From NCBI GenBank assembly GCA_022843165.1, contig JALHOD010000007.1, forward strand, positions 67,101 through 131,100: DNA of 64,000 bases. Direction: 5' to 3'. How positions within the stretch are numbered: position 1 is the stretch's first letter; every line of letters starts with the position of its first letter. The translations under genes were made by a program, and so were the position numbers. The stretch is from Pseudorhodoplanes sp. GTDB lineage: Bacteria; Pseudomonadota; Alphaproteobacteria; Rhizobiales; Xanthobacteraceae. Below the pieces are notes generated by a model that saw only the letters and a list, made by a program, of their open reading frames with translations, did no database searches and was not told the DNA's origin. Positions 1 to 64,000 of the stretch are shown here, in pieces.

Positions 1-10
1 ATTCCAGAAA

Positions 11-60
11 GACCGAGGGCGTCGGAGAGACTTAACATCGTCTCGCCGACGCCCTCCGTC
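11..60. repeat. near-perfect 50-bp palindrome (stem-loop)
   Basis: Bases 11-31 pair with 40-60: 19 of 21 positions are complementary around an 8-nt loop (ttaacatc). The core GAGGGCGTCGG/CCGACGCCCTC is perfect. Neither side has a T-tract, so this is not a textbook rho-independent terminator. It could still end transcription of the basic microprotein gene to its right, or of a gene left of the window. Confidence 0.6.
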
Positions 61-67
61 GTCACGT

Positions 68-121
68 TAAGCCGGCGATGTCTCGCACGAGTAGATCGCG
101 CTGAAGGACTTCGCCGGCTTA
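68..121. repeat. 11-bp inverted repeat downstream of the basic microprotein gene
   Basis: TAAGCCGGCGA at 68-78 is perfectly complementary to TCGCCGGCTTA at 111-121, with a 32-nt loop. It lies about 26 nt past the stop of the small gene at 147-227 on the minus strand, so it would sit in that transcript's 3' untranslated region, next to the second stem-loop at 11-60. Confidence 0.45.
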
Positions 122-146
122 TATGACGTGGCCGAAAACGTTGCGA

Positions 147-227
147 CTATTTCCGCTTCGCGGCTTTGCGCTTCGTCTTCTTCGCGGTCTTCTTGGCCGC
201 AGCCTTAGCTTTTCTACGCTTCGCCAT
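147..227 (-). CDS. 26-residue lysine/arginine-rich histone H1-like microprotein
   Basis: This short frame encodes 26 residues: 11 Lys, 4 Arg, 8 Ala, 2 Thr and the initiator Met. It starts MAKRRKAKAAAKKTAKK. The composition resembles the Lys/Ala-rich tails of histone H1-like and HU-extension proteins and short basic proteins annotated in Bradyrhizobium relatives, so a nucleic-acid-binding role is inferred. The start is supported by a strong ribosome site (GGAGGG) six bases upstream of the ATG. Two stem-loops follow the stop and a long gene-poor leader lies upstream. It is too short for homology to decide, but the ribosome site and extreme bias make chance unlikely. Confidence 0.65.
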   Translation of the reverse strand: MAKRRKAKAAAKKTAKKTKRKAAKRK

Positions 228-1133
228 TGTGCCCTCCAGTTAAGAGATGGCGCTATCGAATAAGTGCAGTCGCGAATCGACATGCACTCCATTTCGATTA
301 CTACAGAATGCAAAAAACAGCGACTCCACTTAAGGAAACGTGTACGCGCGCGCGCCGCCGCGCGGCGTCCGCAACATCCCGCACGCGCATCACGCTCGCA
401 TGTCGCACGCAAAACATTTTGTTTGCGCGCCGCGCGACGCGACGATTGCGAAATCGCTTTTAGGCCCGAAAAATAAGGCTGAATGCATCGTCGCGTTGTT
501 CGGGAGATTTGTTCTCTGCCGATTTTCGCCGCGCGTGTCGCGCGCGTTTCGGCGAGTTGCAAAGTCAAGATCGACGTCCGGAAATGCCTGAAAAAAAATT
601 TTGGAAAGCCGTCTCAAAAACGAACCTCGCGGACCGGGAATCGATCAAAAACGAGCGAATCGGCGCCAGGCGATTCGCGATGAGCGACGCTTGCGCGCAC
701 GGTCCGATGCATTTTGCGATCCGCGCTCACCCTTCACGCACCACCTTCGCCGGATCACGCCGACCATTTCGACGGCCGACGCATCGCAAAAAGGTTCGCG
801 GCTGCACGTGCGCCAGATTGGGACACCGCCGGCCGCGATCGAGCCGCTGGTGCGAGCGCGCGCGGTGCCGAAGGTCGCCTGCGTCATCCCGCGCGGACAT
901 GTCTTGTCCGGCTTTGCCGCGTTGGATGGCGCGCGCGGCGGCTGACATGCGCCGACACGCCGGCAACAACCCACTGACTCTCTTGATGAATGTCCGGATG
1001 AGCGATCAGCCATTGATGCCGCGCGTCGCGTGACGCCGGATCGCGCGACATCACGCGGTGCAAACACCCGCGCATGTGCGCCGGCGCACCAATACCGGCA
1101 CGGGATCGGCGAGGATGAAGCGGCTGACAGCCG
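228..1133. other. about 900 bp without a convincing gene
   Basis: All six frames contain open stretches here, but they read as Arg/Ala/Ser-rich shadow translations with no recognisable domain and no good ribosome site. The DNA is unusual: alternating CG runs around 342-365, many GCGCG clusters through 560, an A-run with AAAAAAAATTTT near 592-602, and then ordinary GC-rich sequence up to the gatB terminus. It may hold the promoter and a long leader of the basic microprotein gene, or a non-coding RNA. I could not identify one. Confidence 0.5.
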
Positions 1134-2603
1134 TCAGAGTCCGAGTTTGGCCTTCAGCAGATCGTTCACGGCCTGCGGATTGGCCTTGCCGCCCGAAGAT
1201 TTCATCACCTGGCCGACAAACCAGCCGATCGCCTTCGGGTTGGACTTCGCATCGGCGACCTTGTCCGGATTCCCGGCGAGGATCTCGTCCACCACCTTCT
1301 CGATCGCGCCGAGATCGGTGACCTGCTTCATGCCGCGGCTCTCGACAATGGCGCGCGGATCGCCGCCTTCGGCCCAGACGATCTCGAACAGATCCTTGGC
1401 GATCTTTCCGGAAATGGTGCCCTCGCCGATCAGGTCGAGGATGGTCCCGAGCTGATCGGCGCTAACCGGCGAGGACGCGATGTCCCTGCCTTCCTTGTTG
1501 AGGCGGCCGGCGAGTTCATTGATCACCCAGTTCGCCGCGATCTTGGCGTCGCGCCCTTTGGCGACGGCCTCGAAGAAATCGGCGGTCTCCCGCTCGCCGA
1601 CCAGCACGCCGGCATCGTAGGGCGTCAGTCCGAAACCGGAGATGAAACGCGTCTTCTTCTCGTCCGGAAGCTCGGGCAGATGCGCTTTCAGCGCATCGAC
1701 ATAGGCCTGGTCGAATTCAAGCGGCAGCAGATCCGGATCCGGGAAATAGCGATAGTCATGCGCCTCTTCCTTGCTGCGCATGGAGCGCGTCTCGCCCTTG
1801 CCGGGGTCGAACAGCCGCGTCTCCTGGTCGATCCGGCCGCCGTCTTCCAGAATGTCGATCTGGCGCCGGGCCTCGTACTCGATGGCCTGGCCGATAAAGC
1901 GGATGGAATTGACGTTCTTGATCTCGCAGCGGGTGCCGAGCGGCGCTCCAGGCTTGCGGACGGAGACGTTCACGTCCGCGCGCAGCGAGCCCTCCTCCAT
2001 ATTGCCGTCGCAGGTGCCGAGATAGCGCAAAATGCTCCGCAGCTTGGACACATAGGCCTTGGCGTCGTCCGGCGACCGCAGATCGGGCTTGGACACGATC
2101 TCCATCAGGGCCACGCCCGACCGGTTCAGATCGACGAAGGACATGGAGGGGTGCTGGTCGTGCAGGCTCTTGCCGGCATCCTGTTCCAGATGCACCCGCT
2201 CGATCCCGATGGTGACGCTCTCGCCGTCCGGCAGGTCGACGATCACCTCGCCCTCGCCCACGATCGGCGACTTGTACTGGCTGATCTGATAGCCCTGCGG
2301 CAGATCGGGATAGAAATAGTTCTTCCGGTCGAACACCGATTTCAGATTGATCCGCGCGTTCAGACCGAGCCCGGTGCGGATGGCCTGCTTGACGCATTCC
2401 TCGTTGATGACCGGCAGCATGCCGGGCATGGCGGCGTCGACCAGCGAGACATGCGAATTGGGCGCGCCGCCGAACTCGGTCGAGGCTCCCGAGAAGAGTT
2501 TCGATTTGGACGTCACCTGGGCGTGGACTTCCATGCCGATCACGACTTCCCAGTCGCCGTCGGCGCCCTTGATCAGCCTGGTATTCCTGGCAGGTGCGTT
2601 CAT
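1134..2603 (-). CDS. gatB: Asp-tRNA(Asn)/Glu-tRNA(Gln) amidotransferase subunit B
   Basis: GatB (489 residues from the chosen ATG) is the tRNA-binding kinase subunit of GatCAB. It phosphorylates the Glu or Asp of misacylated tRNA and receives ammonia from GatA to make Gln-tRNA or Asn-tRNA. The N-terminal signature [10 protein letters not shown], the [10 protein letters not shown] segment and the C-terminal YqeY-like helical tail are visible. The zinc-cysteine motif of many GatB proteins is replaced by [12 protein letters not shown], which I believe is usual in alphaproteobacteria. An upstream TTG at 2630 would add nine residues of unlike sequence, so the ATG is preferred. It lies on the same strand as gatCA but is separated from them by an NTF2-like gene. 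Confidence 0.97.
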
Positions 2604-2732
2604 GTCGCGGTCTCGATAACGGCCGGCCAAAAGGCCATCACACCCGCCCGGATCCGGCGGACAGGCTGAAATAGCCTGCTTGCCGCCGCGGTGCCAGTGC
2701 GGCCGGTTGCCAATTCATGGCCTCGGCGGCCG

Positions 2733-3167
2733 TCACGGAAAGGATTTCTGCAACTCGATGGTACGGCCCAGGGCCTGCTGCATCATGTCGAAGCTGTCGG
2801 CAAAAGCCATGTATTCGATCAACCGGTTGTTCCGGTAACGGTGAAAAGCGGCCACCTTGTACCGCATGACCCGGCCGGTCTCCCGCTGCCGCAGCCTGCG
2901 ATCGCAGATCACCGCCGCGCGGTCGCCCTCGACCACCACGACCTCCAGATCGTTGCCGAGAACTTCAACCAGTTCATCAATCTTTTGAATCGCTTTCAGG
3001 ACCTCGGCTTTGCCTTGGATTCTATTGGGAAACGGCAGCGCCTCCGGCGGGCAAAACATGCGCCATTCGATATCGTCGTCGAACAGATCGAAGATGGCTT
3101 CGCGCGCGCCCCCGTCATAGGCGGCATAGGACAGTCGGACCAGCTTGTGAATTTCCTCAGGCGTCAC
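2733..3167 (-). CDS. SnoaL/NTF2-like family protein
   Basis: A 144-residue protein with the layout of the NTF2-like cone fold: an N-terminal helix pair (IHKLVRLSYAAYDGG), a WRMFCPPE segment after the first strand, and C-terminal strands ending VAAFHRYRNNRLIEYMAF. Such proteins are small ligand pockets or isomerase-like enzymes. Substrate cannot be deduced. Translation starts at GTG, five bases after a strong GGGAGG site; an overlapping ATG just upstream is out of frame. It sits between gatA and gatB on the same strand but shows no functional tie to them. Confidence 0.8.
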   Translation of the reverse strand: MTPEEIHKLVRLSYAAYDGGAREAIFDLFDDDIEWRMFCPPEALPFPNRIQGKAEVLKAIQKIDELVEVLGNDLEVVVVEGDRAAVICDRRLRQRETGRVMRYKVAAFHRYRNNRLIEYMAFADSFDMMQQALGRTIELQKSFP

Positions 3168-3290
3168 GCATCCTCCCGTGGCAAAGCGATTCTTTCAGTT
3201 CCGCCAATCTGGCACGGAAGGTGAAATACCCAACATACCGCTATAACGAGCGCAGCTTGAGCGTCACAACCTTGGCGCTGAGCGTTTTGG

Positions 3291-4766
3291 TCACCACCAC
3301 GCCTGGGGCGTGAAACGGCCGGCCGCCTGCTCGATCACTTCCCCAAGCGAGAACAGCGTCTCCTCGTCGAAAGGACGGCCGATCAATTGCAGGCCGAGCG
3401 GCAAGCCTTCGCTGGACAATCCGCCGGGCACCGAGATGCCGGGCAGCCCGGCCATGTTCACCGTCACCGTGAAGACGTCGTTGAGATACATCTCGACCGG
3501 ATCGGCGCCGCCCTTTTCGCCGATGCCGAACGCCGCCGAAGGCGTCGCCGGTGTCAGGATGGCGTTCACCCCCTTGTCAAAGCAATCTTCGAAGTCCTTC
3601 TTGATCAGGGTGCGGACCTTCTGGGCGCGCAGGTAATAGGCGTCGTAATAGCCTGCCGACAAAACATATGTTCCGATCATGATGCGGCGTCGCACTTCCG
3701 CGCCGAAACCGGACGCGCGCGTCCTCTCATACATGTCGGTGATATCGCGGCCATTCTCGCGCAACCCGTAACGCACGCCGTCATAGCGGGCGAGATTGGA
3801 CGAGGCCTCCGCCGGCGCGACGATGTAATAGGCCGGCAGCGCATATCTGGTATGGGGGAGCGAGACCTCGACGATGTCCGCGCCGGCTTTTTTCAGCCAG
3901 TCCGCGCCCTGCGCCCACAGGGTCTCGATCTCGGCGGCCATGCCGCCGACCCGGTACTCCTTCGGGATGCCGATCTTCATGCCCTTGACCGATTTGCCGA
4001 TCGCCGCCTCGTAATCGGGGACCGGCTGATCGATCGAGGTCGTGTCCTTGGCGTCATGTCCCGCCATCGACCGCAACAGGATGGCGGCATCGCGCACCGA
4101 CCGGGCAAAGGGACCGGCCTGATCCAGGGATGATGCGAACGCGATCGTGCCCCAGCGCGAGCAGCGTCCATAGGTCGGCTTGACACCGACAATGCCGGCG
4201 AAAGCCGCGGGCTGACGGATCGAGCCGCCGGTATCGGTTCCGGTGGCGCCGAGGCAGATGCCGGCGGCAACCGCCGCCGCCGATCCGCCGGACGACCCGC
4301 CCGGCACCAGCGGCGTATTCGCTCCTTGCCGGCGCCAGGGAGAAGTCACGGGTCCGAAGAACGAGGTCTCGTTCGAGGACCCCATGGCGAATTCGTCGTT
4401 ATTGGTTTTTCCAAGCAGGACCGCGCCGTCGCGCCAGAGCTGCGCGGTCACGGTCGATTCATAAGCCGGGACGAATGTGTCGAGGATGTGCGAGCACGCC
4501 GTGGTCCGCACATCCTTGGTGCAGAACATGTCCTTGATCGCCACCGGAATGCCTTCCAGCGGGCCGGCCTTGCCGGCGGCGATGCGCCTGTCCGATTCGC
4601 ACGCCATGGCGCGCGCGACGTCAGGGGTTTCCAGCACATAGGCGTTGAGTACGCGCGCCTTCTCCATCGCGGCGAGATGGGCTTCTGCCAGTTCGGATGC
4701 GCTGAAGCGTTTCGTCGTCAGGCCATCGCGCGCGTCGGCGATGGTGAGCGAAGTCAGTTCGGTCAT
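3291..4766 (-). CDS. gatA: Asp-tRNA(Asn)/Glu-tRNA(Gln) amidotransferase subunit A
   Basis: GatA (491 residues) is the amidase subunit that hydrolyses glutamine and channels ammonia to GatB. The amidase-signature catalytic triad is complete: Lys78 in PVAIKDMF, cis-Ser158 in PGGSSGGSA and nucleophile Ser182 in [12 protein letters not shown]. The length is normal. The ATG overlaps the stop of the small gene 4763-4993 by four bases (ATGA), which implies translational coupling. Together with gatC and gatB it indicates the indirect route to Gln-tRNA and/or Asn-tRNA, typical of alphaproteobacteria. Confidence 0.98.
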
Positions 4767-4993
4767 GAGGCAGGACTATCGCACGCGAAGGAATTGTTGG
4801 CGGTTTTCTTTGTGACCGGCCCGAGCGTCCTGGTTCCGTCCGCCTCCACGACAACCTCGACTTCACCGGGTAACGGCAAATCCATCGCGCGCAGATCGTC
4901 CTCGCTCACGCCCTCCGGCATTTTTCCTTCGGCGATCTGCTTGAGCAGTTCGAACCGATAGAACATTTCAGCTTCTTCGCAGGCGAGGCACAT
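4763..4993 (-). CDS. small conserved-looking protein between gatC and gatA
   Basis: A 76-residue acidic protein ([17 protein letters not shown]) with a CxxC pair near its start and a Pro/Gly-rich centre. No family is recognised. It is a real gene by context: its ATG shares bases with the gatC stop (TAATG at 4995-4991) and its stop overlaps the gatA ATG (ATGA), so the three genes are translated as one coupled unit. The CxxC could bind metal or be redox-active. A role in amidotransferase assembly is only a guess from position. Confidence 0.75.
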
Positions 4994-5280
4994 TACTCGA
5001 CCACCTTGGGCACGAGAAAGAAATGGTCTTCGGTCGCAGGCGCGTTGCCGACGATGATGTCTGGAATTCCCCCGTCGGTCACCGCGTCGGCGCGCTTCTT
5101 CATGACCATCGGCGTGACCGAGGTCATCGGCTCGACGCCCTCGACCTCGACTTCTGAAAGCTGCTCGACGAAGCTCAGGATGGCGTTGATCTCCGTCCGC
5201 ATTTTCTCGATCTCGCTGTCCTCGACGGCGATCCGCGCCAGATGCGCGATGCGGCGGACAGTCGCGATGTCGACGGACAT
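4993..5280 (-). CDS. gatC: Asp-tRNA(Asn)/Glu-tRNA(Gln) amidotransferase subunit C
   Basis: GatC (95 residues) is the small scaffold that wraps around GatA and stabilises its contact with GatB. The family opening is clear ([17 protein letters not shown], then the helix [14 protein letters not shown] and the segment VEPMTSV). The length is normal. It is first in the gatC-small ORF-gatA unit and overlaps the following gene by one base. Confidence 0.97.
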
Positions 5281-5357
5281 GAACGAGCTCCAGGGACGGG
5301 CATGAAGACCGGGTCGCTATAGCAGACGGCCGTTTTGAACAGCAACCGGAGAACCGA

Positions 5358-5585
5358 TCACCGGTGCTTGCGCTTTTTCGGAGAAGCGGAGACGTCCGGT
5401 TGGGCCGGCGCGATCATGTAGCGTTCGGGCGGCGTGGCGACGGCGCGCGCCGAGCCGGGCGTTCCGCCCGGGCGAGTGAACTCGACGCGGACGGGCGCGA
5501 TCTGGGCGGATCCGGCCCCTTGGGCATGGGCGGATGCCGCGATCGAGGTGGCCGTAATGGCGGCCGCGAATTGCAAAAGCCGCAT
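5358..5585 (-). CDS. small secreted protein of unknown function
   Basis: A 75-residue protein with a plausible Sec signal peptide (MRLLQFAAAITATSIAASA, cleavage after AHA) followed by a short Pro/Arg-rich mature part ending in a basic KKRKHR tail. GGAGG lies six bases before the ATG. It faces away from the PAS regulator at 5781, with a shared AT-rich promoter region of about 195 bp between them. No family is recognised. The mature chain is only about 53 residues and looks unstructured. Confidence 0.65.
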   Translation of the reverse strand: MRLLQFAAAITATSIAASAHAQGAGSAQIAPVRVEFTRPGGTPGSARAVATPPERYMIAPAQPDVSASPKKRKHR

Positions 5586-5780
5586 GATTGACCTCCACTC
5601 TCCGATCCCTAGAAGACATATTGCATCCTAATTTGATCATTCGGGAGATTCAGGCACTTGCACAAAGCATAAATTTTCTTGTTCCAGCGCCATGTACGGA
5701 GTTGCTGCCGCAATTTTTGAGGGTTACTCTAATATTTGACTAGAATTTTGGGTGAGCTTCTCCACCGTACGGAGGCTCTG

Positions 5781-6806
5781 ATGCTAGTCTTGTTTGAAGG
5801 CCCAACCGGCCCCAGCGAAACGCTCCGCTTTGTCGAAGAAAAGGGCGGCGCCGGGATCTGGAGCTGGGATCTGAAGACCCAGAAGATGCAATGGTCGCGG
5901 GGGCTTTTCGCCCTGCTGGGGCTTGAGCCGGATTCCGCCGAACCCTCCTACGCTCTCCTGCGGTCCATGACACACCCCGAGGACCGACGCCCGGAGGGCG
6001 AGCTTGAGCGCATCGTGAGCGACGCCATGCCGCTCGATCGCGAATTCCGGATCATCCAGGCCAACCGCAGGGTCCGCTGGCTCTCGTCACGGGGCGAAGT
6101 TCTGCTCGACCAGGCCGGCAAGCCGTCCCGCGTCATCGGAGTCATGTTCGACGTAACACGCCGCCGCGAAGCATCGCTCGCCAAACAGGCCAGCGATGCG
6201 CGCTATCGCGCGTTGGTGGAAGCCATTGCCACCGTGGTCTGGAGCAGCGACCCGGAGGGCAAGGTCACCGACATGCCGGAATGGCGGAAGCTCACCGGCC
6301 AGACCGTCGAACAGGTGGCGGGATGGGGCTGGCTCGAAGCGGTTCACCCCGACGACAAGGCCATGGCGATTCAGGCGTGGCATCGTTCCGTGGAGAAGGG
6401 CGAGATCTACGACGCCGAGTTCCGGATCCGCAGACGGGCCGGCGAATATCGCTGGTACAATTGCCGCGGCGCACCAGTGCGAAATTCCGACGGCTCGATC
6501 CGGGAATGGGTCGGGATCTGCATCGACATCCACGAACGCAAGGTCTGGGCGCCGACGAGCGCCGCCGCGTCCGCCGCCCTCACGGGAGCGCAGATCCGCG
6601 CGGCGCGCGGCATACTGAACTGGTCGGTGCGCGATCTGGCCGAATCCGCAAAGGTGTCCGCCTCCACCATCCGGCGGCTCGAGGAACTCCACGGGTCGCC
6701 GTCCGGCACGGAGCCCAGCCTTGAGCCCATCCGCGAAGTCCTGGAGCGGTCGGGCGTGGAGTTCCTGTTCGCTCCGACCGGCAAACCCGGTGCGCGGCCG
6801 CGATGA
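5781..6806 (+). CDS. PAS-PAS-XRE helix-turn-helix regulator
   Basis: A 341-residue protein with two PAS domains of the PAS_3 fold (about residues 14-128 and 139-255; HPEDRR and HPDDKA motifs, each closing with a GVMFDVT or GICIDIHER strand) and a C-terminal XRE-type helix-turn-helix (about 268-330, LTGAQIRAARGILNWSV). No histidine kinase, GGDEF or EAL output is present, so it is probably a soluble one-component sensor that binds DNA directly. The first PAS part lacks a membrane segment. The start is set by GGAGG six bases upstream; an in-frame TTG at 5736 has no such site. The ligand is unknown. It is transcribed away from the small secreted protein gene. Confidence 0.85.
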   Translation: MLVLFEGPTGPSETLRFVEEKGGAGIWSWDLKTQKMQWSRGLFALLGLEPDSAEPSYALLRSMTHPEDRRPEGELERIVSDAMPLDREFRIIQANRRVRWLSSRGEVLLDQAGKPSRVIGVMFDVTRRREASLAKQASDARYRALVEAIATVVWSSDPEGKVTDMPEWRKLTGQTVEQVAGWGWLEAVHPDDKAMAIQAWHRSVEKGEIYDAEFRIRRRAGEYRWYNCRGAPVRNSDGSIREWVGICIDIHERKVWAPTSAAASAALTGAQIRAARGILNWSVRDLAESAKVSASTIRRLEELHGSPSGTEPSLEPIREVLERSGVEFLFAPTGKPGARPR

Positions 6807-7001
6807 AATGGGTTTCTGGAAGCCCAGGCGCTTACGAAAATACCGCCGCCAATTTTGGGGCCGGCGATTTCATGCCCGGCCATCCCGCGCGAAATTTCTC
6901 CGTGCCGGTCCGTCTGCCGCGGGCTGCGAACCAAATTGCCTTAACAGGACTGTAAGTGAATTCTTCTAGTTGTTCTCATGAGCATTTGATGAGCAGAGGG
7001 C

Positions 7002-7367
7002 ATGACCCTGGTTGGACAACAGCAAGCGCGCGAGCACGTACCGCACATTGAAGCTCTTCGCGCAGATACCGTCGAACTGCTCAATGATCTCACCGCGCAA
7101 ATCGAAAACTTTCGCCGCATTTTCGACGGCGCGTTCGAACACGCTCCGACCGCACCGGCGCGTGAACAATCCACGGATGTCGTCTTCGTCGACGATCTCG
7201 CAAAATGCATGGATTGTTCATGGGCGCGTCTTGAGGCTGCGAGCGGACGGCCCACCGCGGATATCGTCGCGCAATGTTCCCGCTTTCTGGAAACCTCGCT
7301 GCAGATCCTCCAGCAGGTCCAGCAATTACAGGCCGGCAAAACCAGTCCGCCGGACACAGACGGCTGA
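7002..7367 (+). CDS. hypothetical helical protein
   Basis: A 121-residue soluble protein predicted to be mostly alpha-helical, with heptad-like stretches (IEALRADTVELLNDLTAQI and LETSLQILQQVQQLQ) and two cysteines in CMDCSW. No family is recognised. The ATG follows GAGCAGAGGG. It ends three bases before the convergent ModA-like gene. Coiled-coil association is plausible, but function is unknown. Confidence 0.6.
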   Translation: MTLVGQQQAREHVPHIEALRADTVELLNDLTAQIENFRRIFDGAFEHAPTAPAREQSTDVVFVDDLAKCMDCSWARLEAASGRPTADIVAQCSRFLETSLQILQQVQQLQAGKTSPPDTDG

Positions 7368-7369
7368 CT

Positions 7370-8140
7370 TCAGGACGCCGGACGTTCCATCCCCTTCTTG
7401 CTCAGCAGCGCCGCTGCGTCCGGTCCCGACAACAATTCAAGCAACGCCTTTGCAGCAGCCGCATCTTTTGCCGTGGTGCTGATGCCGCCGGTATAGGTGG
7501 TGTAATTCTGGATTTCACCGGGCAGCGGCCCGACCAGCGTCACACCCTTCACCGGAACGATCTCGCTGATCTGATGGATTCCGAGTTCGGCATCGCCGCT
7601 GACAACAAGGTCGGCGACATAGCCGCCCTTCTTCAGCCTTGCCTTCGGATTGATCGCGTCCGCCAGCCCCAATCTTTCGAACAGCTTGGCGAGATAGATC
7701 CCGCTCGATCCCCCGCTGGCCGGATCGATATAGCCGACAGTCTTCGCGGACTGCAGCGCCGCCTTGAACGCATCGAGGGAAGAAATATCGGGGCGAGGTG
7801 CGCCTTCCTTCACCATGACGCCGATGCCGACACGCGCCAGATTTTTCTGGCTGCCGTCGGCGATCTTGCCGCTTTTTGTCAGCTGGCCGATGGCGCCCGG
7901 CGTGATGACCGCGACATCGAATGGCTCGCCGCTCTCGATGCGCTTCAGCAAGGCGCCGGCCGTGTCATTGTCGACGGTGACTTTGTGACCCAGGCGTTCG
8001 AAAGCCGGAACCATCTCGATCACGACCGGCTTCATCGCGCCGGTGGTCAGCACCTTGAGCTCGGCCGCGCCCGAGTTTGCACCCCCGCCCCAGAAGACTG
8101 CCACGATCGTCGCCGCAAGAGCCGCGCCTGTTGCCCGCAT
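7370..8140 (-). CDS. ModA-like extracellular substrate-binding protein
   Basis: About 256 residues: a signal peptide (ALAATIVAVFW, cleaved near GAAE) and then a type II periplasmic-binding fold of the molybdate-binding/SBP_bac_11 family. Visible are LKVLTTGAM after the signal, an NDTAGALLKRI segment, FDVAVITPG and GYIDPASGGSSGIYLAKLF. The family binds oxyanions or small organic anions for ABC uptake. No permease or ATPase lies beside it, so the ligand is unassigned. Two ATGs are six bases apart; the downstream one has AAGGGA at proper spacing and was chosen over 8146. Confidence 0.8.
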   Translation of the reverse strand: MRATGAALAATIVAVFWGGGANSGAAELKVLTTGAMKPVVIEMVPAFERLGHKVTVDNDTAGALLKRIESGEPFDVAVITPGAIGQLTKSGKIADGSQKNLARVGIGVMVKEGAPRPDISSLDAFKAALQSAKTVGYIDPASGGSSGIYLAKLFERLGLADAINPKARLKKGGYVADLVVSGDAELGIHQISEIVPVKGVTLVGPLPGEIQNYTTYTGGISTTAKDAAAAKALLELLSGPDAAALLSKKGMERPAS

Positions 8141-8146
8141 GAACAT

Positions 8147-8730
8147 TCCCTTCCATTCCCGCGAGCGGCGGACCCGTCCATCCCGCGCCGCTCCCGCTCA
8201 GCACGGATAACACCAGATGCGCCGGTTTATTTGGGCTGATTTTACCCGGCGGCTTTCCCGCCGCGCCGCCCCCCGGAACAGCAGGCCTTGCACGACCGGA
8301 CCGGCGATCCCACTCTTTTTGCCAACAGAACTCAAACACCCGGCGTCCTTTTTGACGAGTCTGGACTTCAGGCTGGTCAAGTCGAGGCAAACGGACCCAA
8401 GAAACGTCGCCGCGGACGAATCCGCCGACGGGACCGAATCGCGTTCCATTTCTGGCTGGGTCGCACGGCTGGTGGGACAGGTAATAAAGTTGGGCAAATC
8501 CGACCGGCTGCTAACCTATGCGTCACTCCGGGGTTAAATCCTTGGCAAAATGATGCCCATTTAGATGGTTTGTGGTGCCCTGTTGTTATCTTTAACAAAT
8601 TATGACTGTTGGTATGTCATTAAAGCATAGCTGCATCGCAACATAAATCCTTTTGCACCGCACCATCAGGGCTTATCTTCTTTTTAGATTCGTTACGGAC
8701 TTGTTCAGTCCAATCAAAGGGATAAAAGCC
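8147..8730. other. intergenic region ahead of the DUF1127 gene
   Basis: About 580 bp with no gene I can support. The left half is GC-rich and resembles decayed or structured sequence. The right half (about 8530-8720) is AT-rich for this genome, with several TTTAACAAATTA-like stretches, and should contain the promoter and a leader of the DUF1127 gene. A small RNA is possible but no terminator defines one. Confidence 0.5.
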
Positions 8731-8892
8731 ATGCTGCTCTCCAACCTGTTCCGCTTCCTGCGCCAGTGGCGCGCCTATGACTCCAGCATCCGCGAGCTCT
8801 CCCGTCTGGGTGACCGCGAACTGGCCGATATCGGCATCAACCGTTCGGAAATCGCCCGGGTCGCCTGGGAAAACGCCGAGCGCACTGCCTGA
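8731..8892 (+). CDS. DUF1127 (YjiS-like) small protein
   Basis: A 53-residue arginine-rich protein with the DUF1127 layout: a hydrophobic/aromatic N-terminal helix, then LSRLGDRELADIGINRSEI. Members are small RNA-binding or stress and phosphate-regulation proteins in alphaproteobacteria. The chosen ATG follows AAAGGGAT; an upstream in-frame start would add residues unlike the family. A strong terminator ends the gene at 8926-8957, so it is monocistronic. Confidence 0.88.
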   Translation: MLLSNLFRFLRQWRAYDSSIRELSRLGDRELADIGINRSEIARVAWENAERTA

Positions 8893-8925
8893 GCCACGCC
8901 GAGACCCCTCCAAGTCTCCAATGAA

Positions 8926-8957
8926 GACGCCCGCCGCAAGCGGGCGTTTTCATTTTG
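8926..8957 (+). terminator. rho-independent terminator of the DUF1127 gene
   Basis: CGCCCGC (8928-8934) pairs with GCGGGCG (8940-8946) around a CGCAA loop; A8927-T8947 extends the stem. It is followed by TTTT and then CATTTT. It lies 34 bases past the stop and before trmFO on the same strand. Confidence 0.88.
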
Positions 8958-8997
8958 GCGCATTGCCGGGGTGCCCGGTTTGCCCTAGCTAACCGGC

Positions 8998-10416
8998 ATG
9001 AGCGCACAGCGCCCCATCCACATCGTCGGCGGCGGCTTGGCCGGCTCCGAGGCCGCCTGGCAGATCGCCGGGCGCGGGATCCCCGTTGTCCTGCACGAGA
9101 TGCGCCCGCTGCGCACCACAGCCGCCCACAAGACAGAGGGACTGGCCGAACTGGTCTGTTCCAACAGCTTTCGCTCCGACGATGCCGGCACCAATGCGGT
9201 CGGACTGCTGCACGCGGAAATGCGCCGGCTGGATTCGCTGATCATGCGCTGCGCCGACGCCCATCAGGTGCCGGCGGGCGGCGCGCTCGCGGTCGACCGC
9301 GAGGAATTCTCCAAAGCCGTGACCGCTGCCCTTGCCGGCCACCCGCTGATCACCGTCGCCCGCGGCGAGATCGACGGCCTGCCGCCCGCCGACTGGGAGC
9401 GGGTCATCATCGCCACCGGGCCGCTCACCTCGCCGCCGCTGGCCGAGGCCATCCGCAAGCTGAGCGGCGAAGATTCGCTCGCCTTCTTCGACGCCATCGC
9501 TCCGATCGTGCATCGCGACTCCATCGACATGAGCGTCGCCTGGTTCCAGTCGCGCTACGACAAGGCCGGTCCCGCCGGGACCGGCGCCGACTACATCAAC
9601 TGCCCGCTCGACCGCGCGCAATACGACGCCTTTGTCGATGCCTTGCTCGCCGCCGAGAAAGTGTCGTTCCACGAATGGGAAGCCGAAACGCCCTATTTCG
9701 ACGGCTGCCTGCCAATCGAGATCATGGCCGCGCGCGGGCGCGAAACCTTGCGGCATGGCCCGCTCAAGCCGTTCGGTCTCACCAACGAGCACAATCCGAC
9801 GGAAAAAGCCTATGCCGTCATCCAGCTCCGCCAGGACAACAAGCTCGGCACCCTGTTCAACATGGTCGGCTTCCAGACCAAGATGAAGCATGGCGAGCAG
9901 TTGCGCGTGTTCCGCACCATTCCGGGCCTCGAGAAGGCGGAATTCGCCCGGCTCGGCGGACTGCATCGCAACACCTTCCTGAATTCGCCGGTCCTGCTTG
10001 ACGGCAGCTTGCGCCTGCGGGCGCAGCCGCGTCTGCGCTTTGCCGGACAGATCACCGGCTGCGAGGGCTATGTCGAATCCGCGGCGATCGGGCTGTTGGC
10101 CGGACGCTTCGCCGCCGACGAACAGGAGGCGCAGCCAGTCAGCCTTCCACCTGCGACCACGGCAATGGGCGCGCTGCTCAGCCATATCACCGGCGGGCAT
10201 GTCCAGACCATCGATGCCGGACCGCGCTCCTTCCAGCCCATGAATGTCAATTTCGGCCTGTTTCCGCCGCTGGCGCGCGCGCCCATCACTGGCGACGACG
10301 GCAAGAAGCTGCGCGGAGCCGAGAAAACGATAGCCAAGAAACGCGCGCTCAGCGCCCGCGCCCTCGGTGACCTCGATCGCTGGATCGCCGGCGGCGACCG
10401 CGTCGCCGCCGCATAG
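8998..10416 (+). CDS. trmFO: folate/FAD-dependent tRNA m5U54 methyltransferase TrmFO
   Basis: A 472-residue GidA-like flavoprotein that methylates U54 of the tRNA T-loop using methylenetetrahydrofolate as carbon donor. The FAD-binding [11 protein letters not shown] lies at residues 11-21. The catalytic cysteine is expected at Cys54 ([10 protein letters not shown]), with a second cysteine in [14 protein letters not shown]. The family markers [12 protein letters not shown] and [10 protein letters not shown] are present. The length matches the family (about 440-475). The ribosome site is weak. The kinase-like gene follows 45 bases later and may be cotranscribed. Confidence 0.96.
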
Positions 10417-10461
10417 CGCCTTGTCCCTGCGCGCCCGCGCCATGCTAGAAGCCTCGCACTC

Positions 10462-11535
10462 ATGACCTTGCACGAGAACCTCCCCTCCGAAGCCGAAGGC
10501 CGCTTCCGCAGCGACGTCGTGCTGAAGCAGGACGTCTTCAGCACGGTGGAGCGCGGCTTTTTCAAGGGCCCGAACGGCGAAGTCGAATCCGTGATGCGGC
10601 GGATCGATCTGGTGCCGTGGTGGAGCTACGGCATTGCGCGCCACTTTCTCAAACGCGAGGCGCGGGCGCTGGCGATCGCCGGCCGCCTGAAGATCGCGCC
10701 GGAATTGCTGTTCCAGGGCAAGCGCGTGCTGTTCCGCGGCTGGATCGAGGCGCTGCCGCTGCATATCGCCAGACCCGAGGGCGATCTCGCCTATTTCCGC
10801 TCCGCCAAGCGAGCCTTGCGCGCCCTGCATCGCAAGAACGTCACCCACAACGATCTGGCCAAGGAGCAGAACTGGCTGCGCACGCCGCAGGGCGAGGCCA
10901 TGCTGACCGATTTCCAGCTCGCCACCTGTTTCACCGGCCGTCATGCGCTGTTCCGGCTCGCCGCCTATGAGGACCTGCGCCATCTGCTCAAGCACAAGCG
11001 CCGCTACGCGCCCGACAGCCTGACGCCGGTGGAAAAGCGCGTGCTGGCCAAGAAGAGCCTGCCGACCCGGATCTGGATGGCCACCGGCAAGCGGGTCTAT
11101 TACTGGATCACCCGCGGTCTGCTGAATTTCACCGACCGCGAAGGCGGCGGCCCGCGTCTGGTCAATGACGCGCCGGTGCTGATGAGCAAACTCAAGGAAC
11201 ATATCAGTGTGCGCGACGCCGCCATCGTCGCTTTCCCGGACCGCCGCACCGGCACCGGCCTGTATGCCTTCGTCGAGACCGACCAGCGCTCCGACGAAAT
11301 CTTCGTCGCCTATCTGGCCAGCATTCCGGACGGCGTGAAAGCGCCGGAGCGTCTGCAGATCGTGGAGCAGTTGCCGCGCAAGGCCGACGGCGAGATCCGC
11401 ACCGACATCCTGCAGCTGATCGCCATGAACCAGATCGATCTGATTGATCCGCTGATTGCCGGCGACGCCGAAAAGGATCTGGTGGCGCGCATCGTCGCCG
11501 GGCGGCGCAATCTGCGCGACCGCTTCGCCTTCTGA
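10462..11535 (+). CDS. RIO/LPS-kinase-like protein fused to an acyl-adenylate-enzyme C-terminal domain
   Basis: A 357-residue protein in two parts. Residues about 30-180 form a small kinase-like fold: catalytic loop HNDLAKEQNWL (His129, Asp131, Asn137) and LTDFQLA, where DFQ (150-152) stands in for DFG. Residues about 240-325 resemble the C-terminal subdomain of AMP-forming acyl-CoA synthetases (ISVRDAAIVAFPD, then VEQLPRKADGEIRTD). In those enzymes the last motif is LPRTATGKIxR, and the catalytic Lys is Glu311 here, so adenylation chemistry is not expected. A kinase whose target relates to lipid or LPS metabolism is possible. It follows trmFO and converges with the NDUFAF6-like gene. Confidence 0.75.
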   Translation: MTLHENLPSEAEGRFRSDVVLKQDVFSTVERGFFKGPNGEVESVMRRIDLVPWWSYGIARHFLKREARALAIAGRLKIAPELLFQGKRVLFRGWIEALPLHIARPEGDLAYFRSAKRALRALHRKNVTHNDLAKEQNWLRTPQGEAMLTDFQLATCFTGRHALFRLAAYEDLRHLLKHKRRYAPDSLTPVEKRVLAKKSLPTRIWMATGKRVYYWITRGLLNFTDREGGGPRLVNDAPVLMSKLKEHISVRDAAIVAFPDRRTGTGLYAFVETDQRSDEIFVAYLASIPDGVKAPERLQIVEQLPRKADGEIRTDILQLIAMNQIDLIDPLIAGDAEKDLVARIVAGRRNLRDRFAF

Positions 11536-11542
11536 TATTCTG

Positions 11543-12268
11543 TCAGAGATAACCCGCCAGATTTTTCGACGCGCGCCAGAGAATCCATTGCCGCCGCCAT
11601 TGCGGCAGATCGGGCGACTGGCCTTTTTCCATCAATGCGAGTCTGGCGTTCACCAGCGCCAGCGTGAGAAACGCGGGAAGGATGTGCTGCGGCACGGAAC
11701 CGATCAGGCTGCGCGTCTGCTTCAGGCTGTCGCGGGCCGCGCCCAGGACATGGCCGGCGTAACGATGCGATCCTGATTCCGCATCGACGACGACGGCAAG
11801 CGCCGCAGCCTCGGCGACCGGACCGATCTCGGTGTCCCGGCCGCCGTTCAGAATCCGGCCCGCCAGGGAGAAGACGACTCCCGCGGTCTTGCGCGCAAAA
11901 TCATCGAGGACATCAAGTCCTCGCAGCGGCTCCTCATAGAGCCGCGCCCGGCGCGCCGCGATCAGCGCCAGAACGTGATCCTGCGGCAATCCAAACCGCT
12001 GCACCGTGTCGACAAAAGCGGCAGCCACCGGATGTCCCGCGGTCTGTTCCGGCGTCTGTCCGGTGATGGCGTCGTGCCACCATTGCAGCCGGATTTCGCC
12101 GGCCAGCGGTTCGCTCACCCGCAATGCCACGCGCGCGGTTTCCAGGTCGAAGGCCTGGAGCGCGAACAGGCCCGGGCGAGAGTCCGCGGGCGCGAACAGG
12201 GTGGCGAGATAGCGGTCCTTGTCCTCATCGCGCAGGAGCTTTTCGCAATAGGCATAGGCGTCGAGCAT
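11543..12268 (-). CDS. squalene/phytoene synthase-fold protein, NDUFAF6-like
   Basis: A 241-residue protein of the squalene/phytoene synthase family. The two aspartate-rich prenyl-diphosphate motifs are degenerate: the first region reads ALQAFDLETARV and the second FARKTAGVVF rather than a DxxxD pattern. That fits the NDUFAF6 branch, whose mitochondrial members assist respiratory complex I assembly, rather than carotenoid synthesis. No other carotenoid gene is nearby. It lies 25 bases after the Mth938-domain gene, whose mitochondrial relative NDUFAF3 is also a complex I assembly factor, which supports this reading. Confidence 0.78.
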   Translation of the reverse strand: MLDAYAYCEKLLRDEDKDRYLATLFAPADSRPGLFALQAFDLETARVALRVSEPLAGEIRLQWWHDAITGQTPEQTAGHPVAAAFVDTVQRFGLPQDHVLALIAARRARLYEEPLRGLDVLDDFARKTAGVVFSLAGRILNGGRDTEIGPVAEAAALAVVVDAESGSHRYAGHVLGAARDSLKQTRSLIGSVPQHILPAFLTLALVNARLALMEKGQSPDLPQWRRQWILWRASKNLAGYL

Positions 12269-12293
12269 CCGCGACTTTAACTCCGCCGGTGCT

Positions 12294-12677
12294 TCAATCC
12301 ACCGCGATCAGACCGGCCGCGACCTGACGGCCCTCGCCCAGCAGGATGTTGTAGGTGTTGGCGGCCTGCCCCGTGCTCATGATCTCGGCGTTGATCTTCA
12401 GATCGCGGAACCGCCAGAGCAAGGCATCCGGCAGAGCAACCCGCGTGCGTCCGGTGCCCAGCATGAAAAGGCCGATCTGCCCGGCATCGGCAAACACCCG
12501 TTCCAAGGCCTGCTCGTCAATCTGCGCCGGATCGCTCACCGTCCAGCCCCAGATCCCGCTTGGCAGACACAGCAACGAACCGCGATGCGACATTCCGGCG
12601 AACCGGAATCCGCCCTTGCCATAGGAGTCGATCTCGACGGGACGCGGAAAATGCGGCTGCTGCGCCGGCGCGATCAC
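12294..12677 (-). CDS. Mth938-like (DUF498) domain protein, NDUFAF3-like
   Basis: A 127-residue protein with the Mth938 fold signature: IDSYGKGGFRFAGMSHRGS, then GLFMLGTGRTRVALPDAL and a STGQAANTYNILLGEGRQV tail. Mitochondrial relatives (NDUFAF3) are assembly factors for complex I. The bacterial function is not settled. It follows secF by six bases and precedes the NDUFAF6-like gene, so it belongs to the yajC-secD-secF transcript. Confidence 0.88.
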   Translation of the reverse strand: MIAPAQQPHFPRPVEIDSYGKGGFRFAGMSHRGSLLCLPSGIWGWTVSDPAQIDEQALERVFADAGQIGLFMLGTGRTRVALPDALLWRFRDLKINAEIMSTGQAANTYNILLGEGRQVAAGLIAVD

Positions 12678-12683
12678 GAGCGC

Positions 12684-13661
12684 TCAGCGCTTGGCGGGTT
12701 TAGCGCGTGTCATCTCGACCTCGAATTTTGCCGGTGCGCCTTCGCTTGATTCCTGGCGGCCATAGCCGACGCCGAAATAGATCAGCAACGGAGCAGCGAT
12801 GAAGATCGAGGTATAGGTGCCGACCAGCACCACGCCGAACAGCATGGTCGCCGAGAAACTGTGAATGGCGTTGCCTCCGAAGAAGAACAGCGCCAGCAAG
12901 GCGAGCGTCACCGTGACGTGGGTGATGATCGAGCGCGACAAGGTCGAATTGATCGAGACGTTGAGGATGTCGGCGATCGGCATCTTCTTGTAGCGGCGCA
13001 AAATCTCGCGGATGCGGTCATAGATCACGACCGTGTCGTTGAGCGAATAGCCGAGAATGGTCAGCAGGGCCGCGATCGATGTTAGATCGAAATCGATCTG
13101 GAACAGCGACATGAAACCGATGGTTAGCACCAGATCGTGCACGTTGGCGATCATGGCGCCGAGCGCGAATTGCCACTCGAAGCGGAACCACAGATAGATC
13201 AGGATGCCGAGGATCGCCAGCATCAGTCCGATCATGCCATAGGCCAGCAATTCCGTGGAGACCCGCGGCCCAACGACTTCGATGCGTCGATAGTCGACGG
13301 AATCGCCGAGCGCCGCCCGCACCTTGCCGACCGCTTCCTGCTGCGCCGCATCGCCGCCTGGCTGCTGCGGAACGCGGATCAGCACATCGGTTGGATTGCC
13401 GAATTGCTGGAGCTGAACGTCGCCCAGATTGAGCGTGCCCATGGTGGCGCGCATCTTTGCGAGATCGGCCGGCCCGGTCTTGGATTGCACCTCCACCAAC
13501 GTGCCGCCGACGAAATCGACGCCGAAATTCAGGCCATGCGTGAAAAACAGCAGCATGGCGATCAGCGAGAGCACGGCCGACACCGGGAAACTGATGCGCC
13601 GGAAGCGCATGAAATCGAACTTGGTGTCGTCCGGAACGATGCGGAGAAGCGGGATGCGCAA
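12684..13661 (-). CDS. secF: protein translocase subunit SecF
   Basis: A 325-residue inner-membrane RND-like protein that, with SecD, pulls secreted chains across the membrane using the proton gradient. The N-terminal segment PDDTKFDFMRFRR, the first membrane helix, the periplasmic domain opening GVDFVGGTLVEV and five more helices (with YSLNDTVVIYDRIRE) are present. Translation appears to begin at TTG (13661-13659); the next ATG, at codon 18, would remove the conserved start. It lies 26 bases after secD. Confidence 0.96.
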   Translation of the reverse strand: MRIPLLRIVPDDTKFDFMRFRRISFPVSAVLSLIAMLLFFTHGLNFGVDFVGGTLVEVQSKTGPADLAKMRATMGTLNLGDVQLQQFGNPTDVLIRVPQQPGGDAAQQEAVGKVRAALGDSVDYRRIEVVGPRVSTELLAYGMIGLMLAILGILIYLWFRFEWQFALGAMIANVHDLVLTIGFMSLFQIDFDLTSIAALLTILGYSLNDTVVIYDRIREILRRYKKMPIADILNVSINSTLSRSIITHVTVTLALLALFFFGGNAIHSFSATMLFGVVLVGTYTSIFIAAPLLIYFGVGYGRQESSEGAPAKFEVEMTRAKPAKR

Positions 13662-13687
13662 GGCGGTTCTCTATCTGTGTCTGTGCG

Positions 13688-15295
13688 TCAGATCGGCACG
13701 GTCTGGGGACGCCACCAGCGGACCCAGGTGGCGACGAGCAATCGCGTGAGCGTGAAGGCGGTGAAAACCGTGGTGATGATTCCGATGCCGAAGGTCACCG
13801 CGAAACCACGCACCGGCCCGGTGCCGATATAGAACAGCACGGCGGCGGCGATGAAGGTGGTGATGTTGGAATCCATGATCGTCGCCAGCGCGCGCGTGAA
13901 TCCGGCGTCGATGGCATTGATCGCGGTCCGTCCGGCGCGCACCTCTTCGCGGATGCGCTCATAGATCAGCACGTTGGAATCGACCGCGATGCCGACCGTC
14001 AGCACAATGCCGGCGATGCCGGGCAAGGTCAGCGTGGCATTGAGCAGCGACAGGATGCCGAAAATCATGGCGACGTTGATGGCCACCGCGATGTTGGCGA
14101 ACAGGCCGAACAGGCCATAGGTCGCGAACATAAAGATGATGACCAGCAGCGATCCGATCCAGGCGGCGCGGGTGCCCTTCTCGATCGAGTCCTGGCCAAG
14201 GCCGGGGCCGACGGTGCGTTCTTCGATGATGGTGAGAGGCGCGGGCAGCGCACCGGCGCGCAACAGGATGGCGAGATCGTTGGCCGCCTGAACGGTGAAA
14301 TTGCCGGAAATCTGGCCGGAGCCGCCGGTGATCGGCTCGCGGATCACCGGTGCCGAGATCACCTCGTTGTCGAGGATGATGGCGAAGGGCCGCCCCACAT
14401 TCTCCTGCGTCGCCTGCGCGAAGCGGCGTGCGCCGTTGTTGTTGAATCGGAAGGTGACGATCGGCTCGCTGGTGCGCTGGTCGAAGCCGGGCTGGGCGTC
14501 GGTCAGGTCCTCGCCCGACACCACGATCCGCTTCTCGATCAGATAGGGCTGCTTGTTCTCGGCGCTGGAGCCGAGAAGAATTTCGGATTCGGGCGGGATC
14601 CGGCCCTGCTGCGCCTGATCGACCGGAACGGACAAATCGACCATGCGGAAGGTGAGCTTGGCGGTCTTGCCCAGCAACTCCTTCAGACGCGAAGGATCCT
14701 GCAGACCGGGCACCTGCACCAATACGCGATCCACGCCCTGACGCGCAATCGACGGCTCGACTGTGCCGAGCTCGTTGACGCGGCGTTCGATGATCTGGAT
14801 CGATTGCTCGACCGATTGCCGGATGCGTTCGACCAGCGCCGGCTCGGTGACGGTCAGCCGGAACACCCCGTTGCCGGCATCGACCACGTCGACGCTGCGC
14901 TGGCCGGTGGCGGCAAGAATGCCGCCGAGCGGCTGCGACAATTCCTGGAATTTCTGCAGCGCCAGCTTGGGATCGACCCCCTCGCGGATGCGGAATTCGA
15001 CGGTGTTGCCGCGGATGGCGGCGGCGGCGGGGCTGCCGAGCTTGTTCTCGCGCACCACCCGGCGCACGTCGTCACGCAGGGTTTCGATCTTCTCCTTGCG
15101 AACGGCGTTGGAATCCACCTCCAGCAGGATGTGCGAGCCGCCCTGCAGGTCGAGGCCGAGCACGATGTGACGCTGCGCCCATTTCGGCCAGCTCTTCACA
15201 ACGCTTTCAGGAAAAAGATTGGGGACCGCGAACAGGCAGACCAGCAACACGGTCGCCAGAATCGCCGTTATCTTCCATCGCGAAATATACAGCAT
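13688..15295 (-). CDS. secD: protein translocase subunit SecD
   Basis: A 535-residue partner of SecF with an N-terminal membrane helix, the D1 motif GLDLQGGSHILLEVD, a large periplasmic P1 region and a C-terminal membrane block containing VGIAVDSNVLIYERIREE. The length is typical for alphaproteobacterial SecD. It lies between yajC and secF in the conserved order. The P1 head captures emerging preproteins and SecDF movements use proton influx. Confidence 0.97.
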   Translation of the reverse strand: MLYISRWKITAILATVLLVCLFAVPNLFPESVVKSWPKWAQRHIVLGLDLQGGSHILLEVDSNAVRKEKIETLRDDVRRVVRENKLGSPAAAAIRGNTVEFRIREGVDPKLALQKFQELSQPLGGILAATGQRSVDVVDAGNGVFRLTVTEPALVERIRQSVEQSIQIIERRVNELGTVEPSIARQGVDRVLVQVPGLQDPSRLKELLGKTAKLTFRMVDLSVPVDQAQQGRIPPESEILLGSSAENKQPYLIEKRIVVSGEDLTDAQPGFDQRTSEPIVTFRFNNNGARRFAQATQENVGRPFAIILDNEVISAPVIREPITGGSGQISGNFTVQAANDLAILLRAGALPAPLTIIEERTVGPGLGQDSIEKGTRAAWIGSLLVIIFMFATYGLFGLFANIAVAINVAMIFGILSLLNATLTLPGIAGIVLTVGIAVDSNVLIYERIREEVRAGRTAINAIDAGFTRALATIMDSNITTFIAAAVLFYIGTGPVRGFAVTFGIGIITTVFTAFTLTRLLVATWVRWWRPQTVPI

Positions 15296-15358
15296 GACCT
15301 TCGACCGTTAGGACGCCGGCAGCCCATGAGGGCCGCGCCCGCGCCAGCCTGCGTGCAA

Positions 15359-15688
15359 TCAGCCTTCGTCCTTGACCGGCTCACTCTTGGCGCGGACCTC
15401 GGCAATCATCTGACGCATTTGGCGAATGCGGATGCCTTCCGCAAGCTCGACCTCGATCTGCTCGTCGTCGATCACCTTGGTGACCTTGCCCACCAGCCCG
15501 CCGGAGGTCACGACCGTGTCGCCGCGGCGCACATTCTTGACCATTTCCTGATGCTGCTTGACCCGCTTCTGCTGGGGCCGGAGGATCAGGAAATACATGA
15601 TGACGAAGATGAGAACGAAAGGCAGCAGCGACATCAGCATGCCGCCGTCGCCACCGGCAGATTGCGCATAAGCAGGCGTGATCAGCAT
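15359..15688 (-). CDS. yajC: preprotein translocase subunit YajC
   Basis: A 109-residue membrane protein with one helix (LMSLLPFVLIFVIMYFLIL) followed by RPQQKRVKQHQEM and a small cytoplasmic barrel (VRRGDTVVTSGGLVGKV). It associates with SecDF. The start at 15688 was chosen because GAGG precedes it and MLITPAYAQ matches family starts; upstream in-frame codons give Arg-rich sequence. The 63-bp gap to secD holds no gene. Confidence 0.95.
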   Translation of the reverse strand: MLITPAYAQSAGGDGGMLMSLLPFVLIFVIMYFLILRPQQKRVKQHQEMVKNVRRGDTVVTSGGLVGKVTKVIDDEQIEVELAEGIRIRQMRQMIAEVRAKSEPVKDEG

Positions 15689-15881
15689 CGAACGGCCTCG
15701 TTTTGAGTGTGTCGTTCGGCGCGACCAGCCGCGACCGAAAGCGGCGCGGACTATACCGGCCACGGCCCCAATTGCAACTTAGCGCGGCGCCGCAGAGGGT
15801 TGACCGTAAACCTCTGAAATTGCTGTCTTGCAGCCCCCGTTCCGCCCCGCTAAGGGGAGCCGGCCAAGGATCGATCCGCCC

Positions 15882-16826
15882 ATGCGCAAGCCCAAATCCA
15901 AGCCCAAGGCCAAGGCCAAATCCGCCCCCCGCACGCCCGCTGCGGGCGGCTCCCGGGCGGCCGCGGCGCTGGCCGACCCGGTGACGCTGGAGCGCATCGC
16001 CGGCGCGCTGGAGCGGCTGGCGCCGCCTGCGGCGCGGGTTCCCGACCTGGCCAAGGCGGATGCCTTCGTCTGGCACGCCGAGGGCAGCCGGCTGGTGCCG
16101 GTGCCGCACGTCAACCGCGTGGAAATGGCCCTGCTCAAGGGCATCGACCGCATGCGCGACGTGCTGGTGGAAAATACCGAGCGCTTTGCGCGCGGCCTGC
16201 CCGCCAACAACGCGCTGCTCTGGGGCGCGCGCGGCATGGGCAAGTCGTCGCTGGTCAAGGCCGCGCATGCCGCCGTCAATGCGCAGCTCGGCGGCAAGAC
16301 CGGACGGCTCAAGCTGATCGAAATCCATCGCGAGGACATCGAGAGCCTGCCGGTGCTGATGGCGGTGCTCCGCGAGACGCCCTACCGCTTCATCGTGTTC
16401 TGCGACGACCTCTCCTTCGACGGCGAGGACACGACCTACAAGTCGCTCAAGGCGGTGCTGGAGGGCGGCATCGAGGGCCGCCCGGACAACGTCATCCTCT
16501 ACGCCACGTCAAACCGCCGCCATCTGATGTCGCGCGACATGATCGAGAACGAGCGCTCGACTGCGATCAATCCGGGCGAAGCGGTCGAGGAGAAGGTGTC
16601 GCTGTCGGACCGTTTCGGGCTGTGGCTCGGCTTCCACAAATGCAGCCAGGACGAATTCCTGGCGATGGTGGACGGCTATGTGAAGCATTTCAAAATACCG
16701 GTCGCGGCCGATGACATGCGGCGCGAAGCGCTGGAATGGTCGACCACGCGCGGTTCGCGCTCCGGCCGCGTGGCGTGGCAATATATCCAGGATGTGGCCG
16801 GCCGGCTCGGCGTCAGGCTCGGCTGA
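15882..16826 (+). CDS. DUF815 family P-loop ATPase
   Basis: A 314-residue AAA-like ATPase. A Lys/Pro/Ala-rich disordered N-terminus (about 35 residues) precedes Walker A GARGMGKSSLV and Walker B FIVFCDDLSF; a sensor-like YATSNRRHLMSRDM segment follows. Members are widespread and uncharacterised but look like DnaA/DnaC-type remodelling ATPases. The ATG follows AAGGA at somewhat long spacing; an upstream TTG at 15828 was rejected. It is divergent from yajC, a common pairing. A palindromic repeat follows its stop. Confidence 0.88.
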   Translation: MRKPKSKPKAKAKSAPRTPAAGGSRAAAALADPVTLERIAGALERLAPPAARVPDLAKADAFVWHAEGSRLVPVPHVNRVEMALLKGIDRMRDVLVENTERFARGLPANNALLWGARGMGKSSLVKAAHAAVNAQLGGKTGRLKLIEIHREDIESLPVLMAVLRETPYRFIVFCDDLSFDGEDTTYKSLKAVLEGGIEGRPDNVILYATSNRRHLMSRDMIENERSTAINPGEAVEEKVSLSDRFGLWLGFHKCSQDEFLAMVDGYVKHFKIPVAADDMRREALEWSTTRGSRSGRVAWQYIQDVAGRLGVRLG

Positions 16827-16833
16827 TTATTTC

Positions 16834-16923
16834 CGTCATGGCCGGTTCCTGAGCGGACATCCACGCCCCCACTTGGAGGGTGTCAAAGGCGTGGCGGGCC
16901 GGGATCAAGTCCCGGCCATGACG
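16834..16923. repeat. 90-bp palindromic intergenic repeat, family A copy 1
   Basis: The ends are CGTCATGGCCGG (16834-16845) and its exact complement CCGGCCATGACG (16912-16923); an inner stem pairs CCACGCC (16861-16867) with GGCGTGG (16888-16894). The same outer sequence recurs at 21800-21889. It lies between two convergent genes, where such REP-like elements often sit. Confidence 0.85.
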
Positions 16924-16935
16924 AATTCGGAAGAA

Positions 16936-18381
16936 TCAGCTTGCGCCGCTGAGATGCTGCATCGGATCGACCGGGGTCGCGCCTTTGCGCACTTCGAAAT
17001 GCAGTTGCGGCGAGGTGACATTGCCGGTCTGGCCGGATTTCGCGATCACTTGTCCGCGCTTCACGCTGTCGCCGCGCTTCACCAGCAATTCGCTGGCATG
17101 CGCGTAGGCGGTGACGAAGCCATTGGCGTGGCGGATCAGCACCAGATTGCCGTAGCCCTTCAGCTCGTTGCCGGCATACGCCACCGTACCGTCGTCGGCG
17201 GCCTTGACCGGCGTGCCTTCCGGCACGGCGAGATTGATGCCGTCATTCTGCTGACCGGTCGGCTTGGGGCCGAAGCCGGCGATGACGCGTCCGCGCACCG
17301 GCCAGCGGAAGCCGGTGGCGCCGGTCGGCTCGTCGGCCGAAGCCTTGTCCTGCTCGGGATTGTCCTTGGCGGGCGTCACGACGCGCGCGGAATTCTGCAT
17401 CTGCGGCTCGGCCGCGACCATGCGCTGCGGCTGCGCCGGCGGCGCGGCCACCGCCGGCGGCTGCGCCGCGGCGGTCTGCGTGCCGGTGCCGCGCAGGCCC
17501 GGAATGACGATGCGCTCGCCCAGCCGCACGCGATGATTGATCGGCAGGTTGTTGGCGCGCGCGATCTCGCTCAGCGACTTGTTGTACTTGCGCGACAGCG
17601 CCATCAGCGTCTCGCCGGGATTGATCACATGCACGTATTGCTGCGGCGCGGGCGCGCGCACGCTGCCGGTGGTGAGCGGCGCGGCGGCTTGTGGCTGCGC
17701 GGCAGCCAGACGCGGGCCCGGCCCGGGCGCGGCAGCGGTCTGGCCGTTACCGAAGCTGTATTTCGGGATGACCAGGCGCTGGCCGGGATAGACCTTGGCG
17801 CCCGCGGCAAGGCCGTTGGCCTGCGCGATCGCCGAGGCCGGCACGCCGTAGCGGCGCGATACGGTGTCGAGGGTTTCGCCGGGCGCCAGCGTGATCGCGG
17901 TGCCGCCTTCCCAGCTCCAGTGACCGTTGCCGGGCGAGGACGCCGGCGGCGCGGCGCGCGGCACCGAACCGGTGGTGTCGCCATAGGAGGCATTGGGCGC
18001 GCGGCCGGCCGAAGCCGTGCGCGGATTGGCATGAGCCGGGCGCGTCTGCGGCGCGCTGGCATAGGTCGGGTTCTGCTGCGGCGGAGGCGGCAGCGGCGCG
18101 GAGGACTGGTTGTAGCTCTGCTGCTGATAGGCCGGCTGCTGATAGCCGCCCTGCGGCGGCAAGGGCTGCGACTGGACCTGCGAGGGCGCCGAACGCGGCG
18201 CATAGCCGGGATCGGGCTGCGGCGCGGGCTGGCGCGAGGCGGTCGAGAACGGATTGGAGAAGGTTGCGTCGCTGAAGCGATTGGTCTCGGAACTGCACGC
18301 CGCCGTGCTCGCCGCCAGGGCGGTCAACACGGCAAAACGAGTCCACGAAGACGAGCGGCCGGGCTCGGCGTGACAACGCAT
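16936..18381 (-). CDS. nlpD: NlpD-like lipoprotein with two LysM domains and a degenerate M23/LytM domain
   Basis: A 481-residue envelope protein: lipoprotein-type signal with lipobox LAASTAAC, a Pro/Gln-rich linker, LysM motifs (GETLDTVSRRYGV and GETLMALSRKYNKS) that bind peptidoglycan, and a C-terminal LytM domain. Zinc ligands of the active peptidase are altered: the first motif reads NDGIN instead of HxxxD and the last QLHFE instead of HLHFE. It is therefore likely an activator of cell-wall amidases, as with NlpD and EnvC. The serS-surE-pcm-nlpD order supports the name. Confidence 0.88.
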   Translation of the reverse strand: MRCHAEPGRSSSWTRFAVLTALAASTAACSSETNRFSDATFSNPFSTASRQPAPQPDPGYAPRSAPSQVQSQPLPPQGGYQQPAYQQQSYNQSSAPLPPPPQQNPTYASAPQTRPAHANPRTASAGRAPNASYGDTTGSVPRAAPPASSPGNGHWSWEGGTAITLAPGETLDTVSRRYGVPASAIAQANGLAAGAKVYPGQRLVIPKYSFGNGQTAAAPGPGPRLAAAQPQAAAPLTTGSVRAPAPQQYVHVINPGETLMALSRKYNKSLSEIARANNLPINHRVRLGERIVIPGLRGTGTQTAAAQPPAVAAPPAQPQRMVAAEPQMQNSARVVTPAKDNPEQDKASADEPTGATGFRWPVRGRVIAGFGPKPTGQQNDGINLAVPEGTPVKAADDGTVAYAGNELKGYGNLVLIRHANGFVTAYAHASELLVKRGDSVKRGQVIAKSGQTGNVTSPQLHFEVRKGATPVDPMQHLSGAS

Positions 18382-18513
18382 GGGTACAACTCACTCGGTA
18401 CGCGACAAACAGGCCCCGAGTTAACACCCACGAAGTAAATAAGGTTTTAAGCGAAGACAGACGGTAAACCTTAACGGAACACCTGTCCGCGCCGGTTTTT
18501 CAGCTTTGGCACC

Positions 18514-19164
18514 CTAAAGCTCCTGCGCCTGGCCAGGCAGCAGCGGGACGAAGCGCACCGCGATCAGGTCCTCGCGCGTCAGCCCCTCCCCCGTCTTGGT
18601 CAGCTTGACCAGTTGCTGTGGACCGCCATGCGGCCCGAGCGGCAACACCATGACGCCGTCCTCGGCAAGCTGCTCCACCAGCGCCTGCGGGATCTCCTCG
18701 GCCGCCGCGGTGACGATGATGCGGTCAAAGGGCGCGAGTTTGGGCGCGCCGGCAAAGCCGTCGCCGGTCACGACCTCGATGTTGAGAATGCCGAGTTGGT
18801 CAAACCGCTTGCGCGCGGTCTCGGCCAGCGTGCGATAGCGCTCGATGGTGACGACCTCGCGCGCGAGCTTGGCGAGAATGGCGGCCTGATAACCGGAGCC
18901 GGTGCCGATCTCGAGCACGCGGTCATGCGGCCGCACGTTCAGATGCTCAGTCATGTAGGCCACGACATAGGGCTGGCTGATGGTCTGGCCGCAGGCGATC
19001 GGCAGCGCCTGATCCTGATAGGCCGCCTCCGCCTGTGCCGGCGGGACGAAATAGTCGCGCGGCACCTCTTCCATCGCGCGCAGCACCGCGGCGTCGCCGA
19101 TGCCGCGCTTGCGCAGCGTCAGCAGGAATTCCATGCGGTCGTTTTTTTCCTGGGACGCGCGCAT
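18514..19164 (-). CDS. pcm: protein-L-isoaspartate O-methyltransferase
   Basis: A SAM-dependent enzyme (about 216 residues) that methylates isoaspartyl residues to start repair of aged proteins. Family hallmarks are [14 protein letters not shown] (the substrate-side TISQP loop), SAM motif [16 protein letters not shown], and [11 protein letters not shown] with LVEQL. The start is ambiguous: ATG at 19164 was chosen; ATG at 19134 ([12 protein letters not shown]) also fits the family, and a longer in-frame extension would overlap surE. It lies between surE and nlpD. Confidence 0.95.
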
Positions 19165-19201
19165 GACGGACGCCGTATCTCCGGTTACGCCGATTGTCGG
19201 C

Positions 19202-19965
19202 TCAGCCCAGAACTTCCGCAAGCTTGGTCATGAACGGCTCGTCGGTCATGTCGAGCCGAAGCGGCGTGACCGAAATGCGGTTGCCGGCGAGCGCCGACAA
19301 GTCGGTGCCGTCGGCCGGCGCCGGCTTGCCCTTGCGCGCAAACGCGATCCAGAAATACGGATTGCTGCGGCCGTCGAAGCGCGGGTCGATGCGCAGCATT
19401 TCCTGGTCGCGCTTGCCCTGGCAGGTGACGGCGACGCCCTGCACGGAATCGGGATGGCAATCCGGGAAGTTGATGTTGATCAGCACGTCCTTGGGGATAC
19501 CGGTCGCCAGAATCTGCCGGATCAGGTCGGGCGCAAAGCGCCGCCCGGTGTCCCAGGGCGGATTGTCGCGATTGCCGGGACCATAGGCCTGCGACAGCGC
19601 GACCGAGGGAATGCCGAGCAAGGTGCCTTCCATCGCGCCCGCCACGGTGCCGGAATAGCCGACATCCTCGGCCACGTTCTGCCCGCGATTGACGCCGGAC
19701 AGGATGAGATCGGGGCGATCGTCCGACATCAGGTGGCGCACCGCCATGATCACGCAATCGGTCGGCGTGCCCTTCACCGCAAAGCGGTTGCCCTCGACAT
19801 GGCGCAGCCGCAGCGGATCGTTGAGCGAGAGCGAATGCGAGACGCCGGAATTGTCGGTCTCCGGCGCGACCACCCAGACGTTTTCGGAAATCGCGCGGGC
19901 GATGTCCTCGCAGACCTTCAGCCCCGGCGCGTGGATGCCGTCGTCGTTGGTGACAAGGATGCGCA

Positions 19966-19966
<1 letters not shown>
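19202..19966 (-). CDS. surE: 5'/3'-nucleotidase SurE
   Basis: A 254-residue metal-dependent nucleoside monophosphate phosphatase. Metal ligands Asp8 and Asp9 lie in [15 protein letters not shown], with the conserved DNSGVSHS and [18 protein letters not shown] segments. The length is normal. Its ATG overlaps the serS stop (TAATG), so the two are coupled. pcm follows. In enterobacteria surE-pcm-nlpD are likewise adjacent and linked to stationary-phase survival. Confidence 0.97.
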
Positions 19967-21402
<1,436 letters not shown>

Positions 21403-21541
21403 TCATCAGATTCGTGGGGCTCTTATAACAGCCTTATGCGGCACGTCATTCCGGCTGCCTGTAGCCAACGCTCCGCTGCCCCTGTTGTTTGACGGCGCGG
21501 GGGCGCCTTTGTCCCTTTTTCCGTTTCCCCAAAAGGGGAAT

Positions 21542-21694
21542 GGAGCGCCGGGAGGCGCCAGGGGTTTGCGAGACCCCTTTGGCGGGGATTGACGCACCCC
21601 GCCGTGCGCCCACGGCCCGTTCCGGTTACCCGGAGGGACCGCTTTCGGGGCGCACGGGCCCAATGACGCTGGACCCTGCGCCTCCCGGCGCTCC
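21542..21694. repeat. long imperfect inverted repeat within a 500-bp intergenic region
   Basis: GGAGCGCCGGGAGGCGC (21542-21558) plus AGGG pairs with CCCTGCGCCTCCCGGCGCTCC (21674-21694); one extra C interrupts the match. Smaller hairpins lie alongside, such as TTCCCC-AAAA-GGGGAA at 21525-21540. The whole stretch 21394-21799 between serS and the next repeat has no gene that I can support; its open frames are Pro/Gly/Arg-rich shadows. It may be a decayed mobile REP-type element or serS leader sequence. Confidence 0.6.
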
Positions 21695-21799
21695 ACCTGT
21701 CCCGCCCCTGCCCCGGCTGATATCGGACCGGCGCCGGACGGACGACTTGGAATATAATCCTAGATAAAACGACGAGTCAAGAGACGGCAAATCATTTCG

Positions 21800-21889
21800 C
21801 CGTCATGGCCGGTCCTGTCCCGGCCATCCACGTCTTTGCGAATTGCAGAAAAGGAAGCCGTGGATGCCCGGCACAAGGCCGGGCATGAC
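21800..21889. repeat. 90-bp palindromic intergenic repeat, family A copy 2
   Basis: It opens with the same CGTCATGGCCGG (21800-21811) as the copy at 16834 and closes with CCGGGCATGACG (21878-21889), one mismatch from the complement. The inner stem pairs CATCCACG (21824-21831) with CGTGGATG (21858-21865). Length and architecture match copy 1 although the central loop differs. It ends six bases before the tatC stop. Confidence 0.85.
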
Positions 21890-21894
21890 GAAAA

Positions 21895-22737
21895 CTACTC
21901 CGCCGGCTTGGCGTCGGGCGCTGCCGCGGGCGACGCGTTCGCCGCCGCCTTGGCCGCGGCGTCCCGCGCGGCTTTCTTCTCGACCAGCTTCACCGACCAG
22001 ATCGAGCATTCGTAGAGGATCATCAGCGGGATCGCGAGCGAGAGCTGGCTGATCACGTCCGGCGGCGTCAGCACGGCGGCCATCACAAAGGCGCCGACGA
22101 TGAAATAGCGGCGCTTGGTCTTGAGCGTTTCGGACGTGATCACGCCGATGCGGCCGAGCAGCGTGAGAATGACCGGCAACTGGAACGCCGCGCCGAAGGC
22201 AAAGATCAGCGCCATCATCAGCGAGAGATATTCGCCGACCTTGGGCAACAGCGCGATGTCGGCGGTGCCCTCGACGCCGGTCTGCTGCATGCCGAGCGAG
22301 AACCGCACCAGCATCGGCATCACCAGGAAATACACCACCATCGATCCGAGCACGAAGAAGATCGGCGTCGCCACCAGATACGGCACGAAGGCGTGGCGCT
22401 CGTGGCGATAGAGGCCGGGCGCGACGAACATGTAGACCTGCGCCGCCACCACCGGGAACGAAATGAACGCCGCGCCGAACATGGCAAGCTTCAGTTGCGT
22501 CAGGAAGTATTCGAGCAAGGCGGTGTAGATGAACTTGGAATTTTCCGGTCCCGCGATCCACACGAACGGCCAGACCAGCACGTTGTAGATCTGCTTGGCG
22601 AAGGCGAAGCAGAGAATGAAGGCGATGGCGAAGGCGATCAGCGCCTTGATCAGCCGCGAGCGCAGCTCGATCAGATGGTCCATCAAGGGCGCCTTGCTGG
22701 CCTCGATCTCGTCGTCCTTGCCGACCGCGTCGCTCAT
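21895..22737 (-). CDS. tatC: twin-arginine translocase subunit TatC
   Basis: TatC (280 residues) is the six-helix inner-membrane receptor for twin-arginine signal peptides. The N-terminal [15 protein letters not shown], the conserved loop [12 protein letters not shown] and [13 protein letters not shown] are present. An Ala/Pro-rich C-terminal tail of about 30 residues is not conserved. Its ATG overlaps the tatB stop by four bases. Confidence 0.97.
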
Positions 22738-23180
22738 GCCGCGCCGTCCCGTTTCACGGTCTCGGGCTTGCCGGATTCATCGGGCTGCGGCTCGGCGATC
22801 ACGCTCGCCGGCGTTTCCGGCACCGGAAAATCGTGCACGTTGGTGTCGGCGGCGGCGCCGGCCGGCGCGTCGGGCGACGTCAGCGGCTTGTCCTCGACCG
22901 CCTTTTCCATTTCGCGGCGCGCGGTCTCGAGCGGATTGTCGAAGCCGGACGTCACGTTGCTGGCGGCCGCCTGCGCGTCGTCGAACTGCTTCTTGAGATC
23001 GGCGACCTCGGCCTCGCGCATCGCCTCGCGGAACTGGTCCTGGAAATCCGACGCCATGCGCCGCACCTTGCCCATCCAGTGGCCAAGGCTGCGCAGCACG
23101 CCCGGCAATTCCTTCGGGCCGATGGCGATCAGCGCGACGATGCCGACAATGACAAGCTCGCTCCAGCTGATGTCGAACAT
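22734..23180 (-). CDS. tatB: twin-arginine translocase subunit TatB
   Basis: A 148-residue single-pass membrane protein that pairs with TatC to form the substrate receptor. It shows the N-terminal helix ([18 protein letters not shown]), the [13 protein letters not shown] hinge and an amphipathic helix, then an acidic disordered tail. The Glu in the first helix and the GPKELP motif mark TatB rather than TatA. It ends overlapping tatC. Confidence 0.96.
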
Positions 23181-23261
23181 GACGCCCTTAACTCCAAGGG
23201 GCGCCGGCCGTCATGCGGCCCTGCGCCCCTCTGTCCAGCATATTACGCGGCGAGGCTCCGG

Positions 23262-23510
23262 TCAGAAGGTGCTGCCTTCGACTTTTTTCTCGGTCGCGGC
23301 GCGTTCCTTCAGATCGTCGGGCGCGTTGTTGATGGTCTTCATCTGCTCGGGCTTGACCTCGGCGGTCTTGTCGTCCTCCGCCATGCCCTTCTTGAAGGCC
23401 TTGATGCCCTGGGCCATGTCGCCCATCAGCTCGGAAATCTTGCCGCGCCCGAACAGCAGCAGCACCACGACGAGCACCACGATCCAGTGCCAGATGCTCA
23501 ACGAACCCAT
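23262..23510 (-). CDS. tatA: twin-arginine translocase subunit TatA
   Basis: An 82-residue pore-forming subunit that oligomerises when a folded substrate is bound. One membrane helix ([15 protein letters not shown]) is followed by the [19 protein letters not shown] hinge and amphipathic helix. The start at 23510 is set by GGAGGG seven bases upstream. tatB begins 81 bases after its stop, completing the tatABC order. Confidence 0.96.
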
Positions 23511-23573
23511 ACTCAAACCCTCCGGTGAGACGGTGCAAGGCTGGTCCTTGGGCCGCCGGGATGTGGTCGAAAA

Positions 23574-24695
23574 CTAGGCCCCGGAAGCGGCAAAAACAAG
23601 GACTTCGGCCGGGTCAAAATCGACGCTGATTTCAGCGTTAACGTCGGCCCCGGCGTCGCGCAGCACGCGGCCCTTCAGCGGCTTGTCGAGGCCCGCCACC
23701 GCCACGTCCAGCAGGTCGACATGCCCCAGAAACTGCCGGTGCTGCACCCGTCCGGGCACGCCGGACAGCGAGCCCGGCTGGCGGAGCCGCATGGCCTGCG
23801 GGCGGATCGCCACGATCACGGCGGTGTCATTGGCGAAGCCGGGTGCGGCAAAGCGCCCGACCGGGGTTTCCGCCATACCGTCGCGCATGGTTCCCGCGAT
23901 CTCGTTCAGCTCGCAGAAGAAGCGCGCCACGAACAGGTCGGCGGAGCGGCGATAGATTCCCTCCGGCGTGTCGACCTGCACCAGCCGGCCGGCATGCATC
24001 AGCGCGATGCGGTCGCCCATCCGCAGGGCCTCTTCCGGATCGTGCGTGACGATGACGGTTGTCACCCGGCTTTCACGCAGCACATGAAGTGTCTCATCCC
24101 GCACTTCATCGCGCAGCCTTCGGTCGAGGCCGGAGAACGGCTCGTCCATCAACAGAATGCTGGGGCGCGGCGCCACCGCGCGCGCCAGCGCGACGCGCTG
24201 CTGCTCGCCGCCCGAGAGCATGTGCGGATAGGCGTCGGCATAATCGGTCAGCCCGACCCGCGCCAGCGACAGCCGCGCCTCGCGCTCGGCGTCCGCCCGC
24301 GGCAACGCCTTCAGGCCGAACATGACATTCTGCAGATTGGTCAGATGCGGGAACAGCGCAAAATCCTGAAACATCAGTCCGACGCCACGTTTTTCCGGCG
24401 GCACGAAGCGCGCAGGTCCCGACACCTCATGGTCGTTGATCAGGATGCGCCCTTGCGTCGGCTCCTCGACGCCGGCGGCGAGCCGGAGCAAGGTGGTCTT
24501 GCCGCAGCCGGACCGGCCGAGCAGACAGACGATCTCGCCCGGCTTGATGTCGAGACTGAAATCGCGCACCGCGACGATGTCGTCATAGCGATGCGTAATG
24601 TGTTCGTAGGTCAGGCTCGCGGCGATGCTGGCGGGCGTTCGCCCATGCGTGGCATGGACAATCTCGGCCGCCTCTACGCTCACACGATCTGGCAT
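23574..24695 (-). CDS. FbpC/PotA-type ABC transporter ATP-binding protein, orphan
   Basis: A 373-residue ABC ATPase: Walker A LLGRSGCGKTTLLR, Q-loop GLMFQDFALFPHL, signature LSGGEQQRVALARA, Walker B ILLMDEPFSGLD and switch His in VTHDPEEA. A C-terminal TOBE-like beta domain (about 280-370) is typical of importers for iron(III), spermidine or thiosulfate-type ligands. The best family match is FbpC-like. No permease or binding-protein gene is adjacent; the ATG directly abuts the scpB stop. The partner is therefore encoded elsewhere and the substrate is unproven. Confidence 0.88.
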   Translation of the reverse strand: MPDRVSVEAAEIVHATHGRTPASIAASLTYEHITHRYDDIVAVRDFSLDIKPGEIVCLLGRSGCGKTTLLRLAAGVEEPTQGRILINDHEVSGPARFVPPEKRGVGLMFQDFALFPHLTNLQNVMFGLKALPRADAEREARLSLARVGLTDYADAYPHMLSGGEQQRVALARAVAPRPSILLMDEPFSGLDRRLRDEVRDETLHVLRESRVTTVIVTHDPEEALRMGDRIALMHAGRLVQVDTPEGIYRRSADLFVARFFCELNEIAGTMRDGMAETPVGRFAAPGFANDTAVIVAIRPQAMRLRQPGSLSGVPGRVQHRQFLGHVDLLDVAVAGLDKPLKGRVLRDAGADVNAEISVDFDPAEVLVFAASGA

Positions 24696-25403
24696 CTACT
24701 CCTCGGTCGACTCCGCCCGCGGCGCCAGACCGAAATCGAGATCGCCGGGTTCGAGCGGGTCCTCGTCCTCGCGCAAGGCGGGATCGTCGGAGGGAATCGG
24801 CACTGAGAAATTCGGCGGCAGCCGGCCGTCCAGCATGCCGGAGCCTTTCAGTTCCTCAAGGCCGGGCAGATCGCTGAGCTGCTCCAATCCGAAATGCGAG
24901 ACGAAGTCTTCCGTGGTGCCGTAGGTGATCGGGCGGCCGGGCACCTTGCGGCGTCCGCGCGGACGCACCCAGCCGGTCTCCAGCAGCACGTCGAGCGTGC
25001 CCTTCGACATGGTGACGCCGCGAATGTCCTCGATCTCGGCGCGCGTCACCGGCTGGTGATAGGCGACGACGGCGAGCGTCTCGATCGCCGCGCGCGACAA
25101 CTTGCGCGGCTGCACCGCCTCCTTGGTCAGCAGCCAGGACAGGTCGCCGGCCGTGCGGAACGTCCACTTGCCGTTGATCTTCACCAGATTGACGCCGCGC
25201 GGCGCGTATTCGGTCTTGAGCATGTCGAGCGTCGCACGCAGGTCGACGCCTTGCGGCAGACGCGCGGACAATGTCTTCTCGTCGAGCGGTTCCTTGGACG
25301 CGAACAGCATGGCTTCCAGAAGCCGCATTTCCTCCGGGCGCACGTTCTGCTCGCTTTGCAAATCTTCGTTCTGGATCATTCGCTTCTGGGCCAGGCTTGC
25401 CAT
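24696..25403 (-). CDS. scpB: segregation and condensation protein ScpB
   Basis: ScpB (235 residues) is a dimeric winged-helix kite subunit of the SMC-ScpAB condensin. It shows LLEAMLFASKEPLDEKTL, the second winged helix AIETLAVVAYHQPVTRAEIEDIRG (about 105-130) and TLDVLLETGWVRPRGRR. A Glu/Asp-rich tail follows. It lies 15 bases after scpA. Confidence 0.96.
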   Translation of the reverse strand: MASLAQKRMIQNEDLQSEQNVRPEEMRLLEAMLFASKEPLDEKTLSARLPQGVDLRATLDMLKTEYAPRGVNLVKINGKWTFRTAGDLSWLLTKEAVQPRKLSRAAIETLAVVAYHQPVTRAEIEDIRGVTMSKGTLDVLLETGWVRPRGRRKVPGRPITYGTTEDFVSHFGLEQLSDLPGLEELKGSGMLDGRLPPNFSVPIPSDDPALREDEDPLEPGDLDFGLAPRAESTEE

Positions 25404-25418
25404 GCTAGCGGCCTCCTC

Positions 25419-26240
25419 TTATTGCGCTGCCGCGCCGGGGGTTGGGGATTGACCGGGATCGCTGCGCTTGCGGATGTAAAGCGGAGCGAAGGCCGCGTGT
25501 TGCTGCAATTCAAGGACACCTTCACGAACCATTTCCAGGGCGGACGCAAAACTCGACGCCGTGACCGTCGCCACCATCGACGGCTCGACCACGTAAGCGA
25601 TCAGGAATTCGTCGAAGCGGCCCCAGTCGGTGCTCGCGCCCATCAGGCGCTCGAGCGCGCCGCGCGCTTCCGCCAGCGACCAGACCTTGCGCTGCTCGAA
25701 CCGCACGCGCGTGCCGGCCGCCTGCTTCTGCCGCTGCACCGCGTAGGCCGACAGCAGGTCGTACAAGGTCGCCGACCATTGCGGATGCTTGATCTGCGCG
25801 ATCGGCTCCGGATCGCCGCGATCGAAGATGTCGCGCTGCAATTGCGGCCGGTCCATCAGTTTGGCGGCGACGTCGCGGAAGGCTTCCAGCCGCTTCAGGC
25901 GGAAGGCCAGCGCCGTTGCCATGTCCTCGGCGCTCTGGCCTTCCGGCGCATTCAGGTCCGGCAGCAGCAGCCGCGACTTCAGATAGGCCAGCCAGGCCGC
26001 CATCACGAGATAGTCGGCTGCGAGTTCCAGCCGCAGCTTGCGCGCTTCCTCGATGAAGACGAGGTACTGGTCGGCCAGCGCCAGAATGGAGATTTTCGCC
26101 AGATCCACTTTCTGCTGCCGCGCCAGCGTCAGCAGCAGATCGAGCGGGCCTTCAAAACCCTCGACATCGACCACCAGCGACGGCTCGTCGCTGGCGCGTT
26201 CGGGCGCGGTCTGCTCGAAGGGGATGATCTCGGCCGTCAT
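25419..26240 (-). CDS. scpA: segregation and condensation protein ScpA
   Basis: ScpA (273 residues) is the kleisin subunit that bridges SMC heads in chromosome condensation. The family core FEGPLDLLLTLARQQKVDL, the ALADQYLVFIEEARKLRLELA helix region and a C-terminal winged helix are visible. Its ATG overlaps the nagZ stop (ATGA), so it is translated with nagZ; scpB follows. Confidence 0.96.
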   Translation of the reverse strand: MTAEIIPFEQTAPERASDEPSLVVDVEGFEGPLDLLLTLARQQKVDLAKISILALADQYLVFIEEARKLRLELAADYLVMAAWLAYLKSRLLLPDLNAPEGQSAEDMATALAFRLKRLEAFRDVAAKLMDRPQLQRDIFDRGDPEPIAQIKHPQWSATLYDLLSAYAVQRQKQAAGTRVRFEQRKVWSLAEARGALERLMGASTDWGRFDEFLIAYVVEPSMVATVTASSFASALEMVREGVLELQQHAAFAPLYIRKRSDPGQSPTPGAAAQ

Positions 26241-27268
26241 GAGGTCGGTGTCTCGCCGGTTGCGGCGCCCATCAGTTTCGCGAAATCCCTGCGCATGGCG
26301 GCGATATCGGCCGGATGCGGCGTGATCCGGCGGTCCAGGGCCGCCTGGGCCCGGTCCGCCGCCTGTCCCTCTAGCACGGGAGCGGCCCCGGCCACCTCTT
26401 TCATCTCGGACAAATTGCCATTGCAGTGGAGAACCATATCACACCCGGCTTGCAGGGAGGCCCGGGCCCGCTCGGCAATCGTCCCGGACAGGGCTCCCAT
26501 CGACACATCGTCGCCCATCAGCAGGCCTGAAAATCCGATGAATTGGCGAATCACCTTGCCGACCATTATCGCCGAAGTGGTGGCGGGCGCGACCGGGTCG
26601 ATGGCGCTGAACACAACATGTGCGGTCATCCCCAGAGGCAGCCCGGCCAGCGCCCGGAACGCCGCAAAATCGGTCTTTTCCAGCGTGGCGCGGTCGGCCG
26701 TGACCACCGGCAGCTTCAGATGGCTGTCGGAATTGGCCCGGCCATGGCCGGGCAGATGCTTGAGCACCGGCAGCACCCCGCCGGCCAGCAGGGCGTCGGC
26801 CACGGCGCCGGCCAGGGCCGCCACCTTGCCGGGGGTTGTTCCATAGGCGCGGTCGCCGATCACCGGGTCGGAGCCCTCCACCGGAATATCGGCCAGCGGC
26901 AGGCAATCGACGTCGATCCCGACCGCCCGCAGGTCGGCGGCGATCAGGCCGGCCCCGAGCCGCGCCGCCGCCAATCCCATCGCCTTGTCGCGATCGTAAA
27001 TCCGCCCGTAGGCCGCGCCGGCGGGATAGGACGGCCAATGCGGCGGCCCCAGACGCTGCACCCGCCCGCCTTCCTGGTCCACCAGAACCGGAGCGTTGCG
27101 GCCGACGGCATCGCGGAAGTTTTGTGTGAGCTTGAGGAGTTGCTGCGGGTCTTCGACATTGCGCTTGAAGACGATCAGACCCCACGGCTGCGCGTCGCGC
27201 AGAAAGGACAATTCGTCGGCCGTGATGACCGGGCCCGAAAGTCCCGTGATGAAGGCGCGCACCGGCAT
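26237..27268 (-). CDS. nagZ: beta-N-acetylhexosaminidase (muropeptide recycling)
   Basis: A glycoside hydrolase family 3 enzyme (343 residues) that removes GlcNAc from anhydro-muropeptides in the cytoplasm. Motifs are DQEGGRVQRL, KHLPGHGRANSDSH (catalytic His loop) and GDDVSMGAL with the Asp nucleophile. No signal peptide is seen. It lies between the SPOR protein gene and scpA, a common arrangement in this order. By family knowledge NagZ products can induce AmpC-type beta-lactamases. Confidence 0.95.
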   Translation of the reverse strand: MPVRAFITGLSGPVITADELSFLRDAQPWGLIVFKRNVEDPQQLLKLTQNFRDAVGRNAPVLVDQEGGRVQRLGPPHWPSYPAGAAYGRIYDRDKAMGLAAARLGAGLIAADLRAVGIDVDCLPLADIPVEGSDPVIGDRAYGTTPGKVAALAGAVADALLAGGVLPVLKHLPGHGRANSDSHLKLPVVTADRATLEKTDFAAFRALAGLPLGMTAHVVFSAIDPVAPATTSAIMVGKVIRQFIGFSGLLMGDDVSMGALSGTIAERARASLQAGCDMVLHCNGNLSEMKEVAGAAPVLEGQAADRAQAALDRRITPHPADIAAMRRDFAKLMGAATGETPTS

Positions 27269-27315
27269 CGGCGCGGCTTAGCTCTTGCGCGGCGGCAGGG
27301 TCAAGCGGGGAACGC

Positions 27316-29046
27316 TCAATTCCGATGGACGACGCACTGGCCGCCGGCATTCCGGAAGCTGATGCAGAAATCCGCAGCCTCGCTCTGGCTGCCGAACGGC
27401 ACCTGCGCGCGGTAATAGACGCCCTTGTCGCCAAGATCGGCGCGGCGGATGACCGCCTGGCGATTGCCGAGTTCGCTCGGGAATCTCGACTGCAGCGCCG
27501 CGTAGGCCGATTGCGCCTCGCCTTCGCTGCGCTGGGACGTGACCTGGACGCTGTAACCGCCGGCGCCATTGACCGGCGCAGCCGGCACCGCGGCTGTGCG
27601 CATCGGCGCGGCGCGCTGGGCGGGCGCGCTCGCATTCGGAGACAGCGAGAGCGGACCGCTCGATGACGCCGCCGGAGCCACAACTTGCGGACGGCTGCGC
27701 GCCTGCTGATCGTCTTCCGGCAAGACGCCCGATTGCACGGGCGCACGCGCCACCGACGACGGAACGGCCGCCGCCACACGCGCGGTCGCGGCCAGATCCG
27801 GCTGATCGGAGCGAATGGTGACGGTGCGGATTTTCTTGGGTTCGGTGGACGACGATGCCGATGTCGCCGCCGCGGACGCTCCGGCCGGCGCGGACGCCGT
27901 CGGGCTTTGCGGAATCGGCGAATTGGGCAACGGCGCAATCGGGTTCGGCCCGGGGAACACGACACGCGGCGCAGCCGCGCGCGCCGTGTTAACGTCAACA
28001 GGCTGCTCCTCGCGCGTGATCAGACGTTCGAGTTGCGCGCGATCGCCGACACGATCCTGGATCGGCTTGGCGGAGTCATTCGCGGCCGGAACGATCTTGG
28101 ATGGCGCGGTGTCGGCCTTGATCACCGGCGGCGGAAGGCGTGTGCCGGAACTGGTGAAGACCGCGCGGTAGCCGAAGGCCGCCGCCGTTCCGACCACGGC
28201 CAATGCGAGCACGGCGAGCACAGTGACAAGCCCGCCGCGGCGACGCGCCGGACGTTCGTCGGATTCCGGCGCAGCGTCTTGCTGATAATAGCCGCCATAA
28301 CCCTGCGCGTTCGGATCATCGTAAGGCGCGCCCGGATACCCCTGCCCGTTGGCCGCCTGCAAGGGCTGACCATAGGGATCGCCGTGCGGCGCAGCCGGGA
28401 AAGCCTGGCCTTGCCTGGCATAGAGCTGATTGTCGTAAGCCGGATAAGGCTTGTCGTCGTATTGCGGCGATGCGAATTGCGGCGCGCCATGTTGCGGATC
28501 GGCGTAGCGCGGGTCGCCCTGCGCCGGTGCGGCATATTGCGGATCGCCATATGTCTGCGGCGCATAAGCCTGCGGCGCGTATTGCTGGTCGCGATAGACC
28601 GCATCGTCGGGATAAGTCCCGCCGCTGTAATGCGGGTCGGAATAATGCGGATCGGTGTAGTTCGGATCGGTGTAGTTCGGATCGCCATAGGCCGGTGCCT
28701 GCGCCGCCGGATAGGACGGATCCTGATAGGGAGCCGACGGATTGTAGGCCGCAGGCGCGTCATAACCATTCTGGTAACCGGGCTGCCGCGCATGCGGATC
28801 ATGCGGCGGCTGATAAGGGTCGGCTTCGCCGCGCCATTCCGCGCCAGCATCGTGCGGGTAATGCGGATCACGCGCAGGCGCTCCGCTGGACGCGCCCTGC
28901 CCGTAGCCGGTGTAAGGATCATTGCCGGACTGCCCGATCAGACGCGCAAGCTCGGCGAGCGGATCGCCGCCCGCCGCATGTCCGGGATTCGGGCGCGCAA
29001 AGGGATTGTTCGGACGGGGTGGCCGGGAATAGTGATCGTCCGCCAT
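27316..29046 (-). CDS. SPOR-domain cell envelope protein
   Basis: A 576-residue bitopic membrane protein. A long cytoplasmic Pro/Tyr/Asp/Gln-rich region (about 1-235), with near-repeats such as DPNYTDPNYTDP, precedes one membrane helix (LVTVLAVLALAVVGTAAAF), a low-complexity periplasmic linker and a C-terminal SPOR domain (GGYSVQVTSQRSEGEAQSAY to the end). SPOR domains bind denuded septal peptidoglycan, so a role at division is expected. The start at 29046 avoids an Arg-rich upstream extension. It is cotranscribed with nagZ and argS in many relatives. Confidence 0.9.
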   Translation of the reverse strand: MADDHYSRPPRPNNPFARPNPGHAAGGDPLAELARLIGQSGNDPYTGYGQGASSGAPARDPHYPHDAGAEWRGEADPYQPPHDPHARQPGYQNGYDAPAAYNPSAPYQDPSYPAAQAPAYGDPNYTDPNYTDPHYSDPHYSGGTYPDDAVYRDQQYAPQAYAPQTYGDPQYAAPAQGDPRYADPQHGAPQFASPQYDDKPYPAYDNQLYARQGQAFPAAPHGDPYGQPLQAANGQGYPGAPYDDPNAQGYGGYYQQDAAPESDERPARRRGGLVTVLAVLALAVVGTAAAFGYRAVFTSSGTRLPPPVIKADTAPSKIVPAANDSAKPIQDRVGDRAQLERLITREEQPVDVNTARAAAPRVVFPGPNPIAPLPNSPIPQSPTASAPAGASAAATSASSSTEPKKIRTVTIRSDQPDLAATARVAAAVPSSVARAPVQSGVLPEDDQQARSRPQVVAPAASSSGPLSLSPNASAPAQRAAPMRTAAVPAAPVNGAGGYSVQVTSQRSEGEAQSAYAALQSRFPSELGNRQAVIRRADLGDKGVYYRAQVPFGSQSEAADFCISFRNAGGQCVVHRN

Positions 29047-29156
29047 GCCGACTCTGTATCTTTCTTGTTGTTCGGACCGGTGTCTGCGAGGCATCTGTAC
29101 CGCCGCGCTTGTTCATCAGGGTCCGCCGGCGAATCGCGAAAGCGCAGAAGCCGACA

Positions 29157-30947
29157 TCACCGCATTTCTTCAGGCGCCCCGACACCCAACAGTTTCAGGC
29201 CGGCAGCGAACACGGTGACAGCGCTCTGAACCAATGCGAGCCGCGCCACGGACAGTTCTTCATCATTCTGTATAATGAAGCGTAAATGAGGCAAGTCTTT
29301 TCCCTTGGTCCATTGCGCGTGAAATTCGGCTGCAAGTTCATAGAGATAAAAGGCAATCCGGTGCGGTTCATGGGACAACGCGGCCGCTTCGACGACTCGC
29401 GGGAAAGCCGCGATTTTCCGCATCAACGAGAGTTCCCCGGCATCCGTCAGCCGTGCGAGCGGCGCTTTGGCCAGGAGCGCCAGGCGGTCCGCCGGCTCCT
29501 CCGGCAGTTTGGGAAACGCCTCGCCCGCCATGCGGAAGATCGAATGCCCGCGGGCATGGCCGTACTGGACATAAAACACAGGGTTGTCGCGTGATTGTTC
29601 CTTGACCCTGGCCAGGTCGAAATCGAGCACGGCGTCGTTCTTGCGGTAGAGCATCATGAAGCGCACCGCGTCGCTGCCCACCTCCTCCACCACCTCACGC
29701 AATGTCACGAACTCGCCGGCGCGCTTGGACATCTTGACCGGCTGGCCGTCGCGCAACAGCTTCACCAACTGGATGATCTTCACGTCGAGATCGGCCTTGC
29801 CGCCGCTGATCGCCTTTACCGCCGCCTGCATGCGCTTGACGTAGCCGCCATGATCGGCGCCCCAGACGTCGATCATGGACAGGAAGCCGCGATCGATCTT
29901 CGACTTGTGATAGGCGATATCTGAGGCAAAGTAGGTGTAGCTGCCGTCCGATTTCTTCAGCGGACGATCGACGTCATCGCCGAAATCGGTCGAGCGGAAC
30001 AAAGTCTGTTCGCGGTCCTCATAGTCGTCGACCGGCGCGCCCTTCGGCGGCGGCAGCCGGCCTTCATAGACTTTGCCCTGCTTGCGCAGGACGTCGATGG
30101 TCTCGGCGACCTTGTCGCCGTCTTCCGTCAGCGAGGCTTCGGAAAAGAACATGTCAGGCACGACGCCGAGCGACCACAGATCGTTGCGGATGTCGGCCAT
30201 CATGATGTTGATGGCGCGCTCGCGCACGATCGGCTTCCACTCGCTCTCCGGCTTCTTGAGCAGATCCGCGCCGTAATCGACCTTCAGTTCCTCGCCGACC
30301 TGCTTCACATAGTCGCCGGGATAGAGACCTTCCGGAATCGCGCCGATGTTTTCACCCAGCGCCTCGCGATAGCGCAGCCATCCTGATTGCGTCAGCGCCT
30401 CGATCTGCGCGCCGGCATCGTTGATGTAATATTCGCGACACACCTCGAAGCCGGCAAAGGCAAGCAGGCTGGCCAGCGCGTCGCCGAACACGGCGCCGCG
30501 GCAATGCCCGACATGCATCGGACCGGTCGGATTGGCCGAGACATATTCGACGTTGACCTTGGCGGCCTTGCCGACGGCGCTGCGGCCGTAATCCTTGCCG
30601 GCAACGATCGCCGCCCGCGTCGCCTCCAGCCACGCTTCAGGCTTGAGCGTCAAATTGATGAAGCCGGGACCCGCGACATCGACCGTCTCGACCAGCGCAT
30701 CGCCGCGCAGCTTGCCGGCCAGGGCATCGGCGATCTCGCGCGGCTTCTTTCCGGCGTCCTTGGCCAGCACCATGGCGGCGTTGGTCGCCATGTCGCCGTG
30801 GCTCGGATCGCGCGGCGGCTCGATCAGCACCCGCGAAAGATCGATCCCCTTCGGCAAAACGCCGTCGGCGATGAGCGCCTGATTGGCCGCGATGACGCGG
30901 TCATGCATGTCGGCGAACAGATGTCTGGGCGGGGTGCTGGTGGCCAT
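29157..30947 (-). CDS. argS: arginyl-tRNA synthetase
   Basis: Class I synthetase (596 residues) that charges tRNA-Arg. An N-terminal Add1 tRNA-binding domain is followed by [17 protein letters not shown] (HIGH equivalent HVGH), the KMSKR loop [15 protein letters not shown] and the C-terminal helical anticodon domain (DALM-type) ending [10 protein letters not shown]. The length is normal. It lies between dgt and the SPOR gene on the same strand. Confidence 0.97.
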
Positions 30948-30985
30948 TGGCGGGCGTTTTCGGGGCTGTGAGGAAGCGGCGCGGA

Positions 30986-32191
30986 CTAACGCAATTCAGG
31001 GGGTGAGTCAAAGAAGCGGCCGTGTTCCTCGATCGCGAAACGGTCGGTCATGCCGGCGATGAAATCGCCGACATGGCGCATGCGGCCTCGGTCGTCGGTC
31101 CGGCTCATGTCGTCCTGCCACTCCCCGGGCATGTCGGCGGGATGCGCGAGATAGCGCCGGAACAGATTCCGCACCACGCCCTGCGCAGCCCCCATGACTC
31201 GCATCACACGCTCATGACGATACATGCGAGGATACAAGAAATCCTTGATGCCCTGCTCGGCCGCCGCCATTCCCTCCGAAAATCCGATCACCGCCCCGGA
31301 GGCCAGCCGGATATCCTCCACCGAGCGCGGCGCCAGGGCCGAAAGCCTGCGGCCGGATTCGGCGACCACGTCCTCGATCAACCGGGTGATCACCCGCCGC
31401 ACCGTTTCATGCGCGGCACGGGCCGGGTCGAGCCCGGGATGGCTGGCGCGGATTTCCCGGATGATGTCGCCGAGCAACGGAACGGCGTGCAGGTCGTCGA
31501 GGCCGAACAATCCGGCCCGCAGGCCATCGTCGATATCGTGCGCGTCATAGGCGATATCGTCGGCGATGGCGGCGGCCTGCGCTTCCGGGCTGGCATAGCT
31601 CCAGAGCTGCAGGTCCTGGCGGGCGGCATAGTCGCGGATGCCCTGCGGCAATCCGTCTTCGCAGTAGCGGCCCACGGCATGACCGGAGCGGTCGGTCAGC
31701 GGCCCATTGTGCTTGACCAGCCCTTCCAGCGTTTCCCAGGTGAGATTGAGCCCGTCGAACTGCGCGTAACGGCGCTCCAGCGCCGTGACCACGCGCAAGG
31801 TCTGCGCGTTGTGATCGAAGCCGCCCGCGCCGGCGAGACATTCGTCGAGCGCACGCTCCCCGGCATGGCCGAAGGGCGGATGACCGAGGTCATGCGCCAG
31901 CGCCAGCGCCTCGGCGAGGTCCTCGTCGAGACCCAGGGCGCGCGCCAGCGAGCGGGCGATCTGCTGCACCTCGAAAGTGTGGGTCAGCCGGGTGCGGTAG
32001 TGATCGCCTTCGTGAAAAACAAACACCTGGGTCTTGTGTTTCAGGCGGCGGAAGGCGGTGGAATGGATGATGCGGTCGCAATCGCGCCGGAAGTCGCTGC
32101 GGGTCGGGCTCGGGGGCTCCGACACCAGCCGGCCGCGACTCAGCGCCGGATCGCAGGCATAGGGTGCCCGGCCTTTCGCGTCGATGGCCAT
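30986..32191 (-). CDS. dgt: deoxyguanosinetriphosphate triphosphohydrolase-like protein
   Basis: An HD-domain dNTP triphosphohydrolase (401 residues) that removes triphosphate from dGTP or other dNTPs. The metal-binding HD motif lies in [16 protein letters not shown], preceded by [19 protein letters not shown]; a distal Asp lies in [15 protein letters not shown]. It belongs to the shorter type 2 group rather than the 505-residue E. coli form. Start at ATG 32191; an upstream in-frame extension to 32248 overlaps the erpA promoter and was rejected. It is divergent from erpA. Confidence 0.94.
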
Positions 32192-32226
32192 TGATTTTAT
32201 TGCCCCTTTTACGCCCCGTCGCGCGA

Positions 32227-32255
32227 TTGACGGAACCGGCCGGCGCACTTAACTA
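32227..32255 (+). promoter_or_regulatory. candidate sigma70 promoter of erpA, predicting a leaderless mRNA
   Basis: TTGACG (32227-32232) and TAACTA (32250-32255) are spaced by 17 bases. A transcription start about seven bases after the -10 falls on the erpA ATG at 32262. The only purine-rich stretch before the ATG (AGGGGAC) is too close to be a normal ribosome site, which agrees with leaderless initiation. Confidence 0.5.
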
Positions 32256-32261
32256 GGGGAC

Positions 32262-32594
32262 ATGGGCTCTGGCAATGTCACCGTCACCGACCGCGCCGTG
32301 CAGAAGATCGCGGCCATCCTCAAGCGTGAGCCTGAGGGCGCGATGCTGCGGGTCAGCGTCGAAGGCGGCGGCTGCTCCGGCTTCCAGTACAAGTTCGACG
32401 TGGAGCGTGAGAAAGGCTCCGACGACGTGGTGCTGGGGCGTTCCGACGCCACCATCCTGATCGATCCGGTCTCGGTCGGTTTCCTGTCCGGTTCGGAAAT
32501 CGATTTCGTCGACGACCTGATCGGCGCCTCGTTCAAGATCAACAATCCGAACGCCAAGTCGTCCTGCGGCTGCGGGACCAGTTTCTCGCTTTAG
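32262..32594 (+). CDS. erpA: A-type iron-sulfur carrier / insertion protein (ErpA/IscA family)
   Basis: A 110-residue HesB/IscA fold protein that carries Fe-S clusters to apoproteins. All three ligand cysteines are present: Cys38 in VEGGGCSGFQY, and Cys102 and Cys104 in SSCGCGTSFSL. The length and the VTDRAVQKIAAIL start fit the family. It sits alone, divergent from dgt, not in a suf or isc operon, as is usual for erpA. A palindromic repeat follows its stop. Confidence 0.92.
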   Translation: MGSGNVTVTDRAVQKIAAILKREPEGAMLRVSVEGGGCSGFQYKFDVEREKGSDDVVLGRSDATILIDPVSVGFLSGSEIDFVDDLIGASFKINNPNAKSSCGCGTSFSL

Positions 32595-32618
32595 GTTTAG
32601 CCGAAGCGATCAATGGGT

Positions 32619-32661
32619 CTCATCCTGAGGAGCGGGCGAAGCCCGCGTCTCGAAGGATGAG
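32619..32661. repeat. 43-bp palindromic intergenic repeat, family B
   Basis: CTCATCCT (32619-32626) pairs with AGGATGAG (32654-32661), and the centre GCGGGC-GAA-GCCCGC (32632-32646) forms a second stem. The form CTCATCCTGAGGAGC...TCGAAGGATGAG is, from my knowledge of these genomes, a very frequent intergenic repeat in Bradyrhizobium and relatives. It lies between convergent erpA and the Bug receptor gene and could act as a bidirectional terminator. Confidence 0.85.
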
Positions 32662-32676
32662 GACGGAACAATCGTA

Positions 32677-33651
32677 TCAATTCACCTTCAGTCCGGTCTT
32701 CTTCACGAAGTCGCCGTAGATCCTGATCTCGTCCTTGATCAGCTTGCCGAATTCATCCTGCGACATCGGCGTGGACTGGACGCCGATCTTCTCCAGCTTT
32801 TCCTTCAAGGCCGGCACAGCCAGCGCCTTCTTCATTTCATCGTTCAGCTTTTCGGTCACCGCCTTGGGCGTTCCCACCGGCCCCAGAATTCCGACCCACA
32901 GGGTGTAGTCCGAATCCGGGAAACCGGCCTCCAGCGTGGTCGGCACGTCCGGCAATTGCGCGGCGCGGGTCTTACTGCTCACCGCCAGCGCCAGCAATTT
33001 TCCGGACCTGATATGCGGCAAGGCGGTCGCGATCGGGCAGAAATAGTAATCGACGCGGCCGGCGATCACCTCGCTCAGCGCTTCGGCGCCGCCCTTGAAC
33101 GGAATATGCACGGCCTCGTAGCCGGCGCTGACACGGAAGCGCTCTGCGCTCATATGCACCGCCGATCCGATACCGACCGACGCGAAGTTCAGCTTGCCCG
33201 GATTGGCTTTGCCATAAGCCACGAAATCCTTGATGCTTTTGATTCCCTTCTCCGGTGAAATGATCAGGACGTTCGGCACGCTGCCGATCATCGACATCGG
33301 GACCAGATCGGTTTCGGGCTTGAACGGCAGATTCGAATACAGTGCCGGCGCCACCGTATGCGCGGAGGAATGGACCAGCCACGTATAGCCGTCCGGATCG
33401 GACTTCACGACCTGCGCCGCGCCGATGGTGCCGCCGGCGCCGCCGCGGTTCTCGACCACGATGGATTCACCGAGCTGGGCCTGGAGCTGCTCGAAAACAA
33501 TGCGCGGGATGATGTCGGTGGCCGACCCGGCGCCGAACGGCACCACCGCCTTGATCGGCTTGGCCGGCCAGGTCTCCGCCCAAGCGCTGGGCTGCCCTGC
33601 CAGCAGAATGAGCAAGGCCGACAGCGAAGCGGTGAAGGAAGCGCGATGCAT
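32677..33651 (-). CDS. tripartite tricarboxylate transporter (Bug family) receptor, orphan
   Basis: A 324-residue periplasmic receptor: signal peptide (SALLILLAGQPSAWA), then the Bug signatures WPAKPIKAVVPFGAGSATDI, VVENRGGAGGTIGA and DVPTTLEAGFPD. Bug proteins bind carboxylates or amides for TctAB permeases or for signalling. No tctA/tctB genes are near. The ATG at 33651 has GGAGAG six bases upstream. It lies 57 bases downstream of the RND pump gene on the same strand, but a functional tie is doubtful. Confidence 0.93.
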   Translation of the reverse strand: MHRASFTASLSALLILLAGQPSAWAETWPAKPIKAVVPFGAGSATDIIPRIVFEQLQAQLGESIVVENRGGAGGTIGAAQVVKSDPDGYTWLVHSSAHTVAPALYSNLPFKPETDLVPMSMIGSVPNVLIISPEKGIKSIKDFVAYGKANPGKLNFASVGIGSAVHMSAERFRVSAGYEAVHIPFKGGAEALSEVIAGRVDYYFCPIATALPHIRSGKLLALAVSSKTRAAQLPDVPTTLEAGFPDSDYTLWVGILGPVGTPKAVTEKLNDEMKKALAVPALKEKLEKIGVQSTPMSQDEFGKLIKDEIRIYGDFVKKTGLKVN

Positions 33652-33708
33652 GATGTCTCTCCATGATGTCGGGAGAGACAAAGCAAGACATGTGCCGGAC
33701 GCTATGCG

Positions 33709-36700
33709 TTACTCGGCCGCGACCGCGCGCGGGCGCTCGCCCTCGGGCACTTCCTCGAGTTGCGGCTCCAGCCGGCGCTTGAGCAGGCGGTCGAAGCGGT
33801 CGAGGTAAATGTAGATCACCGGCGTGATGTAGAGCGTCAGCAACTGCGACAGGCAGAGGCCGCCGACCACGGCGATGCCGAGCGGCTGGCGCAGTTCCGC
33901 GCCGGCGCCCGCGCCGATGGCGATCGGCAGCGCGCCGAAAATCGCGGCGAAAGTGGTCATCATGATCGGACGGAAGCGCAGCAGCGCGGCCTCGCGGATC
34001 GCGGCTTCCGCCGTAAGACCGACGCGCCGCCGGTCGATGGCGAAGTCGATCATCATGATCGCATTCTTTTTCACGATGCCGACCAGCATCACGATGCCGA
34101 TCATGGCGATGACCGACAGGTCCATGTTGAACAGCATCAGCGTCAGGATCGCGCCGATGCCGGCGGACGGCAGGCCGGAAATGATGGTGATCGGATGGAT
34201 GAAGCTTTCGTACAGGATGCCGAGCACCACATAGGCGGCAAAGATCGCGGCGAGGATCAGGATGCCCTGCCCCTTCAGCGATTCCTGGAAGACCTGCGCG
34301 GTGCCCGAGAAACCTGTTGCGATGGTCGCGGGCAATCCGGCGTCGCGCTCGACCTGCTGGATCTTGTCCACCGCCTGACCGAGCGACGTGCCCGGCGCGA
34401 GGTTGAACGAGATCGTCACCGCCGGCTGCTGGCCCTGGTGGTTGACCTGCAGCGGCCCGACGGTCGGCACGAGTTTCGCCACCGCCTCGAGCGGCACCAC
34501 CTGTCCGCTCGCCGTCTTCAGGCGCAGCTTCGACAGGTCGGTAGGATTCTTCTGATATTCCGGCAGTGCCTCGAGAATGACCTGATAGTCGTTCGACGGC
34601 GTGTAGATGGTCGCCACCTGCCGCGATCCGAAGGCCGAATAGAGCTCCTGCCGCACCTGATCGATGGTGATGCCATAGACCGCCGCCTTCTCTCGATCGA
34701 CATCGACCAGCATCTGCGGGTTCTTGATGTAGAGGTCGGTGGTCACATCGCTCAGGCCGTCGAGCTTGGCCAGACGGTCGCGCAGTTCCGGCGCGATGCG
34801 ATAGAGCGCCTCGGTGTCGCCGCTCTGCAGCGTGTATTGATACTGGCTCTTGGAAATACGGCCGCCGATATTCAGGTTCTGGATGTTCTGGAAGAAGGTG
34901 GCGATGCCTGTGACCTGCGCGGTGGCGCGGCGCAGGCGGCCGATCACTACGCTGGAAGCGTCGCGCTCCTTTTTCGGCTTGAGCACCACGAACATGCGGC
35001 CGTAGTTGGTGGTCGGGTTCGGGCCGCCGGCGCCCACCGTGGAATTGATATAGGCGACCGCGGGATCCTGCCGCACGATTGCCGCGACCTGCGCCTGCCG
35101 CGCCGCCATGGCCTCGAACGAGGTGTCGGTCGCGCCTTCCGTCACGGCAATGAGCATGCCGGTGTCTTCGGTCGGAAAAAACCCCTTCGGGACGATGACG
35201 TACAGCCAGACCGTGCCGGCAATGGTCGCCAGGGTGATCATCAGGGTGATCGGCTTGTAGGCGATCACCTTGTCCAGCGTCCATTCATAGGCGCGCAGCC
35301 AGGAATTGAACATCGCCTCGAAGATCCGCAGGATCACGTTCTGCTTCTTGTCGTGCTCGTTGGGATCGTGCGCCTTGAGCATGCGGGCGCACAGCATCGG
35401 CGTCAGCGTCAGCGAGACGAAGCCGGAAATGACGATGGCGACGGAAATCGTGACCGCGAATTCGCGAAACACGCGACCGACCACGCCGCCCATCAGCAGC
35501 ACCGGAATGAACACCGCGATCAGCGAGAGCGTGATCGAGATGATGGTGAAGCCGATTTCACGCGAGCCCTTGAGCGCTGCCTCGAACGGGCGCATTCCGC
35601 CCTCGATGTGACGAACGATGTTTTCCAGCATCACGATGGCGTCGTCGACCACGAAACCCACGCACAACGTGAGCGCCAAGAGGGTCATGTTATTGATGGA
35701 GAAATCCAGCATGTACATGACGGCAAAGGTGCCGACGATCGAGATCGGCACCGCCAGTGCCGGAATGATGGTCGCCGACAGCTTGCGCAGGAACAGAAAG
35801 ATCACCAGCAGGACGAGAATGATGGCGATGGTCAAATGCCCCTGCACGTCCTTGACCGCGTCCCGCACCGAGAGCGAGCGGTCCATCAGCGTTTCAAGCT
35901 GGATCGCGGCGGGCACCGAGGCGCGCAGCGCCGGCAGCTTCTCGCGCACCAAGTCGACGACCGCGACGGTGTTGGCGTCCGGCTGACGCTGGATCGCCAG
36001 CACGATCGAACGCTCGCCGTTGAACCAGCTCGCGATCTTGTTGTTCTCGACGCTGTCGATGATGCGCGCCACTTCATTGAGCTTGATCGGGGCGCCGTTG
36101 CGCCAGGCCACGACGACGTCGCTGTATTCATGCGCCCTGTTGAGCTGACTCGGCGCCTGCAGCGTGATGTTCTGATTGGGGCCGGACAGTGTGCCGACCG
36201 GCACGCTGGAATTTGTCTTGGCGACGGCCGTGCGGATGTCGTCCATCGACAATCCGCGCGCGGCGGCGGCTTCCGGATCGACCTGCACGCGCACCGCGAA
36301 TTTCTGCGCGCCGTAGACCACCACCTGCGCGACGCCCGGCAGCTGCGAAATCTGCTGCGCCATCACGGTGTCGGCGTATTCGTTGACGGTCGACAACGGC
36401 AAGGTCGAGGAGCGCGCCGCGATGAACAGCACCGGGAAATCCGACGGATTCACCTTGCGGAAGCTGGGCGGCGTGGTCATCTCGACCGGCAGACGCCGCT
36501 GCGCAATGGTGAGCGCGGTCTGCACGTCCAGCGAGGCCGAATCGATATCGCGGTTGAGGTCGAACTGGATGGTGATGCGGGTCGTTCCGAGCGACGACGA
36601 CGAGGTCATCGAGGAAATGCCGGCGATAGTCGACATCTGCCGCTCGATCGGCGAAGCGACCGACGCCGCCATGGTTTCCGGGCTGGCGCCCGGCAGGCTC

Positions 36701-36846
36701 GCCGTGACCTCGATGGTCGGGAAGTCGACGCGCGGCAGCGCCGACACCGGCAGCAGCCGATAGGCGAAGAAGCCGAATACGATAAACGACGCCGTGATCA
36801 GCGTCGTCATCACCGGGCGGCGGATACAGGCGTCGGACAAATTCAT
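33709..36846 (-). CDS. RND family multidrug efflux transporter, inner-membrane pump
   Basis: A 1045-residue HAE1-type RND pump (AcrB/MdtBC-like) with twelve membrane helices and two large periplasmic loops. Diagnostic segments are RRPVMTTLITASFIVFGFF at the start, GFVVDDAIVMLENIVRHIE in TM4 (proton-relay aspartates) and LVGIVKKNAIMMIDFA in TM10. It exchanges protons for drugs or detergents and couples to the membrane fusion protein encoded two bases upstream. No outer-membrane channel gene adjoins; the tolC gene at 54177 could supply it. A long open frame on the opposite strand is a composition shadow. Confidence 0.95.
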   Translation of the reverse strand: MNLSDACIRRPVMTTLITASFIVFGFFAYRLLPVSALPRVDFPTIEVTASLPGASPETMAASVASPIERQMSTIAGISSMTSSSSLGTTRITIQFDLNRDIDSASLDVQTALTIAQRRLPVEMTTPPSFRKVNPSDFPVLFIAARSSTLPLSTVNEYADTVMAQQISQLPGVAQVVVYGAQKFAVRVQVDPEAAAARGLSMDDIRTAVAKTNSSVPVGTLSGPNQNITLQAPSQLNRAHEYSDVVVAWRNGAPIKLNEVARIIDSVENNKIASWFNGERSIVLAIQRQPDANTVAVVDLVREKLPALRASVPAAIQLETLMDRSLSVRDAVKDVQGHLTIAIILVLLVIFLFLRKLSATIIPALAVPISIVGTFAVMYMLDFSINNMTLLALTLCVGFVVDDAIVMLENIVRHIEGGMRPFEAALKGSREIGFTIISITLSLIAVFIPVLLMGGVVGRVFREFAVTISVAIVISGFVSLTLTPMLCARMLKAHDPNEHDKKQNVILRIFEAMFNSWLRAYEWTLDKVIAYKPITLMITLATIAGTVWLYVIVPKGFFPTEDTGMLIAVTEGATDTSFEAMAARQAQVAAIVRQDPAVAYINSTVGAGGPNPTTNYGRMFVVLKPKKERDASSVVIGRLRRATAQVTGIATFFQNIQNLNIGGRISKSQYQYTLQSGDTEALYRIAPELRDRLAKLDGLSDVTTDLYIKNPQMLVDVDREKAAVYGITIDQVRQELYSAFGSRQVATIYTPSNDYQVILEALPEYQKNPTDLSKLRLKTASGQVVPLEAVAKLVPTVGPLQVNHQGQQPAVTISFNLAPGTSLGQAVDKIQQVERDAGLPATIATGFSGTAQVFQESLKGQGILILAAIFAAYVVLGILYESFIHPITIISGLPSAGIGAILTLMLFNMDLSVIAMIGIVMLVGIVKKNAIMMIDFAIDRRRVGLTAEAAIREAALLRFRPIMMTTFAAIFGALPIAIGAGAGAELRQPLGIAVVGGLCLSQLLTLYITPVIYIYLDRFDRLLKRRLEPQLEEVPEGERPRAVAAE

Positions 36847-36848
36847 TG

Positions 36849-37979
36849 TCAGGCCCCCGCAGCCTTCGGCTTGCGCGGGGCGACGCGGGAGCCGTCGACC
36901 AGCAGCAGCTGCCCGTCGGTCACGACCGTCTCGCCGTCCTCAAGTCCCTTGCCGATCACCGACTGGTTTTCGACCGTGCGCGTCACATCGACCGGCCGCA
37001 CCCTGGCGACGCCATCCTTCACCACAAACACGAACGACCCGGTCTGGCTGACCTGCACCGCCGTCGACGGCACCACCACCACCTGCTCGACCCGCAGGGT
37101 CACCTGGGTGTTGACCAGCGTGCCCGGCCACAGCAATTCGTCCTTGTTCTCCATGGTGGCCCGCACCATGACCATGCCGGTCGCCGCATCGACGGCGTTT
37201 TCGATCATGGTCACCTGACCGGTCGAGCGATTGCTTTCGCCGGGCGGTGCGGCTTCGACGGTCGCGGTTTCCGCCGCCAGCGCCTTGCGCAGATCCGGCA
37301 GCGAACGCTGCGGAACCGTGAAACTGACATAGACCGGCGCGATCTGGTTGATGGTGGCGAGCGGCGCCGTGTCGGCGGGGCGCACGAAATTTCCGACTTT
37401 CACGCTGGCGGCCGAAATGCGCCCCGAGATCGGCGCGCGGATGGTGGCGTAGTCGAGCTGGACTTTCAGATTTTCCAGCGTCGCGCGATTCGATTGCGCG
37501 GTGGCACCGAAGATGTTGACCTGGGTCTGCGCGTTGTTGAGCGTGACCACCGTGGTCGCATTCTTGCTGACCAGTTCGTTGTAGCGCTGCACGTCGCGCT
37601 CGGCCTGTTCGAGCTGCGCCTGCGCGCCGGCGATCACCGCTTCGACGCGCTTGATCTCGGCTTCGAGCTGGCGTCCGTCCAGTGTGAACAACACGTCGCC
37701 GGCCTTCACGATGGCGCCGTCCTGGAAATGAACCTTGGTGATGACGCTTTCCAGCCGCGCCTTGATCGCGACGCTGGCGATCGGCGTCACGGTACCCAGC
37801 GCAACGATACGGACGGGGACGCTCTCACGGGCGGCGGTTGCGACTTCCACCGGAATGACGCGCGGGCCGCCCTGCTGCGCCACTGCGCGCTCGGGACTCC
37901 AGATATTTCGCGTCACCAGCACAACCGCGACGATTGCGGCAACGCCGGCCAACGCCAAAAGCCATGTCCTTCTGGTCAT
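36849..37979 (-). CDS. RND efflux periplasmic adaptor (membrane fusion protein)
   Basis: A 376-residue HlyD/AcrA-type adaptor. An N-terminal anchor helix (WLLALAGVAAIVAVVLV) is followed by a barrel-sandwich half motif (GTVTPIASVAIKARLESVI), a coiled-coil hairpin (about 95-165), the second lipoyl half (IRAPISGRISAASVKVGNFV) and beta-barrel and membrane-proximal domains. The start at 37979 follows a GGTGA/ACAGAG stretch; the GTG/TTG-type extension to 38033 was rejected. It and the pump gene are separated by two bases and form one operon, divergent from xthA. Confidence 0.94.
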   Translation of the reverse strand: MTRRTWLLALAGVAAIVAVVLVTRNIWSPERAVAQQGGPRVIPVEVATAARESVPVRIVALGTVTPIASVAIKARLESVITKVHFQDGAIVKAGDVLFTLDGRQLEAEIKRVEAVIAGAQAQLEQAERDVQRYNELVSKNATTVVTLNNAQTQVNIFGATAQSNRATLENLKVQLDYATIRAPISGRISAASVKVGNFVRPADTAPLATINQIAPVYVSFTVPQRSLPDLRKALAAETATVEAAPPGESNRSTGQVTMIENAVDAATGMVMVRATMENKDELLWPGTLVNTQVTLRVEQVVVVPSTAVQVSQTGSFVFVVKDGVARVRPVDVTRTVENQSVIGKGLEDGETVVTDGQLLLVDGSRVAPRKPKAAGA

Positions 37980-38211
37980 CTCTGTTTCACCGGACCGGAC
38001 GCCGGACGGCCCGTCTTCCCTGTTCCCCTGCACAGCTTTTTTCGCGCTGCGGCATGTTTCGGCGCCAGACCTATCATATTTCCCTATAATTCTGCATTAA
38101 AACTCGGTTAGGCGGGTAAACACCGCCTGATCGGGGAAATGCCAGCTGTCCCGGATTTTCGTGAATTGCGGCGACTTTCCGCCCCCAAAAGCGCCACTCG
38201 GACCCAAGCCC

Positions 38212-39003
38212 ATGCGGATCGCCACCTGGAACGTGAATTCCATCAAGCAACGGATCGATAACCTTGTTGCCTGGCTGAAAGAGCGGCAGCCCGACATTGT
38301 CTGCCTGCAGGAGACCAAAACCACCGACGACACCTTCCCGCGCGAGCCGCTGGAATCGCTCGGCTACAACCTGGCCATCCACGGCCAGAAGACCTTCAAC
38401 GGCGTGGCGATCCTGTCCAAGCTGCCGTTCGACGAAGTCACGCCCGGCCTGCCCGGCGAGGACGGCGACGATCATGCCCGCTTCATCGAAGCGGTCATTT
38501 CAACCCGGCGGGGCGCCATGCGTATCGCATCCATCTACCTGCCCAACGGCAATCCGGTGCAGAGCGACAAATATCCCTACAAGATAAGATGGATGGAGCG
38601 GCTTGCTCACTATGCGAGTGAGCGGCTTAAACTCGAAGAAGACCTGATCCTCGCCGGCGACTACAACGTCATCCCGGCGCCGGAAGACGTCTACGATCCC
38701 AAAGGCTGGAGCGAGGACGCCCTGTTCCGGCCGCAGACCCGCGAGAAATTCCGCGCCCTCACCCATCTCGGTCTGACCGAAGCGGTGCGCGCATCAAGCG
38801 ACGAGGCCGGCCTCTACACATTCTGGGATTACCAGGCCGGCGCCTGGCCGAAGAATAACGGTTTGCGCATCGACCACATCCTGCTGTCGCCGCGCGCCGC
38901 CGACAGCTTGCAGGCGACCGGCATCGACAAGCATGTCCGCGGCTGGGAAAAACCGTCGGACCACGTTCCGGTCTATGTGGATCTGGCGATCGAACCGGCG
39001 TGA
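38212..39003 (+). CDS. xthA: exodeoxyribonuclease III
   Basis: A 263-residue class II AP endonuclease / 3'-5' exonuclease of base-excision repair. All motifs are present: MRIATWNVNSIKQR, CLQETKTTD, GDYNVIPAPEDVYD, RIDHILLSP and SDHVPVYVDL, which contains the catalytic Asp-His pair. The start at 38212 begins exactly at the family N-terminus; an in-frame GTG at 38161 adds 17 Pro-rich residues. A TATAAT hexamer lies at 38085-38090 upstream, without a good -35. The stop overlaps a small hairpin shared with the convergent exoR-like gene. Confidence 0.96.
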   Translation: MRIATWNVNSIKQRIDNLVAWLKERQPDIVCLQETKTTDDTFPREPLESLGYNLAIHGQKTFNGVAILSKLPFDEVTPGLPGEDGDDHARFIEAVISTRRGAMRIASIYLPNGNPVQSDKYPYKIRWMERLAHYASERLKLEEDLILAGDYNVIPAPEDVYDPKGWSEDALFRPQTREKFRALTHLGLTEAVRASSDEAGLYTFWDYQAGAWPKNNGLRIDHILLSPRAADSLQATGIDKHVRGWEKPSDHVPVYVDLAIEPA

Positions 39004-39013
39004 GCGCTCCCGC

Positions 39014-39823
39014 TCACTCGCGCTGGCCCTTCAGATAACGCTCGAGATAGACGACGGCCAGTTGCCGCTCGTCGTCGGTCGCCTGCTTGGAGGCAGCCTC
39101 GTGCATGTCGACGATCCACTTGTCCGCCTCGCCGGTGGCGTTGTCGCGCGCCAGCGTGAGCCACATCAGGCCGCGCGCCGCCTGGCGCGGAACCTTGTCG
39201 CCCTTGAAGAACAGATGACCGAGCAAGGCCTGCGCGCTGTACTGTCCCTTGTTGGAGGCCAGCATCAGCCAGCGGATGGCCTGCCGGGTGTCCTTCGGGC
39301 CGCCGGTGCCGTCGAGATAAAGCCGCGCCAGATTGTATTGCGCATCGGCGTCGCGGAAATAGGACGCGGCATAGCTATACATTTCGCGCGCACGATCGGG
39401 ATCGGACTTCACGACCGTGTTGGGAATGCCGTCGAGATAGTAATGGCCGAGCTGCACGAAAGCATTGGCGACGAACCGCGCCTGCGGCAGATACGGGCTG
39501 TCCTCGGCATGGGTATCGGCGATGCGGCTGAAATACTGGAAGGCGCGCAGATCGTTCTGCGGCACGCCCTCACCCGCCGCATACATGCGCCCGAGCTTCC
39601 ATTGCGCAAGCGCATGGCCCTTCTCGGCGGCGTATTGCAGCGAGGAGATCGCCTTCGCATTCTCGCCGGCCTTGAGCGACTGCGCGCCGCTGACAAAGGC
39701 ATCGCGCGGCGTGATCGGCGGCTTCGCGGTCGGCGGCGTCGCCGTCCCGTCAAAGCCCAACGCGGGCACGATCGACAGCCCGAGCGTCAGCAATCCGATG
39801 CGCGAAACATTACTGATCCGCAT
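39014..39823 (-). CDS. exoR: ExoR-like periplasmic Sel1-repeat protein
   Basis: A 269-residue secreted protein: signal peptide ([19 protein letters not shown]) followed by four or five Sel1/TPR-like repeats such as AISSLQYAAEKGHALAQWKL and AQYNLARLYLDGTGGPKDTR. Length and repeat layout match rhizobial ExoR, a periplasmic inhibitor of the ChvG/ExoS sensor kinase that controls exopolysaccharide and motility in Sinorhizobium and Agrobacterium. No chvGI genes are in the window, so the regulatory link is inferred. Its start overlaps the ilvD end by 14 bases. Confidence 0.78.
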   Translation of the reverse strand: MRISNVSRIGLLTLGLSIVPALGFDGTATPPTAKPPITPRDAFVSGAQSLKAGENAKAISSLQYAAEKGHALAQWKLGRMYAAGEGVPQNDLRAFQYFSRIADTHAEDSPYLPQARFVANAFVQLGHYYLDGIPNTVVKSDPDRAREMYSYAASYFRDADAQYNLARLYLDGTGGPKDTRQAIRWLMLASNKGQYSAQALLGHLFFKGDKVPRQAARGLMWLTLARDNATGEADKWIVDMHEAASKQATDDERQLAVVYLERYLKGQRE

Positions 39824-41534
39824 AAGACGTTTTCTCAGCCGCGCCGCCGGGATGGGTCACCGCACCATGGAGCGCGGGTCCGACCTGCTGCGCGTATTTC
39901 CACAGATAGCCCGAGCCGGACTCGCTGGCGCGCGGCTTCCAGTCGGCCTTGCGCTTGTTGAGTTCGTCGTCGGACAGTTTCACGGTCAGAATGCCATTGT
40001 CGGCATCGAGTTCGATGATGTCGCCGTCGCGCAGCAATCCGATCGGACCGCCGACCGCCGCTTCCGGGCCGACATGACCGACGCAGAAACCGCGGGTCGC
40101 GCCGGAGAAGCGGCCATCGGTGATGAGCGCGACCTTGTCGCCCATGCCCTGGCCATACAGAGCCGCCGTGGTGGACAGCATTTCGCGCATGCCGGGACCG
40201 CCGCGCGGTCCCTCATAGCGAATGACCAGCACGTCGCCTTCCTTGTATTGCTTCTTCTTTACCGCCTCGAAGCACGCCTCTTCGCCGTCGAAGCAGCGCG
40301 CCGGGCCGGTGAATTTCAGGTTGTGCATTCCGGCCACTTTGACGATCGCGCCGTCGGGCGCGAGATTGCCTTTCAGACCGACCACGCCGCCGGTCGCCAG
40401 CAACGGTTTTGTCGCCGGACGCACGACGTCCTGATCGTCGTTCCACTTCACGCCCTTGAGATTTTCCGCGATCGTGCGGCCGGTCACGGTCATGCAATCG
40501 CCATGCAGGAACCCGGCATCGAGCAGCGTTTTCATCAGAAGCGGCACGCCGCCGACTTCAAACAAATCCTTGGCGACATAACGGCCGCCCGGTTTCAAAT
40601 CCGCGATATAAGGTGTCTTTTTGAAGACTTCGGCGACGTCGAACAGGGTGAATTCGATCCCGCATTCGTGCGCGATCGCCGGCAGATGCAGCGCGGCATT
40701 GGTGGAGCCGCCCGAAGCGGCCACGACGGCGGCGGCGTTTTCCAACGCCTTGCGGGTGACGATGTCGCGCGGACGAATGCCGGCCAGGATCAGGTCCATG
40801 ATCTGCTCGCCCGCGGTCATGCAGAAGGCGTCGCGCATTTCGTAGGGCGCGGGCGCGCCCGCCGAGTATGGCAGCGCGAGGCCGATGGCCTCCGACACCG
40901 TCGCCATGGTGTTGGCGGTGAACTGCGCGCCGCAGGCGCCGGCCGAGGGGCACGCCACCTGCTCCAGCCCGTGCAGGTCTTCGTCCGACATCTGGCCGAC
41001 CGAATGCTTGCCGACCGCCTCGAACACGTCCTGGATCGTCACCGGCTTGCCCTTGAAGGTGCCGGGCAGGATCGAGCCGCCATAGATGAAGATCGATGGC
41101 ACGTTCAGCCGCACCATGGCCATCATCATGCCGGGCAGCGACTTGTCGCAGCCGGCGATGCCGACCAGCGCGTCGTAGCAATGGCCGCGCATGGTCAGTT
41201 CGACGGAATCGGCGATCACCTCGCGCGAGGGCAGCGAGGCCCGCATGCCGGCATGGCCCATGGCGATGCCGTCGGTGACGGTGATGGTGCAGAATTCGCG
41301 CGGCGTGCCGCCGCCGGCCGCGACCCCCTTCTTGACCGCCTGCGCCTGGCGCATCAGGGCGATGTTGCAGGGGGCGGCCTCGTTCCAGCAGGAGGCGACG
41401 CCGACGAAGGGCTGATGGATCTGGGCCGTCGTCAGGCCCATCGCGTAATAATAGGAGCGATGGGGCGCCCTTTCGGGGCCTTCGGTGACATGCCGACTCG
41501 GCAATTTGGCTTTTAGATTGGTTTTCGCGTCCAT
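39810..41534 (-). CDS. ilvD: dihydroxy-acid dehydratase
   Basis: A 574-residue Fe-S dehydratase that converts dihydroxy acids to the keto acids of valine, isoleucine and pantothenate synthesis. Cluster cysteines lie in [23 protein letters not shown] and [30 protein letters not shown] contains the catalytic serine. The start is placed at [19 protein letters not shown]; sequence upstream to 41645 is unlike the family. The 3' end overlaps the exoR-like gene. Confidence 0.96.
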
Positions 41535-41653
41535 AATACCAAAGAGCCCCCCAGCCCCTGACCACGCAGGCAGCACCAATTGATGCCCATCGGCTGCACC
41601 CGATGTCGGTGAGGGGTATGGCCAAATCGCGGCGGCGTCTGCCACTTCCGGGG

Positions 41654-41695
41654 CTGTGACTTAAATGTTGTAAAGATGTGGCTGAGAAGTCACAG
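41654..41695. promoter_or_regulatory. 9-bp inverted repeat upstream of ilvD
   Basis: CTGTGACTT (41654-41662) is the exact complement of AAGTCACAG (41687-41695), with a 24-nt AT-rich spacer. It lies about 120 bases upstream of the ilvD ATG and just past the end of the LCCL gene, so it could be an operator in the ilvD promoter or a stem ending the upstream transcript. No T-tract follows on the minus strand. Confidence 0.35.
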
Positions 41696-41726
41696 GCGCA
41701 TTTTCACTTTATTGAAACGGTCCAGC

Positions 41727-42113
41727 CTAGATCGCCGATAGCCGGTAGGCCGAGCCGTAACGTCCGAAATCGTGGCTGGTGACTCCGCGCCGCGCCGAGC
41801 CCTGATATTGCGCCGGCGGCGCGACCACCGTCACCTTCACGATGGCGGTCTCGTCCGGCTTCACCAGACCGGCATGGACGGCGGCGACGGTCAGCGCGGA
41901 ATCGCCAGTATAGACATCCGTGCCCCAGAGCGAGCCCTCGACCGCTCCCCGCACCCGGAAATAATAGGTCGCGCCGACCGGATCGCACAGGTCGAGCATG
42001 GTGGGGGGCGCATCGGCCGCCAGAAAACCCTGGTCGAGCAATTTGCGAAGCTGGGCTTTCGACAAATCCCCGCGCCGATCGAAATAGGCAACGAGTTCCT
42101 GCATGACCTTCAT
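41727..42113 (-). CDS. LCCL-domain protein
   Basis: A 128-residue protein with no signal peptide. After about 55 helical residues comes an LCCL domain: VEGSLWGTDVYTGDSALTVA, then AVHAGLVKPDETAIVKV and GSARRGVTSHDFGRYGSAYRL. LCCL domains occur mostly in eukaryotic extracellular proteins and scattered bacterial ones and are thought to bind lipids or other ligands. The paired cysteines of secreted LCCL domains are absent, which fits a cytoplasmic location. Its ATG overlaps the VWA gene stop (ATGA), so it is the third member of a coupled MoxR-VWA-LCCL operon. Confidence 0.82.
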   Translation of the reverse strand: MKVMQELVAYFDRRGDLSKAQLRKLLDQGFLAADAPPTMLDLCDPVGATYYFRVRGAVEGSLWGTDVYTGDSALTVAAVHAGLVKPDETAIVKVTVVAPPAQYQGSARRGVTSHDFGRYGSAYRLSAI

Positions 42114-43387
42114 GACCGGTCTCCCTGCTGCATGGTCACGACCCGCCCATAAGGCGGGTCAAAGCTGGCACTCCCCTGCGCCGTCAAAACCCAGAGCACG
42201 GCATAAGGCATCGCCAGCGGCGGATAGCCGACATCGCCGTCGGTGATGACCAGACAGGCGGTGACGCGGGGATCGTCGGCCAGCCGGAGCATCGCCGGCG
42301 TGAGATCGCTGCCGCCATAACCGTTGACCTCGTAGTCGGCGAGCTCGCCGGCGGACAATACGACATCGGATGTGACGGCGGTGTCGCACTGGATCACCCG
42401 GATCTCGTCGACGGCCACGGCGTCGCAGAAATCGGCCATGGCGCCGAGCACGCGCGGAATGTCGTCCGTCATCGAACCGGAGGTGTCGAGGACGACATTC
42501 AGCATCCATGATTGCCGCTTGCGGCCCGGCAGCACGATGTCGGCGCGGTCCAGCGCCCGCCGCGACGGCCGCAGGAATGTGCGTTCGCCCGGCGCGACCG
42601 ATTCCATCCAGGTCTGCAACGCCATCTCCCACGGCGTGCGGTAAAGCCCGCGCAAGGCGGTGACGACCTGCCGCTGCGCGGCATCGGTCTCGCCGCCGCG
42701 CCCCTTCATCACGCCCATCGCTTTCGCCAAAGCCAGACTTCTGACCGCCAGGTCCTGCATGGCTTTCACGCGCGCGGCCTGTTCGCCGGCCTCTTCAGGA
42801 AACAGCTCGCGCTCGGTGCGCTCATCGAGCACGTCGCCCGCCTCCCCGTCCGGCGAATGGCCCGCGCCGGGCGCAGACGTGAATACCCGCCGCAATGTCA
42901 CCGGCTGGCCTTCGAACACCCGCGATTGCGAGGGCATGCGGTCGGCGTTGCGGCGCATCTCCAGCACGATCCGTTCGGCGGATTTCGCGCGCGCGCCCGG
43001 CATGTCGAGCCCGCCGGCCGGGATCGCGGTGAAGCCCAGTTCCACGCGCAGGATGTCGTTGATGATGTAGTCGTGCGCGTAGTTGAATTCGAGATGATGG
43101 CTGCCGCGCGCGCGCTCATGCGTGCGCAGCGCCAGATGCAGCAATTCGTGCGCCAGTACGAAGATGAGTTCGTTCTGCTTCAGGCGCGCAACGAAGCCGG
43201 GATTGACCACCAGCCGTCCCGACGCGAACACGCCCATGGTCGGCACACGGGTTTCGATATTCACTCGCACCGCCGCGGCGAGGCCTGCCAGATGCGGCAG
43301 CGGCGCCGACACCATGCGCAGGCCCTGCGCGATGCGAGCCAGCGTCTCGCGGTCCGACGGAACGGCACTCACAACAACGGCGCTCAC
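42110..43387 (-). CDS. HExxH metallopeptidase-like / VWA (MIDAS) protein
   Basis: A 425-residue protein of the DUF2201 type. The N-terminal half has a zincin-like helix HELLHLALRTHERARG (His80, Glu81, His84) and NYAHDYIINDIL, which could supply the third ligand. The C-terminal half is a von Willebrand A-like domain with MIDAS loop DTSGSMTDD (Asp301, Ser303, Ser305). The start is GTG at 43387, overlapping the MoxR stop (GTGA). Such proteins pair with MoxR AAA+ ATPases; here the ATPase is directly upstream. The peptidase substrate is unknown. Confidence 0.88.
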   Translation of the reverse strand: MSAVVVSAVPSDRETLARIAQGLRMVSAPLPHLAGLAAAVRVNIETRVPTMGVFASGRLVVNPGFVARLKQNELIFVLAHELLHLALRTHERARGSHHLEFNYAHDYIINDILRVELGFTAIPAGGLDMPGARAKSAERIVLEMRRNADRMPSQSRVFEGQPVTLRRVFTSAPGAGHSPDGEAGDVLDERTERELFPEEAGEQAARVKAMQDLAVRSLALAKAMGVMKGRGGETDAAQRQVVTALRGLYRTPWEMALQTWMESVAPGERTFLRPSRRALDRADIVLPGRKRQSWMLNVVLDTSGSMTDDIPRVLGAMADFCDAVAVDEIRVIQCDTAVTSDVVLSAGELADYEVNGYGGSDLTPAMLRLADDPRVTACLVITDGDVGYPPLAMPYAVLWVLTAQGSASFDPPYGRVVTMQQGDRS

Positions 43388-44418
43388 AGCGCGGTGACCT
43401 TCTTCAGGAGGTCGAACATGGCGCTGTCGGCGCCGAGCGCGCCCCATGGCGCCACCAGATCGGTCAAGACCGTGAGTTGCTGTTCCGGCGACAGGCTGCG
43501 CAGGAAGCGGTTCACCGCGCGCGGCTTGAGATGCGACAATTTCCCGTCCCGCACATGCTGGCGGATGCAATGCAGGATGAACCAGCGCGCGGCGTCGGTC
43601 GTTGGCAACAGATCGGGACGCGCGACATAATCGGCGAGCGGGCGAAGACTCGCGATCTGCTCTTCGGCCAGCGCGCAGAACACTGCCGCGTCCTCCGCCG
43701 AGACCCGGCCGAAGGCGAGCGCGCGGCGCGTTTCACGGTTGAGGATGCCGGCACCCTCGGCCAGATCGAGCGCCCGCGACAGCAGAGACCAGGCGCGCGG
43801 CGTGGAGAACGGCACGGGCTCCGACGGCACCGGCCGCATCAGGGCGTCCGGCATGTGCGAGATGAAATTGCGGATGTCGGTGCGAATGCCGTTTTTCGCT
43901 GCCCAGGCCTGCCATTCGCCGGCATCGACGCGCAAATGCAGGATCGTTACGCGGTTGACCAGCGCCGAACTCATGGCGCGCACCAGCGCGCGATCCTGCA
44001 TGCGGTTGCCGGCGGCCACCACCCAGGTGCCGGCGGGCAAGGCGTGCTCGCCGAGACGGCGTTCCAGCAGCAGCGAATAGAACGCCTTCTGCACGTCCGG
44101 CGCGCAGGCCGGCAATTCGTCGAGAAACAGGCAGAACGGCTCCGGCTTTTCCGGCAGCAGCAGGCGCGGCGGGCAGAACACCGAACGCTCGCCGACGATG
44201 CGCGGAATGCCGCTGACGTCCTCCGGCGCGATCTGGGTGCCCAGCAGCGAGCGGCAGGGCAAGCCCGCTTCCGCCGCCGCCTGACAGACCATCTCGGATT
44301 TGCCGACGCCGGGTGGCGACAGGAACAGAAAACTCTGCTCATGCGCCATGCTCTGAATCAGCTTGCGCGCCTGATCCAGCGTGACGGTCTCTTCAAAATG
44401 TGAGCGGGGGGTGTCCAT
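43384..44418 (-). CDS. MoxR-type AAA+ ATPase
   Basis: A 344-residue AAA_5 ATPase with Walker A SPPGVGKSEM (about 34-43), Walker B FCLFLDELPACAP, sensor 1 TWVVAAGNRMQD and an arginine-finger region near SSALVNRVT. MoxR ATPases act as chaperones that load metal or remodel partners with VWA domains. GGAGA sits seven bases before the chosen ATG. It is first in the three-gene coupled unit with the HExxH-VWA and LCCL genes. Confidence 0.9.
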   Translation of the reverse strand: MDTPRSHFEETVTLDQARKLIQSMAHEQSFLFLSPPGVGKSEMVCQAAAEAGLPCRSLLGTQIAPEDVSGIPRIVGERSVFCPPRLLLPEKPEPFCLFLDELPACAPDVQKAFYSLLLERRLGEHALPAGTWVVAAGNRMQDRALVRAMSSALVNRVTILHLRVDAGEWQAWAAKNGIRTDIRNFISHMPDALMRPVPSEPVPFSTPRAWSLLSRALDLAEGAGILNRETRRALAFGRVSAEDAAVFCALAEEQIASLRPLADYVARPDLLPTTDAARWFILHCIRQHVRDGKLSHLKPRAVNRFLRSLSPEQQLTVLTDLVAPWGALGADSAMFDLLKKVTAL

Positions 44419-44550
44419 CAGCGGTCTCCGGGCCAAAAAACGAGGCCCGACTCACCGCCGGGATCGAAGGAATGTGGGAAGGCTATTTCACATTTCCAGC
44501 GTCGTAAATAATTTTTTGCAGGCACTCGGACGACGGGCCATAAAGCCGGC

Positions 44551-45135
44551 ATGTCCCCCTTGCCATCGCGCCTGCGCCGCAGCTTTTTCGACCGCTCCGT
44601 GCACGAGGTCGCGCCCGACCTGATCGGCGCGACGCTGCTTGTCAATGGCGTCGGCGGCATGATCGTGGAGGTCGAGGCCTATCACCACACCGACCCGGCC
44701 GCGCACAGCTATAACGGCCGGACCCCGCGCAACGCCGTGATGTTCGGCCCGCCCGGCTTTGCCTATGTCTACCGCTCCTACGGCATCCACTGGTGCCTGA
44801 ATTTTGTCTGCGAGGAGGAAGGCTCGGCCAGCGCGGTGCTGATCCGAGCGCTGCGGCCGACGGGTGGCCTTGCCGCCATGAAGCGGCGGCGCGGGCTGAC
44901 CGAGGAGCGGCAGCTCTGCTCGGGTCCGGGCAAATTGTGCGAGGCGCTCGGCGTCACGAAAAAACATGACGGCCTGCCGCTCGACAAGCCGCCGTTCGAA
45001 TTGCGGGCGCGGGATCAGGATCATGCGGTGGCGAGCGGCGTGCGGATCGGGATTACCAAGGCGGCGGATTTGCCGTGGCGCTACGGGCTGAAGGGCTCGC
45101 GCTATCTCAGCAAACCTTTCGGCAGCACGCGCTAG
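44551..45135 (+). CDS. mpg: 3-methyladenine DNA glycosylase (AAG/MPG family)
   Basis: A 194-residue monofunctional base-excision glycosylase of the AAG fold that removes alkylated purines. Segments match the family: [33 protein letters not shown] (catalytic Glu), [20 protein letters not shown] and [13 protein letters not shown]. The length is normal. It lies alone between the divergent MoxR operon and the convergent methyltransferase gene, whose stop is three bases away. Confidence 0.95.
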
Positions 45136-45138
45136 TGT

Positions 45139-45897
45139 CTAGCGGCCTGCAGCGGCAAGCCAATTCGTCCGCTTTTTGACGATCCTGACGACGAGATAGG
45201 TTATCCCGCTCGCTAGAAGAAGCAGGCCCCATTCGGGCTCCGCCCAAAGCCATTGTTCGAATGTCTGCCCGTCCACCACGATCCCTTCGAGCATTTCGAT
45301 GACAAAGAAAACCGCAACAATCAGAAACACGGTATGAAATTCCCGTCCGACCGCCGAGCGCCAGGAAAAGGGCAGTGCGGGCGCCGCCCATCCCGACAGG
45401 CGCGGCAGGAATGCAGACGTCTTCGCCGCCCAATCGCGATAGCTCTGACCGTAAAGGCTTTCCAGAAATTGTTCTTCCGCGAGCATGATCCGCTCGTAAT
45501 AGATGAAATAGACCACGCCCGAAAAAAGCGTGAACACAAAGCTCTTGAGCAGCAGAACGAACGCGATGAAGACCAGAAAATTCGCAAAATAAAGTGGATG
45601 CCGCGAGAGCGAATAGAATCCGGTCGTGTTCAACGCGGCGGCATTCTGGGCATGGGTATTGCGGCCCGACGTTCCCGCCGGAACAAACCCCACCGTCCCG
45701 ACGCGCATGGCAAGGCCGGCGAGCGCAATCAACAGGCAGAAATAATCGTAACCTTCCTCGACCGGTTCACCGAAGGCGGCGCTCATCCAGCCGGTATACT
45801 GAAAAACACTGACAGCGACCGGCAGCAGAATGAGAGGAAGATAGGACCGCCAGCGAAAGAGCCAGTTTCCCTGGCGGACCATGTCGTCTTTCAGCAT
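45139..45897 (-). CDS. membrane methyltransferase of the isoprenylcysteine/phospholipid methyltransferase family
   Basis: About 252 residues with five or six membrane helices. The C-terminal SAM-binding pattern of ICMT/PEMT proteins is clear: TTGFYSLSRHPLYFANFLVF followed by YYERIMLAEEQFLESLYGQS and YRDWAAKT. Bacterial members methylate lipids, quinols or unknown hydrophobic substrates. The chosen ATG at 45897 has GCAGGTT upstream; a GTG at 45936 overlaps prfC. It directly follows prfC on the same strand, without evident functional relation. Confidence 0.82.
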   Translation of the reverse strand: MLKDDMVRQGNWLFRWRSYLPLILLPVAVSVFQYTGWMSAAFGEPVEEGYDYFCLLIALAGLAMRVGTVGFVPAGTSGRNTHAQNAAALNTTGFYSLSRHPLYFANFLVFIAFVLLLKSFVFTLFSGVVYFIYYERIMLAEEQFLESLYGQSYRDWAAKTSAFLPRLSGWAAPALPFSWRSAVGREFHTVFLIVAVFFVIEMLEGIVVDGQTFEQWLWAEPEWGLLLLASGITYLVVRIVKKRTNWLAAAGR

Positions 45898-45932
45898 GCG
45901 CAACCTGCCTTCGGGAAGAACACCGACTTGTA

Positions 45933-47558
45933 TCACGACGAGCGATTGTGAATGTCCTTCACATCGGTGAACACGATGCCCGGGGCGCGCTCGCGCGTGT
46001 AGTCCAGATAGAACTGGTTCCTGGCTAGGAATACCGGATCGCCGTCGAGATCGTCGGCGATGCCGGACGCATTGTTCTTGATGAAGGTGTCGTAGGCTTT
46101 CGGATCCTCGGACGAGATCCAGCGCGCGAGCTGGAATTCGCTGACGTCCCAGTTCACCTCGAGCCCATATTCGTCCTTCAGCCGCACCCGCAGCACGTCG
46201 AGCTGCAACGGACCAACGACGCCGACCATCGCGGGCGAGCCGTCCTGCGGGCGGAATACCTGCACAACGCCTTCTTCCGCGAGTTGTTGCAGAGCTTCCT
46301 TCAGCTTCTTCGCCTTCATCGCATCGGGCAGCCGCACACGGCGCAGGATTTCCGGCGCGAAGCTCGGTACGCCGACAAAGTTCAGGTCCTCACCTTCGGT
46401 CAGCGTGTCGCCGATACGCAGCGTGCCGTGATTGGGAATGCCGACCACGTCACCGGCATAGGCCTCGTCAGCGACCGAACGGTCCTTGGCGAAAAAGAAT
46501 TGCGGCGCGTTCAGCGCCATCGGCTTGCCGGTGCGACTCTGCTTGACCTTCATGCCGCGCGTCAGCTTGCCGGAGCACAGCCGCGCGAAGGCGATGCGGT
46601 CGCGGTGATTGGGGTCCATGTTGGCCTGGATCTTGAACACAAAGGCCGACATGTTGTTCTCGTCGGCGGCGACCACACGCTTGTCGGCCTTCTGTGCGCG
46701 CGGCGGCGGCGCGATGCGGCCGATGGCATCGAGCAGATCACCGACACCAAAGTTCTTCAGCGCGCTGCCGAAGAAGACCGGCGACAGATGGCCCTCCAGG
46801 AAAGAGTCCAGATCGAATTTCCTGCAGGCGTCGCGCACCAGACCGAGCTCATCCTCGATCGCGGCGGCATCGAGATTGGGATTGAGGGCGGCGACCTCGC
46901 GCACGCTCATGGTGCGCAGCGTGCCGGCCTTGCCGGCATCGCCCTCGATCAGGCGCACGCCGCCGGTCTCGATATCGATTGTGCCGACGAAATCGCGGCC
47001 GCGCCCGACCGGCCAGTTCACCGGCGCGGTGTCGAGCGCCAGCGTTTTCTCGATTTCGTCGAGCAGATCGAAGGGATCGCGGCTCTCGCGGTCCATCTTG
47101 TTGATGAAGGTGAGGATCGGGATGTCGCGCAGCCGGCAGACCTCGAACAGCTTGCGGGTGCGCGCCTCAATACCCTTGGCGGCGTCGATCACCATCACCG
47201 CGGCGTCGACCGCGGTCAGGGTGCGATAGGTGTCCTCGGAAAAGTCCTCGTGGCCCGGCGTGTCGAGCAGATTGAAGACATGGCCGTCATATTCGAAGGT
47301 CATCACTGAGGTGACGACCGAAATGCCGCGCTCCTTCTCGATCGACATCCAGTCGGACTGGGTGGTGCGCCGGTTCTGCTTGGCCTTGACCTGACCGGCG
47401 AGCTGGATCGCGCCGCCGAACAGCAGCAGCTTTTCGGTCAGCGTGGTCTTGCCCGCGTCCGGATGCGAGATGATGGCGAAGGTGCGGCGGCGGCCGATCT
47501 CGGCCGCCAGCGGCGACCGGGCCTCGGCGCCTTCTGCGGCGCGGACGGGAATGTTCAT
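45933..47558 (-). CDS. prfC: peptide chain release factor 3
   Basis: A 541-residue translational GTPase that recycles RF1/RF2 after termination. G1 is SHPDAGKTTLTEKLL, G3 LLDTPGHEDFSEDTYRTL and G4 FINKMDRE; the RF3-specific C-terminal domain includes QVFRPQDGSPAMVGVVGPLQ. The length is typical. It may follow the valS-epimerase-propeller unit, 70 bases downstream of the propeller gene. Confidence 0.97.
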   Translation of the reverse strand: MNIPVRAAEGAEARSPLAAEIGRRRTFAIISHPDAGKTTLTEKLLLFGGAIQLAGQVKAKQNRRTTQSDWMSIEKERGISVVTSVMTFEYDGHVFNLLDTPGHEDFSEDTYRTLTAVDAAVMVIDAAKGIEARTRKLFEVCRLRDIPILTFINKMDRESRDPFDLLDEIEKTLALDTAPVNWPVGRGRDFVGTIDIETGGVRLIEGDAGKAGTLRTMSVREVAALNPNLDAAAIEDELGLVRDACRKFDLDSFLEGHLSPVFFGSALKNFGVGDLLDAIGRIAPPPRAQKADKRVVAADENNMSAFVFKIQANMDPNHRDRIAFARLCSGKLTRGMKVKQSRTGKPMALNAPQFFFAKDRSVADEAYAGDVVGIPNHGTLRIGDTLTEGEDLNFVGVPSFAPEILRRVRLPDAMKAKKLKEALQQLAEEGVVQVFRPQDGSPAMVGVVGPLQLDVLRVRLKDEYGLEVNWDVSEFQLARWISSEDPKAYDTFIKNNASGIADDLDGDPVFLARNQFYLDYTRERAPGIVFTDVKDIHNRSS

Positions 47559-47628
47559 GGCGGGTTCGTTTTACAGGTCCCTGTCCGGGATTCAAGGTTG
47601 CGCCGGAGCCGGCTTGGCGGACCGGAGA

Positions 47629-48585
47629 TCAGCGATAGGAAATGATGAATTCGCAGCCCGAAGCGGTGAAAAATTGCCGAATCACGGCCCCGGTGGCGAG
47701 TTCGAATTCCAGCACCACCGCATCGTCGTGACAGCATAGATAGGCATGCCGGCCGTCGGCCGCAAACCCGAAGCCCATGGGTCCTTTCGGGGTCTGGAGC
47801 GAGGCGATCTGGCTCAGCGTCGCAGCATCGAAAATGGCGGCGTGATTGTCGAGCAGCGAGGACACGCAGACATATTGTCCGTCCGGCGAGATGCGCGCGC
47901 GCTTGAGCTGGTTCGGCCTGCCCTCTCCGCCGGTGACCGCCAGCCTGTGCCGCAATGCATGGGAATGTGCATCGAAGACATAAAGCTCGGGCGTCTGGTG
48001 CGAGCAGACAAACACCGTGCCGCCGTCCGGCGAGACACACAGGCTTTCCGACAAGGTCGGCACCGGAAGGCGATCGACCATCCTGCGCGCCGTGCGATCA
48101 ATCACGGCGACAAAGTCCGAGGTCTTGCAGGCCGCAAAGACCTTGTCGGCCGCGTGGCTGACCGCCAGCCAGTGCGCCGCCTTGCCGGTGTCGATCCGGT
48201 CTATCGCGCTGGTCTGCGGATCGATGGCGAGCGCCGCCGACGCGAGTTCCGCCGTGCACCAGAGGATTCCGTCGCGGTCCATCATCAGCGAATGCGGCGC
48301 GACATCGGCGCCGACATCGATCATGCGCACCACCGATTGCGAGGCGAGATCAATCACCGCGACGCGGCGGTCGGGATTGCTGTTCTTCCCGAATATTCCG
48401 CCGCCATAGACGCTGGCAAAAACCTGCTTGCCGTCCGGCGACAGCACCATCTCGTGCGTGGAAGCCGGCATGGCGATCTCGCCGGTCTTCCGCAGGGTCG
48501 CGGCGTCGAAGAACTGAATGACGCCGGCGGTCTTGGCGGTGACGACGAGATGCGGTCCGCCGGGACGGTTGTTGAAATCTATCAT
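47629..48585 (-). CDS. YncE-like beta-propeller protein
   Basis: A 318-residue protein made of repeated beta-propeller blades with the YncE/40-residue pattern: VLSPDGKQVFASVYGGG, CVSPDGGTVFVCSHQTPELY and ISPDGQYVCVSSLLDNHAAI. No signal peptide is visible, unlike many YncE proteins, so it is probably cytoplasmic. Binding partner or ligand is unknown. Its ATG overlaps the stop of the epimerase gene, giving a coupled valS-epimerase-propeller set. Confidence 0.82.
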   Translation of the reverse strand: MIDFNNRPGGPHLVVTAKTAGVIQFFDAATLRKTGEIAMPASTHEMVLSPDGKQVFASVYGGGIFGKNSNPDRRVAVIDLASQSVVRMIDVGADVAPHSLMMDRDGILWCTAELASAALAIDPQTSAIDRIDTGKAAHWLAVSHAADKVFAACKTSDFVAVIDRTARRMVDRLPVPTLSESLCVSPDGGTVFVCSHQTPELYVFDAHSHALRHRLAVTGGEGRPNQLKRARISPDGQYVCVSSLLDNHAAIFDAATLSQIASLQTPKGPMGFGFAADGRHAYLCCHDDAVVLEFELATGAVIRQFFTASGCEFIISYR

Positions 48586-49313
48586 GCGCCGCCATCCATA
48601 CGAAAGGCGGGATCGAACCCGAGATCCCGTCTCGCCTTCTCGCTCGTCACCTCGCCGTCGTCCTCGGCGACATTGTAAATACCCGGACGTCCGCGCGTCA
48701 GCGCCAGCACGGCCGCGTGGGCGGCGGCGTCGACATGCAGCGGCGCTGCGCCTTTCGGTTTCTCCGTCCAGGTGCCGGGCCCATAGAGCCGCCCGTAGCG
48801 CAGCACGATCCCGTCGATGCCGGGTGTCTGCGTCACCGCCTGTTCGAGCGCGGCCACGCCTTCCACCGTGCGCCGGCGCACGCCTTCCGCCGCAAGATCG
48901 AGCGGCGCGTCCTCGGCATGCGGCTCCCCGCCCGGCGCATAGGCGAAGGCCACGCTCTGCGCGATCACACGGCGCACGCCATTGGCCTGCGCGGCGGCCA
49001 CCAGATTGCGCGTGCCCTCGATGCGCAGGCGCGCATTGCCCTCGAGCGCAGCCTGGATTTTCTTCGGGTCGGAATCCTGCGGCAGGTCGGTCAGTTGATG
49101 GATGATGACGTCGGGCTGCGCGGCATAGACCGCAAGCTTGAGCCTGGCGAGATCGAACACGTCCACCACCGCCGCGGTGGCGCCCAGGGTCGTCAGCGCC
49201 GCAGCCTTGGTTTCGGACCGCGTGGTGCCGGTCACGTCATGGCCGGCCTTGCGCAGCAGTACCACGAGCCGGCGGCCGATGACCCCCGACGCACCGGCGA
49301 GGAAGATGTTCAC
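48582..49313 (-). CDS. NAD(P)-dependent epimerase/dehydratase family protein
   Basis: A 243-residue extended short-chain dehydrogenase. The Rossmann motif is NIFLAGASGVIGRRLVVLL; the usual YxxxK active site is not obvious (the corresponding segment reads PLDLAAEGVRRRTVEGV), so redox or epimerase activity is uncertain. Start is GTG at 49313, sharing bases with the valS stop (GTGA). The stop overlaps the propeller gene ATG. Members of this atypical SDR group are poorly characterised. Confidence 0.82.
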   Translation of the reverse strand: MNIFLAGASGVIGRRLVVLLRKAGHDVTGTTRSETKAAALTTLGATAAVVDVFDLARLKLAVYAAQPDVIIHQLTDLPQDSDPKKIQAALEGNARLRIEGTRNLVAAAQANGVRRVIAQSVAFAYAPGGEPHAEDAPLDLAAEGVRRRTVEGVAALEQAVTQTPGIDGIVLRYGRLYGPGTWTEKPKGAAPLHVDAAAHAAVLALTRGRPGIYNVAEDDGEVTSEKARRDLGFDPAFRMDGGA

Positions 49314-52042
49314 GCCGCGCCCTTCAGGCGTTCGAGCGCTTCCAGAATTTTTGCCTTGCGGCCCTCGGCCTCCTCGCGCTTCTCCTTCTCCTCCTCGACG
49401 ATCTCTTCCGGCGCGTTGGCGACGAACTTCTCGTTCGAGAGCTTGGCGTCGACGCGCTTGATGTCGGATTCGGCCTTCGCAAGCTCCTTGTCGAGCCGGG
49501 CCTTCTCGGCCGCCAGATCGATCACGCCCTTGAGCGGCAGGGCCGCAACCTCGCCGCGCACCAGCAATTGCACCGAGCCCTGCGGGGGGGCGTCCACAAA
49601 GGAAATGTCGGAGACGCGCGCCAGCCGCTTGATGAAATCGGTCCAGCGCTCGGCACGGCCTCTGGTTTCCGCCGACGCATTGACCAGTTGCAGCGGGATC
49701 AGAGTCGCGGGCACGACGTTCATCTCGGCGCGCAGCGAGCGGATCAGCGTGATCAGGTCGATAACCCAGCCAATCTCGGCCTCGGCCTTGTCGTCGGCGA
49801 GACCGTCGAGGGCCGGCCATGGCGTCAGCGCAAGCAGACTGGCGCGCTTCGGCCCCTGCTCCGCGGTCACCGCCCACAATTCCTCGGTGATGAACGGCAT
49901 GAAGGGATGCAGCAGCTTCAGGATTTCATCGAGCGCCCAGGCCGCCATCGCGCGGGTCTCGTCCTTGGCCGCGCCATCGGGACCGGTCAACAGCGGCTTC
50001 GACAGTTCGACATACCAGTCGCAATAGACGTTCCAAACGAAGCGATAGGCTGCACCTGCCGCCTCACTGAAGGCATAAGTCTCGATCGACTGCGTGATCT
50101 CGGCAGCGGCCTTCGCCGTTTCATGGGCGATCCAGCGGTTGAGTGTTTCCTTTGCGTTTTTCGGATCGAAGCCTTCGACGCGGGCGGCGCCGTTGAACTC
50201 GACAAAGCGCGCCGCATTCCAGAGCTTGGTCGCGAAGTTACGATTATTCTCGACGTCCTGTGGTCCAAGCCTGATGTCGTGGCTGGGCGCGACGTTGCGC
50301 ATCAAGGTAAAGCGCAGCGCGTCGGCGCCGTATTCGTCGATGACGCCGAGCGGGTCGACGACATTGCCCTTCGACTTCGACATCTTGGCGCCGGAGGCGT
50401 CGCGCACAAGACGATGGATATAGATGTCGCCGAACGGGACATCGGGCATGAAATGCAGCCCCATCATCATCATGCGCGCGACCCAGAAGAAGATGATGTC
50501 AAAGCCCGTGACCAGCACATTGGTGGGATAATAACGCTTGAGCTCCTTCGTCTCGTCAGGCCAGCCCAGCGTGGAGAACGGCCACAGCGCCGAGGAGAAC
50601 CATGTGTCGAGCACGTCCTCGTCGCGCTTGAGCGGCACGTCCTTGCCGTGCATGGCGCGCGCCTGCTCCTTCGCACCATCTTCGGTTTCGGCAACGAAGT
50701 AATTGCCGTCCGGATCGTACCACGCCGGAATCTGGTGTCCCCACCAGAGCTGGCGGGAAATGCACCAGGGCTGGATGTTCTCCATCCATTCGAAATAGGT
50801 TTTTTCCCAGTTCTTCGGCACGAAGACGGTCTTGTCGCCGCGCACCTTCTCGATTGCGGGCTTCGCGAGCGTCGCGGCGTCGACATACCATTGGTCGGTG
50901 AGATAAGGCTCGATCACCACATTCGAGCGATCGCCATGCGGGACCATGTGGGTGTTGGGTTCGATCTTGTCGACCAGGCCCTTCTCCTCCATGCGTTCGA
51001 CGATCTTCTTGCGCGCCACAAAACGGTCGAGACCGTGCATGGCGAGCGTGTCGTCGAGATCGGCGGATTTCGACAGTCCTTCAACAAAGGTTTCATTGTC
51101 TTTGAGCGCGAGCTTTGCTTCGACGCTGAGGATATTGACCTGCGCCAGATTGTGCCGCTTGCCGACCTCAAAATCGTTGAAGTCGTGCGCCGGTGTGATC
51201 TTGACCGCACCCGAGCCCTTTTCGGGATCGGAATAGTCGTCGGCGACAATCGGAATCTTTCGTCCGACCAGCGGCAAGATCACGTTCTTGCCGACCAGAT
51301 GCTTGTAGCGCTCGTCATCGGGATGCACCGCGACCGCGGTGTCGCCCAGCATGGTTTCAGGGCGCGTGGTGGCGACCACAATGAAGGTCGAGGGATCGTC
51401 GGGGTTGAACGTCTTGCCTTCGATCGGATAGCGCAGATGCCAGAGATGGCTCCTGACCTCGACCTGCATCACTTCCAGATCGGAAATCGCGGTAAGCAGC
51501 TTGGGATCCCAGTTCACCAGCCGCTTGTCTTTATAGATGAGGCCTTCGCGATAGAGGTCGACGAAGACTTTCAGGACCGCCTTGGACAGTCCCTCGTCCA
51601 TGGTGAAGCGCTCGCGCGACCAGTCGCAGGAGGCGCCGAGCCGCTTCAGTTGTTTGATGATGGTGCCGCCGGATTCGGCTTTCCATTGCCAGACCCGTTC
51701 TAGGAATTTCTCGCGCCCCATCTCGCGACGGCCGGGCTGCTGGCGCTCCATCAATTGCCGCTCCACCACCATCTGGGTGGCGATACCGGCATGATCGGTG
51801 CCGACCTGCCAGAGGACGTCCTTGCCGCGCATGCGCTCGAAGCGGCACAAAACATCCTGCAGCGTATTGTTGAGCGCATGGCCCATATGCAAAGAACCGG
51901 TCACATTGGGCGGCGGGATGACGATACAATAAGGTGTCGCATCCGCGCGGTCGGGCCGGCCGGCGCGGAAGGCCAGCGCCTGCTCCCAGGCTTGCGAAAT
52001 GCGGGTTTCCACCTCGGCGGGCTTATAAGTCTTGTCGATCAT
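49310..52042 (-). CDS. valS: valyl-tRNA synthetase
   Basis: Class I synthetase (910 residues) charging tRNA-Val, with an editing domain. Motifs are PPPNVTGSLHMGHALNNT (HIGH equivalent HMGH) and SGAKMSKSKGNVVDPLG (KMSKS); a C-terminal coiled coil (LDKELAKAESDIKRVDAKL) closes the protein. The start at 52042 (MIDKTYKPAEVETRI) matches the family; an in-frame extension to 52102 runs toward the divergent MFS gene. It overlaps the epimerase gene by GTGA. Confidence 0.97.
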   Translation of the reverse strand: MIDKTYKPAEVETRISQAWEQALAFRAGRPDRADATPYCIVIPPPNVTGSLHMGHALNNTLQDVLCRFERMRGKDVLWQVGTDHAGIATQMVVERQLMERQQPGRREMGREKFLERVWQWKAESGGTIIKQLKRLGASCDWSRERFTMDEGLSKAVLKVFVDLYREGLIYKDKRLVNWDPKLLTAISDLEVMQVEVRSHLWHLRYPIEGKTFNPDDPSTFIVVATTRPETMLGDTAVAVHPDDERYKHLVGKNVILPLVGRKIPIVADDYSDPEKGSGAVKITPAHDFNDFEVGKRHNLAQVNILSVEAKLALKDNETFVEGLSKSADLDDTLAMHGLDRFVARKKIVERMEEKGLVDKIEPNTHMVPHGDRSNVVIEPYLTDQWYVDAATLAKPAIEKVRGDKTVFVPKNWEKTYFEWMENIQPWCISRQLWWGHQIPAWYDPDGNYFVAETEDGAKEQARAMHGKDVPLKRDEDVLDTWFSSALWPFSTLGWPDETKELKRYYPTNVLVTGFDIIFFWVARMMMMGLHFMPDVPFGDIYIHRLVRDASGAKMSKSKGNVVDPLGVIDEYGADALRFTLMRNVAPSHDIRLGPQDVENNRNFATKLWNAARFVEFNGAARVEGFDPKNAKETLNRWIAHETAKAAAEITQSIETYAFSEAAGAAYRFVWNVYCDWYVELSKPLLTGPDGAAKDETRAMAAWALDEILKLLHPFMPFITEELWAVTAEQGPKRASLLALTPWPALDGLADDKAEAEIGWVIDLITLIRSLRAEMNVVPATLIPLQLVNASAETRGRAERWTDFIKRLARVSDISFVDAPPQGSVQLLVRGEVAALPLKGVIDLAAEKARLDKELAKAESDIKRVDAKLSNEKFVANAPEEIVEEEKEKREEAEGRKAKILEALERLKGAA

Positions 52043-52158
52043 TGCCGTTTTCTGGAGTTTGGAGTCGCGCGGTACAAAGCCCGGCACGCTTCGCCCTGTC
52101 AACGCCGGGACGCCGCCGGGACGCTGAAACCGCCGTTACAGGCAAAAAGGCACGCGTC

Positions 52159-53370
52159 TTGTCGTCAGCTCCCGCCCCCGCGGCCTCCACCCCGACCCGC
52201 GCCATCATCTTTCTGGCCATGGCCGGATTCGCCAGCCAGGCCATGGTCCGCGGCGCCGATCCGCTCCTGCCGCAGATCGCCGCCGACGTGGGAACCACCG
52301 TCGGCACCGCCTCGATCGTGATCTCGGCCTATGCGGTGTCGCATGGATTCAGTCAGCTTTTTGTCGGGCCGTTCGGCGACCGCTTCCCGAAATACACCAT
52401 GGTCAGTGTGCTGTGCGCGCTGTGCGCGGTGGCGGTCGCCGCCTGCGGCCTCAGCGATTCGCTGACGACACTCGGCATCGCGCGGCTGGTCTGCGGCGTC
52501 TTTGCTGGGCCGATCATCTCGCTGGGCATGGCCTATATCGGCGACAGCGTGCCGTGGGAACGGCGGCAAACCGTGCTCGGCCGCTTTCTGGCCGGACAGA
52601 TCCTCGGCCTGGTCGGCGGACAGATCATCGGCGGCGTGATCGGCGATCATTTCGGCTGGCGCAACGCCTTCTTCTTCACCGCCGCGCTGTTCGCCATCGT
52701 CGCGCTCGCGCTGTTCACCGAGATGCTGCGCAATCCGGCGACACGCAGCGCGCCGCCAAAGGCCGGCTCGACGCGGGGACCCTATGCCGGCTACGTCCCG
52801 CTGTTCCGCAATCCCTGGGCACGCATCGTGCTGTTCACGGTGTTCGTCGAAGCCGCCATCATGTTCGCGGCCTTCGCCTATATCGGCGCGGACCTGCATC
52901 TCCGTCAGGGCATGAGCTTCAGCGCGGTCGGCGCCGTCCTCTCCGCATTCGGGGCCGGCGGCCTGATTTACGTGCTGAGCGTCCAGACTCTGGTCAACCG
53001 GCTGGGACAGACCGGCCTCGTGATCTGGGGCGGCGCGATGCTGTGCGCCTCCTATCTGGCGCTCGCCTTTGTTCCGGTCTGGTGGGTGGCCGCGGGGGCG
53101 ATTGTGGCGATCGGGCTCGGCTTTCACATGTTGCACAACACCTTGCAGGTGAACGCCACCCAGATGGCGCCGGAGACGCGCGCGACCGCGCTCACGGTGT
53201 TTTCGGCCAGCCTCTATTTCGGCCAAAGCCTCGGCGTGGCCCTGGCGGCGCCGGCCGTGGACCGTTTCGGCGCCGCACCCGTGTTTACGGCCACAGCCCT
53301 CATGTGGCCGCTGCTGGCCTGGTGGTTTGTCGGAAAGCTGCGCAGGAAAACCGCAAGCGTCGCGGACTAG
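52159..53370 (+). CDS. MFS transporter (drug/metabolite exporter type)
   Basis: About 403 residues with twelve predicted helices. TM1 (IIFLAMAGFASQAMVRGADP), the loop 2-3 motif GPFGDRFPKYTMVS and the TM5 motif FLAGQILGLVGGQIIGGVIG place it in the major facilitator superfamily, near drug-resistance and arabinose-efflux permeases. No ATG gives a full TM1; TTG at 52159, eight bases after AAGG, is the best start. It is divergent from valS. Substrate unknown. Confidence 0.88.
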   Translation: MSSAPAPAASTPTRAIIFLAMAGFASQAMVRGADPLLPQIAADVGTTVGTASIVISAYAVSHGFSQLFVGPFGDRFPKYTMVSVLCALCAVAVAACGLSDSLTTLGIARLVCGVFAGPIISLGMAYIGDSVPWERRQTVLGRFLAGQILGLVGGQIIGGVIGDHFGWRNAFFFTAALFAIVALALFTEMLRNPATRSAPPKAGSTRGPYAGYVPLFRNPWARIVLFTVFVEAAIMFAAFAYIGADLHLRQGMSFSAVGAVLSAFGAGGLIYVLSVQTLVNRLGQTGLVIWGGAMLCASYLALAFVPVWWVAAGAIVAIGLGFHMLHNTLQVNATQMAPETRATALTVFSASLYFGQSLGVALAAPAVDRFGAAPVFTATALMWPLLAWWFVGKLRRKTASVAD

Positions 53371-53384
53371 CCAGGTAACGCAGG

Positions 53385-54002
53385 CTAGCCTTGGCGTCCG
53401 CGCGAGACGCGCTCGATCTCGGCGCGTACCAGCCGCTCGACCAGACCGGGCAGATTGTCGTCCAGCCAACCTTTCAGCAGCGGACGCAGCATCTCTTTCA
53501 CCAGATCCTCGAGCGTGCGCGCATTCTGCACAAGCACGGTCTGCGCCAAGGTATTGAACGCGGAATCCACCGCCGCCGAGGTGCTGCTGGAGAGCAGCGA
53601 CTCGTGCATGCTGGCGGCCAGTTGCTGCCGGGCCGCCTCCAGATGGTCGGACATGGCGACGTCGCGCGCCGCCTCGCCCTCGGAAAAGACGACATCAGGC
53701 TGTGCGTCGATGGTACGGAAGCTGGGCTCGGGCGCCCGCATCTCGTTGGTCAGATCGAGAATATCGGGCTCCGCCATGACCGGAGCGGGTTCCGGCTCGG
53801 GCTCGGGCATCGCCTGAAACACCGGCGCGGGTTCCGGCGGAGGCGGCGGCGGAGCGGCCACCACCGCGGCAACCGGCGGCGGTGCCGGCGCCGGTGCGCC
53901 GTTGGCGGCAGTCTTGTTGACGTCGTCGTCGGCAATAATGCGCCGGATGGAGGCGAGAATCTCCTCCATGGATGGTTCTTGTGCCTTCGCCGCCTGGGTC
54001 AT
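53385..54002 (-). CDS. popZ: PopZ/DUF2497 polar-organising protein
   Basis: A 205-residue acidic scaffold protein. Family layout is clear: N-terminal motif PSMEEILASIRRIIADDD, a long Pro/Glu/Ala-rich disordered spacer, and a C-terminal helical block (FNTLAQTVLVQNARTLEDLV, EMLRPLLKGWLDDNLPGLVE). In Caulobacter PopZ self-assembles at the poles and tethers ParB and cell-cycle kinases. The start at 54002 matches the family; upstream sequence to 54065 does not. It converges with the MFS gene. Confidence 0.92.
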   Translation of the reverse strand: MTQAAKAQEPSMEEILASIRRIIADDDVNKTAANGAPAPAPPPVAAVVAAPPPPPPEPAPVFQAMPEPEPEPAPVMAEPDILDLTNEMRAPEPSFRTIDAQPDVVFSEGEAARDVAMSDHLEAARQQLAASMHESLLSSSTSAAVDSAFNTLAQTVLVQNARTLEDLVKEMLRPLLKGWLDDNLPGLVERLVRAEIERVSRGRQG

Positions 54003-54121
54003 CGCCGCATTCCCGTCCCGCTTTTGCACCGGCCTCACGGTGATTCGCGGGGAAACGCGAATCACTCGCCACTATCACCATTGTGGCGTGCAAATGGGAG
54101 TATCGCATGGCTAAAACCGAA

Positions 54122-54157
54122 TACAAAACCCTGCATGTGGATACTTCACATGCAGGG
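54122..54157 (-). terminator. rho-independent terminator of tolC
   Basis: CCCTGCATGTG (54129-54139) is the exact complement of CACATGCAGGG (54147-54157), with a 7-nt loop. Read on the minus strand the stem is followed by TTTTGTATT. It begins 20 bases after the tolC stop. Confidence 0.88.
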
Positions 54158-54176
54158 CGATGCGAAAACGGCGCGG

Positions 54177-55577
54177 CTATTTGCCGTCGGGCGTCCGCAC
54201 GCCGATCCAGCTGTCGCGGATCTGCTGGTAGTGCACCATCGGATCATAGAGCGGCACCTGCAGGCCGAGCACCGGAATCGACAAGCGGCCGACCGATGAC
54301 AGAAGCGTGTAGGACGCCACCACGCGATCGCGTTGCGCGGTGACCAAAGCCACGCGCGCATTCACCAGTTCCTGCTGCGCATTCAACACATCGAGCGTGG
54401 TGCGCTGGCCGACCCGCGCCTCTTCGCGCACGCCGTTGAGCGCGATTTCCGCGGCGGCGACCTGTGCTTTGGTGGCTTCGATCTGCGCCTTGGCGGCATC
54501 AAGCTGGCCCCAGGACTGCACCACATTGGCGCGCGCCTGGTCGCGGTTGAGCGCGAGTTCGAGGCGCCGCTGGCTGACGGTTTCCTTGGCCTGCCGGATC
54601 AGCGAATATTCCGAGCCGCCCTGATACAGCGGAACGCTGACCTGGCCGACCACAGCGCCGGCGAATTGCCGGGACGTGCTCAGCGAGGAATCATAATTCT
54701 GCTGCGCACTCGCCTGCACGGTGATGGTCGGATAGAGCGAGCCTTCGTTGACCTTGACCTGCAGGGCGGCGACGTCGACGCCGTATTCGGCGGCGGTGAC
54801 CGACGGGTTTTCCGACTGCCCTTGCGCAACGGCGAGATCGAGGCTGCGCGGCGACAGGCGGTCGACCGGCGTGCCGGCGTTGAGACGGCCCGGCTCGACG
54901 CCGATCACGCGGCGATAGGCCGCGCGCGACGTGGTGAGGTTGGCCTGCGCCGCCAGCATCTGCGATTGCGCAGCGGCGACGCGGGATTCGGCCTGCGCGA
55001 CGTCGGTGCGCGTCACCTCGCCTACATTGAAGCGGTCACGGGTCTGGCGCAGCTGTTCCTGGATGACTTCGACGTTGCGGCGCTGCAGATCGAGAATGGC
55101 GCTGTCGCGCAGCACGTTCATGAAGGCGGTGACGGCGTCGAGCAGGACGGTCTGTTCGATGACCCGCAAGGTTTCGCGCGCCGCGGAGACCTGGCTCTCG
55201 GCCTGCCGGGTGCGGTTGCCGGTCTGGAAGCCGTTATAGAGTGTCTGGGTCAGCGTTCCGCCGACGCTGCGCGGATCGTTCCAGCCGCTCTGGTTGGTCG
55301 TCACGGGCGCGCCGGACGACGTCGTTGTCGTAGACTTGCTGTCGATATACTGCGCGCCGTAATTCGCGGTCGCGCTGATCCTCGGCCGGTATCCCGACAA
55401 CGCCTGCGGCACGTTTTCGTCGGTTGCGCGCACCAAGGCGCGCTGGGCGTTGATCTGCGGATTGTTCTGATAAGCCTGAACCAGCGCGGTTTCGATCGTG
55501 TCCGCGAAAGCACCCTGCGCGACGCTGCACAGGGCGATGACCGCCAACCCCCGAAGACCCCCACCAACCGACCGCAT
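54177..55577 (-). CDS. tolC: TolC family outer membrane efflux protein
   Basis: A 466-residue outer-membrane channel of type I secretion and RND systems. Signal peptide (LRGLAVIALCSVAQGAFA) is followed by two repeats of long helices and beta strands; LDVLNAQQELVNARVALVTA is diagnostic. ATG at 55577 has GGAG seven bases upstream; a GTG at 55616 was rejected. It has its own terminator and follows the PCMT-like gene, a pairing I recall from Rhizobiales. It may serve the RND pump of 33709-37979. Confidence 0.94.
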   Translation of the reverse strand: MRSVGGGLRGLAVIALCSVAQGAFADTIETALVQAYQNNPQINAQRALVRATDENVPQALSGYRPRISATANYGAQYIDSKSTTTTSSGAPVTTNQSGWNDPRSVGGTLTQTLYNGFQTGNRTRQAESQVSAARETLRVIEQTVLLDAVTAFMNVLRDSAILDLQRRNVEVIQEQLRQTRDRFNVGEVTRTDVAQAESRVAAAQSQMLAAQANLTTSRAAYRRVIGVEPGRLNAGTPVDRLSPRSLDLAVAQGQSENPSVTAAEYGVDVAALQVKVNEGSLYPTITVQASAQQNYDSSLSTSRQFAGAVVGQVSVPLYQGGSEYSLIRQAKETVSQRRLELALNRDQARANVVQSWGQLDAAKAQIEATKAQVAAAEIALNGVREEARVGQRTTLDVLNAQQELVNARVALVTAQRDRVVASYTLLSSVGRLSIPVLGLQVPLYDPMVHYQQIRDSWIGVRTPDGK

Positions 55578-55738
55578 TCCCAAACTCCGCCCAAGACCAA
55601 ACCGCGCGCCAGCCACCAGACTCGCAACGCAGAAGCCCCTGCTAACCTATAGCGATAACGGCCGGGTTTGAAACCCCTGGGCCGGAAACGGGCAAAAATG
55701 GAAGGGATTGAGACCTTACGGCTACAGTCGTATTCGGA

Positions 55739-56407
55739 TCAGAAGACAAAGGCCGCGGGCGCGACAAATCCGGGCAAAACCGGTGCCGTAGCGTCGAAAA
55801 TCGGCCGGGCGCCGATATCCCCGGAATTCCTGCTGTACAGCACAGCCTTGGCCGCCGGACCGTGCCCCTGGATGCAGACCAGCCGCCCGCCGTCGCGCAA
55901 TTGCCGGCACAAACCCTCCGGCGGGATTTCAACCGCACCGTTCAGCAGAATCGCGTCATAGGGCGCGTCGGCGCGGCAGCCGTCCGACAGCCGGCCCTGC
56001 ACGACCTTCACATTGGCTGCCCCGACGAGCGTCAGAGCGGCGCGCGCATCGCTGGCCAGCCGGGTATCCTCTTCCAGCGCCACCACCGAACCGGCCAGCC
56101 GGCCCAGAACGGCGGAGGAATAGCCGGTCATGCATCCGACATCGAGGACGTGATCGCTGCCCTGGATCTCGAGCGCATGGATCATCTTGGCGAGCACCAT
56201 CGGCTTGAGCAGCCGCCGGCCGCCCCCCTCGCCCGGTCCACCGACCGGTGCATCGAGATCGAAATAGGCCAGCGCGGCCTTGCCGGCCGGCAGGAAATGT
56301 TCCCGGGGGATATCCAGCATGGCGTCGATCAGACGCGGATCGGTCACGTCACTGGGGCGGACCTGGCCATCGACCATCATCCGGCGCATTGTCGCAAAAT
56401 CGGCCAT
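55739..56407 (-). CDS. PCMT-fold methyltransferase with altered substrate motif
   Basis: A 222-residue protein of the protein-L-isoaspartate methyltransferase fold. SAM motif I is VLDVGCMTGYSSAVLGRLA and ILLNGAVEIPPEGL follows, but the TISQP substrate loop of true PCMTs (present in the pcm product at 18514) is replaced by GRRLLKPMVLAKM. Isoaspartate repair is therefore doubtful. It stands directly upstream of tolC on the same strand, which hints at an envelope-related role. Confidence 0.85.
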   Translation of the reverse strand: MADFATMRRMMVDGQVRPSDVTDPRLIDAMLDIPREHFLPAGKAALAYFDLDAPVGGPGEGGGRRLLKPMVLAKMIHALEIQGSDHVLDVGCMTGYSSAVLGRLAGSVVALEEDTRLASDARAALTLVGAANVKVVQGRLSDGCRADAPYDAILLNGAVEIPPEGLCRQLRDGGRLVCIQGHGPAAKAVLYSRNSGDIGARPIFDATAPVLPGFVAPAAFVF

Positions 56408-56553
56408 GGAGAAGACCCGCGCGCGTTGTCTTGATGGCCTGCCTTGTGCGGCAAGCAGGCCAAAAAGGCAAGCCGATGCTGTAAGATAGGAAGGTTCCGT
56501 GGCGCGCAGATATGTTGCCGCCCCCAGCCCGCTCCTATATAGCGAGGGCCGAA

Positions 56554-56627
56554 GGCCACGTGGCGGAGTGGTGACGCAGCGGACTGCAAATCCGCGTACC
56601 CCGGTTCAATTCCGGGCGTGGCCTCCA
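56554..56627 (+). tRNA. tRNA-Cys (anticodon GCA)
   Basis: The acceptor stem GGCCACG (56554-56560) pairs with CGTGGCC (56617-56623); T is the discriminator and CCA is encoded. The anticodon stem GCGGA/TCCGC encloses loop CTGCAAA with GCA at 56586-56588. The T-arm is CCCGG TTCAATT CCGGG. The cloverleaf is complete. Confidence 0.95.
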
Positions 56628-56685
56628 TTTATCCCCCGGCAATGCTTTGCAACGGCGGCGACCTTTGTTATACGCCCCGTCGTGT

Positions 56686-56760
56686 TCCTCGGTAGCTCAG
56701 TGGTAGAGCAACCGGCTGTTAACCGGTTGGTCGCTGGTTCGAATCCGGCCCGAGGAGCCA
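56686..56760 (+). tRNA. tRNA-Asn (anticodon GTT)
   Basis: The acceptor stem TCCTCGG (56686-56692) pairs with CCGAGGA (56750-56756); G is the discriminator and CCA is encoded. The anticodon loop CTGTTAA carries GTT at 56718-56720. It follows tRNA-Cys by 58 bases. The D-loop and T-arm (GGTTCGAATCC) are standard. Confidence 0.96.
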
Positions 56761-56885
56761 CTTTTTCCAAAATCACCGCTGTCACCAGCCGCACAATGCG
56801 ATCCGCCGGGCGTCTTTGATCGGCGTCAAAGCGAATCTGCGCGCGCGCATCATTCTGCCCCCGTCAATAATACGGGGGTGCGGAC

Positions 56886-56993
56886 ATGCCGACAGACGTT
56901 GTCATCGTGGTCGCCGCTATCGTGGCGGCATTCGTAATTTTCGGAGCGGCCTTGGCCTGGGCCGAGATTCAGACTCGCGATCTCAAGCGGTAA
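56886..56993 (+). CDS. 35-residue single-pass membrane microprotein
   Basis: A short frame encoding 35 residues: a start MPTDVV, one hydrophobic helix (IVVAAIVAAFVIFGAALAW) and a charged tail EIQTRDLKR. The charge pattern suggests the C-terminus is cytoplasmic. GGGGGTG lies a few bases before the ATG. A hairpin (GCGGTAAGGG at 56987-56996 with CCCCTTGCCGC at 57000-57010) overlaps the stop. Function unknown. The 230 bp up to the next gene holds nothing I can identify. Confidence 0.65.
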   Translation: MPTDVVIVVAAIVAAFVIFGAALAWAEIQTRDLKR

Positions 56994-57222
56994 GGGTTTC
57001 CCCTTGCCGCAATCGGCGCGGCGACCGTCCCATTCCATTCCGCCATCATCCGGCCAAATCACCGCTCGCTGAGTGCGCGTGCGCGATGCGCCGTGCAGCA
57101 TGCCAAACGCAGCGTGTCCGTCACCCGTGCCAGTGGGCAGCGGTGGGCAATTCGCGGCTTTCCGGCCCCTTTGACTCGCCACCCAAAAGCGAGATGATCG
57201 CGACCGGAGGATACGCCGCATC

Positions 57223-57711
57223 ATGAAAAAACAGTCCAGAATTGGATTAGCCGCCGCCAAATCGCCGACCAAAAAATCCGCCAAGCCGCAGGCGCCCGCC
57301 AAAGCCGCGACCAGCCGATCGAAGCGCGAATCCGGCAACCCCGTCTTCGCGCGCGGTCTCGATGTCCGGCGCGCGATGTGGGGGCATGACGGCGCCGAAG
57401 GACAGATCGATTCCGCCAGCGACTTCATCTGGCCGATGCAGGATTACGTCACACGCTGGTGTTTCGGCGAGACCTGGACCCGCACCAAATTGCCGCGCAA
57501 GACGCGCAGCCTGGTGACGCTCGGCATATTGGTGGCGCAAGGCCGTCCGCACGAACTGAAGGTGCATGTACGCGGCGCCATCGCCAACGGCGTCAGCAAG
57601 GACGAAATCCAGGAAGTGCTGCTGCATGCCATGATCTATTCCGGCATTCCGCGCGGCGTCGAAGGTTTTCGCTCCGCAGCCGAAGTGCTGAAGGAGATGG
57701 GCCTCGAGTAG
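57223..57711 (+). CDS. carboxymuconolactone decarboxylase family protein (PcaC-like)
   Basis: A 162-residue protein. A basic Lys/Ala-rich N-terminal extension of about 40 residues precedes the CMD/AhpD fold with LPRKTRSLVTLGILVAQG, ELKVHVRGAIANGVSKDEI and QEVLLHAMIYSGIPRGVEGF. It lacks a CxxC, so it resembles PcaC (gamma-carboxymuconolactone decarboxylase of the protocatechuate branch) more than peroxidase AhpD. GGAGG precedes the ATG at long spacing. It leads a group of genes on the plus strand. Confidence 0.86.
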   Translation: MKKQSRIGLAAAKSPTKKSAKPQAPAKAATSRSKRESGNPVFARGLDVRRAMWGHDGAEGQIDSASDFIWPMQDYVTRWCFGETWTRTKLPRKTRSLVTLGILVAQGRPHELKVHVRGAIANGVSKDEIQEVLLHAMIYSGIPRGVEGFRSAAEVLKEMGLE

Positions 57712-57721
57712 AGTGCGTGGC

Positions 57722-58630
57722 ATGAGCAGCATCAGGACCGTCGGATTTATCGGCCTCGGCAATATGGGCGTGCCGATGGCGGCCAACCTCGCCAAGGCCG
57801 GCTACGAGGTGATTGCCTTCGATCTCGACGCCGGCCGTGCGCAAGGATTCGCCCTGGACCATTCCGCGCGCGCGACGGACGATCTTGCCGAGCTCGGTAA
57901 GAGCGCCGACGCCGTGATCACCATGCTGCCGACCGGGCGCGAGGTGCGGGAGGTTCTGCTCAAAACACAGAACGGCGCGCTCGCCACGCATCTCAAGCCC
58001 GGCGCTTGTGTCATCGACATGAGTTCGGCCGATCCGGTGGGCACGCGCGCGCTCGGCCAGGACCTGGCTGCGCGACAGATCATGCTGGTCGACGCGCCGG
58101 TCTCCGGCGGCGTGCCGCGCGCCAGGGACGGCTCGCTCGCCATCATGATCGGCGGCGATCCGCAGGCGATCGCCACCGTGAAGCCCCTGCTCTCGAAAAT
58201 GGGACAGAAGCTGTTCGAAGTCGGCGGCCTCGGCTGCGGCCACGCCATGAAGGCGCTGAACAATTTTCTGGCCGCCACGAGTTTTGCTGCGTCCGCCGAA
58301 GCGGTCGCGGTCGGCCGGAAATTCGGCCTCGATCCCGCGGTCATGATCGACGTGATCAACGTGTCGACCGGCCGCAGTTTCGCCAGCGAGAACCTGATCA
58401 AGCAGCATGTCCTGAGCGGCGCGTTCGGAACCGGTTTCACGCTCGGCCTGCTGGCCAAGGATGCCGGCATCGCCGCCGATCTGGCGAACCAGATCGGCAT
58501 GACCGCGCCGGTCGGCCAGTTGATCCGCGACATGTGGGCCGACGCGCGCGATGCCGTCGGCGGCGATCAGGATCACACCCGCGCGGCGACGCATTGGCAA
58601 CAACGCGCTCTGCGGCCGACGGCGGAGTGA
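57722..58630 (+). CDS. NAD(P)-dependent beta-hydroxyacid dehydrogenase (3-hydroxyisobutyrate dehydrogenase family)
   Basis: A 302-residue oxidoreductase: dinucleotide motif TVGFIGLGNMGVPMAANLAK, the family signature VDAPVSGGVPRARDGSLAIM, catalytic Lys177 in HAMKALNNF and a C-terminal all-helical domain with KDAGIAAD. Substrates in the family include 3-hydroxyisobutyrate, tartronate semialdehyde and related acids; which applies here is not visible. An in-frame GTG nine bases upstream is possible. It starts ten bases after the CMD gene. Confidence 0.9.
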   Translation: MSSIRTVGFIGLGNMGVPMAANLAKAGYEVIAFDLDAGRAQGFALDHSARATDDLAELGKSADAVITMLPTGREVREVLLKTQNGALATHLKPGACVIDMSSADPVGTRALGQDLAARQIMLVDAPVSGGVPRARDGSLAIMIGGDPQAIATVKPLLSKMGQKLFEVGGLGCGHAMKALNNFLAATSFAASAEAVAVGRKFGLDPAVMIDVINVSTGRSFASENLIKQHVLSGAFGTGFTLGLLAKDAGIAADLANQIGMTAPVGQLIRDMWADARDAVGGDQDHTRAATHWQQRALRPTAE

Positions 58631-58683
58631 AGCGATGAAATCCCGTCACGCATCCCGGATCAACGGCTGACAGGGCAACCGGC

Positions 58684-59094
58684 ATGGGCACCGCATCGCA
58701 TTCACAACCGATCGGCGCCAACGTCGACGCCATCTGGACGTATCTCGGCGATTTCAACGGATTGCCGCGCTGGCATCCCGATGTGAAATCCAGCACGCTG
58801 GGCGACGGGGACAAGATCCGTCGCCTGTCCCTGCACAACGGTGCCGAGGTGGTCGAGCGGCTGATCGCGCACGATTCCGCGGCCCGCATGTACCGCTACA
58901 GCATCATCGGCGGACCGCTTCCGCTCAAGCGCCACGAGGCCACGATCGAGGTCCGCCGCGACAATGGCGGCGCCGTCGTGGACTGGCGCTGCGATTTCGA
59001 ATCCGCCGGTCCGCCGGAGAGCGAACTGATCCCGATCTTCCAGCAAATCTTTGAGACCGGGCTCGCCAATCTCAAAATACTGGTGGAGGGCTGA
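58684..59094 (+). CDS. SRPBCC (polyketide cyclase/MxaD-like) family protein
   Basis: A 136-residue protein with the START/Bet v 1-like pocket pattern: IGANVDAIWTYLGDFNGLPR, WHPDVKSSTL and a long C-terminal helix (IPIFQQIFETGLANLKIL). Such domains hold hydrophobic ligands or act in cyclisation and hydrolysis. It lies 53 bases after the dehydrogenase gene on the same strand and 74 before the TRAP receptor gene. No specific function is deduced. Confidence 0.85.
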   Translation: MGTASHSQPIGANVDAIWTYLGDFNGLPRWHPDVKSSTLGDGDKIRRLSLHNGAEVVERLIAHDSAARMYRYSIIGGPLPLKRHEATIEVRRDNGGAVVDWRCDFESAGPPESELIPIFQQIFETGLANLKILVEG

Positions 59095-59168
59095 CGCAAA
59101 GGACCGCACGCAACCCATCCGCGCTCTGCTCGACGGCAAAACCAAAATCATTTCTTGGGAGGAAAGTC

Positions 59169-60194
59169 ATGAGACGCATTGGACTAAGTGCCGCTACCGC
59201 TTTCATCGCATGGTCGCTGGCGGTTCCGGCTTTGGCGCAAGACAAGCCGGTCGAACTCCGGTTCGGACATTGGGTGCCGCCGGCACATCCCATGCACCCT
59301 TCCGCCGAAGCGTGGGCGGAATCGATCAAGAAGGCCTCGAACGGCACCATCACGATCAAGATTTTCCCGGCGCAGCAGCTCGGAAAGGCTTTCGACCACT
59401 ACAACATGGCGCGCGACGGCATCGCCGATATCGCGCATGTCAACCCGGGCTACGAGCCAGGCCGCTTTCCGATCATGGGGGCCTCCGAACTCCCCTTCGT
59501 CTTCGCCAACGCCAAGAAGGGCAGCGCCGCGCTTGACGACTGGTATCGCAAATATGCCGACAAGGAGATGAAGGACGTCCGTTATTGCCTGACCTTCGCG
59601 CACGATCCGGCCACCATTCACACCACAAAGAAGAAGGTCGTGGTCCCGGGCGATATCGCCGGCATGAAAATCCGGCCGGCCAACGCCACCATCGCCCGCT
59701 TCGTCTCGCTGCTCGGCGGCGCCAATGTGCAGGCCTCGGCGCCTGAATCGCGCGACATCCTCGAGAAAGGCGTGGCGGAAGGCATCACCTTCCCCTGGGG
59801 CTCGATCGTGCTGTTCGGCATCGACAAGGTGACCAAGTATCACATCGACTCGGCCTTCTATGTCACCGAGCAGACTTGGGTGCTGAACAAGGCGAAGTAT
59901 GAATCGATGTCGCCGGCGCAGCGCAAGGTGATGGACGATCACTGCACCAGCGCATGGGCGGAGAAGATCGCAACGCCCTGGGCGGATTTCGAGGCCGGCG
60001 GCCGCGACAAGATCAAGGCACAGGCCGGGCATGAAGTCTATTCGCTGACGCCGTCGCAACTCGCCGAATGGCGCAAGGCCGCCGAACCACTGAAGGCGGA
60101 ATGGGAGGCGGCGGTGAAGAAGGCCGGGCACGATCCGAAGGCGATCTTCGACGACCTCAAGGCGACTTTGGGAAAATACAGCGCGGCGTACTAG
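59169..60194 (+). CDS. dctP: TRAP transporter substrate-binding protein (DctP family), orphan
   Basis: A 341-residue periplasmic receptor: signal peptide (ATAFIAWSLAVPALA), then LRFGHWVPPAHPMHPSAEAW, IKIFPAQQLGKAFDHYNMA and a mid-region AGMKIRPANATIARFV whose Arg usually binds the carboxylate. GGAGG sits before the ATG. No dctQ or dctM genes lie near, so the permease must be elsewhere. Given its neighbours an aromatic or hydroxy acid is a plausible ligand. Confidence 0.92.
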   Translation: MRRIGLSAATAFIAWSLAVPALAQDKPVELRFGHWVPPAHPMHPSAEAWAESIKKASNGTITIKIFPAQQLGKAFDHYNMARDGIADIAHVNPGYEPGRFPIMGASELPFVFANAKKGSAALDDWYRKYADKEMKDVRYCLTFAHDPATIHTTKKKVVVPGDIAGMKIRPANATIARFVSLLGGANVQASAPESRDILEKGVAEGITFPWGSIVLFGIDKVTKYHIDSAFYVTEQTWVLNKAKYESMSPAQRKVMDDHCTSAWAEKIATPWADFEAGGRDKIKAQAGHEVYSLTPSQLAEWRKAAEPLKAEWEAAVKKAGHDPKAIFDDLKATLGKYSAAY

Positions 60195-60211
60195 CCGCAT
60201 CTGCTGCGAGT

Positions 60212-60248
60212 TCAAAAAACAAGGGCGCGGAAGCTGGCTTCCGCGCCC
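60212..60248 (-). terminator. rho-independent terminator of the Bug receptor gene
   Basis: GGGCGCGGAAGC (60223-60234) pairs perfectly with GCTTCCGCGCCC (60237-60248). Read on the minus strand the stem is followed by TTGTTTTTTG. It lies 30 bases after the stop of the gene at 60279. On the plus strand it would also face dctP transcription, but without a T-tract. Confidence 0.88.
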
Positions 60249-60278
60249 TCACTACGTCAGGAGATCACGCCGTCAGGA

Positions 60279-61256
60279 TTACGGCGCCTTGGCGCCGGAC
60301 ACCTTCACGACATTGGCCCATTTCTCGATGTCCTTCTTGAGATAGGCCTCGAACTCTGCCGGGCTCATCTCCATCGGCACCGCACCCTGCTTCGCCCAGG
60401 CCGCCTTTACGTCGGGCCGCGCCATGACCTTGCGGATCTCGGCGTTGAGCTTGTCGACAACAGGCTTCGGAGTCTTGGCCGGCGCCATGATGCCGAGCCA
60501 GATCGTCGCCTCATAGCCGGGCACGCCCGCTTCAGACACGGTCGGCACGTCCGGCAACAACGACGAGCGCTTGGCGCCGGTGGTGCCCATGATTTTCACC
60601 TGACCGGCCTTGGCGTTCTCGGTCATGGTGGTGATGGCGTCGAACATCATCTGCACATGCCCGCCGATGACGCTGTTGCGCGCGTCACCCGAGGCCTTGT
60701 GCGGAACGTGCTGAATATTGGTTCCGCTCATGGCTTTGAACAATTCGCCCGCCATGTGATAGGGGGTGCCCGGGCCGGACGACGCATAGTTGAGCTTGCC
60801 GGGATCCTTCTTCGCCAGCGCGATGAATTCCTTCAGGTCCTTGGCGGGGACCGAGGGGTGGATCACCATCAGCAGATCGGAATAGTTCACCGGCGATACC
60901 GGGACCAGATCGCGCATCAGCTGATACGGCTTGTTCTGCAGCAGCGACTCGTTGGTCGTGTGCGTGTTGGACATCATCAGCAGCGTGTAGCCGTCGGGAT
61001 CGGATTTTGCGACCGCCTCGGTGCCGATGACAGCGCCCGCGCCGGGGCGGTTTTCGACCACGAAGGACTGCTTCAGCGTGTCACCCAGATGCTGCGCCAG
61101 CACGCGCGCATAGACGTCGGCGGGGCCACCGGCGCCGAACGGCACGATGATCTTGACCGACTTTGTCGGATAATCCTGTGCGTCCGCGACCTGCGGCGCG
61201 GCCGCGACCAGAGCAGCCAATGCGCCCAGCGCAAGAGTGCGCCTGAAACCAGTCAT
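60279..61256 (-). CDS. tripartite tricarboxylate transporter (Bug family) receptor, second copy
   Basis: A 325-residue periplasmic Bug receptor: signal peptide (LALGALAALVAAAPQVADA), then YPTKSVKIIVPFGAGGPADV, FVVENRPGAGAVIG, DPDGYTLLMM and LLPDVPTVSEAGVPG. GGAGG lies six bases before the ATG and a strong terminator follows. It is 99 bases downstream of the feruloyl-CoA-synthase-like gene on the same strand, probably in one transcript, so its ligand may be the ligase substrate. No TctAB genes are present. Confidence 0.94.
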   Translation of the reverse strand: MTGFRRTLALGALAALVAAAPQVADAQDYPTKSVKIIVPFGAGGPADVYARVLAQHLGDTLKQSFVVENRPGAGAVIGTEAVAKSDPDGYTLLMMSNTHTTNESLLQNKPYQLMRDLVPVSPVNYSDLLMVIHPSVPAKDLKEFIALAKKDPGKLNYASSGPGTPYHMAGELFKAMSGTNIQHVPHKASGDARNSVIGGHVQMMFDAITTMTENAKAGQVKIMGTTGAKRSSLLPDVPTVSEAGVPGYEATIWLGIMAPAKTPKPVVDKLNAEIRKVMARPDVKAAWAKQGAVPMEMSPAEFEAYLKKDIEKWANVVKVSGAKAP

Positions 61257-61355
61257 GATCTTCCTCCCTGACAGCTTTTGATTGTGACCTAGTGATAGAA
61301 CACCGCACCCGCCCCGGCAATTCCGGAGCGGAGCCTTCCGGCCCGGTCCGCTCCC

Positions 61356-63221
61356 TCACGTCATCACAACGACGTCCGGATGTTTCGCATGGTCAAAAAG
61401 CCGGCCTACCTCGGCACGGCGGTTGTCCTGCGCCACCCGCTGATTGATGTAGCCTTTGTCGGTGATTTCATTGGCGTCGATCGACGGCGCGTCGGGCAAA
61501 AGCAACACCCGCGCGATCCTGAGCGAGGCACCCTTACCGGCGGCATTCCAGCGGGAAAAGGCGGTTCGCAGATGCGCATGGACGACGGGGTGCCGTGCCA
61601 GCGCGGCGAGATCGGCCGGCGCCCCCTCGCCCACCAATTGCTTGCAGCCCGCAGCGTTCAGCCAGGCCACCAGCCCGACCTCGTCGCGGCCTTCGCCGGC
61701 CACGATCGCGTCCTGCAGAGCCGGAGACGCCGCGGCCAGGGCGCCGACCCGCAGGGCGCCAACCGCGACCCAGGTGCCGCTGTTGAGCTTGAAATCCTCC
61801 GCCGTGCGGCCATCGAACATCAGCCCCTTGTTCGGGTTTTCAGGGTCGGCAAATCGCACCGCATCCCCGATCTTGTAAAAACCGTCGTCGTCGAAGGCCT
61901 CGCGGGTTTGTTCCGGCGAACGCCAATAGCCAGGCGTGACATGCGGTCCGCGGACCCGGATTTCCAGCTTGCTGCCGTTCGGCACCAGCTTCAGCTCGAT
62001 GCCGGGAATAGGAACCCCGATCACACCGGCCTGCTCGATCAGGAAATGCGCGGCGGTGGCGAGCGGCGCGGTTTCGGTCGAACCCCAGGATGATGTCATC
62101 GGCACGCGACGGCCGGTGGCGCGCACGGACACGGCTTCCAGCCGTTCCCATAAATCCTGCGGCAGGCTCGCCCCCGCATAGAAGATCAGCCGGAGCTTGC
62201 TGAAAAACGAACGCGCCAATGCATCGTCTTTTTCCAGAAACGGCAACAGCGCGCCGAAACCGGCCGGCACATTGAAATAGATTGTCGGCGAAATCTCTGC
62301 GAGATTTCTGACCGTCTGCTCGACCAGACCCGGCACCGGCTTGCCGGCGTCGATATACAAGGTACCGGCATGCTTCAGCAGCAATCCGAAATTGTGATTG
62401 CTGCCGAACGTATGATTCCACGGCAGCCAGTCGACCAGCGTCAGATGATCCTCCGCCGCGAACGGCCAGATCTGCGCCAGCGCCTGCTGGTTCGCGGCCA
62501 GCATGCCGTGCGTGTTGATCACGCCTTTCGGAAAGCTGGTCGATCCGGAGGTGAACAGGAATTTTGCGATGGTGTCAGCCGTCGTTGCCGCCGCCGCGCG
62601 TTCGACCGCTTGGCCCGCATGCGTCGCGGCCAGGTCATCGAACGGCATCACGCCATCGAGATCGGCGCCATTACGTCCCGCAACAATTGGCGCATCGACA
62701 TGCGCAAGCGCTTTGGCGAACGGCGCCGTGTCGGAGACATAAACCAGACCCGGCGTCAGCAGCGCGCTGATATGCTTGAGCTTGGCGTGATCCTGGCTCT
62801 GCAGCGAATAGGCGACGGAAATCGGCGCCACCGGAATGCCGGCCGTATAGCCGGCGAGCATCAGCAGCGCGTGCTCGACGGAATTGCCGGACAGGATCAT
62901 GACCGGCCGCTCGGCCGACAGCCCACGATCGAGCAGCGCCTGCGCGATGGCATCGACCTTGTGGCGCGCCTGCTCATAGGTCATGCCCTGCCAGACGCCG
63001 GCGGCGTCGCGCTCGGCCAGAAACAGCCGGCCCGGCTGACGCTCGACGGCGTTGCGAAACAGCCGCGCCATGCTGGGATCGAAGGCGCCGAGGCCGCGCG
63101 CGGACGTCAGATGAAAGCCGCCGCCGCGCAATGGCTGACGCACGACGTCGGCTGGGGCATAGGCGATCGGCCGGAAACCGGCCTTGCCGCCCGGCGCGCT
63201 CGTCTGAGCTGCGGGGTTCAT
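61356..63221 (-). CDS. feruloyl-CoA synthase-like acyl-CoA ligase
   Basis: A 621-residue AMP-forming ligase. The phosphate-binding loop is FLFTSGSTSFPKG (222-232); the adenylation motif is SSWGSTETAPLATAA, GYWRSPEQTREAFDDDGFYKIGD follows, and the C-terminal Lys is Lys589 in ITDKGYINQR. Length and these variants match feruloyl-CoA synthases, which start CoA-dependent degradation of ferulate and related phenylpropenoids. No hydratase/aldolase partner is in the window. GGGAGG precedes the ATG. A palindromic operator lies upstream, with the Bug receptor gene downstream. Confidence 0.86.
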   Translation of the reverse strand: MNPAAQTSAPGGKAGFRPIAYAPADVVRQPLRGGGFHLTSARGLGAFDPSMARLFRNAVERQPGRLFLAERDAAGVWQGMTYEQARHKVDAIAQALLDRGLSAERPVMILSGNSVEHALLMLAGYTAGIPVAPISVAYSLQSQDHAKLKHISALLTPGLVYVSDTAPFAKALAHVDAPIVAGRNGADLDGVMPFDDLAATHAGQAVERAAAATTADTIAKFLFTSGSTSFPKGVINTHGMLAANQQALAQIWPFAAEDHLTLVDWLPWNHTFGSNHNFGLLLKHAGTLYIDAGKPVPGLVEQTVRNLAEISPTIYFNVPAGFGALLPFLEKDDALARSFFSKLRLIFYAGASLPQDLWERLEAVSVRATGRRVPMTSSWGSTETAPLATAAHFLIEQAGVIGVPIPGIELKLVPNGSKLEIRVRGPHVTPGYWRSPEQTREAFDDDGFYKIGDAVRFADPENPNKGLMFDGRTAEDFKLNSGTWVAVGALRVGALAAASPALQDAIVAGEGRDEVGLVAWLNAAGCKQLVGEGAPADLAALARHPVVHAHLRTAFSRWNAAGKGASLRIARVLLLPDAPSIDANEITDKGYINQRVAQDNRRAEVGRLFDHAKHPDVVVMT

Positions 63222-63268
63222 GAATCCTCCCTGGACGCCTTTTTCGGCTTGTCGGAGCGCAAGGCCCG

Positions 63269-63288
63269 ATATGCACTATAATGCATAT
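63269..63288. promoter_or_regulatory. palindromic operator upstream of the acyl-CoA ligase gene
   Basis: ATATGCA (63269-63275) and TGCATAT (63282-63288) are exact inverted repeats separated by six bases. It overlaps the -10 element of the candidate promoter at 63278-63307, so a bound protein would repress. The size and symmetry suit a MarR-type dimer such as those controlling hydroxycinnamate catabolism, but no regulator gene is in view. Confidence 0.65.
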
Positions 63289-63307
63289 AGCCCGAGGCGG
63301 CTGTCAA
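63278..63307 (-). promoter_or_regulatory. candidate sigma70 promoter of the acyl-CoA ligase gene
   Basis: On the minus strand a perfect -35 TTGACA (63307-63302) is followed after 18 bases by CATTAT (63283-63278), four of six matches to the -10 consensus. It is about 57 bases upstream of the ATG at 63221. The palindrome at 63269-63288 covers the -10. Confidence 0.6.
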
Positions 63308-63387
63308 ATGCCGTCACCGCCGGCAGCGCGGCGCGGATGGGCTGATTCAGCCAGAGGATGCAGGAAACCAACCGTTGGGGCCGCGGC

Positions 63388-64000
63388 TCACGCCGCGTTC
63401 TTGGCCGCCAGTTCGGGAATGCGCAGCGACGGCGTCGAACTGTCGAGCTTGAGAACGACATCGAGATCGAGCGACGATGTTTCCACCCGGTTACGGCCGC
63501 GTTCCTTGGCGTAATAGAGCGCCTCGTCGGCCTTCGCGAGCAGGGCCGGAATATCGAGCGGTCCTTTGTCGCTGACCGCAATGCCGATCGACGCCGTGGC
63601 ATCCATGATCCGCCCGTCGACTTCGCGGGCATTCGTCGCAAAGGCCTGCCGGATCCGTTCCGCGATCTCGGCCGCCTTGCTGTGATCGGTGTCGTACAGC
63701 ACGGCGCCGAATTCCTCGCCGCCCAGCCGACCGACCAGATCGAATGGACCCACATGTGCATTGGCTGTTTCGGCAAAGATCTGCAGAACGCGATCGCCGA
63801 GCGCGTGTCCGAAATTGTCGTTGATCGTCTTGAAGTGATCGAGATCGATCAGCAGCACGCTGACCGGACGCGGCTCGGAATCAACGCGGCGGGCCATTTG
63901 CTCGCCGACCTCCAGGAACGCGCGACGGTTTGCGATCCCGGTCAGCGGATCGATCAGGGACGCCGTCTTGTGCAGGAACTCGGTGCGCTCCTTCGCCATG
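63388..64000 (-). CDS. diguanylate cyclase (GGDEF domain), cut by window edge
   Basis: At least 203 residues of a GGDEF domain that makes cyclic di-GMP: DPLTGIANRRAFLE, LLIDLDHFKTINDNFGHALGD, active site VGRLGGEEFGAVLYD and DEALYYAKERGRNRVE. The GGEEF motif is catalytically competent. The RxxD inhibitory site five residues upstream is missing (GPFD), so product feedback is unlikely. The frame is open to the window end and the real start, probably with sensor or membrane segments, lies beyond it. A 20-residue tail follows the domain. Confidence 0.92.
   Translation of the reverse strand, partial: MAKERTEFLHKTASLIDPLTGIANRRAFLEVGEQMARRVDSEPRPVSVLLIDLDHFKTINDNFGHALGDRVLQIFAETANAHVGPFDLVGRLGGEEFGAVLYDTDHSKAAEIAERIRQAFATNAREVDGRIMDATASIGIAVSDKGPLDIPALLAKADEALYYAKERGRNRVETSSLDLDVVLKLDSSTPSLRIPELAAKNAA

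Follow-up and report, generated by a model that had tools for sequence, protein, structure and literature searches.

Why would a bacterium encode a protein with an LCCL domain directly behind a MoxR-type ATPase and a vWA protein with a putative metallopeptidase domain? This is the question raised by a three-gene operon in the window (here, the whole 64,000-nucleotide stretch of Pseudorhodoplanes DNA that was analysed), for which a preliminary description had proposed that the LCCL protein is a dedicated partner or recognition unit of a MoxR-vWA peptidase. The coordinates of the operon and its domains are collected in Table 1.

Table 1. Features of the operon, with positions counted from the first nucleotide of the window.
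Feature	Position	Strand	Details and evidence
moxR-type AAA+ ATPase gene	43384..44418	-	344 aa; Pfam AAA_5
GTGA overlap, moxR/zincin-vWA	43384..43387	-	4 nt
Zincin-vWA gene (DUF2201_N + DUF2201)	42110..43387	-	GTG start, 425 aa; Pfam
Putative metallopeptidase domain, residues 22-288	42524..43324	-	PF13203 (DUF2201_N)
HELLH motif, residues 80-84, then H105-D106 and N110-D111	43136..43150	-	conservation
vWA domain, residues 297-420, MIDAS D301, S303, S305	42128..42499	-	PF09967
ATGA overlap, zincin-vWA/LCCL gene	42110..42113	-	4 nt
Third gene (N-terminal module + LCCL domain)	41727..42113	-	128 aa; translation, AF2
N-terminal module, residues 1-37, two predicted helices (2-13, 19-27)	42003..42113	-	profiles A6/A7
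LCCL domain match, residues 59-118	41760..41939	-	PF03815, E 1.7e-12

The operon and its three proteins

Both gene overlaps lie where the preliminary description had put them, with the lengths it gave; its reading of them as a sign of stoichiometric co-translation was too strong, given that such overlaps point to translational coupling and not to stoichiometry. Where the gene ends of the fetched relatives were usable, the same spacing of -4 nt recurs, in 39 of 57 moxR/vWA pairs and in 33 of 48 vWA/LCCL pairs (start codons were picked by a script that preferred the start homologous to the window's; L065 and L070 were omitted from the second count).

The ATPase, which we take to be MoxR in view of its gene partnership, matched Pfam AAA_5 with an E-value of 4.1e-5 (24 bits against a curated cut-off of 22) and shows the Walker A, Walker B and sensor 1 elements of an AAA+ core. 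In its alignment, G37, G39, K40, S41, L97-E101 and A136-R139 are the same in all 53 MoxR rows that passed the length filters (57 rows passed for vWA; both counts include the window). The second protein belongs to the DUF2201 family by virtue of a DUF2201_N ‘putative metallopeptidase’ domain with HExxH (E 1.3e-18), followed by a DUF2201 ‘VWA-like’ domain with a MIDAS (E 1.1e-14), both above the curated Pfam cut-offs. The HExxH (H80-E81-x-x-H84) and the three MIDAS residues had been placed correctly in the preliminary description, which would have given up its proposal had the former varied freely in homologues. The opposite was seen: H80 and E81 are kept in 56 of the 57 vWA rows (the sole departure, L086, has an ORF split over two frames there), and H84, H105, D106, N110 and D111, as well as D301, S303, S305, T382 and D383, are kept in all 57. 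The protein is a probable zinc peptidase, although conserved residues of zinc-ligand type do not by themselves prove activity.

In the AF2 model of the zincin-vWA protein (pLDDT 83.1, pTM 0.56), the vWA fold was confirmed by comparison with the PDB (best row Z 11.8, rmsd 3.5, 157 aligned); the vWA half filled the list of matches and the zincin half was hardly covered. Against viral models, the full-length matches among those listed had a low TM of 0.18-0.36 by query length, and a 153-residue phage protein annotated as a putative metallopeptidase domain had a TM of 0.71 relative to its own length (E 2e-5). There is no effector domain C-terminal to the vWA domain, whose match extends to residue 420 of the 425 and leaves no room for one.

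The third protein is made of two parts, namely an N-terminal module of about 37 residues and an LCCL domain. The latter scored 47.8 bits against a Pfam cut-off of 22.6, with LCCL and Rxt3 the only Pfam matches of the protein, and its fold was confirmed by Foldseek (cochlin, 1jbi, E 1.5e-5, TM 0.81 by target length; Rxt3, 8i03_I, E 2.4e-6). By sequence, the nearest solved relative is the fungal Rxt3 of the SIN3 complex. The window protein shares the fold and the stretch WGTDVYT with these structures (1jbi and 8i03), and differs from cochlin and Rxt3 in that its LCCL domain is bacterial and preceded by the module. The LCCL domain announced in the preliminary description is therefore real, but to call it mostly eukaryotic and extracellular was too strong: Rxt3 is nearest, and bacterial LCCL ORFs exist, since further genomes from the same order and family contain longer ORFs in which LCCL is matched between one and four times. 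The AF2 model of the protein had a pLDDT of 89.5 and a pTM of 0.81, the module being the least confident part (pLDDT 69-78 by block, residues 1-30); its N-terminus was modelled as two helices, and inspection by eye found no signal peptide.

Distribution and linkage of the three genes

We found the vWA gene in 19 of the 198 genomes of the window's family (6 of 47 genera). In all 19 carriers the LCCL gene begins no further than 12 nt past the vWA gene (one is split in two frames), and none of the 179 family genomes without the vWA gene has a full-length copy of the LCCL gene; the gene order, whose loss in relatives the preliminary description had named as grounds for doubt, is thus kept throughout the family carriers. 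In a wider set of 63 loci, of which three at contig ends (L035, L074, L084) were left out of the third-slot count, 49 of the 60 loci that could be assessed have an adjacent LCCL gene (one of the 49 cut by a contig end). In a further 6 of the 63 loci, a protein that joins the module to a different C-terminal part lies within or beside the operon, and 5 have no adjacent third gene; three of these genomes have the module elsewhere, unlinked to the operon on the contigs examined. No module was found in 2 of the 60 assessable genomes (L032 and L080; best E 0.63 and 0.16). Evolutionary distances also co-vary between MoxR and vWA (r 0.90) and between vWA and third protein (r 0.84), values reached in 0 of 2000 permutations (40 rows; L031 and rows absent from any of the three alignments were omitted).

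A class-wide search with the zincin-vWA protein matched 7 of 385 genomes besides its own, all distant or partial. In the Planctomycete phylum, where 199 genomes were searched, the vWA profile matched just 2, and one of these matches was to a partial relative. The third protein, when searched against plasmids, matched two records, in both cases through the LCCL part inside longer proteins. The neighbours of the operon in the window are housekeeping genes, and the window's flank genes were found in 1 of 63 loci (L025), some loci having short flanks. Among the 25 largest neighbour clusters (stop-to-stop frames of at least 100 aa; 64 loci including the window), no flank was conserved beyond related lineages and no client gene was conserved beside the MoxR-vWA pair; the two widest clusters covered 15 and 11 of 64 loci at scattered distances, and the others followed lineages.

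MoxR-DUF2201 pairs were found in bacteria, plasmids and phages. The window MoxR and zincin-vWA proteins matched phrog_1297 (E 9.3e-58) and phrog_1314 (E 1e-51), respectively, over most of their lengths, and tblastn with the latter protein matched 311 of 50,697 phage records, at 26-30% identity among the 10 matches listed. Passages of a study of group 2.2 jumbo phages (PMC7824862) describe MoxR together with a vWA protein with an N-terminal metallopeptidase domain, the same two kinds of protein as in the window, and propose a role in virion assembly with peptidolytic processing; these proteins and the two PHROGs presumably form one family. The eight relatives fetched from phages and plasmids, four of each (L110-L113, L116-L119), differ from the window operon in showing no module, even with E-values up to 1 allowed. 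In Synechococcus phage MinM2, a gene labelled DUF3150 lies between the pair (at L118, the record's own annotation). Between-pair genes at L110:3962-4888 and L118:2927-3799 received no Pfam name at 0.01, and that at L116:5333-5857 had a sub-cut-off Pfam match only.

An N-terminal module shared by different third proteins

Most proteobacterial carriers have LCCL as the C-terminal part, as do four MAGs labelled Acidobacteria or Gemmataceae (the 49-row LCCL alignment omits L065 and L070). In other Planctomycetes and one Acidobacterium, the same MoxR-vWA pair adjoins proteins which start with the module and continue with HEAT repeats (HEAT_2, E 1.2e-8 and 9.9e-46), WD40 repeats (E 2.6e-54), an FGE-sulfatase domain (E 1e-37) or parts without assignment (no Pfam match C-terminally in L068, L078, L083 and L094). 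Over the 63 loci, the module profile matched only third-type ORFs and no MoxR or vWA reading frame (E up to 0.01).

When the module alone was searched in the class of genome G530, 7 of 163 genomes matched. Six of these were additional genomes, five with E-values of 2.1e-13 or lower and the sixth with 1.8e-5. All six have moxR alongside the module and four also the zincin-vWA gene; locus L128 has no zincin-vWA gene within the 16 kb fetched, and L129 stops at a contig end. Control searches matched 2 of 372 alphaproteobacterial genomes (the window's own and one spurious frame) and, among 154 genomes from the phylum of genome G537, G537 alone. The spurious frame, in G262 (E 2.7e-4), was rejected as a second alphaproteobacterial carrier because its translation does not have the look of a coding sequence to the eye and the match is an internal one. 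The effector-associated domain EAD7 was matched weakly by 4 of 18 module rows (best E 0.035), and an EAD7 search of 10 whole genomes gave nothing over the cut-off and no listed place at the module loci. Compared with 8fje_A ‘E8’, the module profile gave an E-value of 4e-7, with no stretch passing alone. The two-part build of the third protein, with its module, is what is new here; MoxR-vWA ternary systems and phage MoxR/metallopeptidase-vWA pairs have already been published.

A proposed machine and its alternatives

Considering the three-gene unit, its co-occurrence, the conservation of catalytic-type residues and a module common to different C-terminal parts, we propose, with about an even chance of being right, that the operon encodes a cytoplasmic AAA+/zincin-vWA machine to which a swappable recognition subunit attaches through a docking module. 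In such a machine the MoxR ring would provide ATP-driven remodelling, the vWA/MIDAS domain would grip the ring, the target or both (by analogy with NorQ-NorD), and the zincin domain would cleave the remodelled target. The third protein would dock on the pair through its two-helix module and present its exchangeable C-terminal part, be it LCCL, HEAT, WD40, FGE-sulfatase or another. Docking, recognition of a ligand or client, peptide cleavage and the cytoplasmic site are all parts that we infer. The recurrence of one front end on different recognition-type domains suggests that the third protein may choose the machine's targets, and the preliminary proposal of a dedicated partner gains from a module common to unrelated third proteins, even if recognition by LCCL itself remains conjectural. 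Several points count against the proposal: the module is short and poorly supported in the model, two genomes have no module and three have it unlinked, loci L128 and L129 do not show the complete set, and the vWA profile is rare in the Planctomycete phylum. Moreover, we know of no ligand of any bacterial LCCL domain.

The proposal also has a precedent in the NorQ-NorD activases, which pair an AAA+ ring with a vWA/MIDAS partner as here; as described in the available text of PMC9976466, they differ in serving a dedicated client enzyme and in having neither a zincin domain nor a separate recognition subunit. The claim that such a system is not described holds, within the open-licence PMC literature, for the third component and fails for the MoxR/metallopeptidase-vWA pair, which PMC7824862 reports. 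Specifically, we found no paper in that literature on MoxR with vWA and LCCL, on COG3864, on MoxR with an adaptor, metallopeptidase and substrate recognition, or on an N4-like phage with MoxR and vWA. Bacterial LCCL proteins were the topic of none of the matches listed there, and the papers on DUF2201 include a Delftia phage genome.

Related in layout are the ternary conflict systems (VMAP, iSTAND, FtsH, beta-propeller; sections of PMC7159879, with iSTAND2 and TERNS3 in sections of PMC8195603), with which the operon shares the MoxR + vWA core as defined in 2020, a system-specific third protein and modular recognition domains. It may thus be an antiphage system of this kind, in which the third protein would sense an invader via its variable domain and trigger the MoxR-peptidase. 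We consider this unlikely, despite the common core logic (Kaur et al. 2020, PMC7159879, in part), the proposal of FGE-type CLec domains as sensors (Dore et al. 2024, PMC10907252, in part) and the patchy distribution in the family. By contrast with those systems, the window vWA protein carries a zincin domain N-terminally and lacks an effector at its C-terminus; no effector was found in linked genes of the window either, nor a VMAP, iSTAND or FtsH third component or a beta-propeller-vWA fusion, the third protein matching LCCL/Rxt3 only. The word LCCL does not occur in the main texts of PMC7159879 and PMC8195603. PADLOC gave no match for the three proteins (in NCBIfam, two matched far below cut-off and the third protein not at all), the window neighbours are housekeeping genes, no flank among the clusters viewed is conserved beyond related lineages, and the LCCL domain is not fast-evolving, with a mean pairwise identity close to that of the vWA protein (0.59 vs 0.62).

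Alternatively, the pair could act as a chaperone in maturation, of the NorQ-NorD or RavA-ViaA type to which MoxR-vWA pairs of known function belong (portions of PMC9976466 and PMC3893208), with a third protein that merely recruits one client and a zincin domain that holds a metal or is a relic. The near or full invariance of HExxH, H105-D106 and N110-D111 is unlike a relic, and with no client gene conserved beside the operon among the 25 largest neighbour clusters this reading is unlikely. Similarly doubtful is that the third protein is a dedicated substrate, cleaved or remodelled, with the module as entry tag and the C-terminal domains as cargo. A tag at the N-terminus of varied cargo would agree equally with these data, and in 18 aligned rows the module can begin at the gene's first codon (start codons chosen by the analyst), but the assigned cargo consists mostly of binding domains (FGE-sulfatase may be enzymatic); none of this decides against it. 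Finally, an unrelated LCCL gene might sit beside the pair by chance or through inheritance within a lineage. In favour one might cite the common flanks of some loci from a single lineage (six Bosea records and one Boseaceae), but this reading is contradicted by the co-occurrence (19/19 vs 0/179), the rarity of the window's flank genes and the recurrence of the module on different domains beside moxR, and is exceedingly improbable.

The proposed machine with a swappable recognition subunit resembles F-box type substrate receptors, which carry a docking module at one end and, at the other, a recognition domain such as WD40 or LRR that can be exchanged. The layout of small docking module and exchangeable domain is the same; there is no homology, and a ubiquitin ligase stands in place of the AAA+/zincin. 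It is possible, if on the unlikely side, that the operon represents a bacterial counterpart of such receptor-swapping protein-destruction machines, in which the module plugs interchangeable domains (LCCL, WD40, HEAT, FGE/C-type-lectin-like and others) into one AAA+/zincin-vWA processor. If so, target choice would evolve by swapping one subunit while motor and peptidase stay fixed. A short module common to unrelated partner proteins would offer a direct handle on how MoxR-DUF2201 pairs select their targets and would give the LCCL domain within bacterial cells a testable role.

Distribution of the three-gene unit

The three genes of the operon overlap by 4 nt at both joins, moxR with the zincin-vWA gene and the latter with the LCCL gene. 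The genes closest to the operon are ordinary ones (dihydroxy-acid dehydratase (ilvD), a Sel1-repeat protein, an exonuclease/endonuclease-family protein, methylpurine-DNA glycosylase, a methyltransferase-like protein and release factor 3), and flank genes of the window were seen at 1 of 63 loci of a wider set (L025). No gene family among the 25 largest clusters viewed was kept beside the operon beyond related lineages.

Genes of the operon, with Pfam families matched above curated cut-offs
Gene	Position	Strand	Pfam
moxR	44418-43384	-	AAA_5
zincin-vWA gene	43387-42110	-	DUF2201_N, DUF2201
LCCL gene (third gene)	42113-41727	-	LCCL

We found the zincin-vWA protein in 19 of 198 genomes of the window's family (E ≤1e-20). 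The third protein was sought in a same-sized draw of family genomes (the handles shown agree between both lists), and in all 19 carriers its match, lying on the contig and strand of the vWA match, began no more than 12 nt after the latter ended (in genome G872 it is split over two frames). None of the 179 family genomes without a vWA match had a full-length third protein; a partial LCCL-domain match alone was present in three (G770, G805 and G830). The vWA protein occurred in 4 of 150 genomes of the window's order: the window's own, two distant ones and G029 (45% identity, almost full length), where no LCCL gene adjoins moxR-vWA and whose contig, equal in length to that of locus L072, is apparently identical with it. 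Within these 150 genomes the third protein's own type was limited to the window's genome, and four others had LCCL matches within longer ORFs (262-835 aa). Given these counts, the three-gene unit is patchy, yet complete wherever present in the window's family. The preliminary description had proposed the LCCL protein as a dedicated partner or substrate-recognition unit of the MoxR-vWA pair; the gene order is indeed conserved in relatives that carry the system, and the claim of a conserved partner is right in a stronger form than was put there.

In G805, which has no vWA match, a 45-residue match (C8:39784-39918; 64% identity to third-protein residues 84-128) looks like what is left of an operon since lost. 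G878 has a second full-length third-protein match (C138:7930-8313; 56% identity) on a different contig from the copy beside the vWA gene. In G764, another carrier of the operon, four matches to the LCCL part fall within one open frame of 605 aa (C1:3558951-3560132).

The third protein as module plus payload

In the AF2 model of the third protein, helices 2-13 and 19-27 (block pLDDT 69-78) precede a well-ordered LCCL fold (block pLDDT ≥94 from residue 51 on). Its best Foldseek match was S. pombe SIN3L Rxt3 (E 2.4e-6), alongside the cochlin LCCL domain 1jbi (E 1.5e-5; TM 0.81 by target length) and then two yeast Rpd3L/SIN3 chains (E 1.8e-3 and 3e-3), after which values jump to E 0.35.

The wider set, obtained by a contig scan using a two-row vWA alignment, comprises mostly Hyphomicrobiales and beta-proteobacterial MAGs, together with MAGs whose labels read Acidobacteria or Planctomycetes (labels of MAGs, e.g., Bordetella parapertussis, should not be relied on) and isolates (six named Bosea, one Boseaceae, Pseudochelatococcus contaminans and Rhizobiales 2SD). 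A moxR match lay upstream of the vWA gene at 61 of the 63 loci, the contigs of the other two (L044, L066) starting with the vWA gene or a little ahead of it. Immediately downstream stood an LCCL gene at 49 loci (cut by a contig end in L065); at six (L068, L070, L076, L078, L081, L083) a protein with the same N-terminal module and another C-terminal part stood down- or upstream, at three (L035, L074, L084) the slot was lost to contig ends, and at five (L032, L051, L072, L077, L080) no third protein adjoined. The module was found elsewhere in the genomes of L051 (full LCCL type), L072 (contig-end fragment) and L077 (365-aa ORF), the contigs concerned in L051 and L077 (9.3 and 11.3 kb) being without moxR or vWA matches; the module profile found none in the genomes of L032 and L080 (best E 0.63 and 0.16). 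Spacing was -4 nt in 39/57 moxR/vWA and 33/48 vWA/LCCL pairs. At L080, a long open frame downstream of the vWA gene (5869-7377) has a TIR-like end by eye and no Pfam match.

A profile of residues 1-48 matched ORFs in L076, L068 and L078 (E 2e-4 to 7e-4). Alignment A6, which includes the L081 and L083 third proteins spotted by visual inspection in the position following the vWA gene, matched 10 of 12 genomes at E ≤7.3e-10, four of them outside the training set (those of L070, L072, L077 and L051), as well as a divergent 680-aa ORF beside the L076 moxR (E 2.9e-5). By Pfam, the C-terminal parts are HEAT repeats in both L076 genes, FGE-sulfatase in L081 and WD40 in L070; those of L083 (repeat-rich by eye), L068, L078 and L094 had no Pfam match. 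Third proteins of the LCCL type are also present in MAGs carrying the labels Acidobacteria (L048, L050, L054) and Gemmataceae (L062), and the payload is therefore not simply tied to phylum. By eye, a stretch of ~300 aa, to which Pfam gave no match, recurs directly behind the module of many Planctomycete third proteins (L128-L132, L134, L068, L078), and in L070 it precedes the WD40 part.

Profile A7, trained on rows including Planctomycetes, matched 7 of 163 genomes of the class of G530 at E ≤1e-3, one being G530 itself. In all six new genomes moxR lay beside the module (E <1e-130), and in four (L130-L133) so did the zincin-vWA gene; the L129 locus stops at a contig end, and no zincin-vWA gene was seen within the 16 kb examined at L128. 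Control searches matched 2/372 Alphaproteobacteria (the window's genome and one spurious frame) and 1/154 genomes of the phylum of G537 (G537 itself); these module counts score only candidates passing first-look filters and can miss weak carriers. The vWA profile A3 matched 2 of 199 genomes of G530's phylum (G530 and one partial relative), so the system is rare there. The partner of the MoxR-vWA pair is a module-plus-payload protein, a point that goes beyond the preliminary description.

Two MoxR domains or genes occur at Planctomycete loci L068 (5938-7962), L078 (5741-7801), L128 and L130-L132. In L068 and L078 both are fused within one ORF, with a match to the RNA polymerase alpha C-terminal domain family between them (E 9.1e-7 and 0.0057, respectively).

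Conserved residues and co-variation

Across 57 aligned vWA proteins, H84, N102, H105, D106, Y107, N110, D111, D301, S303, S305, T382 and D383 are invariant, H80, E81 and S360 are kept in 56, and D361 and H90 in 52 (F replaces H90 in L076, L077, L081 and L083). The sole departure at residues 80-81 is L086, whose reading frame is split there. By analogy with gluzincins, we presume that the third zinc ligand might be either H105 or D106.

Pairwise distances (40 rows) correlated between MoxR and vWA (r 0.898), MoxR and the third protein (0.858), vWA and the third protein (0.837), vWA and the LCCL domain (0.789) and vWA and the module (0.711), with 0 of 2000 permutations reaching any of the five values. 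Because organism relatedness contributes, this shows joint inheritance, not contact.

Relation to known MoxR-vWA systems

Kaur et al. 2020 (PMC7159879) defined four MoxR-vWA ternary systems, to which PMC8195603 added iSTAND2 and TERNS3; Dore et al. 2024 (PMC10907252) discussed CLec/FGE sensors. In the PMC7159879 main text, "LCCL" does not occur and "metallopeptidase" appears in two places, once for a rare effector and once for a separate enzyme that processes peptides. The window operon differs from these systems in the zincin on its vWA protein and in its own third component, of which no description was found in the literature searched, and we regard it as a new variety of MoxR-vWA ternary system.

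A jumbo-phage survey (PMC7824862) names a MoxR + metallopeptidase-vWA pair, and phrog matches suggest that this pair is the phage relative of the first two genes. In Acinetobacter phage Presley (L116), a zincin-vWA relative (5854-7059) is labelled "HNH endonuclease" in the record and, as phrog_1314, in PHROGs; this is probably a misannotation, because Pfam gives DUF2201_N (E 1.6e-39) and DUF2201 (E 2.5e-21). Burkholderia ambifaria plasmid pBMC401 (L110), typed conjugative, carries an AAA_5-type gene, a gene of no named family and a VWA-like gene related to the window's zincin-vWA protein (2839-6101) directly upstream of type IV secretion genes.

Kahle et al. 2023 (PMC9976466) placed the NorD vWA domain in the NorQ ring pore and found its MIDAS required for client activation, not for NorQ binding; by analogy with this model, a separate recognition subunit would be a natural addition. 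We give an even chance to a mechanism in which an AAA+/zincin-vWA machine works with the third protein as its docked recognition subunit. The broader generalisation, that interchangeable recognition domains would serve one AAA+/zincin-vWA processor by receptor swapping, is tentative and the less probable of the two.
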